Assembly (NCBI GenBank): GCA_024275575.1
Contig: JAJRYV010000053.1
Coordinates: 1-40,295 of the forward strand
From: a bacterium
Lineage (GTDB): Bacteria > Zhuqueibacterota > Zhuqueibacteria > Zhuqueibacterales > Geothermadaptataceae
DNA length: 40,295 nt
Direction: 5' to 3'
The notes under the pieces are model-generated. The model had not been told where the DNA came from, ran no database searches, and worked only from the letters and a program-made list of their open reading frames with translations. A program made the translations under genes and the position numbers. Shown here piece by piece: positions 1 through 40,295 of this stretch; the stretch's first letter is position 1, and each line of letters starts with the position of its first letter.

Positions 1-982
1 CGGGTTTTTGTGTGATGATTGAACGCTGCAAAAAGCCTGTTCCGGCAAGGAAAGCACCGGCGACGATTGTCAGAATCGCGGTGACTGATAAAAGTTTAAC
101 CCGCTGTCGTATCCACCAAACACCGGCTTTCTTCGGCGGGGCAAAATCCCAGTCATTTTCTGCAACGAAACGAAAAATCGTACTCTGCTGATCACTGACG
201 ATTTCGATCTCATCACCCGTATTTAACTGGAACTCATCATTTTCAGCAACCAGTTTCTGGTTGATATATGTCCTGGTTTTACTGCGTTTGTCATTTAAAT
301 GAAATTTATTGTCATGAAAAGAAATTGTTGCATGTCTGCGGGAAATGCTTGGATCAACTTCCCCCTTACGGTTATTTCGAATGATGATGTCGTTCAATTT
401 GCTGTCCCGCCCAATGCGTGTTTCACCGTATTTCAGTTGAAACTTTTTACCGGCATAAGGGCCGAAAATAGCCAGCAAGTAAAATGGCGCCATCTCGGTT
501 GTGTATTCATTTTTCTCTGCTGTGATGGTTTCAGTATTGGCTGCAATTTCTTTTTCTAATTGCTCAATGCTGAAATCCTCATGTTTCGTTTGCAGTGATT
601 CGGCTTCAAAAACAGGAGCATTCATCGGTTTTTCCAAGACCGCTTCCTCAGGCTGGTCACCCTGAAATGCACGCTCAAGATGTTCCAGCGGATTATCAAA
701 AATAACCAGATGATCACCGATACGGATTTCATCACCACTGGCAAGCTGCTCGAGTTTTTCCACCCGTTCATTGTTTAAAAAAGTGCCGAAAGCGCTTTTC
801 ATATCACGAACTTTGTATTGATTTCCGTGCCGTTCGATACGCACATGAGCGGCGGATATTAGTTTGTCGTTAATAACGAGATCATTCTGGTCATCTCGAC
901 CGATGGCGAATGCCCCGGTGGAAGCTTTAAATGTGATTTCATTTATAACTTCAGCTTTGTGTTTTACAATCAGTTTAGGCAT
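1..982 (-). CDS. Twin FHA-domain membrane protein (3' end cut by window edge)
   Basis: About 327 residues are visible; the C-terminus runs off base 1. The ATG at 982-980 opens a first forkhead-associated domain at about residues 1-100, with the pattern 'AIGRDDQND' ... 'ISAAHVRI' ... 'GTFLNNERV'. A second FHA domain at about residues 185-275 carries 'TRIGRDSKLNDIII' and 'SISRRHATI', the Gly-Arg and Ser-x-x-His residues that bind phosphothreonine. An acidic linker joins the two. A hydrophobic helix near residues 298-318 anchors the protein, so both FHA domains are probably cytoplasmic. The next gene upstream on the same strand is a Ser/Thr kinase whose stop lies 30 bases before this start, so this is a likely phospho-binding partner. 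FHA identity is firm; the partner role is inference. Confidence 0.85.
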   Translation of the reverse strand, partial: MPKLIVKHKAEVINEITFKASTGAFAIGRDDQNDLVINDKLISAAHVRIERHGNQYKVRDMKSAFGTFLNNERVEKLEQLASGDEIRIGDHLVIFDNPLEHLERAFQGDQPEEAVLEKPMNAPVFEAESLQTKHEDFSIEQLEKEIAANTETITAEKNEYTTEMAPFYLLAIFGPYAGKKFQLKYGETRIGRDSKLNDIIIRNNRKGEVDPSISRRHATISFHDNKFHLNDKRSKTRTYINQKLVAENDEFQLNTGDEIEIVSDQQSTIFRFVAENDWDFAPPKKAGVWWIRQRVKLLSVTAILTIVAGAFLAGTGFLQRSIITQKP

Positions 983-1011
983 GAAAGCATCTCCCTTGCA
1001 TTTCGAAGCAG

Positions 1012-3960
1012 TTAGTTCTCGGTGACAAATCGAAACGTTAAACGGTTGCGCCGGCCGGATTTAACCCGTAAATTTTTTGTAACAGGTTGATAACCTGGTT
1101 TGTTGATGGTAAACTGATACATTTCCGGCGGCAACTCCACAAATAATTCTCCCTTTTCATTTGCGCTGCCAAGTGTTTTTTCAGCTTCTTTCGTTTCGAG
1201 TAATTTGTAAGAAATATCAACGTCTTCAACAACCATATTTGTGACACTGTCAACAATGTAGATTTCCACCGGGGCGGGAATTGGATCCATGCGTACGACA
1301 ATATTGGTTTGTGTTCGTCCGATTGTGACTTCTTTATCTTTAAATCCAGGCTTTTTTAGCAACGCCGCATAAGTGTAGGGCAGGAGAGTGATCTCCGCAG
1401 GTGTGTTGACATTCATGCGTCGCGTCTTGCCACTACCACGTAACGAGACGATTTTCGCATTAATATCGTTATCATCTTTCGTGAAACTGTTTTTGACAAA
1501 TATCCGCACTTTCCGTGACAGCACCATTGTCATCCGCCCGGTGGTTTTTTCACTGACTTCCAATGTACGGCGCTTATCTATATAACCTTTTTTACGCACT
1601 CTGATCTCGTGTTTCCCGGGCGTGAGGGCAACTTCGCCATTGATACCTGAAATGCCGACCGGGCTGTTATTAATCAGGATTTGTGCTCTCGATGGAATCG
1701 ATTTAATCTCAATGTATTTGTGAAAAATCCCCTCGACACTGAAATCATCTTTTACCGGATCATTGCGGGAAAATTTCCAAAAACGACGATCCGGAATAAA
1801 CTCACTTGCATCTTCAGTGCTGATTGAAAAACCCTGCAAGTCTGGATAACCGGCAGTCATCATCTTGATCTCAATCGGTTCGCCGCTGATCTCCCAGTTC
1901 ACTACCGTTGGTGTTTTGCTGGAAATACGAATACCGTTGATCTCGATATCTGCGCCCGGAGGCGTCGAGGCAATATTCAGTTTTGTTGAAAAATGAAAGA
2001 TGAAGGGTTCCGTCGGCACAATCTGACTTTTGCCTGCTATCTGAACCGCACCTTTTCCCGGAACGTTGATCGAACGGACGATTGGCTCAAAACGTGGTAA
2101 AACGAGTTTTAACTTATGAATGCCGGGTTTGATTTTATCGAGCCGCAACGGTGTGCGTTGCTGCTGCAATACATCATCGAGGTAAACCTGGGCGCCGGAC
2201 GGATAGGAATCGATCTTTGCCGCAGGGGGTGAAATCCAGTCGTACAATGCAACGCCGAAAGCTGTTTTTTGCGTCATGACGTCAAAAACCGTATAGCTGA
2301 CTGCCAATACGAAAATCGCAATCACCGTCGAGATGATTGCCTTTTTGTGATTCCGTGTTGAGAGCCGTACGACATCGATGATCGTTTTAAGTTCCTCGTC
2401 TTCCGGTGATTCCTGCAGTTGAAATTTCATTTCAGGGCTAAAAGAAGAATCACTGGTCTCGCTTTCTGCGGTCATTTCCCTGTTGCCGGGCAAGCTGTCC
2501 GGCTCACTTGTCTGCACCGTTATTTCGTTTTTTTCGTCATTTGTGACGATCGCTTGCGCATAGTCATCATTGATGTCTATTTCCAGATCCGGCGCATCAG
2601 CGGTGAATTCTTCTGCTTTTTCTTCATTTTCCGCAGCAAGAGCGATATCTTGTTTTTCTAATTCATCGCCATCTGCTTTTTCAGAGCTTAACGGCGCCTC
2701 TTTTAGCGCCAACTCGTCGTTAAGCGCCGCGCTTGCCGGTTGAGAGTTTTCTTCCGGTGCCGAAAGATGCTCAATATCATTTTCATGAGTATTTTGCCTT
2801 TGGGCGGCACTATCTAAGTCAACTTCCAATGCAGCGTCTTCTTCGAGTGAACCATTTGCCAAAGGTTCAATTTCATTGGCAGACTCTGCATCGTGGTCGA
2901 TTTCATTTTCAAATGGTCGGCCACCATGTGCCTTAAAATTCGTGGTCTCCAATTCATCTATGTTTTGAAAACCATTAATTATTTCCTTGGAACCATCGGA
3001 AGAAAAACTGCCGGAGGTTGCTGCTACAGGTTCAGGGATGTTTTTAGAGATAAAATCACTGAGTTCGGTCATAAAATCAGCAGTCGGTGCCGTAACGATC
3101 AACTGGTGCATTAAATCCATGTAAAAGTGGTTTGCTGTGGGATATCTCTTGTCCGGGTTAATTTCCAGCGCTTTTTGGATGGCTCTGCCAACTTTCTCAG
3201 GAAGTTTTCCGTTCTCCAAACCGCTCAGATCGAGTTTTCCGGCAATCAACTCATTCACCACAGCCTCCGGTGTATTCTGTTTGATAACCCGCTCACCGGT
3301 TAGAATTTCATAGAGAACAAGCCCAAGCGCAAAAATATCAGCACGGCGATCGAGCTGGCCGGAGTTTTTCACCATTTCCGGGACGATGTAATTCAGTTTG
3401 CCCTGAATGACGACTTCTTTTTTATTTTTCGGCTGTTTGCGACGAAGGTTGGCCATACCGAAATCGATAAGTTTGACTTCTCCCGAACGTGTGATCATGA
3501 TATTCGACGGTGAAATATCCTGATGTACGATGTTCAGCGGTTCATTCGTTTGTGAATCGCGCCGATTATGCGCATAATCGAGCCCGGCGCAAGCCTCTGC
3601 GATGATATACAGCCCAAGATGGAGAGGTAGCTGGAAATTGCCCGAATTACATTCTTTGATCAATGTGCCGAGATCAGGCCCATCAATAAACTCCATAATG
3701 ATATAAAACTGTCCCGTCGGGTCCCGTTTAATATCAAAAATATGAACGATATTATGATGACTGAATTGAGCGATATTGAGCGCTTCGGCCTGAAACATGT
3801 CAATATATTTGGCTTCACCTAACAGATTGGGATCGACAGCTTTGATCGCGATAGGTTTGCCAAACGTCAAGTCAACGCCTTCATAAATCAATCCAAATCC
3901 ACCTCGCTTGATCTCACGATGGATTTCATACTTTTCGTCAATGACCCTGGTAACACTCAT
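1012..3960 (-). CDS. Transmembrane Ser/Thr protein kinase with extracytoplasmic PEGA repeats
   Basis: About 982 residues. The N-terminal kinase domain (about 10-290) has a glycine loop 'RGGFGLIYEG', the VAIK-type lysine K40, catalytic D148 in 'VHQDISPSN', and the DFG motif 'IDFGMA' with D166. Q147 replaces the usual HRD arginine, making it a non-RD kinase. A long acidic linker (about 330-530) follows, then one membrane helix (about 541-563). Three PEGA-like repeats come next ('IDSYPSGAQVYLDD', 'NIASTPPGADIEING', 'EIKSIPSRAQILINN'). A carboxypeptidase-regulatory-like beta domain ends the protein. Known PEGA modules are beta-sandwiches often found outside the membrane. ATG 3960 is chosen over an upstream TTG at 4026 because GAGGAG precedes it and the kinase fold starts at once. 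It probably phosphorylates Ser/Thr on envelope or regulatory partners, including the adjacent FHA protein (inference). Confidence 0.88.
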   Translation of the reverse strand: MSVTRVIDEKYEIHREIKRGGFGLIYEGVDLTFGKPIAIKAVDPNLLGEAKYIDMFQAEALNIAQFSHHNIVHIFDIKRDPTGQFYIIMEFIDGPDLGTLIKECNSGNFQLPLHLGLYIIAEACAGLDYAHNRRDSQTNEPLNIVHQDISPSNIMITRSGEVKLIDFGMANLRRKQPKNKKEVVIQGKLNYIVPEMVKNSGQLDRRADIFALGLVLYEILTGERVIKQNTPEAVVNELIAGKLDLSGLENGKLPEKVGRAIQKALEINPDKRYPTANHFYMDLMHQLIVTAPTADFMTELSDFISKNIPEPVAATSGSFSSDGSKEIINGFQNIDELETTNFKAHGGRPFENEIDHDAESANEIEPLANGSLEEDAALEVDLDSAAQRQNTHENDIEHLSAPEENSQPASAALNDELALKEAPLSSEKADGDELEKQDIALAAENEEKAEEFTADAPDLEIDINDDYAQAIVTNDEKNEITVQTSEPDSLPGNREMTAESETSDSSFSPEMKFQLQESPEDEELKTIIDVVRLSTRNHKKAIISTVIAIFVLAVSYTVFDVMTQKTAFGVALYDWISPPAAKIDSYPSGAQVYLDDVLQQQRTPLRLDKIKPGIHKLKLVLPRFEPIVRSINVPGKGAVQIAGKSQIVPTEPFIFHFSTKLNIASTPPGADIEINGIRISSKTPTVVNWEISGEPIEIKMMTAGYPDLQGFSISTEDASEFIPDRRFWKFSRNDPVKDDFSVEGIFHKYIEIKSIPSRAQILINNSPVGISGINGEVALTPGKHEIRVRKKGYIDKRRTLEVSEKTTGRMTMVLSRKVRIFVKNSFTKDDNDINAKIVSLRGSGKTRRMNVNTPAEITLLPYTYAALLKKPGFKDKEVTIGRTQTNIVVRMDPIPAPVEIYIVDSVTNMVVEDVDISYKLLETKEAEKTLGSANEKGELFVELPPEMYQFTINKPGYQPVTKNLRVKSGRRNRLTFRFVTEN

Positions 3961-4264
3961 TTTTCTCGATGACTCCTCGATTAGGACCAAAGGGAATATT
4001 AATGCGGAGACTGACCGCCGGCTCAACCGGGCAAATCAACTGGTATTGGGTTGGGAATAAACTGTTTTTTCACAGCTTTAAAAATACCACAATCGTAGAT
4101 CAGGTCTGATCTGCTCCGCATTTTTTTGCTCAATTTCCCAGCTTCTTGCGAATTGTTTGCAAATAATAACGAAATTTGTAGATTTATTCATTTTTATGTA
4201 CCGCTTATAAATAGCATATGCTGAAACAAAAAATGAACGAATAAACAGGTATGGCTTTTATAAG
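3961..4264. other. Intergenic region between TPR gene and kinase gene
   Basis: About 300 AT-rich bases without a convincing gene. They contain the perfect inverted repeat AGATCAG-GT-CTGATCT (4097-4112) and the palindrome AGCATATGCT (4213-4222). The first is followed on the plus strand by seven T nine bases later, too far for a canonical terminator. It may be an operator or a weak hairpin in the kinase leader. No clear -35/-10 pair for the kinase gene could be identified. Confidence 0.4.
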
Positions 4265-4708
4265 CTATTTTACTTGTTTTCTGACAACTTCCTGCTTCAA
4301 AACTTTTTCCAAAACTTCAATCGCATCATTATCAGAATGGCCGTCTTGCAGGTATTTTTGCATCACGAGCGAGGCAATTTTATTGCGCTGGTTGGTATTG
4401 ATGGATAATTGCAAGGCGCGTTTATAAACATGAATTGCCGCTTTATCTACTCGACCGCTCAGCAAATAAATATGTGCCAGTTTAGGATAGATTTTTTTTC
4501 GGGTTGGGTTTCGTGATATTATTTTTTCGTAAATAGCCGCAGCGGCATAATAATCCTTTCTGACAAGATAGTATTGCGCGCGCATATCCGGCGAGATGAT
4601 AAAACCAAGAAGAGGCAGGATGATTATCGCTGAAATGCCGAGGAAAAAATATGATAATGGATTTTTATTGGGTGTTGCGGGAATTTTTGCCGTATTTTGC
4701 CGGTGCAA
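4265..4708 (-). CDS. C-terminal part of TPR membrane protein (separated by an in-frame TAG)
   Basis: Encodes one transmembrane helix ('FFLGISAIIILPLLGFII') followed by TPR-like helices ('YYLVRKDYYAAAAIYEKII', 'PKLAHIYLLSGRVDKAA'). The only local start is a TTG at 4708 with no clear ribosome binding site. The reading frame is open further upstream, through 'LLSQARAELHRQ', straight to a TAG at 4733-4735 that ends the larger TPR protein in the same frame. It therefore reads as the tail of one roughly 534-codon gene rather than an independent one. Whether it is translated separately is unknown. The combined protein would have an N-terminal signal sequence, TPR repeats, a membrane helix and more TPRs. 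Confidence 0.6.
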   Translation of the reverse strand: MHRQNTAKIPATPNKNPLSYFFLGISAIIILPLLGFIISPDMRAQYYLVRKDYYAAAAIYEKIISRNPTRKKIYPKLAHIYLLSGRVDKAAIHVYKRALQLSINTNQRNKIASLVMQKYLQDGHSDNDAIEVLEKVLKQEVVRKQVK

Positions 4709-4732
4709 TTCTGCCCGGGCCTGACTGAGTAA

Positions 4733-5869
4733 CTAATCTGATCCCTTATAATCACGGTGCAAGTTCTGTAAAACCTCGAAATCAATCGTCGCATCAAGCC
4801 AGTTCTTCTCATTAAATGCGGTTAATGCCCGGGTATACAGGGAATCGATATCGATTCGAAATGATTGCGTTAAAATGTCGGAATTGATCGAGTTAATTTC
4901 ATCAAAGCTGGCCTGCGGCAGCTCCTCAAGTGGTCTTGTGGTGTCATCAGGTGTTGAGTCAAAAACTTCGAGTTGAACATCTGTTTCAAGCTTGTTCGTC
5001 GGCAAAACGGCTGTTTTATCCGCAAGTTTGCGAAAATCAACCCGAGGTGCAAATTCTCTTTGAATTAGCGAATCGGCATTTGAGGACAGGGCTGTCCCGA
5101 TTTTTTTTTGCTCCGGATTTTCTTCATCGGCACGTTTTATCGCCGCATGCAGCGATTTCAGTTTGGTCTCAACATTTTTAAATCCCGGTACAATCTCATT
5201 GATCTCGGCAAATAAATCGTAAGCAACCTGAAAGTTTCCATTGGAGCGCTCCTGCTCCGCTTGTGCATATTTTTGTTCCAGACCCTGCGTCGTCTTAATT
5301 ATTTCAATCAGATTTAAATAACTTTTTGTATCTTTTTCCACCAAACCTTTAGACTGGGTTAAAATCGCCATCGCTTTTTCATAACGGCTTTGCTTGTAAT
5401 ACAAACGTCCCAGCTCAAAATCAAGCTGGCTGCGAAACGCCGGTGTTATGGGTAGTGATTGAATCTCATTTAATATTTTTTCATAGAGCTGGTATTTGCC
5501 GTTTTTTTCATATGCATTCGCCAAATCATAAAGGACTTCAACTTTTTTATCATCCTTTAAATTCTCATCAAAACTGTTGCGTGCCAGTGAAAAGTAATTC
5601 TGTGCGTCGCGGTAGTTATGTTGTTGTTTATAAATTAGTCCGATTTCATAAAGCGCTTTCGCATGTGTCGGCTCCAATACAATGATTTCATTGAGTTTGT
5701 TCAAACGGAGAATGGTATTTTTCTCCTTTAACGCTTTTTTATATAACTTTGATATATTCGGCGTCTGACCTGCACAGGGAAAAACAGTAGCCAATCCAAC
5801 GATAATTATCAACGTGATTGTGATCTTTTGCATGCAAACCAATGCTTTTAGCAGAAGGCGTATTTGCAT
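4733..5869 (-). CDS. TPR-repeat envelope protein, N-terminal part (ends at in-frame TAG)
   Basis: About 378 residues. The start at 5869 is preferred because AAGG lies six bases before it; an upstream TTG (5905) and an internal ATG (5833) are alternatives. The N-terminus is a signal-like hydrophobic stretch ('TITLIIIVGLATVFPC'), which might also offer a lipobox-like cysteine. TPR units follow, for example 'AKALYEIGLIYKQQHNYRDA', 'VEVLYDLANAYEKNGKYQL' and 'RSQLDFELGRLYYKQSRYEKA', then a low-complexity linker and another TPR start ('LYTRALTAFNEKNWLDA'). The product stops in the middle of this last repeat unit, and the frame continues beyond the TAG into the next entry. TPRs mediate protein contacts. 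Function is unknown, but it sits upstream of the kinase/FHA pair on the same strand. Confidence 0.7.
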   Translation of the reverse strand: MQIRLLLKALVCMQKITITLIIIVGLATVFPCAGQTPNISKLYKKALKEKNTILRLNKLNEIIVLEPTHAKALYEIGLIYKQQHNYRDAQNYFSLARNSFDENLKDDKKVEVLYDLANAYEKNGKYQLYEKILNEIQSLPITPAFRSQLDFELGRLYYKQSRYEKAMAILTQSKGLVEKDTKSYLNLIEIIKTTQGLEQKYAQAEQERSNGNFQVAYDLFAEINEIVPGFKNVETKLKSLHAAIKRADEENPEQKKIGTALSSNADSLIQREFAPRVDFRKLADKTAVLPTNKLETDVQLEVFDSTPDDTTRPLEELPQASFDEINSINSDILTQSFRIDIDSLYTRALTAFNEKNWLDATIDFEVLQNLHRDYKGSD

Positions 5870-6108
5870 CTTTAACCTTATAAACAATATCTGTAAACCG
5901 GCCAAGAGGTGGATTGAAAAAAATGACTAAATTAATAGCTAAGCATAAATTAATATTAGATTTTTATCAGCTCGAATGCGGAAATTTTTTTTACCGCATG
6001 TTTAACGGGTTTGACGTTAAAATATGCCTGAATTATCAGTTTGTAGTGCGCAGGATTAGAATTTTTTTTTATAAACATTATCAGATAAACAATCAGGAAG
6101 GTGCGGAA
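5870..6108. promoter_or_regulatory. Divergent AT-rich intergenic region upstream of moaC
   Basis: Separates the leftward TPR gene from rightward moaC. It holds a stem ATGCGG (5976-5981) / CCGCAT (5994-5999) with a T-rich loop. A possible promoter is TTGACG at 6011-6016 with TATCAG-like bases about 17 nt downstream. The moaC frame stays open leftward to about 5914, but that stretch is AT-rich and has no MoaC homology. The promoter call is weak. Confidence 0.35.
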
Positions 6109-6588
6109 ATGGGAGAAAAGCAACTTACTCATATACAACATGGAGGGAAACTGCACATGGTTGATGTCGGAGAGAAGCCGATCACCCACCGGCGTGCCGT
6201 TGCAAGCGCTTTAATTCAAATGGCCGCAGCACCCTTATCGCTGCTCAAGGAAAATGACTTGAAAAAAGGCGATGCGTTGAGTACTGCAAAAATTGCCGGC
6301 ATCATGGCTGCAAAAAAAACGGCGGAACTTATTCCGCTGTGCCATCCGGTCTTTCTGTCGAAAATCGAGATTGAGCTGTCAATTGTCGAAAATGGGGTTT
6401 TGATTCAATCGACAGCAGTTTGTGATGGGAAAACCGGGGTTGAAATGGAAGCCTTAACGGCCTGCAGTATCGCAGCGCTGACGATTTACGATATGTGCAA
6501 GGCTGTCGATAAAAAAATGGTCATCGGCGAAATAAAACTTCTGCACAAATCCGGTGGTAAAAGCGGGGCGTACAACCTCAAAAAATAA
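6109..6588 (+). CDS. moaC: Cyclic pyranopterin monophosphate synthase MoaC
   Basis: 159 residues, matching the usual length of about 160. MoaC converts the 3',8-cyclo-GTP made by MoaA to cyclic pyranopterin monophosphate, the first stable intermediate of molybdenum cofactor synthesis, in the cytoplasm. Family signatures are visible: 'MVDVGEKPITHRRAVA' near the start, 'AGIMAAKKTAELIPLCHPV' in the middle, and 'TGVEMEALTACSIAALTIY' followed by 'DMCKAVDK'. The start at 6109 is preceded by AGGAAGG at good spacing. It stands alone here, without moaA or other molybdopterin genes nearby. Confidence 0.96.
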   Translation: MGEKQLTHIQHGGKLHMVDVGEKPITHRRAVASALIQMAAAPLSLLKENDLKKGDALSTAKIAGIMAAKKTAELIPLCHPVFLSKIEIELSIVENGVLIQSTAVCDGKTGVEMEALTACSIAALTIYDMCKAVDKKMVIGEIKLLHKSGGKSGAYNLKK

Positions 6589-6620
6589 ATCCCCGGCAAG
6601 TTGTCTTCCTGGCCGGGGAT
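6589..6620 (-). terminator. Intrinsic terminator of the acyl-CoA synthetase gene
   Basis: A perfect nine-base stem, ATCCCCGGC (6589-6597) with GCCGGGGAT (6612-6620), abuts the moaC stop codon. Read leftwards it is followed by TTATTTTTT, a good U-tract, so it should end transcripts of the minus-strand acyl-CoA synthetase. Read rightwards there is no U-tract, although the stem may still mark the 3' end of moaC mRNA. Confidence 0.75.
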
Positions 6621-6654
6621 GCTGATTATTCAGGCGTTTTAAATATTCGCCAAA

Positions 6655-8430
6655 TCAATACATTGCCGCAATTTGATTCGCATATTTTTCCATGATCGCT
6701 TTACGTTTCACCTTCAGCGTAGGGGTGAGTTCACCACTATCGATACTAAAATCCACCGGCAAGATGGTAAACTTTTTTATCGATTCATAGGAAGCCAGCT
6801 CACGATTTCCCCGATCGATTTCATTTTCGATCAAATTGTGCACTTTTTCTGTTTTGATAAGCTCTTCCCAGCTGGAAAAAGAGATGCCCTGCTCTACGGC
6901 CCAGGGTTTGACTTCCTCTGGTACCAGCGTCACCAGCGCGACGAGATATTTGCGCTGGTCGCCGATCGCAACGACCTGACTCAAATATCGCGATGAACGG
7001 ATTGCCCTTTCCACATGTTGTGGCGCGATGTTTTTTCCGCCTGCCGTGATAATGAGATCCTTTTTCCTGTCAGTAATGCGCAGAAATCCGTCAGCATCTA
7101 TTTCGCCGATATCACCGGTATAAAGCCAACCGTCTTTATCGATGGTTTCTACCGTCGCTTTATCATTTTTAAAGTAACCACGCATCACATTTTCACCGCG
7201 GAACAGTACCTCGCCGTCAGCGGCAATTTTTTGTTCAATTCCCGGGCCGGGTTGGCCAACGGTACCGAAACGGTTATTATCAAAACGGTTGACATTGGTG
7301 AATGACGTGTTCTCGGTCATGCCCAGACCTTCGAGTATGAGAATACCACAGGCATGAAAGAATTCGGCTATTTTTTTATTGAGCGGAGCTGCACCGGAAA
7401 TCGTGTAAATGATTCTCCCGCCAAGCGCTGCTTTGATTTTACCGAAAACGAGCTTGTCCGCAAGTTTATACTTTAAATTCAAGCCCGGCGGAATGCTTTT
7501 TTTCTGCTGTTGCAAACGACTGACTTTCATGCCGACATCCAAAGCCCAATTAAATAATGTTTCTTTCACGCCACCGGCATCCTGCACGCCGTTGGTGATC
7601 TTTTCATAGACTTTCTCATAAATACGCGGTATGCTGGCAAAAAAATGGGGCTGGATTTCTTTTAAATTATCCGCCACCTTATCAATGCCTTCTGAAACAG
7701 CGATGGTCACATTATTTCGCAGGCACACATAAAGAATGATGCGGGCAAAGACATGGGCTAACGGCAGAAAAAGTAAATTTATAAATTCATCTTCTATCAG
7801 CAAACTTTCGGAGGCCGACCAGGAAGCGAAAAGCAAATTCCTATGGGTGATCATCGCACCTTTGGGAACGCCGGTTGTGCCTGAGGTATAAACGATGGAG
7901 GCGACATCACCGGGTTTGACTGCTGCGATGCGTTTTTCAAATTGCGCTTCACCGACAGCGTTGCCCTTTGATAAAAATTCATCCCATGAAATCACCCAGT
8001 CGTATTTATTGACAAAAGCTTCCATCGTGACAACATATTTTAGCCCGGACAATTGCTCGCGTACTTCAGCTATTTTTTCGAGCTGTTCAGCGTTTTCAAT
8101 AAAAATGATTTTTGCTTCACAATGGTTGATGATATAGGCACAATCGCGGGCAAGATTTGAAGCGTAGATGCCAACACATACACAACCAATATTGACTGTG
8201 GCAAGATCGATCTGTATCCATTTTAAGCTGGTGTTGCTGAGAATGTTTATTTTGTTGTCATGTTCCAGACCGAGGGCGATCAATGCTTTTGAAATGGACA
8301 GACAGGTTGCATATTGTTCATCCCAGGTGACATCGAGCCATTTGTCATCTTTTTTATAACGGTAGGCGATACTATTCTTGTTTTTCGTACAAACTTCATG
8401 AAACATCTCGTAGATTGAATTCGGATTCAT
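6655..8430 (-). CDS. Long-chain acyl-CoA synthetase (AMP-forming), copy 1
   Basis: 591 residues of the ANL adenylate-forming superfamily. It activates a fatty acid with ATP to an acyl-adenylate and transfers it to CoA, at the cytoplasmic face of the membrane. Visible motifs are the P-loop-like 'YTSGTTGVPKGAM', 'TISGAAPLN', 'GLGMTENTSFTNV', 'WLYTGDIGEID' and the hinge 'DRKKDLIITAGGKNIAPQ'. The ATG at 8430 has AAGGAG eight bases upstream; in-frame sequence further upstream lacks homology. The next gene upstream is a close paralogue on the same strand about 100 bases away. The product resembles FadD/FAA1-type synthetases with bacterial 'AMP-dependent synthetase and ligase' architecture. Exact substrate chain length cannot be read from the sequence. 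Confidence 0.93.
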   Translation of the reverse strand: MNPNSIYEMFHEVCTKNKNSIAYRYKKDDKWLDVTWDEQYATCLSISKALIALGLEHDNKINILSNTSLKWIQIDLATVNIGCVCVGIYASNLARDCAYIINHCEAKIIFIENAEQLEKIAEVREQLSGLKYVVTMEAFVNKYDWVISWDEFLSKGNAVGEAQFEKRIAAVKPGDVASIVYTSGTTGVPKGAMITHRNLLFASWSASESLLIEDEFINLLFLPLAHVFARIILYVCLRNNVTIAVSEGIDKVADNLKEIQPHFFASIPRIYEKVYEKITNGVQDAGGVKETLFNWALDVGMKVSRLQQQKKSIPPGLNLKYKLADKLVFGKIKAALGGRIIYTISGAAPLNKKIAEFFHACGILILEGLGMTENTSFTNVNRFDNNRFGTVGQPGPGIEQKIAADGEVLFRGENVMRGYFKNDKATVETIDKDGWLYTGDIGEIDADGFLRITDRKKDLIITAGGKNIAPQHVERAIRSSRYLSQVVAIGDQRKYLVALVTLVPEEVKPWAVEQGISFSSWEELIKTEKVHNLIENEIDRGNRELASYESIKKFTILPVDFSIDSGELTPTLKVKRKAIMEKYANQIAAMY

Positions 8431-8458
8431 TGAATTCTCCTTAAATTTAAAGGGGAAC

Positions 8459-8518
8459 GGCTGCAATCTTTGACGGCATTTTAAATGAATTCTGTCAGTA
8501 CCGGACAAGATTGCAGCC
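8459..8518 (-). promoter_or_regulatory. Long inverted repeat between the two acyl-CoA synthetase genes
   Basis: Arms GGCTGCAATCTT (8459-8470) and AAGATTGCAGCC (8507-8518) are perfectly complementary over 12 bases, with a further partial pairing inside (TGAC ... GTCA). The hairpin lies just after the stop of copy 2 and just before the Shine-Dalgarno of copy 1. It could be a terminator without a strong U-tract, a processing site, or an mRNA stabiliser. Confidence 0.55.
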
Positions 8519-8535
8519 TATGCCGTATTGAGTTT

Positions 8536-10317
8536 TCAGTCTGTATAGAGCGCCTCGAGTTCTTTTTTATAATTCTCAACAACGACTTTACGCTTAATCT
8601 TCATGGAAGGGGTGAGCTCGCCGCTTTCGATGGTGAATTCCCGCGGCAGGATGATGGTTTTTTTAATGCTTTCAAAAGATGCGAGTTGATTATTCTGTTT
8701 CGTCACTTCATTATCGATCAACTCCGCAACACGATCATTTTTTACCAGTTCATCCCAGCTCGAATATTCTATCCCTTGTGCTGTTGCCCAGGCTTCGATC
8801 TGTTCCTGATCCAGCGCGATGAGTGCGGAGAGAAACTTTTTCTTGTCGCCATATGCCACAACCTGGCTGATATAACGCGAAGAACTGATCATTTTTTCAA
8901 CGCGCTGCGGTGCGATGTTTTTACCACCGGCGGTAATGATCAGGTCTTTTTTTCGATCCGTGATTTTCAGGAAGCCATCATCATCAATTTCACCGACGTC
9001 ACCAGTGTAAAGCCAGCCGTCTTTATCAATGGTCTCTGCTGTGGCTTCAGGGTTTTTATAATACCCCAGCATGACATTAGCTCCGCGAAAGAGCACCTCG
9101 CCATCAGCGGCGATTTTCTGCTCAATTCCCGGCCCGGGTTGGCCGACGGTGCCGAACCTGTTATTGTCGATACGATTGACATTGGTAAAAGAGGTGTTTT
9201 CGGTCATGCCCAGGCCTTCAAGAATCGGAACACCGCAGGCATGGAAGAATTTCGCCACAGCCACATTTAACGGTGCTGCGCCGGAAATCGTAAAAACTAT
9301 GCGCCCACCGAGTGCGGCTTGAATTTTCGAAAAAACCAGCTTATCGGCGATTTTGTGTTTGAATCCGAGTCCTGCCGGAATGGGTTTCTTGTGTTGCTGA
9401 AGTTCACTCACAGCGTAACCTGCAGACAGGGCAAAGTTGAAAATTTTCAGCTTTAATCCACCGGCATCCTGCGCACCAGTGGTTATTTTTTCGTAGACTT
9501 TTTCGAAAATACGTGGTACGCTGGCAAAAAAGTGCGGTCGGATTTCTTTTAAATTGTCGACGATTTTATCCATGCCTTCTGCAAAAGCCACAGCACATCC
9601 GCCACGCATGCAAAAATGCACGACCAGCCTGGCGAAAACATGTGCCAATGGCAGGAACAGAAGTGTGGTATGTGTGGTCTCCAGGGGCAAACATTCGCCG
9701 GAACTTTTCGATGAAAAAAGCAGGTTACCGTTGGAAAGCATAACACCTTTCGGCACGCCGGTGGTGCCTGAAGTATAGACGAGACCTGCGAGGTCTGCTT
9801 GTTTGACTGCTTCTGCACGTTTTACAAAATCATCATCTGAAACGCTGTCGGCTTTAGCGAGAAAATCATCCCAGTTCATGGCGATATCCAGCCCTTGTGG
9901 GTCGCCATCGATGACGATGACATGGGACAGATTTTCCAGTTGGCTTTTGACTTCGATTATCTTCTGCAATTGTTCCTGATTCTCAACGAAGATGATTTTT
10001 GCGTCAGAGTGATTGACGATATAGGCGCAATCTTCCGGTAAATTGGAGGCATAAATACCTACAGTGGCGGCGCCGATACTGACGATGCCAAAATCAAGAG
10101 CGACCCATTCATAACGAGTATTGCTGAGGATATCCACCTTGTCGCCATGTTCCGTGCCTAGCGCTAACAGGGCTTTAGAGATTTGTTTACAGTTATTCTC
10201 TGTCTGTCGCCAACTTTTTTCAACCCATTCGCCGCCGGATTTAAATTTGTAAGCCAGCTTGTCCGGATGGCTATCGCAGATGGTTTTAAATAATTGATAA
10301 ATCGATTTCTCAGTCAT
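8536..10317 (-). CDS. Long-chain acyl-CoA synthetase (AMP-forming), copy 2
   Basis: 593 residues, clearly a paralogue of the neighbouring synthetase, with long near-identical blocks such as 'PPGPGIEQKIAADGEVLF'-type sequence and 'ITDRKKDLIITAGGKNIAPQ'. Motifs in order are 'VYTSGTTGVPKGVM', 'TISGAAPLN', 'GLGMTENTSFTNVN' and 'WLYTGDVGEIDDDG'. Start ATG 10317 has AGGAGG upstream. Both copies keep the catalytic signatures, so both are probably active. The duplication may give different chain-length preference or regulation. It acts in fatty acid uptake, beta-oxidation or phospholipid recycling; no other fatty acid genes lie nearby. Confidence 0.93.
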   Translation of the reverse strand: MTEKSIYQLFKTICDSHPDKLAYKFKSGGEWVEKSWRQTENNCKQISKALLALGTEHGDKVDILSNTRYEWVALDFGIVSIGAATVGIYASNLPEDCAYIVNHSDAKIIFVENQEQLQKIIEVKSQLENLSHVIVIDGDPQGLDIAMNWDDFLAKADSVSDDDFVKRAEAVKQADLAGLVYTSGTTGVPKGVMLSNGNLLFSSKSSGECLPLETTHTTLLFLPLAHVFARLVVHFCMRGGCAVAFAEGMDKIVDNLKEIRPHFFASVPRIFEKVYEKITTGAQDAGGLKLKIFNFALSAGYAVSELQQHKKPIPAGLGFKHKIADKLVFSKIQAALGGRIVFTISGAAPLNVAVAKFFHACGVPILEGLGMTENTSFTNVNRIDNNRFGTVGQPGPGIEQKIAADGEVLFRGANVMLGYYKNPEATAETIDKDGWLYTGDVGEIDDDGFLKITDRKKDLIITAGGKNIAPQRVEKMISSSRYISQVVAYGDKKKFLSALIALDQEQIEAWATAQGIEYSSWDELVKNDRVAELIDNEVTKQNNQLASFESIKKTIILPREFTIESGELTPSMKIKRKVVVENYKKELEALYTD

Positions 10318-10386
10318 ACTTTAGTTCCTCCTCATGCTTGGTATGATTTTTTAACCAGGGAATCTCTCCTGGCAGTCAACACCTGG

Positions 10387-11241
10387 TTATGTTTTTATTT
10401 TTTTGAATTTTTCCTTATCGAATGTAAATTGGCAAGTTTCATATCTTTGTTGAAATCGATCAATATATCCTGGTGATTGAAAGTATTTTTGCAGCGACTG
10501 TGACAGGGGGAAAATTTGCACATCCGAGAGCCACTCGAACGCTTCGCCCGTCCGCTGGTCGATAACGCAGCTGGTATTCACCGCCCACGACATTTCAGTT
10601 AAACTCAGGGACGCGATATCACGCAGGACAGCGTAGAATTCGGCTTCTTTCGCAGGGTTATAGAATTTAAAAACGTGACGGTAAAGGTAAGCATTGTGGT
10701 AATACTCAGGAAAATTCACCACACCGTCAAGGTTTTTCAAGCGACAATAGGCGATTATCAGTTTCAGAACACGGCGGGCCTGTCCCAAACCGGGATGTTC
10801 CTGGCCAGGCAGTCCGGAAAACGGGGTGGGGAAATCCTGAAAAGGATTTTGCATCATCATCCATTCGATGGAGAGAATACGTGCCGCCGGAAAATCAGCG
10901 ATCAATTCCGACCCGCCGTGTGGGCAAATTTCACCCTCTTTCAAGCGCAATTCAGCGAGCAGATGTTCGTAGTCAACTTTTTTCGAATAGACTTTCAATA
11001 CCTGATCAAAATCTTCCAATGGGTTTATTTTAATGATAAAGTCATCGATTCCTTTTTGGCGCAGGTCTGAGAAAATTCCAGATTTTTCCAATACTTTTCG
11101 TAAATCTTCTGCAGTGAACATGCCCAGCAAAAGGGTGGACCCGGAGTGGGTGGTTAACTGGTCGATGAAATCATCTTCATTAAGGGTTGGAATATCGATC
11201 TGTAGGGAGGAAAATGGTCGTTTTTTTTTCATCAGCTTCAT
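10387..11241 (-). CDS. Conserved-looking protein of unknown function (284 aa)
   Basis: I do not recognise a family with confidence. The protein is soluble-looking, without signal peptide or membrane helix. It has a mixed N-terminal half ('STLLLGMFTAEDLRKVLEKSG', 'LLAELRLKEGEICPHGGSE'). A striking motif-rich centre follows ('MMMQNPFQDFPTPFSGLPGQ', 'EHPGLGQARRVLKLI'), then a C-terminal region with many aromatic residues ('FPEYYHNAYLYRHVFKFYNP'). The stop codon overlaps an inverted repeat. No good Shine-Dalgarno precedes the ATG at 11241; a second ATG three codons in is equally possible. It lies 69 bases upstream of acyl-CoA synthetase copy 2 on the same strand, so co-transcription is possible. 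Confidence 0.75.
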   Translation of the reverse strand: MKLMKKKRPFSSLQIDIPTLNEDDFIDQLTTHSGSTLLLGMFTAEDLRKVLEKSGIFSDLRQKGIDDFIIKINPLEDFDQVLKVYSKKVDYEHLLAELRLKEGEICPHGGSELIADFPAARILSIEWMMMQNPFQDFPTPFSGLPGQEHPGLGQARRVLKLIIAYCRLKNLDGVVNFPEYYHNAYLYRHVFKFYNPAKEAEFYAVLRDIASLSLTEMSWAVNTSCVIDQRTGEAFEWLSDVQIFPLSQSLQKYFQSPGYIDRFQQRYETCQFTFDKEKFKKIKT

Positions 11242-11540
11242 GAATTATCTGTTTTTTTACCTGACCCACCTTTATCAATTGAATTTAAGACAAAATCAGC
11301 AAAATGCAACTGGAAAAAAATGAATAGATTACGATACTATTTGCGAAATTTTTCAATGATGTGTTTTTCAAAATAAACAAGCAGGCATTATCATTAACCA
11401 GGTTCCATTATATCTAAACGCCCGGGGCAAAACAAACTATTTTGTCTCGCTAAAAAAAATCCTATATTGTTTAAACGCTTTGTTCCTCTGATTGTCTATT
11501 AAGACAACAAAAAAAACGGTATAAGTGAACTGCTTACATT
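11242..11540. promoter_or_regulatory. Divergent promoter region upstream of ECF sigma gene
   Basis: About 300 bases without a gene. It contains the inverted repeat TTGTCT-ATTA-AGACAA (11492-11507) and another TTGTCT at 11442-11447, 50 bases earlier. A TATATT at 11463-11468 could serve as a -10, but spacing to the upstream TTGTCT is only 15. A regulator- or ECF-recognised element is possible; nothing here is decisive. Confidence 0.4.
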
Positions 11541-12053
11541 ATGTTAAAACTGAATTTGAAGCAACACAGCAGCGACCGGGCTAATTTGCGTGAATTACAT
11601 GAAACGGTTATCGAACGGGCGCAGGAAGGTGATGAACTCGCTTATAAAGAGTTATACCGGCGCTACTGCCGGGTCGTTTATACCCTCGCTTATCAGATGC
11701 TGGGCAATCATAGTGATACCGATGAGGTTGTGCAGGAAACCTTTATTCGTGTCTTTAAAAATTTACACCGTTTACGCAATACAAAAGCGTTTACTTCATG
11801 GCTTTATCAAATTGCGATGAATCTCAGTATTGACCACCGTAAAACTCGAACCCGCCGGCGCATGTTGCCCATAGATGAACGACCAGAATATGTGAGCAAT
11901 TATGAATTAGCTACGACAAAACACGTGCGCAATCCGGGGCAGGTTTTAGAGAATAAAGAACTTCTGGGACAGATCAATAATGCGATCGATGGCCTGCCCG
12001 AACAACAGCGTGCCGTTATCATCATGCATGAAGTTGAAGGCATGTCAAAATAA
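11541..12053 (+). CDS. ECF-type RNA polymerase sigma factor, truncated by in-frame TAA
   Basis: 170 residues up to the stop. Region 2 is clear: 'AYKELYRRYCRVVYTLAYQM', 'DTDEVVQETFIRVFKNLHRL' and 'AFTSWLYQIAMNLSIDHRK'. Region 4 begins with 'AIDGLPEQQRAVIIMHEVEG' and is cut by TAA after 'MSK'. In intact ECF factors this point is followed by the helix-turn-helix that reads the -35 element. The same frame continues past the TAA with exactly that sequence (next entry). As annotated the product could bind core RNA polymerase and the -10 element but would lack most of its -35-binding helices. The ATG at 11541 is the first in frame. The following gene is an anti-sigma factor, a typical ECF arrangement. 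Confidence 0.85.
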   Translation: MLKLNLKQHSSDRANLRELHETVIERAQEGDELAYKELYRRYCRVVYTLAYQMLGNHSDTDEVVQETFIRVFKNLHRLRNTKAFTSWLYQIAMNLSIDHRKTRTRRRMLPIDERPEYVSNYELATTKHVRNPGQVLENKELLGQINNAIDGLPEQQRAVIIMHEVEGMSK

Positions 12054-12158
12054 ATGATTTCCGATATTCTCAAGTGTTCCCTGGTGACTGTGCGCACCAA
12101 TTTACATCATGCACGAAAAAAATTGCGTCAGAATTTAGCCAAATATATACAAGAGTAA
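12054..12158 (+). pseudogene. In-frame continuation of sigma factor region 4 after the TAA
   Basis: 34 codons starting with an ATG directly after the TAA and ending with TAA at 12156-12158. The translation 'MISDILKCSLVTVRTNLHHA' then 'RKKLRQNL' matches the helix-turn-helix of ECF region 4 (family pattern: I-a-e-I-L-g-x-S-x-g-T-V-r-x-x-L-h-x-A-R-k-k-L). No ribosome binding site precedes the ATG, though stop-start coupling could reinitiate. It is most simply the broken end of the sigma gene, giving a 205-codon full length if read through. Confidence 0.75.
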
Positions 12159-12173
12159 AGAAAAGAGCAGAGC

Positions 12174-12752
12174 ATGGATTGTCAGGAAATTGGAAAATAT
12201 TTACTCGATTATCTCGATAACGAGACCTCAAACTCGATTTCACAGGCTGTCGAAGAGCATCTGAATTTATGCAATCATTGCCGCAGTGAGTGGGAGGCAT
12301 ACAAAAAAACCAACATGTTGATTCAGTTGCGCAATGTACCGCAACCGGAGGACACCTACTGGAATAAAGCTTATGCTGCAATTGCAGAAAAACTCGCAGC
12401 CCGTATCGTCGCCATGCCAATTGAGCATGATGCCGGCATAGTGGATGATTTTCTTCACGGCCATGGACAGTCAACAAATTGGCACAAACGTATTTCCTAT
12501 CTCATCAGCGTCGCCGCCACGATTATTTTCATTATTGCCGGCTATTGGATGAGCAACAAAATAGCTGAAAAACCGGACGAGGAATACAATACGGTCATCG
12601 TCGTTGAGCCGGAATGGCGCGGTATGCCGGCCTCCCAAAACTTGCACACCAATTTTCAGCCGGATGCGGATTTCAGCAAATTTTCCGGCGCTGCAATCGG
12701 CATTATCAGCCCAGTTTCGCAAGGCCTGCGTGTGGAGGCAGTGCTTAAATGA
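12174..12752 (+). CDS. Zinc-finger anti-sigma factor, membrane-bound
   Basis: 192 residues. The N-terminal zinc-binding anti-sigma (ZAS) motif is H-x3-C-x2-C, seen as 'HLNLCNHC' near residues 32-39, preceded by the usual 'DYLDNET' helix. This domain clamps the cognate ECF factor at the membrane until a signal arrives. A single membrane helix ('ISYLISVAATIIFIIAGYW', about 104-122) leads into a short periplasmic tail of some 65 residues. It starts 15 bases after the end of the extended sigma reading frame and overlaps the next gene by ATGA, so the genes are translationally coupled. Partner assignment rests on adjacency and family convention. Confidence 0.85.
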   Translation: MDCQEIGKYLLDYLDNETSNSISQAVEEHLNLCNHCRSEWEAYKKTNMLIQLRNVPQPEDTYWNKAYAAIAEKLAARIVAMPIEHDAGIVDDFLHGHGQSTNWHKRISYLISVAATIIFIIAGYWMSNKIAEKPDEEYNTVIVVEPEWRGMPASQNLHTNFQPDADFSKFSGAAIGIISPVSQGLRVEAVLK

Positions 12753-13378
12753 GATTTAAAAGATTGATTTGTTTCTTCTTTTTGCTCCAGCTTGCCTGCA
12801 CCCGGAATCCAGAAGAAGGCATTCATCTGAAGTTTAAATATACTCCAGGCACAACTTATCACTATGAAATGACAGATGTCGTCGTCGACAGATTCGGCGA
12901 CCAGGCCGGTGATACGATGAATGTTAATGGATTTCAGACGCAACGCATCACCATCGAAACGCTGGAAAAAGACAAAAATAATGTCTATAATTTGAACATC
13001 AAATTTTTGGTGACAAAAGATACGGCGATCTATTCTGAAAATTTCCCCAATGAAAAAAAACGTCTTAAACCGATGATTGGCCACAAAAGCCAATATAAAA
13101 TCAAGATGAGCTCCATGGGTAAAATTTATGATGTTCTGGGCGAAGATGAAAAAAGCACGAGATTTTACGAAGAAGCCTACAAATCGAATCACCCTGTTTT
13201 TCCGGATAAAAAAATCATACCCGGCTATAAATGGAACAAAAATGTTTACATCAATTATGGGGAAGATGCCCCTTTTCGGGTGACGACAAAATTCAAGTTT
13301 ATCGGGTATGAAACGGTCGATAACCAAAATTGTGCGGTAATCTCATTCAGCAGCCGTACCAAAAGGAAAATGATCTGA
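12749..13378 (+). CDS. Putative lipoprotein, N-terminal part (frameshifted)
   Basis: 209 residues as read. A lipoprotein signal is visible: 'MRFKRLICFFFLLQLAC', with lipobox L-Q-L-A-C at residue 17. The rest is beta-rich ('KFKYTPGTTYHYEMTD', 'FKFIGYETVDNQNCAVISFS') and resembles periplasmic proteins of unknown family that follow sigma/anti-sigma pairs. The tail after 'VISFSS' ('RTKRKMI') looks spurious, because the adjacent frame continues with a long, similar beta-rich sequence. The start overlaps the anti-sigma stop. The function is unknown; a sensor or secreted effector of the sigma pathway is possible. Confidence 0.7.
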   Translation: MRFKRLICFFFLLQLACTRNPEEGIHLKFKYTPGTTYHYEMTDVVVDRFGDQAGDTMNVNGFQTQRITIETLEKDKNNVYNLNIKFLVTKDTAIYSENFPNEKKRLKPMIGHKSQYKIKMSSMGKIYDVLGEDEKSTRFYEEAYKSNHPVFPDKKIIPGYKWNKNVYINYGEDAPFRVTTKFKFIGYETVDNQNCAVISFSSRTKRKMI

Positions 13379-13620
13379 CGAACAGTGAATACAATAAGCA
13401 GGGATACCAGAAATGGCTTTGGAACATCGAGACCATCAGCAAAGGCAAGATTTTCTTTTCAACCAGTCAGGGATATTTAATTCAGAAAGAACGGTTGATG
13501 ACTTTCAACTCAAAAAGCGAAATTATTGATAAAGACAGCGTCAAAAAGAAATCCTTCCGCGTCAGAACGGATAAAGAAACTATCCGGCTTACGGGATTTA
13601 ACAAACAAAGTGATAACTGA
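13330..13620 (+). pseudogene. C-terminal continuation of the putative lipoprotein in the -1 frame
   Basis: This frame overlaps the end of the preceding entry and continues it. 'YQKENDLTNSEYNKQGYQKW' is followed by 'ISKGKIFFSTSQGYLIQKER' and a basic tail, ending in TGA at 13618-13620. It has no start codon of its own with a ribosome binding site; the first candidate is a TTG at 13330. A one-base deletion somewhere between about 13340 and 13378 would explain the pair as one roughly 290-residue protein. No canonical X-XXY-YYZ slippery heptamer was recognised at the junction. Confidence 0.6.
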
Positions 13621-13724
13621 TACTTCATTTCCGGGTACCACTCAAAAAACCCCAAGGTTGGAAAACCTTTGCCGCCCATAACAGGCCAGACCGGCTTGAA
13701 CCGTCTCAATTTAAAGAGAAAAAC

Positions 13725-16322
13725 ATGTATATCAAAAGGCGTATTTACAATTCTGCTGCTGCGATCCTGTTGACTCTAAATTTGCTTGCCGCACAAGACG
13801 TCGTTGATGGCAAGCGTCTGTTTTTTAGTGGAGATTATCAGGATGCCATTAAAAAACTAAGCGGGAAACGCCCTTCTATCGAATCTTTGCTATGGTTGTC
13901 ACGCGCAACGGAAGAAACCGGTGATTTTCAGGCTGCGATTGCTGTTTTTGATAAAATAGCAGATTGGACGAGTTTTGTTCCATTGCTCAATCGCATGGGG
14001 GAAGTTGAGTTGAAAAGGGCACATTATAAAAAAGCAAAAAACTTGTTTAAACAGGCCGTGACTCAAAACGCAAACTTTATGCCCGCCAATTACAATTTGG
14101 GTAAAATGCTGTACGAATGGGGGGAATTTGATAAAGCAACCGATTATTTCAACAGGATCATCAAGGCTTTTCGCGAAACGCCTTATCCGGATGCGCAACT
14201 GACTTATTTCACGGCGAAAGCCTGTATTTATTTAAAGCGCTTCAACGATGCTAATGATTTATTTTACGATGCGCACAAGCTCGATAAAAATGACTGGCGA
14301 ATTTTAGTCGACTGGGGGAACCTCTTTTTATCCAAATACAACTTTGCGGATGCGCAATCAACCTACACGGATGCTTTGAAAATAAACCCAAACTGTATTC
14401 AGGCAAAGATCGGGATTGCCAATGCCAGCGTACAAAAGAATGCCGGGATCGCATTTAAAACGCTGGAAGGACTGCTTAAGAAACATGCTGATCACAAGAG
14501 TGTTCTGCTGTTTGCAGCGCAGCTCAACAACCTCGCCGGGAAAACCGATTTAGCCGTACAAAATATCGAGTCTGCGCTGAAGAAATATCCTCAGGACCTT
14601 GAATTATTAACTGTTTCAGCTTTAATTTCTCTAAAGAGGAAAAAGCAGGATAAATTTAATAGCACCGCAAAACAGGTGTTTGCGATCAATCCTCAATACA
14701 GCACTTTCTGGGCGGAAAGCGGGGACTATCTCGCCAAAACCTATTTATTTACCGAAGCGGTTGAATACTACCGCAAAGCGCTCGAAATCAGCCCTGGGAA
14801 TAATAAAGCACGGGGTGGTTTGGGCACAGCGCTTTCCCGGCTTGCCCGGTTAGATGAAGCGAAAATCGAACTTGAAAAAGCTTTTAAGGATGACGCCTAT
14901 AATATCTGGACAGGTAATTTGCTTAAACTTTTTGATAGCTATGCAGAATACGACACCATCAGCACTGCCCATTTTCTCATCCGGTTACATAAAAATGACA
15001 AACCGGTGATCGGCGCTTATGCGGCAGAACTTGCAGAAAAAGCCTACGCGGCTTATAAAGCACGTTATAAATTTGAATTTAATTTTCCGATTACCATCGA
15101 AATTTTCCCCAAACACGACGATTTTGCTGTACGCTGTTTTGGCCTGCCGGGATCGCAGGTTTTTCTCGGTATCTGCTTTGGCCCCCTGGTGACGATGAAT
15201 TCGCCACGCGCCCGGCCCGTCGGCAGTTTTAACTGGCAGGAAACCCTGTGGCACGAACTTGCACACGTCATCCATTTGACCATGACCGACAATCGCATCC
15301 CGCGCTGGCTCGCCGAAGGCGTCGCAGTTTGGGAGACGACGCGGGCAAAAAAGTCATGGTCGATGAATATGGAACTTTCGATCATTCGAGCGCTGCGCGA
15401 AAACAACATCATCCCTTTGCGGGAGCTCAACAGCGGTTTTGCCGGAGATCCTGCCCGTGTCACATTTTCATATTATCAATCATCTTTGATGGTCGAATTT
15501 ATTTATGAACAATTTGGCATGCAGGCGTTGATTTCCCTTTTCGATGCCTATAAAAATGACAAACACACGGCAATTGCTTTAAAAAATACGCTCGACCTTG
15601 ATGATGAGAAATTTGATAGCGAATTCCTCACATGGCTGCAAAAAAACTATAATTATTCCGCTGTACACTTTGAATTTGCGATGCAGCATGGAAAAAAAAG
15701 ACCGCAAAAAAACAAAAAAGATATTGCCGGAAGGTTGGCAAAAGACTCCACTGATTTTTATGCACTTTTACAAATCGGTGAACAAAAACTGGCACAAGAT
15801 GACAGCAGCGGCATCCCGCTTTTGCAAAAAACGATCATGCTTTTCCCGGAATACGTAGCGTACGGCAATGGTTATTGGTTATTAGCCAACTATTACTTCA
15901 AGAAACAAAACTACCAGCAAGCTGCTTATTATTTACAGGAACTGACCAGCTATGACGGTAAAAATTTTCAAGCCAACAGCAAGTTGCGTCTGGCAGCGCG
16001 GAAACTGGGTGATAAAACCCTGGAAGCGCTGGCTTACGAAAACATCATGGAGATTTACCCCTATGATCCGTTGTTGCATAAAAACTGGGGTGATATTTTA
16101 TATGAACAGAAAAAATATGCAGCCGCGATTCGCGAGTATTCAATTGAACTTGCGTTAAAACCGGTCGACCGCGCCGGTACTCATTATCGTCTTGCGAGAG
16201 CTTATTTTGCTGCCGCTAATCCAAAACTTGCCCGGCGGCACGCTCTCAAATCACTGGAAATTGCGCCGATGTTTTTACCGGCGCAGGAAATTTTAGTCCA
16301 AAGCCAAAAGGCGCCGAAATAG
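13725..16322 (+). CDS. TPR protein with gluzincin (peptidase MA-like) metalloprotease domain
   Basis: 865 residues. A signal peptide ('NSAAAILLTLNLLAAQ') exports it. TPR repeats fill about residues 25-400 (for example 'NYNLGKMLYEWGEFDKATDY' and 'VEYYRKALEISPGNNKARGG'). A protease domain follows with 'WHELAHVIH': H510, E511 and H514 form HExxH. The third zinc ligand is likely E531 in 'WLAEGVAVWE'. Further TPRs occupy about 660-865. This arrangement is known from the peptidase MA-like family. It starts 104 bases after the lipoprotein tail, and the gap holds a small AAGGTT-GGAA-AACCTT hairpin at 13654-13669. It probably acts in the periplasm; substrates are unknown, and TPRs could present proteins to the active site. 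Confidence 0.85.
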   Translation: MYIKRRIYNSAAAILLTLNLLAAQDVVDGKRLFFSGDYQDAIKKLSGKRPSIESLLWLSRATEETGDFQAAIAVFDKIADWTSFVPLLNRMGEVELKRAHYKKAKNLFKQAVTQNANFMPANYNLGKMLYEWGEFDKATDYFNRIIKAFRETPYPDAQLTYFTAKACIYLKRFNDANDLFYDAHKLDKNDWRILVDWGNLFLSKYNFADAQSTYTDALKINPNCIQAKIGIANASVQKNAGIAFKTLEGLLKKHADHKSVLLFAAQLNNLAGKTDLAVQNIESALKKYPQDLELLTVSALISLKRKKQDKFNSTAKQVFAINPQYSTFWAESGDYLAKTYLFTEAVEYYRKALEISPGNNKARGGLGTALSRLARLDEAKIELEKAFKDDAYNIWTGNLLKLFDSYAEYDTISTAHFLIRLHKNDKPVIGAYAAELAEKAYAAYKARYKFEFNFPITIEIFPKHDDFAVRCFGLPGSQVFLGICFGPLVTMNSPRARPVGSFNWQETLWHELAHVIHLTMTDNRIPRWLAEGVAVWETTRAKKSWSMNMELSIIRALRENNIIPLRELNSGFAGDPARVTFSYYQSSLMVEFIYEQFGMQALISLFDAYKNDKHTAIALKNTLDLDDEKFDSEFLTWLQKNYNYSAVHFEFAMQHGKKRPQKNKKDIAGRLAKDSTDFYALLQIGEQKLAQDDSSGIPLLQKTIMLFPEYVAYGNGYWLLANYYFKKQNYQQAAYYLQELTSYDGKNFQANSKLRLAARKLGDKTLEALAYENIMEIYPYDPLLHKNWGDILYEQKKYAAAIREYSIELALKPVDRAGTHYRLARAYFAAANPKLARRHALKSLEIAPMFLPAQEILVQSQKAPK

Positions 16323-16359
16323 CCGCCCCAGGATTTTAGAAAACTTAAAAGTATCAGAC

Positions 16360-17133
16360 GTGAAAATAATTGAACATCTCATGTATTCAACAAAGAAAAT
16401 AATCGCTTCGTCGATATTTATCCTGATAATCATTCTCATCGATACGCAGGCCATGAGCGGACAAGCATGGCGGCGAAAAAGTAAACCGCAACTCGATAAA
16501 TTCACCTTTGTTCGCATCGAGTGGATGCCCAGAATTGACACTCGTTACATGCGATATTTTTCCGGGCCGGTGCCGCCATGGGCGCATGATTTTCCCATCG
16601 CTGAACAGCATATGTATTATCAACTCGAAAAAACGGCTGCCGTCGGCATCACCAATATCCCGCAGGTTTTCACTTTGCAAGATGATGAGATTTTCAGCTT
16701 TCCTTTACTTTATATCTGTGAAATTGGTGTCTGGGAACCGGCGCCGGATGAAGTAGCCCGGCTGGGAGAATATTTGAAAAGAGGTGGTTTGCTCATCGTC
16801 GATGATTTCCGCAGCCCTCCGGAATGGGCTAATTTCACCAGACAAATGAATAAAATTGTACCTGATTTTTCCAAACGGAAATTAAAACTGTCGGATGCTG
16901 TTTTTCACTGTTTTTTTGATCTCGATGAAATCCCTATGGATTCGCCGTATTTGCGCGATGGTTATATCCCGCAATTCTGGGGCTGGTTTGACAGTGAGGG
17001 CAGCCTCGCCGTCATCGTAAACTATAATAACGACATCGGTGACGGCTGGGAACTACCGGAGGAACTGGGCGAATTTTCCTTTGAAGCTTTCGAACTTGGC
17101 ATCAATTATATAATCTATTCGATGACTCACTAA
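16360..17133 (+). CDS. DUF4159-type secreted protein, copy 1
   Basis: 257 residues from a GTG at 16360; the ATG at 16381 is an alternative and starts closer to the signal peptide ('IIASSIFILIIILIDTQA'). The mature part shows the pattern recognised in DUF4159 proteins. These are 'FTFVRIEW' near the start, 'LKRGGLLIVDDFRSPPEW' in the middle, 'DAVFHCFFDLDEIP', and a closing 'ELGINYIIYSMTH'. The fold is thought to resemble class I glutamine-amidotransferase-like domains without a known enzymatic role. DUF4159 genes commonly sit next to MoxR/DUF58/vWA genes, as here. Neither possible start has a convincing ribosome binding site. The next gene is a diverged paralogue. Confidence 0.82.
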   Translation: MKIIEHLMYSTKKIIASSIFILIIILIDTQAMSGQAWRRKSKPQLDKFTFVRIEWMPRIDTRYMRYFSGPVPPWAHDFPIAEQHMYYQLEKTAAVGITNIPQVFTLQDDEIFSFPLLYICEIGVWEPAPDEVARLGEYLKRGGLLIVDDFRSPPEWANFTRQMNKIVPDFSKRKLKLSDAVFHCFFDLDEIPMDSPYLRDGYIPQFWGWFDSEGSLAVIVNYNNDIGDGWELPEELGEFSFEAFELGINYIIYSMTH

Positions 17134-17134
17134 A

Positions 17135-17884
17135 ATGAAAAGACTGCGATTCATTCCGGCATTTCTATTGGCACTGACCACCATATTGGCCGCCCAGACA
17201 TTGCCCTCGGATGATTTTACGTTTGTGCGACTGCGCTACGGTATGGGTGATTTTGCCCTGGGATTTTATGCGCGCTACGGCGGCATCGAATCCTGGCAAG
17301 TGGATTTCCCGGAAGCGGAAGAACATTTTATGCGCGCAGTCCAGCATCAAACCAGCCTGGGCTCTGCAAAAAATGCAGTTTCATTTGCAATTACAGATAA
17401 AGAATTATTTAATTTCGCCTTTGCCTATGTTGTTGAAGTCGGTTTTATGAAACTCACGGCAGAAGAAGCCACGACCCTGCGGGAGTGGCTTTTGCGCGGC
17501 GGTTTTCTGTTTATCGATGATTTTCACGGCCCACGCGAATGGCAAAATTTTCAACAAGAATTCTCCGTCGTTTTTCCTGATTTTGAAATCGTCGATGTGC
17601 CCATAAAACATCCTGTTTTTCATTGTTATTATGACTTCGACTCTTTTCCGGTCGTGCCCGGGCTGGCCAGTCTCTACCAGGGTACATTATTCGAAAAAGG
17701 TGGAAAAGCCGCACATTGCCGGGGAATTTTCGATAATGACGGACGATTGATGGTACTCGTCAATCATAATATGGATTTGGGTGATAGTTGGGAACATGCC
17801 AACGACTACCGTTACGATGCAAAATATTCAGTCATCGGATATAAACTTGGAATCAATTATTTGATTTATGCATTAACACATTAG
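17135..17884 (+). CDS. DUF4159-type secreted protein, copy 2
   Basis: 249 residues, starting one base after the stop of copy 1. The signal peptide 'FIPAFLLALTTILAAQ' is followed by the same landmarks as copy 1: 'FTFVRLRYG', 'LLRGGFLFIDDFHGPREW', 'HPVFHCYYDFDSFP', and 'KLGINYLIYALTH' at the end. The two proteins are clearly paralogous but well diverged, suggesting an old tandem duplication with separate roles or a heteromeric complex (inference). Both should be exported and sit just upstream of the MoxR ATPase. Confidence 0.85.
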   Translation: MKRLRFIPAFLLALTTILAAQTLPSDDFTFVRLRYGMGDFALGFYARYGGIESWQVDFPEAEEHFMRAVQHQTSLGSAKNAVSFAITDKELFNFAFAYVVEVGFMKLTAEEATTLREWLLRGGFLFIDDFHGPREWQNFQQEFSVVFPDFEIVDVPIKHPVFHCYYDFDSFPVVPGLASLYQGTLFEKGGKAAHCRGIFDNDGRLMVLVNHNMDLGDSWEHANDYRYDAKYSVIGYKLGINYLIYALTH

Positions 17885-17908
17885 CATAACTAAGAAAAGG
17901 AATTTTGC

Positions 17909-18928
17909 ATGCTTGATGAAGGGCAAATCAATGCCAACGGAAATGAAGCTATAATCGACAAGTTACAGGTCGGACGCGAGACGATCACCCGGGAGTTGCG
18001 CAAACTCATCGTTGGCCAGGATGAGGTTATCGAGCAGGTATTGATTGCCATGTTTACCGGCGGACACTGCTTGCTAACGGGTGTGCCCGGGCTGGCAAAA
18101 ACACTGTTAATCCGCAGTCTGGCGCAAATTCTCGAAGTTGAGTTCAACCGGATTCAGTTCACCCCGGATTTGATGCCGGCTGATATCACCGGCATTGAAG
18201 TGATCGAGGAAGACCGAACGACAGGCAAGCGGGTAAGGCAGTTTTTACAAGGGCCGTTGTTTGCCAATGTTATTCTCGCCGACGAAATCAACCGCACGCC
18301 GCCCAAAACCCAGGCTGCCCTGCTCGAAGCCATGCAGGAACACCGCATCACCACCGGTGGTAAAACATACCAGCTCGAGGAACCGTTTTTTGTCCTGGCA
18401 ACACAAAATCCCATCGAACTTGAAGGCACCTATCCGCTGCCGGAAGCACAATTAGACCGCTTTATGTTTAATATCGTCATGGACTATCTGCCTGAAGACC
18501 AAGAAGTCAAGGTCGTTACCAGCACGACTTCAAATTATATCCCCAATTTTACCCGGGTGGTGACCGGTAAAGATGTCGTCGAATTTCAGCGGCTCATCCG
18601 CAATGTTCCCGTTGCCGAGGAAGTGGCACGATATGCTGTCCGTCTTGTTTCCGCCAGCCGGCCGACAAATGCGAACAGCCCTGATTTTGTAAAAAACTGG
18701 GTGAGCTGGGGGGCCGGATTGCGTGCTTCTCAGAACCTGATTTTGGGTAGCAAGGCACGGGCTTTAATGCTCGGACGATATAATGTTTCCATAAAAGACA
18801 TTCAGGCCCTGGCGCTGCCGGTTTTGCGCCACCGGGTGCTGACAAACTTTTTTGCCGAATCGGAGAAGGTGAAACCGGATGATATCGTTCTGCGTTTGCT
18901 GGAAACCGTTTCCACGCCAAAAGCATAA
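17909..18928 (+). CDS. MoxR-family AAA+ ATPase
   Basis: 339 residues. Walker A is 'GVPGLAKT' (58-65), Walker B 'VILADEINRTPPKTQAALLE', and sensor-region sequence 'FFVLATQNPIELEGTYPLPE' is typical of MoxR. AAGGA lies before the ATG at 17909. MoxR proteins are cytoplasmic hexameric ATPases that work with vWA-domain partners to remodel proteins or insert cofactors, as in methanol dehydrogenase maturation and aerotolerance operons. Genes for a DUF58 protein and two vWA membrane proteins follow directly, which fits this partnership. Confidence 0.94.
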   Translation: MLDEGQINANGNEAIIDKLQVGRETITRELRKLIVGQDEVIEQVLIAMFTGGHCLLTGVPGLAKTLLIRSLAQILEVEFNRIQFTPDLMPADITGIEVIEEDRTTGKRVRQFLQGPLFANVILADEINRTPPKTQAALLEAMQEHRITTGGKTYQLEEPFFVLATQNPIELEGTYPLPEAQLDRFMFNIVMDYLPEDQEVKVVTSTTSNYIPNFTRVVTGKDVVEFQRLIRNVPVAEEVARYAVRLVSASRPTNANSPDFVKNWVSWGAGLRASQNLILGSKARALMLGRYNVSIKDIQALALPVLRHRVLTNFFAESEKVKPDDIVLRLLETVSTPKA

Positions 18929-18943
18929 AATCGAGTTTAATCA

Positions 18944-19837
18944 ATGGAAAAAGTACTGCGATTTATCGATCCGAATATTCTCGCTTCTATTTCCAGAATG
19001 GATTTGCGCGCCAAAACAGTCGTCGAGGGTTTTCTTTCCGGCTTGCACAAAAGCCCGTTTAAGGGTTTTAGCGTCGAATTCGCCGAATACCGTCAATATA
19101 CGCCGGGGGATGACCCACGCCATATCGACTGGAAAGTGTTCGCCCGTTTTGATCGTTATTATGTCAAGGAGTTTGAAGAAGAAACTAATCTCAACTGCCA
19201 TCTCGTGCTCGATCTATCCAATTCGATGAATTTCGCCTCGAACGGCCGGACCAAACTGACCTATGCTTCATATCTCATTGCTTCGCTGGCTTATCTCATT
19301 TCAAAACAGCGTGATAGTGTTGGTCTCGTCACATTCGGTGATAAAATTGAAAACCATATTCCGGCGCAATTGCGACCGGGTCACTTGCAAAGCATTCTGC
19401 TGGCCCTGAGCAATTTAAAAACCACCGAACGCACCAATATCGGTTTGCCGCTGCATCAGATTGCCGATGCCATCCGCAAAAAAGGGATGATCATTCTCGT
19501 TTCTGATCTGCTCGATGAACCTGAAAAAATAATTCACGCGATGCAGCATTTTCGTTTTCGTGGTCATGAAGTCATCGTTTTTCATATTTTTGATGCGGCT
19601 GAAATAACCTTTCCTTACCACAATACAATAAAATTTGTCGGTTTGGAGGGCGAGGGCGATTTCACCACTGTGCCCCGGAATATTCGTGATGAATATCTGC
19701 AAAAGCTGCAAACGCATTTGGCTATTCTTGAAAAGGGCTTCGGCGCAAACCGTATCGGTTATACACTGATGGATACGAGTAAACCATTGGATTTTGCACT
19801 ACAGGCCTATTTGGCCGCCCGCACAGGTAAAATATAA
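18944..19837 (+). CDS. DUF58 domain protein with vWA fold
   Basis: 297 residues. The DUF58 hallmark is seen as 'GFSVEFAEYRQYTPGDDPRH' followed by 'IDWKVFARFDRYYVKEFEEE'. A vWA-like MIDAS motif D-x-S-x-S is present as 'LVLDLSNSMNFAS' (around residue 89). No membrane helix is seen, so it is probably cytoplasmic and links the ATPase to the membrane vWA proteins. It begins 15 bases after the moxR stop. Genes of this family nearly always follow moxR. Confidence 0.92.
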   Translation: MEKVLRFIDPNILASISRMDLRAKTVVEGFLSGLHKSPFKGFSVEFAEYRQYTPGDDPRHIDWKVFARFDRYYVKEFEEETNLNCHLVLDLSNSMNFASNGRTKLTYASYLIASLAYLISKQRDSVGLVTFGDKIENHIPAQLRPGHLQSILLALSNLKTTERTNIGLPLHQIADAIRKKGMIILVSDLLDEPEKIIHAMQHFRFRGHEVIVFHIFDAAEITFPYHNTIKFVGLEGEGDFTTVPRNIRDEYLQKLQTHLAILEKGFGANRIGYTLMDTSKPLDFALQAYLAARTGKI

Positions 19838-19861
19838 ATAAATCAAAAAAACCGGCTTTTC

Positions 19862-21802
19862 ATGCATCTGCTCAATTCACTTTTTTTGCCAATAATAGGC
19901 GCCGCAGTTCTCATCCCGGTGATCATTCACCTCATCTGGCGCAATAAAGCCATACGCGTGGACTTCCCGGCGATGCGCTTTCTTCTCGACAGCAAAAAAC
20001 CCGTGTCGCGCTGGTTGCGCTGGCAACAACTTTTATTATTGCTCATGCGTTGCCTGGTTTTTGCATTGCTGGCACTGATGTTTGCCCGGCCTTATTTTTC
20101 CACAGCAAATCTATTGCCGATATGGGAGCAGGTCGAAAAAGAAATTGTAATCATATTCGACAGCTCCGCCAGTATGCAAATCACAGTTCATAAAATTAAC
20201 GCACGGCAGCACCTTGAATCTGTTCTCGCAGAAACCAGTGAGAAATCCCGACTGACGTTGTTACTCGCAGGCAGAGACAATAAAATCATCATCGAAAGTG
20301 CACAGGCAACAGAATTGACCAAAAAGCTCATTTTGAGCAAAACTGAACCAGGCTTTGGTTATGGAAATTTACACAGCGCCATCAGGCAGGCTGATAATTA
20401 CCTGAATGCTACACTGAATATAAATCGTGAAATCGTTATTATCTCAGATTTTCAGGTGAGCAACTGGCCTCGTCATAAACGGGAGATTCATCTCCAAAGC
20501 AAAGCCAGAATTCGGCTGCTGCGAGTGACTGGAGATACAGGGGAAAATAACACCATCACGCAGATTGCGCCACCAACCAGACCCGGTGAAGATTTTCGGG
20601 CCGGCCTTGATTTTACGCCTGCCGACAATACTGCAAAACTTGAGCTCCGGTTACAACTGGCAAAAAACACGGTCGCCCAAACCCTGGTGGCCGCATCAAT
20701 AAATGGGCAGAAACAATTTGCCGTATTTAAAAATGTACCGTTGCCGTTAGGCACACAGAGCGCCGGACTTGTCTTTTTTGAAAACGATGATATCTTCCCC
20801 GGCGATAATCAGTTTTATTTTGTTTTAAACCAAAAAACAAGAATTCGGGTTTTAGCGATCAACGGTGAAAAAACAAAAGGGGTCGCGGATGAACTTTTCT
20901 ATCTGCGTTCAGCGTTGGCGTTGAAAAATAACGATTTTAATTTCTCCGAAACCACACCTCTCGGCACCAGTAAAATGCAGCTCCGCTCATACGATATCAT
21001 TTTGCTTGCCAACGTGCGCGGCCTCGACCAGCAAAGCTTGCGGCAGATTAATGAACTGGTGCAGCATGGCGGCAGCGTGATTTTTGCGCCGGGAGATAAA
21101 GCCGATATTAAGCTATTCAATAAATTTTTTGCTGATTTAGCAGGTTGCAAGCTGTTAAAGAAAGCCTATCCGGAAAAACAGACATTCACCGGCGATAAAC
21201 TTCTCGCTGATGATCTTCAACATATTCTTGTGCAAAAAACCTTCGCCGGACAGGCCGGCACGGCCAATTTCTATCAATTCTGGCGATTAAAGAAAAATGA
21301 TTCAGCCAACCGCATTCTCGTTTTCGCTTCCGGCTATCCGGCGGTTGTGGAATCGACACCGGGCAACGGTAAAAGTGTCATGCTTTCATTTCCACTCGAC
21401 AGCGAATGGTCGGATATGCCGGTGCATACTGAATACTTGCCTTTTGTTTACAGCCTGCTGCAATACTGCGCCCCGGAAAAACATCGTAATCCTTATATTT
21501 TTGTAAACGATGCAATTTCGCTGAATAAATCCTTTAATTTAAGTGAGGATGTTTCCATCACCTTCCCGGATGGGAAAGTGGAGAAAAAACGTCTGTTGTC
21601 AGCACTGTTTTTGGATACCGGCAGCCCGGGAATTTATACTTTCAGCCAGGCCGGCCGGCGGCAGCAAGTCGCGGTTAATATTGATCGTCGTGAAAGTGTG
21701 ATGGAGTTTGAAAACATGACAGCCTTTCAGGCAAAGATAAGCACACCTGGTGAAGTTTTGGCGGCAAACCAACTCATCCGGGCAGGCAATTTTCAGAACT
21801 GA
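19862..21802 (+). CDS. BatA-like membrane vWA protein (last helix in another frame)
   Basis: 646 residues as read. The N-terminal aerotolerance-regulator (BatA) region has a helix at the start ('FLPIIGAAVLIPVIIHLIW'), then 'RWLRWQQLLLLLMRCLVFAL' as a second helix. A vWA domain follows with D-x-S-x-S in 'IVIIFDSSASMQI'. Further on is a GATase1-like segment ('INELVQHGGSVIFAPGDKAD'). The family normally ends with another membrane helix near the C-terminus. Here the frame meets TGA at 21800-21802 just before it, and the helix is encoded in the adjacent frame (next entry). Without it the periplasmic vWA end would not be re-anchored. Its partners are probably MoxR and DUF58. Confidence 0.85.
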   Translation: MHLLNSLFLPIIGAAVLIPVIIHLIWRNKAIRVDFPAMRFLLDSKKPVSRWLRWQQLLLLLMRCLVFALLALMFARPYFSTANLLPIWEQVEKEIVIIFDSSASMQITVHKINARQHLESVLAETSEKSRLTLLLAGRDNKIIIESAQATELTKKLILSKTEPGFGYGNLHSAIRQADNYLNATLNINREIVIISDFQVSNWPRHKREIHLQSKARIRLLRVTGDTGENNTITQIAPPTRPGEDFRAGLDFTPADNTAKLELRLQLAKNTVAQTLVAASINGQKQFAVFKNVPLPLGTQSAGLVFFENDDIFPGDNQFYFVLNQKTRIRVLAINGEKTKGVADELFYLRSALALKNNDFNFSETTPLGTSKMQLRSYDIILLANVRGLDQQSLRQINELVQHGGSVIFAPGDKADIKLFNKFFADLAGCKLLKKAYPEKQTFTGDKLLADDLQHILVQKTFAGQAGTANFYQFWRLKKNDSANRILVFASGYPAVVESTPGNGKSVMLSFPLDSEWSDMPVHTEYLPFVYSLLQYCAPEKHRNPYIFVNDAISLNKSFNLSEDVSITFPDGKVEKKRLLSALFLDTGSPGIYTFSQAGRRQQVAVNIDRRESVMEFENMTAFQAKISTPGEVLAANQLIRAGNFQN

Positions 21803-21900
21803 ATATCGAAACACAACAAAAGTTTTGGCGTTATATTCTGCTTGCCCTGTTTCTGCTGATCATTGCCGAAACCGTATTTGCTAACCGTGTTTCAAGGTAA
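21799..21900 (+). pseudogene. C-terminal membrane helix of the BatA-like protein in the -1 frame
   Basis: From CTG at 21799 the shifted frame reads 'LNIETQQKFWRYILLALFLL' and then 'IIAETVFANRVSR', ending with TAA at 21898-21900, six bases before the next gene. This is a standard C-terminal anchor of BatA/vWA proteins (aromatic-basic flank, about 18 hydrophobic residues, then 'AETxxANR'). A single missing base near 21797-21800 would join it to the main frame. No canonical slippery heptamer was recognised. Confidence 0.72.
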
Positions 21901-21906
21901 AATTAT

Positions 21907-24900
21907 ATGGCAGATAAAAATATTTACACAGAACAATCGCAGCTCTATGAGAAGATAAATGCCGCGATTCATCGTTGGCGGCGTGATATGGCTATTAAAG
22001 GAAGCGCAATCGTGCTGAGTATTTTTGCCGGCAGTCTCAGTTTTATCGCGGTTTTTGCTTCTTACTGGGCGAATGCACCTTATCTCATTCCCGCTGTCGC
22101 TCTCCTGGGGACATGCGCTTTACTTTTCGCAGTCGTCAAATATATTATCCTGCCTTTTCGTGAAGATATTTCTCCGGGAAAAATCGCCCGCATTCTTGAA
22201 ACCAAACATCCGGAGCTCGAAGACAGACTGGTGACCGCCCTGGATTCATCTATCCGTCGGAGGCAAACCGACGTTTTCTGGTTGACAAAAATAATTGAAC
22301 AGGCTGCGGTGCACACGAAGGATATTTCATTTGAAAAAGCGGTAACACGTCGAAATACACCTTTGTGGGCAACGATTTTTTCCTGTGCCTGCATGTTGCT
22401 CGTTCTCATTCTTTTTTCCAAAACTCGCTGGCAACCCCATATCAGAACGATGATCAAGGCTGATTTTCAAGCGCCGAAGCCATTACCGCAACTCTATGTC
22501 ACCCCGGGTGATTCACGCTTGCGGCGCGGCGGCAGCTTGCAGGTATCAGCAACATTGAAAAACTATATGCCCGATGAGGTTATGCTTTATTATTCCGATA
22601 GCGATAGCCTCTGGCAGCGCATGACCATGCAGCCGCAGGGTAAAGAAAAGGCTGATATGGGTTACGAGTTTTTTGATATTCAAAAGGATTTTCAGTACTA
22701 TGTCCGTGCAGGAAGCGAGATCAGCGATGTCTTCCAGATTACGGTTTTTGAGGCGCCACAAATCAAAAAAATTGATCTGACGTTTCGCTATCCGGCCTAC
22801 ACAAAGTTAAAAACGCGCAAAGAAGCAGATAGCGGTGATGTCTGGGCGCCGGTCGGCACCGAAGTCACCATCGACGTCCTGAGCTCGGTGGCCATTGTCA
22901 AAGCAGAATTCATTATCGGTGAGGAAAAACCGTTCAAGATGCGACTGACTTCAGATAGCACTGCCTCCGGAAAACTCACTGTTGTGGAAGATTCATTTTA
23001 TAAAATACGGTTTGAAAGCACCGACGGGCTGGATAATACGCCGTTGGTGGAATACTTTATCCGTGCGCTCAAAAATCAAGCGCCTGCGATCACTGTTATC
23101 AAGCCGAGCAGGGATATCAAAGCAACGATGCTGGAGGAAATCTCCCTGGCCGCAGATATCAGCGACGATTTCGGACTGGAAAAAGCTGTTCTCGTCCTGC
23201 AGATCAATAGCCGCCCGGAGATGGAATTTGCACTCGTTGAAAAACCGGGTGAAAAAATCCAAAATGAACTCAGTTATCAAACTCATGAGTTTTCAACAGT
23301 ACTTTATCTTGAAGATTTGAATCTGAAACCGGGCGATTTTGCGTCCTATTATTTCCAAGCACGTGAGGGCGCCGGCAGCACGACAATTTCCGATATGTAC
23401 TATATCGAAATTGCCAACTTTGATCATATTTATAAAGTTGCGACGAGCGCCGGCGTGCAGGGCGCCGGCAGTGATAATGCACCGCAATTTGCAAAGCTGC
23501 AAAGGGATATTATCACCGCGGCAAATAAATTGATTAAAAATAAAGCGATTATGCCGGATGATGAATATCGGATCAATCTGGAAAGCCTGGCCAAAACACA
23601 AACCGGTGTTCGCACCAGCATCGAATCGATCGTTCAGCGGGCGAAACTGCGTGGCCGCATGCTGCAACAGCAGCAAAATCAGATCGTTGATGCTTTGGCT
23701 GATGCCGTTTCTGCAATGAAAGATGCGGAACCCAGGATCGAAAATGATTCGCTTTCTGCAGCGATGCCCGCTATGCGCAATGCCTATCGTTACCTGCTCA
23801 AAGCGGACGTGCTGGTGCGTGAACGGCAAATTTCCAACAGTCGCTCACGTGGACAGGGTGGCGCGCAAAACCAGCGGGAATTAGCCCGGCTGTTCCAGGA
23901 TGAACTCGATAAAATTAAAAACAAGTACGAGACGTTGCAACAAGGCGACAATAAACAGGCGCAACGGGAAAAAGACGAAGCTTTGCGGAAAATCCAGGAA
24001 CTGGCGCGACGGCAAAACCAGTTGAACCTTGCGAACAGGCAACTGGCGCAACAAAATTTTTCGGAGGCAGAGAAGAAACGTGAAATTAAAAAATTGCAGC
24101 GGCAACAGGAACAATTAAACAAAGACACTCAAAATATGCTGCAACAGATGGCACAAAACCGGAACCAGCAGGAAGCGCAACAATCAGCACAAAACAATAA
24201 CGAATTGCGCAAAGCCAGTCAGGCAATGAAGCGGGCAACGCAGAAATTGCAGCAACAACAACCGCAAAACGCACTCGCCAGTGGACAGCAAGCACTGGAA
24301 AGATTGCGCAAACTTGAACAGCAACTGCAAAATTCGCAAAGTGACGAACACCGTGAAGCCTTGCAAAAAATTCAAAACAAAATGAATTCTCTTGCCCGCA
24401 AGCAAAAGGATTTGGCAAAGGAAACGGAGAGAATTCAAAAAAGCGCTGCTGCAGACTCGAACGCGGCAAATGAAAATATTGCTCAACAAAAAAGATTGCG
24501 CGATGAATTTAATAAAATGCTCGAAGATATGGAAGGGCTGGCGCAACGATCGGCAACAACACAGGCTGATAGCAAACGCGAATTGCGGGATATCGAATCA
24601 CAACTCAAAAATGACGGCATCGAAAATCGCATGCGGCAGGCGGAATCAGCATTAAAAAAACACCGGCTGGATAGCGCTGAAAAGCTGCAAAACTCCATTC
24701 ATCATGATTTAGCCGCCGTCGGAAAAGATTTGCAGCAGATTGTGCAAAACCTCAAAAAAATGAAAAAAAACGATCTGCAAAAAGCGCTTGACGCAACCCG
24801 GAAATTGCGTCAGCAACTGGAAAAGCTGGGTTCCCGCTACAACGCTTCAAATGCGAAGAAACAGAGGCAGACAGATGCTGACCAGAAAATCCAGGAAGAA

Positions 24901-25221
24901 CTGTGGAAATCACGCCCCGGTTTGCAAAAACTGCGGAAAATGCTCTCCGACTGGCCCGATTTACATGCACAGCTGAAAGATTTGGAAAACATCACTAACG
25001 GTATCGTCAGGCGAACCTTGCCAGGATCACAGCGCCTTGATTTAATCGAAGCAAAGCTCGTACACAAAATGAAACTGATCGAAGCCGAGTTACAGGCCCA
25101 GCTCGCTGTTGAGAAAGGTGTCGAAGCAATGCAAAATTTTGAAACTGCCAAGATCCCACAAGAATATCGTGAACTCGTTGAAGAATATTTTCGCAATTTA
25201 TCTTCGACAAAGGAACGATAA
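21907..25221 (+). CDS. DUF4175-like membrane protein with long Gln-rich coiled coil
   Basis: 1104 residues. Three N-terminal membrane helices are visible: 'GSAIVLSIFAGSLSFIAVFA', 'YLIPAVALLGTCALLFAVVK' and 'WATIFSCACMLLVLILFSK'. Beta-rich periplasmic domains follow to about residue 540. The C-terminal half is a very long charged and glutamine-rich coiled coil (about 560-1090, such as 'KLQRQQEQLNKDTQNMLQQM'). The family resembles DUF4175 (TIGR02302-type) proteins. It may form a rigid rod or scaffold around the vWA proteins (inference). Start ATG 21907 follows the C-terminal tail of the previous gene by six bases. Confidence 0.8.
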   Translation: MADKNIYTEQSQLYEKINAAIHRWRRDMAIKGSAIVLSIFAGSLSFIAVFASYWANAPYLIPAVALLGTCALLFAVVKYIILPFREDISPGKIARILETKHPELEDRLVTALDSSIRRRQTDVFWLTKIIEQAAVHTKDISFEKAVTRRNTPLWATIFSCACMLLVLILFSKTRWQPHIRTMIKADFQAPKPLPQLYVTPGDSRLRRGGSLQVSATLKNYMPDEVMLYYSDSDSLWQRMTMQPQGKEKADMGYEFFDIQKDFQYYVRAGSEISDVFQITVFEAPQIKKIDLTFRYPAYTKLKTRKEADSGDVWAPVGTEVTIDVLSSVAIVKAEFIIGEEKPFKMRLTSDSTASGKLTVVEDSFYKIRFESTDGLDNTPLVEYFIRALKNQAPAITVIKPSRDIKATMLEEISLAADISDDFGLEKAVLVLQINSRPEMEFALVEKPGEKIQNELSYQTHEFSTVLYLEDLNLKPGDFASYYFQAREGAGSTTISDMYYIEIANFDHIYKVATSAGVQGAGSDNAPQFAKLQRDIITAANKLIKNKAIMPDDEYRINLESLAKTQTGVRTSIESIVQRAKLRGRMLQQQQNQIVDALADAVSAMKDAEPRIENDSLSAAMPAMRNAYRYLLKADVLVRERQISNSRSRGQGGAQNQRELARLFQDELDKIKNKYETLQQGDNKQAQREKDEALRKIQELARRQNQLNLANRQLAQQNFSEAEKKREIKKLQRQQEQLNKDTQNMLQQMAQNRNQQEAQQSAQNNNELRKASQAMKRATQKLQQQQPQNALASGQQALERLRKLEQQLQNSQSDEHREALQKIQNKMNSLARKQKDLAKETERIQKSAAADSNAANENIAQQKRLRDEFNKMLEDMEGLAQRSATTQADSKRELRDIESQLKNDGIENRMRQAESALKKHRLDSAEKLQNSIHHDLAAVGKDLQQIVQNLKKMKKNDLQKALDATRKLRQQLEKLGSRYNASNAKKQRQTDADQKIQEELWKSRPGLQKLRKMLSDWPDLHAQLKDLENITNGIVRRTLPGSQRLDLIEAKLVHKMKLIEAELQAQLAVEKGVEAMQNFETAKIPQEYRELVEEYFRNLSSTKER

Positions 25222-25239
25222 AGCAATAGGTTGTTTTAC

Positions 25240-27588
25240 ATGTTTGAATTTCTGTTTAAATTTTCGCCGGTCATTTATCAAAACGGTCTTTTTTCGGCAA
25301 GAAACCTGCCGCAATTCACATCGGCCATTAGTTTATTTCTCGCTATGAGTTTGCTGGTTGTCCTGTTTGCCTATCGTAAAACACAAGCGCCACTTCCTGC
25401 AACATTGAAAACGAGCCTTTTAATCTTACGTTATTTGGTGATTTTCATTCTGGGGTTCGTTCTCATCGAACCTGTCATCACTTTGACCACGGCAGTACCC
25501 AGGAAAAGTTCGTTATTATTGTTGGTCGATGCATCAAAGAGCATGCAAATTGCAGATGCACAGAATGACGAAAGCCGAACAAAGCGTGTCATAGATTATT
25601 TGCAGGGTAAAGAAAATCTTCTCGGCCGGCTGCAACAAAATTTCAATCTCCATACTTATGCCTTCAGTGATAAAATCGTTAATATCGATAGTGTTGAAAA
25701 TTTACAGAATGACGGGACGGGCACTGATTTCTCACAAGCATTAGCTTTTGCCTCAGCCCATTCCAAATCACAACCGCTCGCAGCCGTAATCCTGATTTCC
25801 GATGGCAGCAACGAACCGTTGAGTTCTGCTGAAGTTGAACAGCAGCCGGAAGATCCGTTTACTCTGGCTTCAATGCTCGGCAAACAAAAAATACCATTAT
25901 TCACGGTTGGGGTGGGGTCAAAAATTGAGGATGATGTTCGACTGGTTTCTATTACCGCCAGGCCATCGCTCAGCGGGGATGGAAAAACGAATATCTCGGC
26001 CTATATCGAAAACAAAGGCAGCGGCAACAGCAGCGTAAACATACAAATCTGGGAAAATGATATTCTCCTGAAAACTGAGAAAGTCGCACTATCCAATAAA
26101 TTCACCCGTTATCATTCGACTTTGGAAACCATGGGCAATGGTTATCACCATTTTACCGCAAAAGTCATCCCGGGGAAGACAGAAATTATCACCGCCAACA
26201 ATAGTCATTCGTTTCTGGTCGACAATTCCGACCGCAAAGGGCATGTCCTTTATATCGAAGAGCTGCATCCCTGGGAATTTAAATTCCTGAAACGGGCGCT
26301 CGATCACGACCGGCATATTCATTTCACTTCGATGGTAAAAACCGGGAAAAATTATTACCGCCAGGGCATTCGTTCAGGGAAAGAACTGGATGGTGGATTC
26401 CCCTCAACAAAATCTGAGTTATTTAAATATGATGCGCTCATCATCGGCAGTATTCATTCGTCGGCATTTACAGCTCAACAGCTCAGTTTGATAAAGGAGT
26501 TTGTTTCAATTCGTGGTGGGGGACTGGTGATGCTCGGCGGCCCCAGGGCGTTTACGCAAGGGAACTGGCAAAAATCCGCTCTTGCGGAAATCCTGCCCGT
26601 TGAGTTGGCCGAAGCGGAAATAGCGCAAATCAGGAGCCGACAGGCAATTTACACGACGCCTTTTTATCTGGCATTGACACCGGCAGGTTACCGCTCACCG
26701 ATTCTCGAATTTTCAACAGATTTTAAAGAAAATAAAAACCAGTGGGATACGTTGCCCTCTTTGCTCGGGTTTCACTTCGTTGGCGCAGCAAAACCCGGCG
26801 CCACGGTTCTGGCAACACACCCGAACAGCCGGGATACGAACAAAAATATTATCATTGCCTGGCAGAATTATGGCCGGGGGCGCACTATGGTTTTGGCAAC
26901 ATCCTCATTTTGGCGCTGGCAAATGCAATTACCATCAACAGATACGCGTCATGAGCAATTCTGGCGCCAGATTGCGCGCTGGGCCGCGCTAAAAACCCCT
27001 GCTCCAATCAATCTTGAGTTGGATAAAAATACCTACGCAGTAAACGAAACTGTTAAATTGTATGTGACCGTGCTCGACAGCCAGTTTCAAGCGATAACCG
27101 GGGCGCAACTTGCTGTACAAATCAAACAGCCGGTGAGTCAATCGAACCAATTTCAGGCACAGGGAGACCCACTGATCGGAAAAATAAAAACGATTGAAGC
27201 GGTTGCTGATTTACAAAAACCGGGGCGCTATATTGCGGAATACTTACCGGGATCGGCAGGATTTTATCAAATTGAAATTCTCGCACATACGAATTCCGGA
27301 AAATATCTCGGGCATGCGGAAACAGCATTTCTCGCCGTTCAGCAGAATAGAGAATTTTTTGATCCGGCATTGCATGAAAACTTCCTGCGCCGTCTCGCCA
27401 CGCTTTCACATGGTCAATACAGTGCTATCGATGAAGCGAAAGACCTCGCAGAAAAAATCACCGTAACAGAATCCGTCTATTCAAAAATCGTCGAACATGA
27501 ATTGTGGGATGCGCCGATATTCTTTTTCACATTAATTTTGCTCCTGTCCATCGAATGGTCTGTTCGCCGGGCAAAGGGTTTATCATGA
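25240..27588 (+). CDS. Membrane vWA / glutamine amidotransferase-like protein
   Basis: 782 residues from ATG 25240, with AGG nine bases upstream; an in-frame TTG at 25231 is less likely. Two N-terminal membrane helices ('SAISLFLAMSLLVVLFAY', 'LILRYLVIFILGFVLIEP') and one C-terminal helix ('IFFFTLILLLSIEW') bracket a periplasmic region. That region has a vWA domain, with D-x-S-x-S in 'LLLVDASKSMQI'. It also has a class-I-GATase-like fold ('YDALIIGSIHSSAF', 'FVSIRGGGLVMLGGPRAFTQ') lacking an obvious catalytic Cys. The stop codon overlaps the next start (ATGA). It resembles the partner of BatA-like proteins in MoxR operons of FCB bacteria. Confidence 0.85.
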   Translation: MFEFLFKFSPVIYQNGLFSARNLPQFTSAISLFLAMSLLVVLFAYRKTQAPLPATLKTSLLILRYLVIFILGFVLIEPVITLTTAVPRKSSLLLLVDASKSMQIADAQNDESRTKRVIDYLQGKENLLGRLQQNFNLHTYAFSDKIVNIDSVENLQNDGTGTDFSQALAFASAHSKSQPLAAVILISDGSNEPLSSAEVEQQPEDPFTLASMLGKQKIPLFTVGVGSKIEDDVRLVSITARPSLSGDGKTNISAYIENKGSGNSSVNIQIWENDILLKTEKVALSNKFTRYHSTLETMGNGYHHFTAKVIPGKTEIITANNSHSFLVDNSDRKGHVLYIEELHPWEFKFLKRALDHDRHIHFTSMVKTGKNYYRQGIRSGKELDGGFPSTKSELFKYDALIIGSIHSSAFTAQQLSLIKEFVSIRGGGLVMLGGPRAFTQGNWQKSALAEILPVELAEAEIAQIRSRQAIYTTPFYLALTPAGYRSPILEFSTDFKENKNQWDTLPSLLGFHFVGAAKPGATVLATHPNSRDTNKNIIIAWQNYGRGRTMVLATSSFWRWQMQLPSTDTRHEQFWRQIARWAALKTPAPINLELDKNTYAVNETVKLYVTVLDSQFQAITGAQLAVQIKQPVSQSNQFQAQGDPLIGKIKTIEAVADLQKPGRYIAEYLPGSAGFYQIEILAHTNSGKYLGHAETAFLAVQQNREFFDPALHENFLRRLATLSHGQYSAIDEAKDLAEKITVTESVYSKIVEHELWDAPIFFFTLILLLSIEWSVRRAKGLS

Positions 27589-28571
27589 TTTTGAAAAAAA
27601 GCATCATTATCAGTATTTTGTTTTTGACAGTATCCCAGATTGCACTTGCCGGCAACAATGAAGTTTTGATCATCGGTGGTCATGGCGGGCTTGAACACTT
27701 TCAGAACCAGTTTTATCGTCAGGTGAAAGAATTACGACAGATTTTATTAAACGATTATGGGTATGAAGAAACGGACATTCAGGTTTTTGTCGGGCAGAAT
27801 CCTGATTCTGCAGCGGTAAAATTTCCCCTTAGCACGGCGAAGAATATCAATCAATATTTTGCCGATATGGCCGGTCGTATCAGTTCGCGGGATTTATTTT
27901 TTTGCTTTCTCATCGGACATGGCAGTTATGATAACGAATGGGCGAAATTTAATATTGTTGGCAACGATCTGCGCGATTTTGATTTCTCCCGATTGCTCAG
28001 TAAAATCCCGGTGCAAAAGCTTTGCTTTATTAATATGTCGAGCGCGAGTGGGCCTTTTATCGATAAAATCAGCAATGCAAACCGTATCGTCATCACAGCG
28101 ACACGCAATGGATTTGAAAAAAATGCAACGCAATTCTCTACTCAATTTTTAAACACATTGAACAACCCGGAAACCAGCGATCTCAATAAGGACGGTCTGC
28201 TCTCTGCGACTGAAATTTTCATTGCAACGCGGGACCGGGTCGTAAAATACTACGATTCAAAAAATCTGCTGCGGCCGGAGCATCCACTGCTCGATGATGA
28301 TGGGGATGGCTACGGCACTGAAATGCCCGATTTGCTTGAGGGAGATGGTATGTTCGCAAGTGAAGTTTACATTCATCAGACACGAGCAGTCAATACAGCA
28401 TCTGTGAAATCAGAGACTGCGAACTCGATCATGGAACATAAAAAACAGAGAATTTTATCGCAGATCAAAGAACTGAAGAAAAAGAAAATATCCTTTGGTG
28501 AAGATGCATATTATGACGAGCTTGAAAAACTTATGATCGAGCTCGCAAAAGTAAATCAGGGCAATAATTAG
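27585..28571 (+). CDS. Exported C13/caspase-fold-like protein
   Basis: 328 residues. The ATG at 27585 overlaps the previous stop and has AAGGG before it. A signal peptide ('IIISILFLTVSQIALAG') precedes a fold with parallel-strand motifs: 'EVLIIGGHGGLEHFQNQFYR', 'LFFCFLIGHGSYDNEWAKFN', 'KLCFINMSSASGPFIDKI' and 'RIVITATRNGFE'. The His of 'GHG' fits the catalytic His of legumain/caspase-like (clan CD) peptidases. The position where such enzymes have Cys carries 'NMSSASG', so activity is doubtful or Ser-based (inference). A calcium-like 'DLNKDGLLSATE' and 'DDDGDGYGTE' region follows. The C-terminus is a coiled coil ('LSQIKELKKKKISFG'). It closes the MoxR locus. Confidence 0.72.
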   Translation: MILKKSIIISILFLTVSQIALAGNNEVLIIGGHGGLEHFQNQFYRQVKELRQILLNDYGYEETDIQVFVGQNPDSAAVKFPLSTAKNINQYFADMAGRISSRDLFFCFLIGHGSYDNEWAKFNIVGNDLRDFDFSRLLSKIPVQKLCFINMSSASGPFIDKISNANRIVITATRNGFEKNATQFSTQFLNTLNNPETSDLNKDGLLSATEIFIATRDRVVKYYDSKNLLRPEHPLLDDDGDGYGTEMPDLLEGDGMFASEVYIHQTRAVNTASVKSETANSIMEHKKQRILSQIKELKKKKISFGEDAYYDELEKLMIELAKVNQGNN

Positions 28572-28670
28572 TTTTTACTCACCACTGCATCTCCCTCTTG
28601 ATTTTTTCATTTTTTTTCTCTTTATTCTGCTCTTCTTATTAGTAGAAAAATTGATTTTTCAGGAGAAAAA

Positions 28671-29120
28671 ATGACTTATAATGTAATAAAATATTTTCAT
28701 ATCCTTACCGTCATACTATCCGTCGGTGCTTTCAGTATTCAATATTTTATACTGAAAGAAAACCTGCGCTCGGAAAATAGCTCTATGCGCCGGGCCAGCG
28801 AGTCGATCTCGCTCATAATCGGAAAATGGATCGGTCAGCCTAATTTGTTGCTCGCTGTGATAACCGGCGTCATTCTGTTGATGCATAATATATCCTTATT
28901 AAAATCAGGGATAGCGTTACACATAAAAATCACCCTGGTCGTTCTGCTTTTTGGCCTGTCTCACATGGCAGCCCGGCGTTTAAAAAATATCGCGAAAGCC
29001 GCAGAAATCCAGGATGAAGTCATGGTCAACAGCATAAAAAAACAACTGATTAAAATATACAGTACCGGTATCGTCTTGATTCTTGCGATTATCGCACTCA
29101 TCGTCATCAGGCCGTTTTAA
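28671..29120 (+). CDS. Four-helix membrane protein (DUF2269/CopD/HemJ-like)
   Basis: 149 residues; start ATG 28671 follows AGGAG at good spacing. Four hydrophobic segments are seen: 'VIKYFHILTVILSVGAF', 'PNLLLAVITGVILLM', 'HIKITLVVLLFGLSHMA' and 'IYSTGIVLILAIIALIV'. The N-terminal histidine in 'KYFHI' and the later 'HIKI' are where related heme-binding small membrane proteins keep their ligands. DUF2269 is the best guess; HemJ (UPF0093) is an alternative, but the length and motifs fit less well. It stands alone between the MoxR locus and the rib operon. The 99 bases before it are pyrimidine-rich and hold no gene. Confidence 0.7.
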   Translation: MTYNVIKYFHILTVILSVGAFSIQYFILKENLRSENSSMRRASESISLIIGKWIGQPNLLLAVITGVILLMHNISLLKSGIALHIKITLVVLLFGLSHMAARRLKNIAKAAEIQDEVMVNSIKKQLIKIYSTGIVLILAIIALIVIRPF

Positions 29121-29177
29121 TCAGCCGAATATTATTAACTTTCGAGGAATTAACAAAACAACATTTAAAACTTCAAA

Positions 29178-29298
29178 GTCTTCAGGGCATGGTGAAATTC
29201 CAGGCCGGTGGTGATAGCCCACGACCCTCTGCCTTAATGGCCGAGGCTGAGTCTGTGTAATTCAGACGCCGACGGTGAAAGTCCGGATGGGAGAAGAC
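29178..29298 (+). ncRNA. FMN riboswitch aptamer (RFN element)
   Basis: The conserved core elements are in order: 'TTCAGGGCATGGTGAAATTC', 'CGGTGGTGATAGCCCACGA', 'GACGGTGAAAGTCCGGATGG' and 'GAGAAGAC'. The outer stem P1 pairs GTCTTC (29178-29183) with GAAGAC (29293-29298). Binding of flavin mononucleotide should switch off the ribD-ribE-ribBA-ribH genes downstream. The second core position reads TGGTGAAATTC, where the consensus has aGGGTGAAATTCCC, a small deviation. Identification is firm from sequence and genomic position. Confidence 0.96.
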
Positions 29299-29538
29299 AA
29301 ATTAATCAAAATAAGAAAGCGCATCGTTTTGAAATATAATCACAGGCCGTTAGCACCTGAATGAAACATCGAGGCCGACACGGGTGAGAACATTTCCAAA
29401 CAATGCAAGCCAAGCCCGGAATAACGAAACGACTACAATTCAATTAATTCTCTTTCGGTTTCCGGCAGTTTGATTATTTGCCAATAGCACATTTTCCGGC
29501 GATTGCCGGAATGTGTTTTAAGGAGTTCATATAATTCA
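29299..29538 (+). promoter_or_regulatory. Long expression platform between FMN aptamer and terminator
   Basis: Some 240 bases separate the aptamer from the terminator, unusually long. TTCCGGC occurs at about 29458-29464 and again inside a local hairpin (around 29492-29514: CACATT..CCGGC-GATT-GCCGG AATGTG). The GCCGGAA of that hairpin could pair with either copy. GCCCGG at 29414-29419 is complementary to CCGGGC in the right arm of the terminator, so it could serve as antiterminator. The segment around 29340-29430 looks structured, but I recognise no known RNA family in it. No convincing small ORF with a ribosome binding site was found. Confidence 0.45.
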
Positions 29539-29570
29539 ATGCCCTGGATTTTATCCCGGGCATTTTTTTT
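29539..29570 (+). terminator. Riboswitch-controlled intrinsic terminator upstream of ribD
   Basis: AATGCCC (29539-29545) pairs with GGGCATT (29558-29564), with GGA/TCC pairing inside, and a run of T continues to 29570. It lies between the FMN aptamer and ribD, so it is the likely off-state structure when FMN is bound. Confidence 0.85.
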
Positions 29571-29602
29571 GGGAGTGAATTATTCAAGCAGAGAATTATT
29601 TC

Positions 29603-30679
29603 ATGCAGCAGGCTCTTGAACTGGCACAAAAAGGCCGGGGTCTGGTGCTGCCAAATCCACTCGTCGGTTGTGTGGTCGTAAAAAATAACCAGATCGTTGG
29701 CAAGGGATACCATCAAAAATTTGGTGAAGCCCATGCTGAAGTCAACGCTCTGCAAGATGCGGGTTCACAGGCTCGAGGAGCGACACTGTATGTTACTCTT
29801 GAACCCTGCTGTCATACGGGCAAAACACCGCCTTGCACGAATGAGATTTTACAATGCGGCATTAAAAAAGTGGTCATCGCCTGTTCTGATCCTAACCCAC
29901 TTGTGAGCGGCAAAGGCATAAAACAGCTAATTGCCGCGGGAATCGAAGTTGTCTCGGGTGTTCTGCAGGATGAAGCTTGTCATCTCAACCGGGTATTTAA
30001 CAAGTTTATCAGGAGTCGTAAACCCTATATCACTTTAAAAATAGCACAAACACTCGATGGGAAAATCGCCGACATAAACCACAAATCCAAATGGATTAGC
30101 GGGGAATTATCACGGGAATGTGTGCATCGTATGAGATTCGAAAGCGGTGCAGTGCTCGTCGGTGCCGGCACGGTTTTTGCAGACAATCCACGTTTGACGG
30201 TGCGGACATTTCATATTTCTGAGCAGCCCTGGCGAATTGTGATCGATCCGAAACTGATTGCGCCACTTAACTCACTGGTTTTTGCTGATGAGTTGAAACA
30301 CCGGACCCTGGTGCTGATATCGAAAGACCAAAGTCAAAAGGCAAAAGCTGAAAAGCTAGTTCGAAATGGTGTAAAAATCGTTGTCTGCGACCAAACAGCA
30401 ACCGGGCATTTCGATCTGAATAAATTGCTCGATAAATTGGGGGAAATGGGGCTGGCGCATATTTTAGTCGAAGGAGGGCAAAAAATATTCAGCTCTTTTT
30501 TCAAACAAAAATGTATCGATGAGCTGCAGATATTTATTGCTCCGAAATTATTCGGTCAGGGACTTTCCTCCCTGCAAGTGCCCGGCTGGACTGCTGATTC
30601 CCCGTGCATATTGGAAAATACAAGCTGGAACAAAATGGGGAATGATTTATTGTTTACCGGATATTTTCAACAGACCTGA
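29603..30679 (+). CDS. ribD: Bifunctional riboflavin biosynthesis deaminase/reductase RibD
   Basis: 358 residues. RibD deaminates 2,5-diamino-6-ribosylamino-pyrimidinone phosphate, then reduces the ribosyl side chain with NADPH. The N-terminal deaminase has 'PNPLVGCVVV' and zinc ligands H44 (in 'HAEVNAL', with E46 catalytic), C69 ('EPCCHTGKTPPC') and C78. Their spacing matches the E. coli enzyme. The C-terminal reductase starts near 'KPYITLKIAQTLDGKIAD' and carries 'GAGTVFADNPRLTVR' and 'ILVEGGQKIFSSF'. The first ATG (29603) has no good Shine-Dalgarno, and homologous sequence 'AENYF' extends nine codons upstream to a TGA (29576-29578), so translation may begin at a non-ATG codon there. It lies under the FMN riboswitch. 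Confidence 0.95.
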   Translation: MQQALELAQKGRGLVLPNPLVGCVVVKNNQIVGKGYHQKFGEAHAEVNALQDAGSQARGATLYVTLEPCCHTGKTPPCTNEILQCGIKKVVIACSDPNPLVSGKGIKQLIAAGIEVVSGVLQDEACHLNRVFNKFIRSRKPYITLKIAQTLDGKIADINHKSKWISGELSRECVHRMRFESGAVLVGAGTVFADNPRLTVRTFHISEQPWRIVIDPKLIAPLNSLVFADELKHRTLVLISKDQSQKAKAEKLVRNGVKIVVCDQTATGHFDLNKLLDKLGEMGLAHILVEGGQKIFSSFFKQKCIDELQIFIAPKLFGQGLSSLQVPGWTADSPCILENTSWNKMGNDLLFTGYFQQT

Positions 30680-30694
30680 GAAATGAGGCGAATG

Positions 30695-31333
30695 ATGTTT
30701 ACCGGATTAGTCGAAGAGATTGGAGAAGTAAAAGATATCCGCCGTAGCAACGGCGCAACCCGTTTCACTATTTTTGCCGGGAAAATTTTTGATCAGTTAA
30801 AAATTGATGACAGTATTGCCATTAACGGAACCTGTTTAACTGTTGTGCAGCAAGGCAAGAATACATTTGAAGTGGAAGCGGTTGAGGAAACCTTGAAAGT
30901 AACGACATTAGGTTCTTTTCTGCAGGCTCAGAAAGTGAATTTGGAAAGAGCCTTACGTGCGGATTCACGTCTTGGCGGTCATTTTGTACAGGGGCATGTC
31001 GATGGCGTCGGCAGCGTTACAAATATTCAAGGGCAAAAAGGCGGCAGCCTGCTATCAGTTGAGGTACCATCCGCTTTGATGAAATATATCATCCCCAAGG
31101 GGTCGATCGCCATCGATGGATGCAGTCTGACCGTAGCGGCAATCAAAGAAAATGTTATCACTATTGCGTTGATTCCTCACACACTCGCCGTGACAACCCT
31201 GGGACAATTAAAAATCGGAGAAAAAGTGAATATCGAAACTGATATGCTTGGTAAATACACCTGGCATTTGCTGGCATCTGCTGACCGTGAAAACGATTTA
31301 CTTTCAAAATTTCAAATAAAGCTGGAGGATTGA
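30695..31333 (+). CDS. ribE: Riboflavin synthase alpha subunit RibE
   Basis: 212 residues. It dismutates two molecules of 6,7-dimethyl-8-ribityllumazine to riboflavin and the pyrimidine substrate. Two lumazine-binding domains are visible: '[15 protein letters not shown]' with 'CLTVV' and 'NLERAL', and '[15 protein letters not shown]' with 'CSLTVA' and 'NIETD'. The ATG at 30695 is preferred because it gives the family's 'MFTGLVEE' start, with GAGG seven bases upstream; ATGs at 30683 and 30692 are in frame. The stop abuts the GTG of ribBA, so the genes are coupled. Confidence 0.95.
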
Positions 31334-32539
31334 GTGTCTTCATTCCAATTCAATACAATCGATGAAGCTATCGAAGATTTCCGTGCCGGAAAAATAATTA
31401 TCGTCGTTGATGATGAAGACCGTGAAAACGAGGGTGATTTTATCATGGCTGCGGAAAAAGTGACACCTGAGGCAATAAATTTTATGGCCAAACATGGGCG
31501 CGGCCTGATTTGCACACCGATGACCGCAGAACGCCTTGATGAGCTCAATCTGCAGGCGATGGTCTCGCAGAATACAGCTTCGTTAGGCACAAATTTTACG
31601 GTTTCAGTCGATGCGGTTGAGAATACTACAACCGGCATATCCGCTTCAGACCGCGCGCAGACGATCAAAGTTCTAACCGACAAAAATACTCACCCCGGTG
31701 ACCTTGCGCGGCCAGGACATATTTTCCCATTGCGAGCAGCGCCGGGCGGTGTCCTTGAACGCCGCGGCCATACGGAGGCCGTGACCGACCTTACACGTAT
31801 TGCCGGCTTTCCCACGCATGCCGGAGTCTTGTGTGAAATCATGGATGATGACGGTACGATGGCACGTTTGCCGCGGTTGTTTGAAATGGCCGAAGCATTC
31901 AACTTGAAAATTATTACCATCGAAGATTTAATTGAATATCGACGCCACACGGAACTATTAATTGAACTCGCAGAAGAAGTGGATTTCCCGACGAAATACG
32001 GTCATTTTTCACTGAAATTATTTACCACAAAAATCTTCAAAGACGAACTTGTTGCGATTACCAAAGGTGAACTCCACACTGATAAAAAAATACTCGTACG
32101 CCTGCATTCCGAATGCCTTACAGGTGATGTCTTCGGATCGCAGCGATGTGATTGCGGCATGCAGCTCGACCGGGCCTTGAGGTTAATTGAGAATGAAGGC
32201 AAAGGCGTCGTGCTCTATTTACGCCAGGAGGGGCGGGGCATCGGACTGATCAATAAAATCAAAGCCTACCGATTACAGGAACAGGGGCTCGACACGGTGG
32301 AAGCCAACGAAGAGCTGGGTTTCAAGGCAGACCTGCGACATTATGGTATAGCTGCACAGGTGCTTTCCTATTTGGGGATCAGAAAAGTCAGACTGCTGAC
32401 CAATAATCCAAAAAAAATCGACGGGCTGAAATCCAGTGGGGTCGAGGTCGTGGAACGGTTGCCCCTGGAAACACCGGCGAATGAATTCAATTTTAATTAT
32501 CTCGAGACTAAGAGAATCAAACTGGGCCATTTGATTTGA
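31334..32539 (+). CDS. ribBA: Bifunctional DHBP synthase / GTP cyclohydrolase II
   Basis: 401 residues from GTG 31334, directly after the ribE stop, with GGAGG in front. The N-terminal RibB domain makes 3,4-dihydroxy-2-butanone 4-phosphate from ribulose 5-phosphate ('[16 protein letters not shown]', 'GRGLICTPM', '[10 protein letters not shown]'). The C-terminal RibA domain opens the imidazole ring of GTP. Its zinc ligands C261, C272 and C274 in '[17 protein letters not shown]' have the E. coli spacing. '[10 protein letters not shown]' is also present. The two first branches of riboflavin synthesis are thus fused. The start codon and coupling suggest balanced production with RibE. Confidence 0.97.
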
Positions 32540-32546
32540 TCTGTTA

Positions 32547-32619
32547 GCCTGATAAATATTCTCAGTTTGTGCTGTGATGCTGTGAAAAATTTATGAATAG
32601 AATGTGACCGCTATCAGGC
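32547..32619 (+). repeat. Inverted repeat upstream of ribH
   Basis: GCCTGATA (32547-32554) and TATCAGGC (32612-32619) are complementary over eight bases, with 57 bases between them, in the 131-base gap between ribBA and ribH. The interval also holds the tandem GCTGTGA-TGCTGTGA. It may be a weak mRNA stem or an operator. No ribosome binding site is buried in it. Confidence 0.35.
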
Positions 32620-32670
32620 AAGAAAATATCAGAAAAACATAAATATCAACAATTATAAAGAGAGAGTTCG

Positions 32671-33147
32671 ATGCAGATATTTGAAGGAAATCTTGTTGCA
32701 AAAGGGAAAAAATTTGCTATCGTTATAGGACGTTTCAATAGTTTTTTGGGCGATCAGATATTGAATGGTGCGATCGATTGCCTGAAGCGGCATGGCGCCG
32801 AAGAAAATAATTTGTCGATAGCCTGGGTCCCGGGTTCTTTTGAAATCCCGTTAGTTATTGACAAACTGATAAAGACCAATGAGTTCGATGCAGTCATCGC
32901 GCTTGGCGTTTTGATTCGCGGGGCAACCCCCCATTTTGATTATATCGCAGCAGAAGTGACAAAAGGCATCGGCCTGCTTAATCTGCAATCCGGCACACCG
33001 GTCACCTATGGTATCATCACCGCAGACACAATCGATCAGGCGATAGAGAGGGCCGGTACCAAAGCGGGGAACAAAGGCTGGGATGCAGCGTTAGCCGCCA
33101 TTGAAATGGTCAACCTGTGCGAGAATATCGAAGGGAAAGCAAATTAA
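32671..33147 (+). CDS. ribH: 6,7-dimethyl-8-ribityllumazine synthase
   Basis: 158 residues. It condenses the pyrimidine from RibD with the four-carbon RibB product to lumazine, usually in a 60-subunit capsid or pentamers. Landmarks are '[15 protein letters not shown]', '[16 protein letters not shown]', '[15 protein letters not shown]' with the catalytic-type H88, and '[19 protein letters not shown]'. A GAGAGAG tract precedes the ATG. The 131-base gap to ribBA is the largest inside the rib group, but there is no terminator in it, so it probably belongs to the same FMN-controlled transcript. Confidence 0.96.
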
Positions 33148-33149
33148 AT

Positions 33150-35465
33150 ATGGCAGCATTTTTTAATCAAAAATTCAAATGCACCCGATCTGTTCTTTTT
33201 TTGATTTATCTATTCTTCTTCAATTCAGGGGTGAAAGCTCAATTAAATAACTGGACGACATTCACAGCCATGCGTGAAGTTGTCGAATTTGTCGAACTCG
33301 ATGGTTCGATCTGGGCTGCAACAACCGGCGGCCTGCTGATTTACGATATTTCCAGCGAACGGTACCAGTCTTTCACAAATACCAGCGGGCTGGCATCGAA
33401 TGATATTTCATCCATCAGCGTCGATGAATTTCAGCGCGTCTGGGTTGCCCAGTCGAACGGGTTTATCCATATTTTTAATTCGGCGACACGGGAAATTGAG
33501 GATGTCATCAGTGTTTTCGAAAATACATATATTCACAACATGTTATCAGTCGGCGACACGATGTATATTTCGCTGAATGTCGGTGTCAGTGAATATCGCA
33601 TAGACCGGCAGGAATCGAAGGAGATTTACCGCCAGCTCGGCGAAAACATTCCTGAAGAAATACCGGTCATCAAAACACTTGTGCTAAACAACCATCTTTA
33701 TGCAGCGACCGGCAACGGCCTGAGCAAGGCAGCTTTGAGCTTGACCAATCTCAAAGCGCCGCAAAGCTGGCAGACATATTCAGTAATCGATGGTTTGCCT
33801 TCAAACAAAATACAGGATTTAGCTATTTACCAGGGCAACATATTGATTGCGACCAATGCCGGTCTGAGCCAGGAAAATGACAACGGCATCGTCGATTTCA
33901 GCGCTGCGCTGCCCTCAAAAAACATCATCTCTCTCGCAGTTGCCGATGATGGCGGTACTGAAACCGTCTATATTGCAACTGTCTCCAACATCTATTCTTC
34001 CAATGATTTGCAATCCTGGAACCGTCTGCCGCAGGTGCGCGACTCGAATAACTTAATCAGCCAGATCAAAATGATCGATGGCCAGCTTTGGGCGGCTTTC
34101 ATTGCAAACGGGCTGGTCACCTCGCCATTTGCTTTGGCACGGTTCGACGCAACTCTGAATGAATGGCGGACTTTCGCACCAAACGGGCCTAAAACGAGGA
34201 CGTTCAACAGCATCGCTTTTGATCCCAATAGCGGCCTGCTCTGGGCTGCGGCGCAGGGGATAATGGCCTACGACGGTACGCAGTGGTATAATTTTGAAGA
34301 TTCCGATATTTTTTCCAAAGGCGATTTCCGCAAGGTTGTCATCGACAAACAAGGGCGAAAATGGTTTGGCCACTGGGGTGACGGAATATTCGTTCTTAGT
34401 GGCAACCCTGATGAGTTTTCCTGGCAATTCTTCGATCAGACGGATAATAGATTATCTCCGATTTCCAGCACTAGTGGCGGAGATTTTGTCGTCGTCGATG
34501 AAATGGCGGTCGATGCAGCCGGCAATATCTGGATTTCCAATTTCATCCCGGCTTCCGGGCGGCCGATCGCAGTAGTCGATGCCGGCTTGCAAAACTGGTA
34601 TTATTTTTCTCTTGCTGAAGGCATCCGCTCACCACATATCCATTCGATAATTGAAGATTTTCGCCGTCCCGGCTGGATATGGTATGGCAGCGGCGGCGTA
34701 CACGCAGGCCACCCGGGGAACGGCGTCGGTGTCATTGTGCATAACAATACCCTGGGGGATAAATCTGATGATGATTATAACCAGGGATTTAATACCGACG
34801 AAGGATTGCTCTCTCTCGATGTGCGCACAGTCGCACAGGATATGGATGGCACGATGTGGTTCGGCACACCGGACGGGCTCAATTTTTGGCTTTCAGGCAA
34901 TGTCAGCCAGTTCAGAGGGATTGCGGGCGGTGATAAACTGATTAGTACCGATATTAAAGTGATCAGAATTGATGTGACCAACAACAAATGGATTGGCACC
35001 AGCAGTGGCATTACGGTAATCGCACCGGGCAATAACGGGTTGACTCATTACACGACGGATAATAGCCCGATCGTCAGCAATGATATCAAAGATATCACTT
35101 TTAACCCGGAAAACGGCGATGTTTACATTGCGACGACGCAGGGGCTGTCCATCCTCAGCACACCTTTCGCAAGACCGAAAAAAGATTTTACACAAATATT
35201 AGGATTCCCCAATCCTTTTATCATTTCAGACGGCAGCGAGACTTTTAAATTCGGCAATTTGATGGCCGAATCAGGAATAAAAATCTTCGCCGCGAACGGC
35301 ACTTTTGTTCGGGATTTTGAACCGGGAGCTTTTTCCGGTGCAACCCCGGAATGGGATGGCCGTGATGAAAATAAACAGTTGGTCGGCAGTGGAGTCTATT
35401 TTTTTATTGGATACACAGAAAATGGTGATTCCGGCGTCGGTAAAATAGCTGTTATTCGAAAATAA
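33150..35465 (+). CDS. Secreted beta-propeller protein with FlgD/T9SS-like C-terminal domain
   Basis: 771 residues from ATG 33150. A signal peptide ('SVLFLIYLFFFNSGVKAQ') is followed by two-component-regulator-type propeller repeats ('SIWAATTGGLLIYD', 'LYAATGNGLSKA', 'LWAAAQGIMAYDGTQWYNF', 'RKWFGHWGDGIFVL'). The C-terminus has 'LGFPNPFIISDG', then 'TPEWDGRDENKQLVGSGVYF'. That pattern is an FlgD-like Ig or sorting domain common in secreted FCB proteins and resembles PorZ-type architecture. No histidine kinase or output domain is present, so it is not a sensor kinase. It starts three bases after the ribH stop and is followed five bases later by recN, but functional relation to either is unlikely. 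Confidence 0.85.
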   Translation: MAAFFNQKFKCTRSVLFLIYLFFFNSGVKAQLNNWTTFTAMREVVEFVELDGSIWAATTGGLLIYDISSERYQSFTNTSGLASNDISSISVDEFQRVWVAQSNGFIHIFNSATREIEDVISVFENTYIHNMLSVGDTMYISLNVGVSEYRIDRQESKEIYRQLGENIPEEIPVIKTLVLNNHLYAATGNGLSKAALSLTNLKAPQSWQTYSVIDGLPSNKIQDLAIYQGNILIATNAGLSQENDNGIVDFSAALPSKNIISLAVADDGGTETVYIATVSNIYSSNDLQSWNRLPQVRDSNNLISQIKMIDGQLWAAFIANGLVTSPFALARFDATLNEWRTFAPNGPKTRTFNSIAFDPNSGLLWAAAQGIMAYDGTQWYNFEDSDIFSKGDFRKVVIDKQGRKWFGHWGDGIFVLSGNPDEFSWQFFDQTDNRLSPISSTSGGDFVVVDEMAVDAAGNIWISNFIPASGRPIAVVDAGLQNWYYFSLAEGIRSPHIHSIIEDFRRPGWIWYGSGGVHAGHPGNGVGVIVHNNTLGDKSDDDYNQGFNTDEGLLSLDVRTVAQDMDGTMWFGTPDGLNFWLSGNVSQFRGIAGGDKLISTDIKVIRIDVTNNKWIGTSSGITVIAPGNNGLTHYTTDNSPIVSNDIKDITFNPENGDVYIATTQGLSILSTPFARPKKDFTQILGFPNPFIISDGSETFKFGNLMAESGIKIFAANGTFVRDFEPGAFSGATPEWDGRDENKQLVGSGVYFFIGYTENGDSGVGKIAVIRK

Positions 35466-35470
35466 CGCCC

Positions 35471-37165
35471 ATGCTCAAACATGTTTTTATCAAAAACTTT
35501 GCAATTGTCGATGAGATTTCTCTCGATTTTCAGGCTGGTTTAAATGTCTTTACCGGTGAAACAGGCGCGGGAAAATCGATAATTGTCGGTGCGATCGGTG
35601 CTCTTCTCGGTGAAAAAATCCCAGCGGCTGCCATTCGTAACGGCGCCTCAAAGGCGATCATCGAGGGTGAGTTCGACATCTCATATTTGCCCCGTCTGCA
35701 TAAATTATTGCAAGATGCCGGTTTGCTCATGGATGATTTTCACTTGATATTGCGGCGGGAAATCAACGCCGCCGGCCGCTCACGCGCTTTTATTAACGAC
35801 AGCCCTGTAAAACTGCATGATTTAACGACCTGCAGCGCGCTTTTGCTCGATTTGCACGGTCAGCACACCCATCAGTCGCTTCTGCATGTCAAAGCCCACC
35901 TCGATTTTCTCGACGCTTACGGTAGTACCTTTTCACTGCGTGAAAAAGTTGGTGAATTATATAAAAACGCCGAGAATTTGCGCAAAGAACTTGCATCATT
36001 GTCGGTAAAGCAAAATGAAGTGCGGGCAAATGAAGATTTTCTGAAATTTCAATTGCAGGAAATTGAGTCCGTTGCACCGGAACCTGGCGAAGAAGAAATC
36101 TTGTTGCAGGACGAAAAAAAACTCGCCAATGCCCATGCGATACTTGAAAAAATCGACACTATAAACCATCGGATTTATGATGACGAGAATTCGGCTATCA
36201 GCGCCATATCGCAGAGCATCTCATTATTACAGGAACTCGGCGCTATCGATTCGCAGCTCGGCAACACTGTCAAAGATGTGGAGTCTGTGGTTCTGATTTT
36301 GGAAGAATTGGTACGTTCCCTGCAAAGCTATGCAGGAAAAATCGATACCGATTCTGATCAGTTGGAAATGATTCGCAACCGGCTGGCAGATTTTTCCTTT
36401 CTTAAAAAGAAGTATGGCCCAACGATTGAAAATGTCCTTGAACAGCGGCAAAAATTTGTTCGTGATTTAGCGCAAATCCAGTCGTTGGATGATGAAATTG
36501 CCGACAAGAATCAGGCCTGGTCTGTCGCTGTTGAAAGCTTTAAAAAACAGGCAATTGCCTTGTCTAATGAACGTCAGAAATCTGTAAAAAACCTGCAAAA
36601 AAAAATCCCTCAGATTTTGGCAACAATGGGCATGCCGCACACGAAATTTCATGTCGAAATTTCACAAAAAAATGAGGCAAAAAGCTGGTTTGAAATTGCT
36701 GGCACCGGCCTGAAAGCAAATGCTTCAGGTTTTGATCAGGTTGAGTTTTTTATCAAAACAAACCCCGGGCAAGCAACACATCCCCTGGTGCAAATTGCTT
36801 CCGGAGGGGAAGTTTCACGTATCATGCTGGCATTAAAATCGGTCATCGCTCATGCTGTGCAAATACCAGTTCTGCTTTTTGATGAAATCGATACCGGTGT
36901 CAGTGGTCGCGTTGCCCATGCTGTGGGGCAGAAATTACGGGAATTGGCCAAGTCGCATCAAATTATTTGCATCACACATCTTCCACAAATCGCCGGGGCC
37001 GGTGATTTTCATTATCTCGTTGAAAAAAGAAGCGATCAGGCGAGTGCATCGACACATGTTCGTCTGCTAAAAGATGATGAAAGAGAACATGCAATCGCCC
37101 AGTTACTGGCAGGAAAAGAGATTTCAGAAACACATATCGCAAGTGCGCGAGAATTATTAAAATAA
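35471..37165 (+). CDS. recN: DNA repair protein RecN
   Basis: 564 residues, near the usual length of about 555. RecN is an SMC-like ATPase recruited to double-strand breaks. Walker A is 'GETGAGKS' (29-36), the ABC signature 'ASGGEVSRIMLALKS' is near residue 443, and Walker B 'LLFDEIDTGVSGRVA' is near 467. A 'LLDLHGQHTHQSLL' segment follows the N-terminal ATPase half. The central region is a coiled coil that folds back on itself. Start ATG 35471 has no strong ribosome binding site, but the upstream stop is five bases away, so coupled translation is likely. Confidence 0.96.
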   Translation: MLKHVFIKNFAIVDEISLDFQAGLNVFTGETGAGKSIIVGAIGALLGEKIPAAAIRNGASKAIIEGEFDISYLPRLHKLLQDAGLLMDDFHLILRREINAAGRSRAFINDSPVKLHDLTTCSALLLDLHGQHTHQSLLHVKAHLDFLDAYGSTFSLREKVGELYKNAENLRKELASLSVKQNEVRANEDFLKFQLQEIESVAPEPGEEEILLQDEKKLANAHAILEKIDTINHRIYDDENSAISAISQSISLLQELGAIDSQLGNTVKDVESVVLILEELVRSLQSYAGKIDTDSDQLEMIRNRLADFSFLKKKYGPTIENVLEQRQKFVRDLAQIQSLDDEIADKNQAWSVAVESFKKQAIALSNERQKSVKNLQKKIPQILATMGMPHTKFHVEISQKNEAKSWFEIAGTGLKANASGFDQVEFFIKTNPGQATHPLVQIASGGEVSRIMLALKSVIAHAVQIPVLLFDEIDTGVSGRVAHAVGQKLRELAKSHQIICITHLPQIAGAGDFHYLVEKRSDQASASTHVRLLKDDEREHAIAQLLAGKEISETHIASARELLK

Positions 37166-37213
37166 AGCACAACTATTGGTTCTTTTTTTCACGCACAAAT
37201 TCTGCTAAGCAGG

Positions 37214-37248
37214 TATAATATGGTAACTACTTTTAGTGGTCCTTACCA
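37214..37248 (+). promoter_or_regulatory. Possible -10 element and leader hairpin upstream of the TPR gene
   Basis: TATAAT at 37214-37219 is a perfect -10 hexamer, but no good -35 was found 16-18 bases upstream. Immediately after it TGGTAA (37221-37226) pairs with TTACCA (37243-37248), and the inner ACTACT/AGTGGT bases can extend the stem. This could be a 5' stabilising hairpin of the downstream mRNA. Confidence 0.4.
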
Positions 37249-37311
37249 AACCTTCATGGAAGAAAGGATTGAACTACAGCTTGGACGTGCAAACCAAAGG
37301 AGCACATGCTA

Positions 37312-38499
37312 ATGAACAGAACACAAAAAATTCTCGGAAGTATCATTGTCAGCTTTCTTTTTATCGCGATGACGATGTTGCCAATGTGCGGTGTCAGCCT
37401 GCAGCGCCTTGACCCCGGCATGGAAGATTTGTCCATGATGGATGAAACCGACGGAGAATATCAGGATGATCTTCTGAGTAATATGGAACCGCTTGACGGC
37501 GAAACCGATTTTGCCGCAACAGATGGATTTTCCGATGCTGATTTCAGCGAAGGCGATGCCGTTGCAACAATGAATGACAGCTTCGAAAATCAGGATATCA
37601 TCGGCGATGCAGCAACAAGTGAAGATAATACCAGCGATTCGGAATGGAGTGATGATGGCTGGGGCGATGATAGTTTTGGCGATGATGCATGGGGAGAATC
37701 TACGGCATCCAATGCACAGGAAACACTGGCAGAAAATGCGGGTAGTGACAGTTTTGATGATGGTTTCGATTCTTTTGAAGACGGATCAGACACCTTCGTC
37801 ATGACCGAAGCGAACAATACCCAGCGAGCCGATGAAGAAAGCTGGATTACTCCGGAACTGATGGAAAGCTTGCAAAAAGAAATCGAAGATCTCGAACGCA
37901 TCGCCGACGCAAAAAACAGAACGGCAGACAGCCTGCGTCAGGTCAAACGGGAAACTGCCGACAATACTCCAAAGCAAAACATCGCAGCAACAAATGGTCA
38001 TATGAGCGAACTCGATGACAGCGATTTCATGGATTCCGCCGGTTTCGATTCAGAATTTGCTGATGCTGATATCAACCAGCCGAAAAGGGAATACTCCTCG
38101 GTAGCAGCCGATGGCTCCAATACAGCGATTGAAATCGCCTATGATCAGGCGAGAAACACATTGATCGATCGCAACTATAGCGACGCCATCAGTCAGTTCC
38201 GCAGTATGCTGGTTGAGCGGAATGCGGGGCATCTTGCCGATAATTGTCAATACTGGATTGGTGAGGCCTATTTTGCCAGAGGCGAATACCTGAAAGCGAT
38301 TATCGAATTTGAAAAAATCAATATCTTTCCAAATTCAAATAAAGCTGCCGACGCCCAATTGATGCTGGGTATCGCACTCATGCGAATTGGTGAAACCGAA
38401 CAAGCTGAGCAGGAATTTACCGATATCATCACGATGTCACCGAATAATTCCGCCGCCCAAAAAGCCAGCCGATATTTAACCGAACTCCCACAAGCATAA
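37312..38499 (+). CDS. Acidic envelope protein with C-terminal TPR repeats (YbgF/CpoB-like)
   Basis: 395 residues. The ATG at 37312 lies nine bases after AAAGGAG; an ATG six bases earlier has too little spacing. A hydrophobic N-terminus ('SIIVSFLFIAMTMLPMCG') may be a signal peptide or lipoprotein signal with an unusual lipobox. Residues about 30-160 are very acidic and rich in Asp, Ser, Gly ('DDGWGDDSFGDDAWGE'). A short coiled coil follows ('LMESLQKEIEDLERIADAKN'). TPR units fill the end: 'DQARNTLIDRNYSDAISQFR', 'NCQYWIGEAYFARGEYLKAI' and 'AQLMLGIALMRIGETEQAEQ'. This TPR pattern is that of Tol-Pal YbgF/CpoB proteins, which coordinate outer-membrane and peptidoglycan processes, but no tol or pal genes are nearby. 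Confidence 0.75.
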   Translation: MNRTQKILGSIIVSFLFIAMTMLPMCGVSLQRLDPGMEDLSMMDETDGEYQDDLLSNMEPLDGETDFAATDGFSDADFSEGDAVATMNDSFENQDIIGDAATSEDNTSDSEWSDDGWGDDSFGDDAWGESTASNAQETLAENAGSDSFDDGFDSFEDGSDTFVMTEANNTQRADEESWITPELMESLQKEIEDLERIADAKNRTADSLRQVKRETADNTPKQNIAATNGHMSELDDSDFMDSAGFDSEFADADINQPKREYSSVAADGSNTAIEIAYDQARNTLIDRNYSDAISQFRSMLVERNAGHLADNCQYWIGEAYFARGEYLKAIIEFEKINIFPNSNKAADAQLMLGIALMRIGETEQAEQEFTDIITMSPNNSAAQKASRYLTELPQA

Positions 38500-38511
38500 A
38501 TATAGATTCGA

Positions 38512-38539
38512 GGCTGCTCAATGATGGGTAGCCTTTTTT
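38512..38539 (+). terminator. Intrinsic terminator after the TPR gene
   Basis: GGCTGCTC (38512-38519) pairs with GGGTAGCC (38526-38533) through eight pairs including G-U wobbles, with six T following. It lies 12 bases after the stop of the TPR gene and separates it from dnaE. Confidence 0.8.
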
Positions 38540-38728
38540 CTTACCTTTCAATTTGCAATTCTTATCAATCTTTTTATATTTTCACAATATCCTCTCCGGA
38601 AAATATTTATTATTCTGATCATTATCATTTATTTTACAATCAAGCCAAACACATCAGCCGTTCGGAATTTAACATAATGAAATGTATGAATTTCGTACGA
38701 TAAAGTGAAAGCCACAATTGAGGAATTC

Positions 38729-40295
38729 ATGTCTAAATATATTCATTTGCACAATCATTCACATTATAGCCTCCTCGATGGCGCAAGCCGCATCGACAGT
38801 CTGGTCAGCAAAGCCGTTGAAAACAACATGGATGCCATAGCACTTACCGACCACGGGGTCATGTTTGGCGCGGTTGAATTTTACCAAAAATGTGATGCTG
38901 CCGGTATCAAACCGATCATCGGTGTCGAAGCCTATGTTGCACCGGGACACCGGAAGAACAAATCGAACCTTAATTTGAAAAAAGGGGAGACCACCAACCA
39001 CCTGATTTTGCTGGCAAAAGATGAGCAGGGCTATCGCAATCTTATGTACCTTGTTTCCATGGGATTCCTTGAAGGATTTTATTACAAACCACGGATAGAC
39101 AAAGCATTGCTGCGTGAGTATCACGAAGGAATAATTTGTACTTCAGCCTGTCTCAAGGGAGAAATCTCCTATAAAAGCAATGTTCTGGGTTACGAAGCTG
39201 CACGCGATGCCGCCTGTGAATATCGCGAAATATTCGGCGATGATTTTTACCTTGAAGTGCAAAATCACGGCATAGACAAGGAAGAAACAGCAGCAAAAAC
39301 CGTATTGGAAATCAGTAAAGAGTTGAGTATCCCGGCAATTTTAACCAATGATATCCACTATATCGATCGGCAGCATTCCGAAGCGCATGACGTTCTCCTT
39401 TGCCTGCAAACAGGAAAAGAAAGGAATGATCCCAAACGTATGCGCTATACGACGGATGAAATATATTTCAAATCCGAGACCGAAATGGAGCAATTATTTC
39501 CCGGGCATCCGGAACTCCTTTCAACGACGCGGGAAATTGCTGACAAGGTCAATTTCGCCATCGATTTTAATACGATTCATTTGCCTGATTTCGAACTACC
39601 GGAGAAAGATCGCGACCTTGAATTACAGGAATATCTTGAGAAAATTACTCACGAACTTTTGCGCCAGAGGTATGCGGCGGAAGAAATCGACGACAAACTT
39701 GTCGACCGTTTGAATTTTGAACTCGGTGTTATAAAAAAAACAGGCTATGCAGGATACTTTCTTATCACCTGGGATTTTATTCGCGCTGCACGGGAAATGG
39801 GGATCCCGGTTGGCCCCGGGCGTGGTTCTGCTGCAGGTAGTCTTGTTGCCTATTGCCTGAAAATTACAAATATAGACCCGATGAAATACGATCTGCTTTT
39901 TGAACGATTTCTCAACCCGGAACGGGTTTCCATGCCAGACATCGATATCGACTTTTGCTATGAACGGCGGGAAGAAGTTATCGATTATGTGCGTGATAAA
40001 TATGGACGTAATAATGTCGCCCAGATCATCACCTTTGGTACGATGGCTGCGCGTGCTGTCGTCCGGGATGTCGGCCGGGTGCTCAGCATCCGCTATGCTG
40101 ATGTCGACCGCATTGCCAAGATGATTCCGGCAACACTCGGCATCAAACTACCGGCAGCCATCAAACAAGTTCAGGAATTGCAGGATTTGCAGGATGCCGA
40201 TCCGGTCATCAAGCAGTTGATGGATTACTCGCAAGTTTTGGAAGGACTGGCCCGCCATGCTTCCACCCATGCAGCCGGTGTGGTTATTACGCCCA
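38729..40295 (+). CDS. dnaE: DNA polymerase III alpha subunit DnaE (3' end cut by window edge)
   Basis: About 522 residues are visible; the gene runs off the window. It is the replicative polymerase. The N-terminal PHP domain begins 'YIHLHNHSHYSLLDGASRID' and contains 'IALTDHGVMFG', whose histidines and acids bind metals. The polymerase palm has 'PVGPGRGSAAGSLVAYCL' and the catalytic aspartates D404 and D406 in 'PDIDIDF' (403-409). 'HASTHAAGVVI' follows near the edge. GAGGA precedes the ATG at 38729. The 190 bases before it are AT-rich and probably hold the promoter, but I could not define -35/-10 boxes. It reads in one frame throughout. Confidence 0.97.
   Translation, partial: MSKYIHLHNHSHYSLLDGASRIDSLVSKAVENNMDAIALTDHGVMFGAVEFYQKCDAAGIKPIIGVEAYVAPGHRKNKSNLNLKKGETTNHLILLAKDEQGYRNLMYLVSMGFLEGFYYKPRIDKALLREYHEGIICTSACLKGEISYKSNVLGYEAARDAACEYREIFGDDFYLEVQNHGIDKEETAAKTVLEISKELSIPAILTNDIHYIDRQHSEAHDVLLCLQTGKERNDPKRMRYTTDEIYFKSETEMEQLFPGHPELLSTTREIADKVNFAIDFNTIHLPDFELPEKDRDLELQEYLEKITHELLRQRYAAEEIDDKLVDRLNFELGVIKKTGYAGYFLITWDFIRAAREMGIPVGPGRGSAAGSLVAYCLKITNIDPMKYDLLFERFLNPERVSMPDIDIDFCYERREEVIDYVRDKYGRNNVAQIITFGTMAARAVVRDVGRVLSIRYADVDRIAKMIPATLGIKLPAAIKQVQELQDLQDADPVIKQLMDYSQVLEGLARHASTHAAGVVITP

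Follow-up and report, generated by a model that had tools for sequence, protein, structure and literature searches.

A gene for a TPR protein on the bacterial contig JAJRYV010000053.1 (assembly GCA_024275575.1, Geothermadaptataceae), the whole 40,295-nucleotide stretch of which is referred to here as the window, is divided by one in-frame TAG, and the locus raises the question of whether this stop is a property of the living cell or of the draft sequence.

The interrupted TPR gene and its orthologs

On the minus strand, the frame extends from the ATG at 5869 to the terminal TAG at 4265–4267 (535 codons) and has its sole internal stop at codon 379, which confirms the original prediction of a frame open from 5869 to 4265 (534 codons) except for one TAG at 4733–4735. 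TPR repeats were detected with Pfam on either side of this TAG, and the 155 codons that follow it match the ortholog in the same-genus genome G001 with 72% identity over 153 codons (E = 1.1e-71; 59% identity for the gene overall), in agreement with the claim that coding is uninterrupted on both sides. Based on this homology, the stretch after the stop is real coding sequence. The gene as a whole is read from its translation as one continuous protein of TPRs, a putative membrane helix, and further TPRs, and it possesses the architecture of the TPR family of the kinase cluster described below, namely, TPRs before and after a hydrophobic segment (by eye) and homology to full-length members. Its proposed assignment as an "envelope" gene is plausible, on the basis of two hydrophobic stretches judged by eye.

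Table 1. Positions of the genes, gene parts, and lesions discussed (window coordinates unless a contig is named)
Feature	Position	Strand	Basis or remark
TPR-TM-TPR gene	4265..5869	−	534 codons and terminal TAG, one interruption; TPR families by Pfam
Premature in-frame TAG, codon 379	4733–4735	−	Sequence reading; stop found in none of 34 other homologous sequences
Part before the stop: N-terminal hydrophobic segment (by eye) and TPR repeats	4736..5869	−	Pfam TPR matches, residues 60–181
Portion following the stop, with membrane segment and C-terminal TPRs; best-conserved portion of the gene	4265..4732	−	Pfam TPR_19, TPR_14; 72% identity; pN/pS 0.21
Hydrophobic segment YFFLGISAIIILPLLGFII, putative membrane helix	4595..4651	−	Judged by eye from translation
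Ser/Thr kinase with PEGA domains, next cluster gene, intact	1012..4026	−	Pfam Pkinase 7.6e-36, PEGA 6e-25
FHA/FG-GAP gene, cut by the window end	2..1009	−	73.5% to G001 ORF; Pfam on the G001 gene
ECF sigma factor gene with premature TAA at 12051–12053	11541..12155	+	87% identical to intact ortholog
Gene with frameshift near 13360–13369	12749..13608	+	Single 293-aa frame in same-genus relative
Window lesions	TAG 4733; TAA 12051; frameshift near 13,360
Contig C61 lesions	TAA near 60,640; frameshift near 23,620
Contig C128 lesions	TAG in nusA near 29,836–29,838; frameshift near 43,840	− (nusA)

The ortholog in G001 is an uninterrupted 534-aa frame at the same genomic place (C14:203961–205520; L035:13916–15520). 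An internal stop shared with G001 was rejected as a candidate, as reading of the DNA identified the "1 TAG" listed in the G001 match as the terminal stop of that gene. Family matches at E ≤ 0.001 were obtained in 28 of the 40 genomes searched (the source genome counted), most of them to paralogs, and the same-family genomes G004 and G006 carry single 547-aa frames that are 31% identical to the window gene; the same-genus genome G002, with a contig that breaks off early in the gene, was left out of the stop comparison. A search of a genome-contig collection with the whole TPR protein yielded no match. By nusA, the source organism was placed near a MAG labelled Calditrichaeota bacterium CLD5, since G002 produced the same matches as G040, the genome behind that record; in the taxonomy, this name belongs to Calditrichota. 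A search of relatives returned orthologs in single frames rather than two separate genes, and the orthologs in G001, G004, and G006 thus bear out the proposal that one gene has been split. Gene fission, in which a second gene would start on its own at the TTG at 4708 or at a later codon, is scarcely credible: a 147-aa ORF with a TTG start does exist after the stop, but every ortholog seen is a single frame, and inspection by eye revealed neither an ATG ahead of the putative membrane helix nor an obvious ribosome-binding site upstream of the TTG.

At the alignment column of the TAG, the 34 homologous sequences include 1 Ser, 5 Thr, 12 Asp, and 3 Gln, and none of them shares the stop, the conservation of which in relatives would be expected of programmed readthrough. 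The aligned codon in the G001 ortholog is TCA (Ser), and all three Gln codons are CAA and occur in distant family members. These codons do not favor the proposed change of CAG to TAG, and an ancestral Gln codon at this site is not indicated by the alignment.

When the window gene was compared with its G001 ortholog, the 369 codons upstream of the stop gave a pN/pS of 0.40, with 0.30 in residues 40–250 and 0.21 in the 44 codons that directly precede it; the 152 codons downstream gave 0.21, and the last 97 of the gene 0.13. dS was saturated in this comparison, so that the ranking is safe and the values are not. No sign of decay downstream of the stop was seen, and none would be expected from an error or from an event that happened very recently. 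An old pseudogene, in which several lesions and relaxed constraint would be present, was rejected on the single lesion and on the lower pN/pS after the stop than before it.

Reading of TAG in the source genome

Decoding of the stop as an amino acid, whether by pyrrolysine, by amber suppression, or by programmed readthrough that yields both a short and a long product, would be compatible with the unbroken coding on both sides of the TAG and with the presence of TAG at two of the four internal stops found, the second one being in nusA. However, the best match to pyrrolysyl-tRNA synthetase (PylS) in the genome reached 25.8 bits, below the cut-off of 178.15, and none lay above it. Rfam detected 41 tRNA genes (of 219 candidates, 150 were scored), and all 41 were read by ARAGORN. 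No stop-reading anticodon, CUA included, was found in this set, in which a gene could have been missed and which is incomplete, as it contains no tRNA-Ile (gat) and no tRNA-Ala (tgc). TAG also terminates 20 of the 124 genes compared here, a count that includes the lesion, and 17 of 121 genes in G001, and it is the true terminal stop of the interrupted TPR gene. The remaining lesions of the assembly, described below, are TAA codons and frameshifts, which are beyond repair by amber decoding. TAG is an ordinary stop in the source genome, with nothing to suggest that it is decoded by a special mechanism. The in-frame TAG between conserved coding stretches resembles known pyrrolysine or amber-suppressor decoding and differs from it in that neither a PylS above the cut-off, a CUA anticodon among the tRNAs found, nor conservation of the TAG accompanies it here. 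Decoding of the stop is therefore regarded as very unlikely, and a similarly slight chance is given to a real TAG with low-level readthrough, by which soluble periplasmic and membrane-spanning forms would be produced from one gene, an arrangement that would have arisen in this species alone.

Lesions in other genes and the cause of the stop

For a survey of lesions, the proteins of G001 were compared with 160,494 bases of the source genome (the window and contigs C61 and C128), and the reverse comparison served as the control. An internal stop or frameshift was found in 7 of 121 genes here and in 0 of 123 genes in the control (Fisher p = 0.007), an excess over the related genome of the kind predicted by sequence error. 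Of 17 rows with a stop or frame change in the source genome, 10 were discarded: 8 were located upstream of the probable start codon, 1 was at the gene end, and 1 belonged to a spurious short ORF next to a tRNA. The reverse comparison gave 16 such rows, all of which were discarded because they fell ahead of the start or at the gene end, some of them judged by position only. Each of the seven genes contains exactly one lesion with good alignment on both sides, and the lesions comprise 2 TAG, 2 TAA, and 3 frameshifts, corresponding to about 44 per Mb (7 in 160 kb). The window (3/26) is not significantly worse than C61 and C128 together (4/95, p = 0.17). The assembly consists of 144 contigs for 4.96 Mb, which are fairly long.

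One of the two TAG lesions falls near codon 24 of nusA on C128 (L070). The identity of this gene was confirmed by its model, and it is the sole copy above the cut-off in the genome; a stop was found in nusA of none of the six relatives searched, that of G006 being covered by a partial match. A shortened NusA might be rescued by an in-frame ATG further downstream. In the window, the TAA of the ECF sigma factor gene sits in the last helix-turn-helix region and is missing in six of six relatives; a 192-aa ORF at 12174 follows this gene. A second ECF sigma gene, on contig C102 (L195), also possesses an internal TAA. Internal stops were thus present in 2 of 17 ECF sigma matches here (a third being doubtful) compared with 0 of 70 in six relatives, in a sample that is drawn partly from other contigs and in which one of the two is the window gene already counted among the 7 of 121. 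Flagged rows numbered 4 of 17 here and 2 of 70 in the relatives, and all six were inspected: of the four, two were internal, one was at the gene end, and one was doubtful, while the two in the relatives lay outside the gene proper.

Based on these lesions, an assembly or base-call error is considered the probable cause of the TAG at 4733–4735. A technical rather than a mutational cause is favored because of the stop in nusA, the mixed lesion types, the presence of one lesion per gene, and their spread over several contigs, and if sequence error is the commonest cause of lesions in this assembly, it would also be the most likely one for this TAG. Single-base lesions would then be scattered through the draft sequence, the TAG being one among many, and the living cell would most likely make the whole TPR protein. 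One lesion per gene with good flanking alignment is the pattern expected of random errors, and the raised rate of lesions of mixed kinds, the internal TAA codons in two ECF sigma genes, the stop in a sole nusA that is intact or open in all six relatives, and the lack of decay after the stop point in the same direction. On the other hand, the observed lesion density would require a rather poor draft despite the fairly long contigs, the shortened NusA might be saved by its downstream ATG, and except for nusA no clearly essential gene is among the seven broken ones, which would allow for a real recent loss of the TPR gene. Moreover, real pseudogenes in bacteria not unusually amount to several percent of the genes.

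A smaller but appreciable possibility is a real recent nonsense mutation, which would make the gene a young pseudogene or limit its product to the N-terminal 378 residues, so that the membrane segment and the conserved TPRs at the C-terminus would be lost. A single clean TAG in a frame that is otherwise intact and free of decay fits a young mutation equally well, intact family paralogs on C61 might tolerate the loss, and the affected genes besides nusA look dispensable. Nevertheless, the stop in the sole nusA and the raised single-lesion rate in conserved genes favor a technical cause, and the adjoining kinase gene is intact, with no wider decay of the cluster. The likeness to a young nonsense pseudogene lies in the one stop in a conserved, otherwise undamaged gene, whereas the genome-wide pattern with the nusA stop suggests a technical cause here. 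If the stop is real, it would represent an ordinary recent gene inactivation within a Ser/Thr-kinase signalling cluster.

PMC11017572 attributes many of the internal stops that make bacterial genes look like pseudogenes to assembly errors, and an excess of internal stops is reported there to follow poor assembly quality. The present case resembles those spurious pseudogenes in that isolated stops and frameshifts exceed those of the neighbor genome and include a gene expected to be essential. The formal test described there compares neighbors of at least 99.9% ANI and is not applicable here, as the nearest genome belongs to another species of the genus, with 59% identity for the TPR protein. 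Assembly error, which the original prediction had set against its own reading, has become the leading explanation on account of the lesions in other genes, nusA included, and the proposal of a truncated soluble protein or readthrough was premature, given the similar single-lesion rate elsewhere in the assembly. Single in-frame stops in draft genomes need to be weighed against their own lesion background before a biological reading is given; this background is high here, with nusA among the genes affected, and no function should be built on the TAG at 4733–4735. The interrupted gene is a membrane-linked TPR gene of an ordinary bacterial kind, next to a gene for a protein kinase, and its stray stop is confined to this assembly, with sequence error as the most likely cause and a recent inactivating mutation as the next.

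The kinase gene cluster

As in G001, the TPR gene immediately precedes the gene for the PEGA Ser/Thr kinase, and the kinase gene is 66% identical to its ortholog and free of internal stops. In G001, the cluster is composed, in order, of the TPR gene, the PEGA Ser/Thr kinase, an FHA/FG-GAP gene, a PP2C-type phosphatase, two TPR paralogs, and a TPR-kinase. In the source genome, the cluster is likewise headed by the TPR gene, with its first genes in the window and the next ones on contig C61, where the family paralogs are intact. In G004 and G006, the TPR gene is followed by an ORF of about 1024 aa. The series of TPR, PEGA kinase, FHA/FG-GAP, PP2C, TPR, TPR, and TPR-kinase genes is a conserved cluster (L035, L036, L037), for which no published description was found in the literature with the terms used. 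From its gene content, the conserved TPR/kinase/PP2C cluster looks like one signalling unit, and, going solely by gene neighborhood, the TPR protein is probably a membrane-spanning partner of the adjoining Ser/Thr-kinase signalling cluster.
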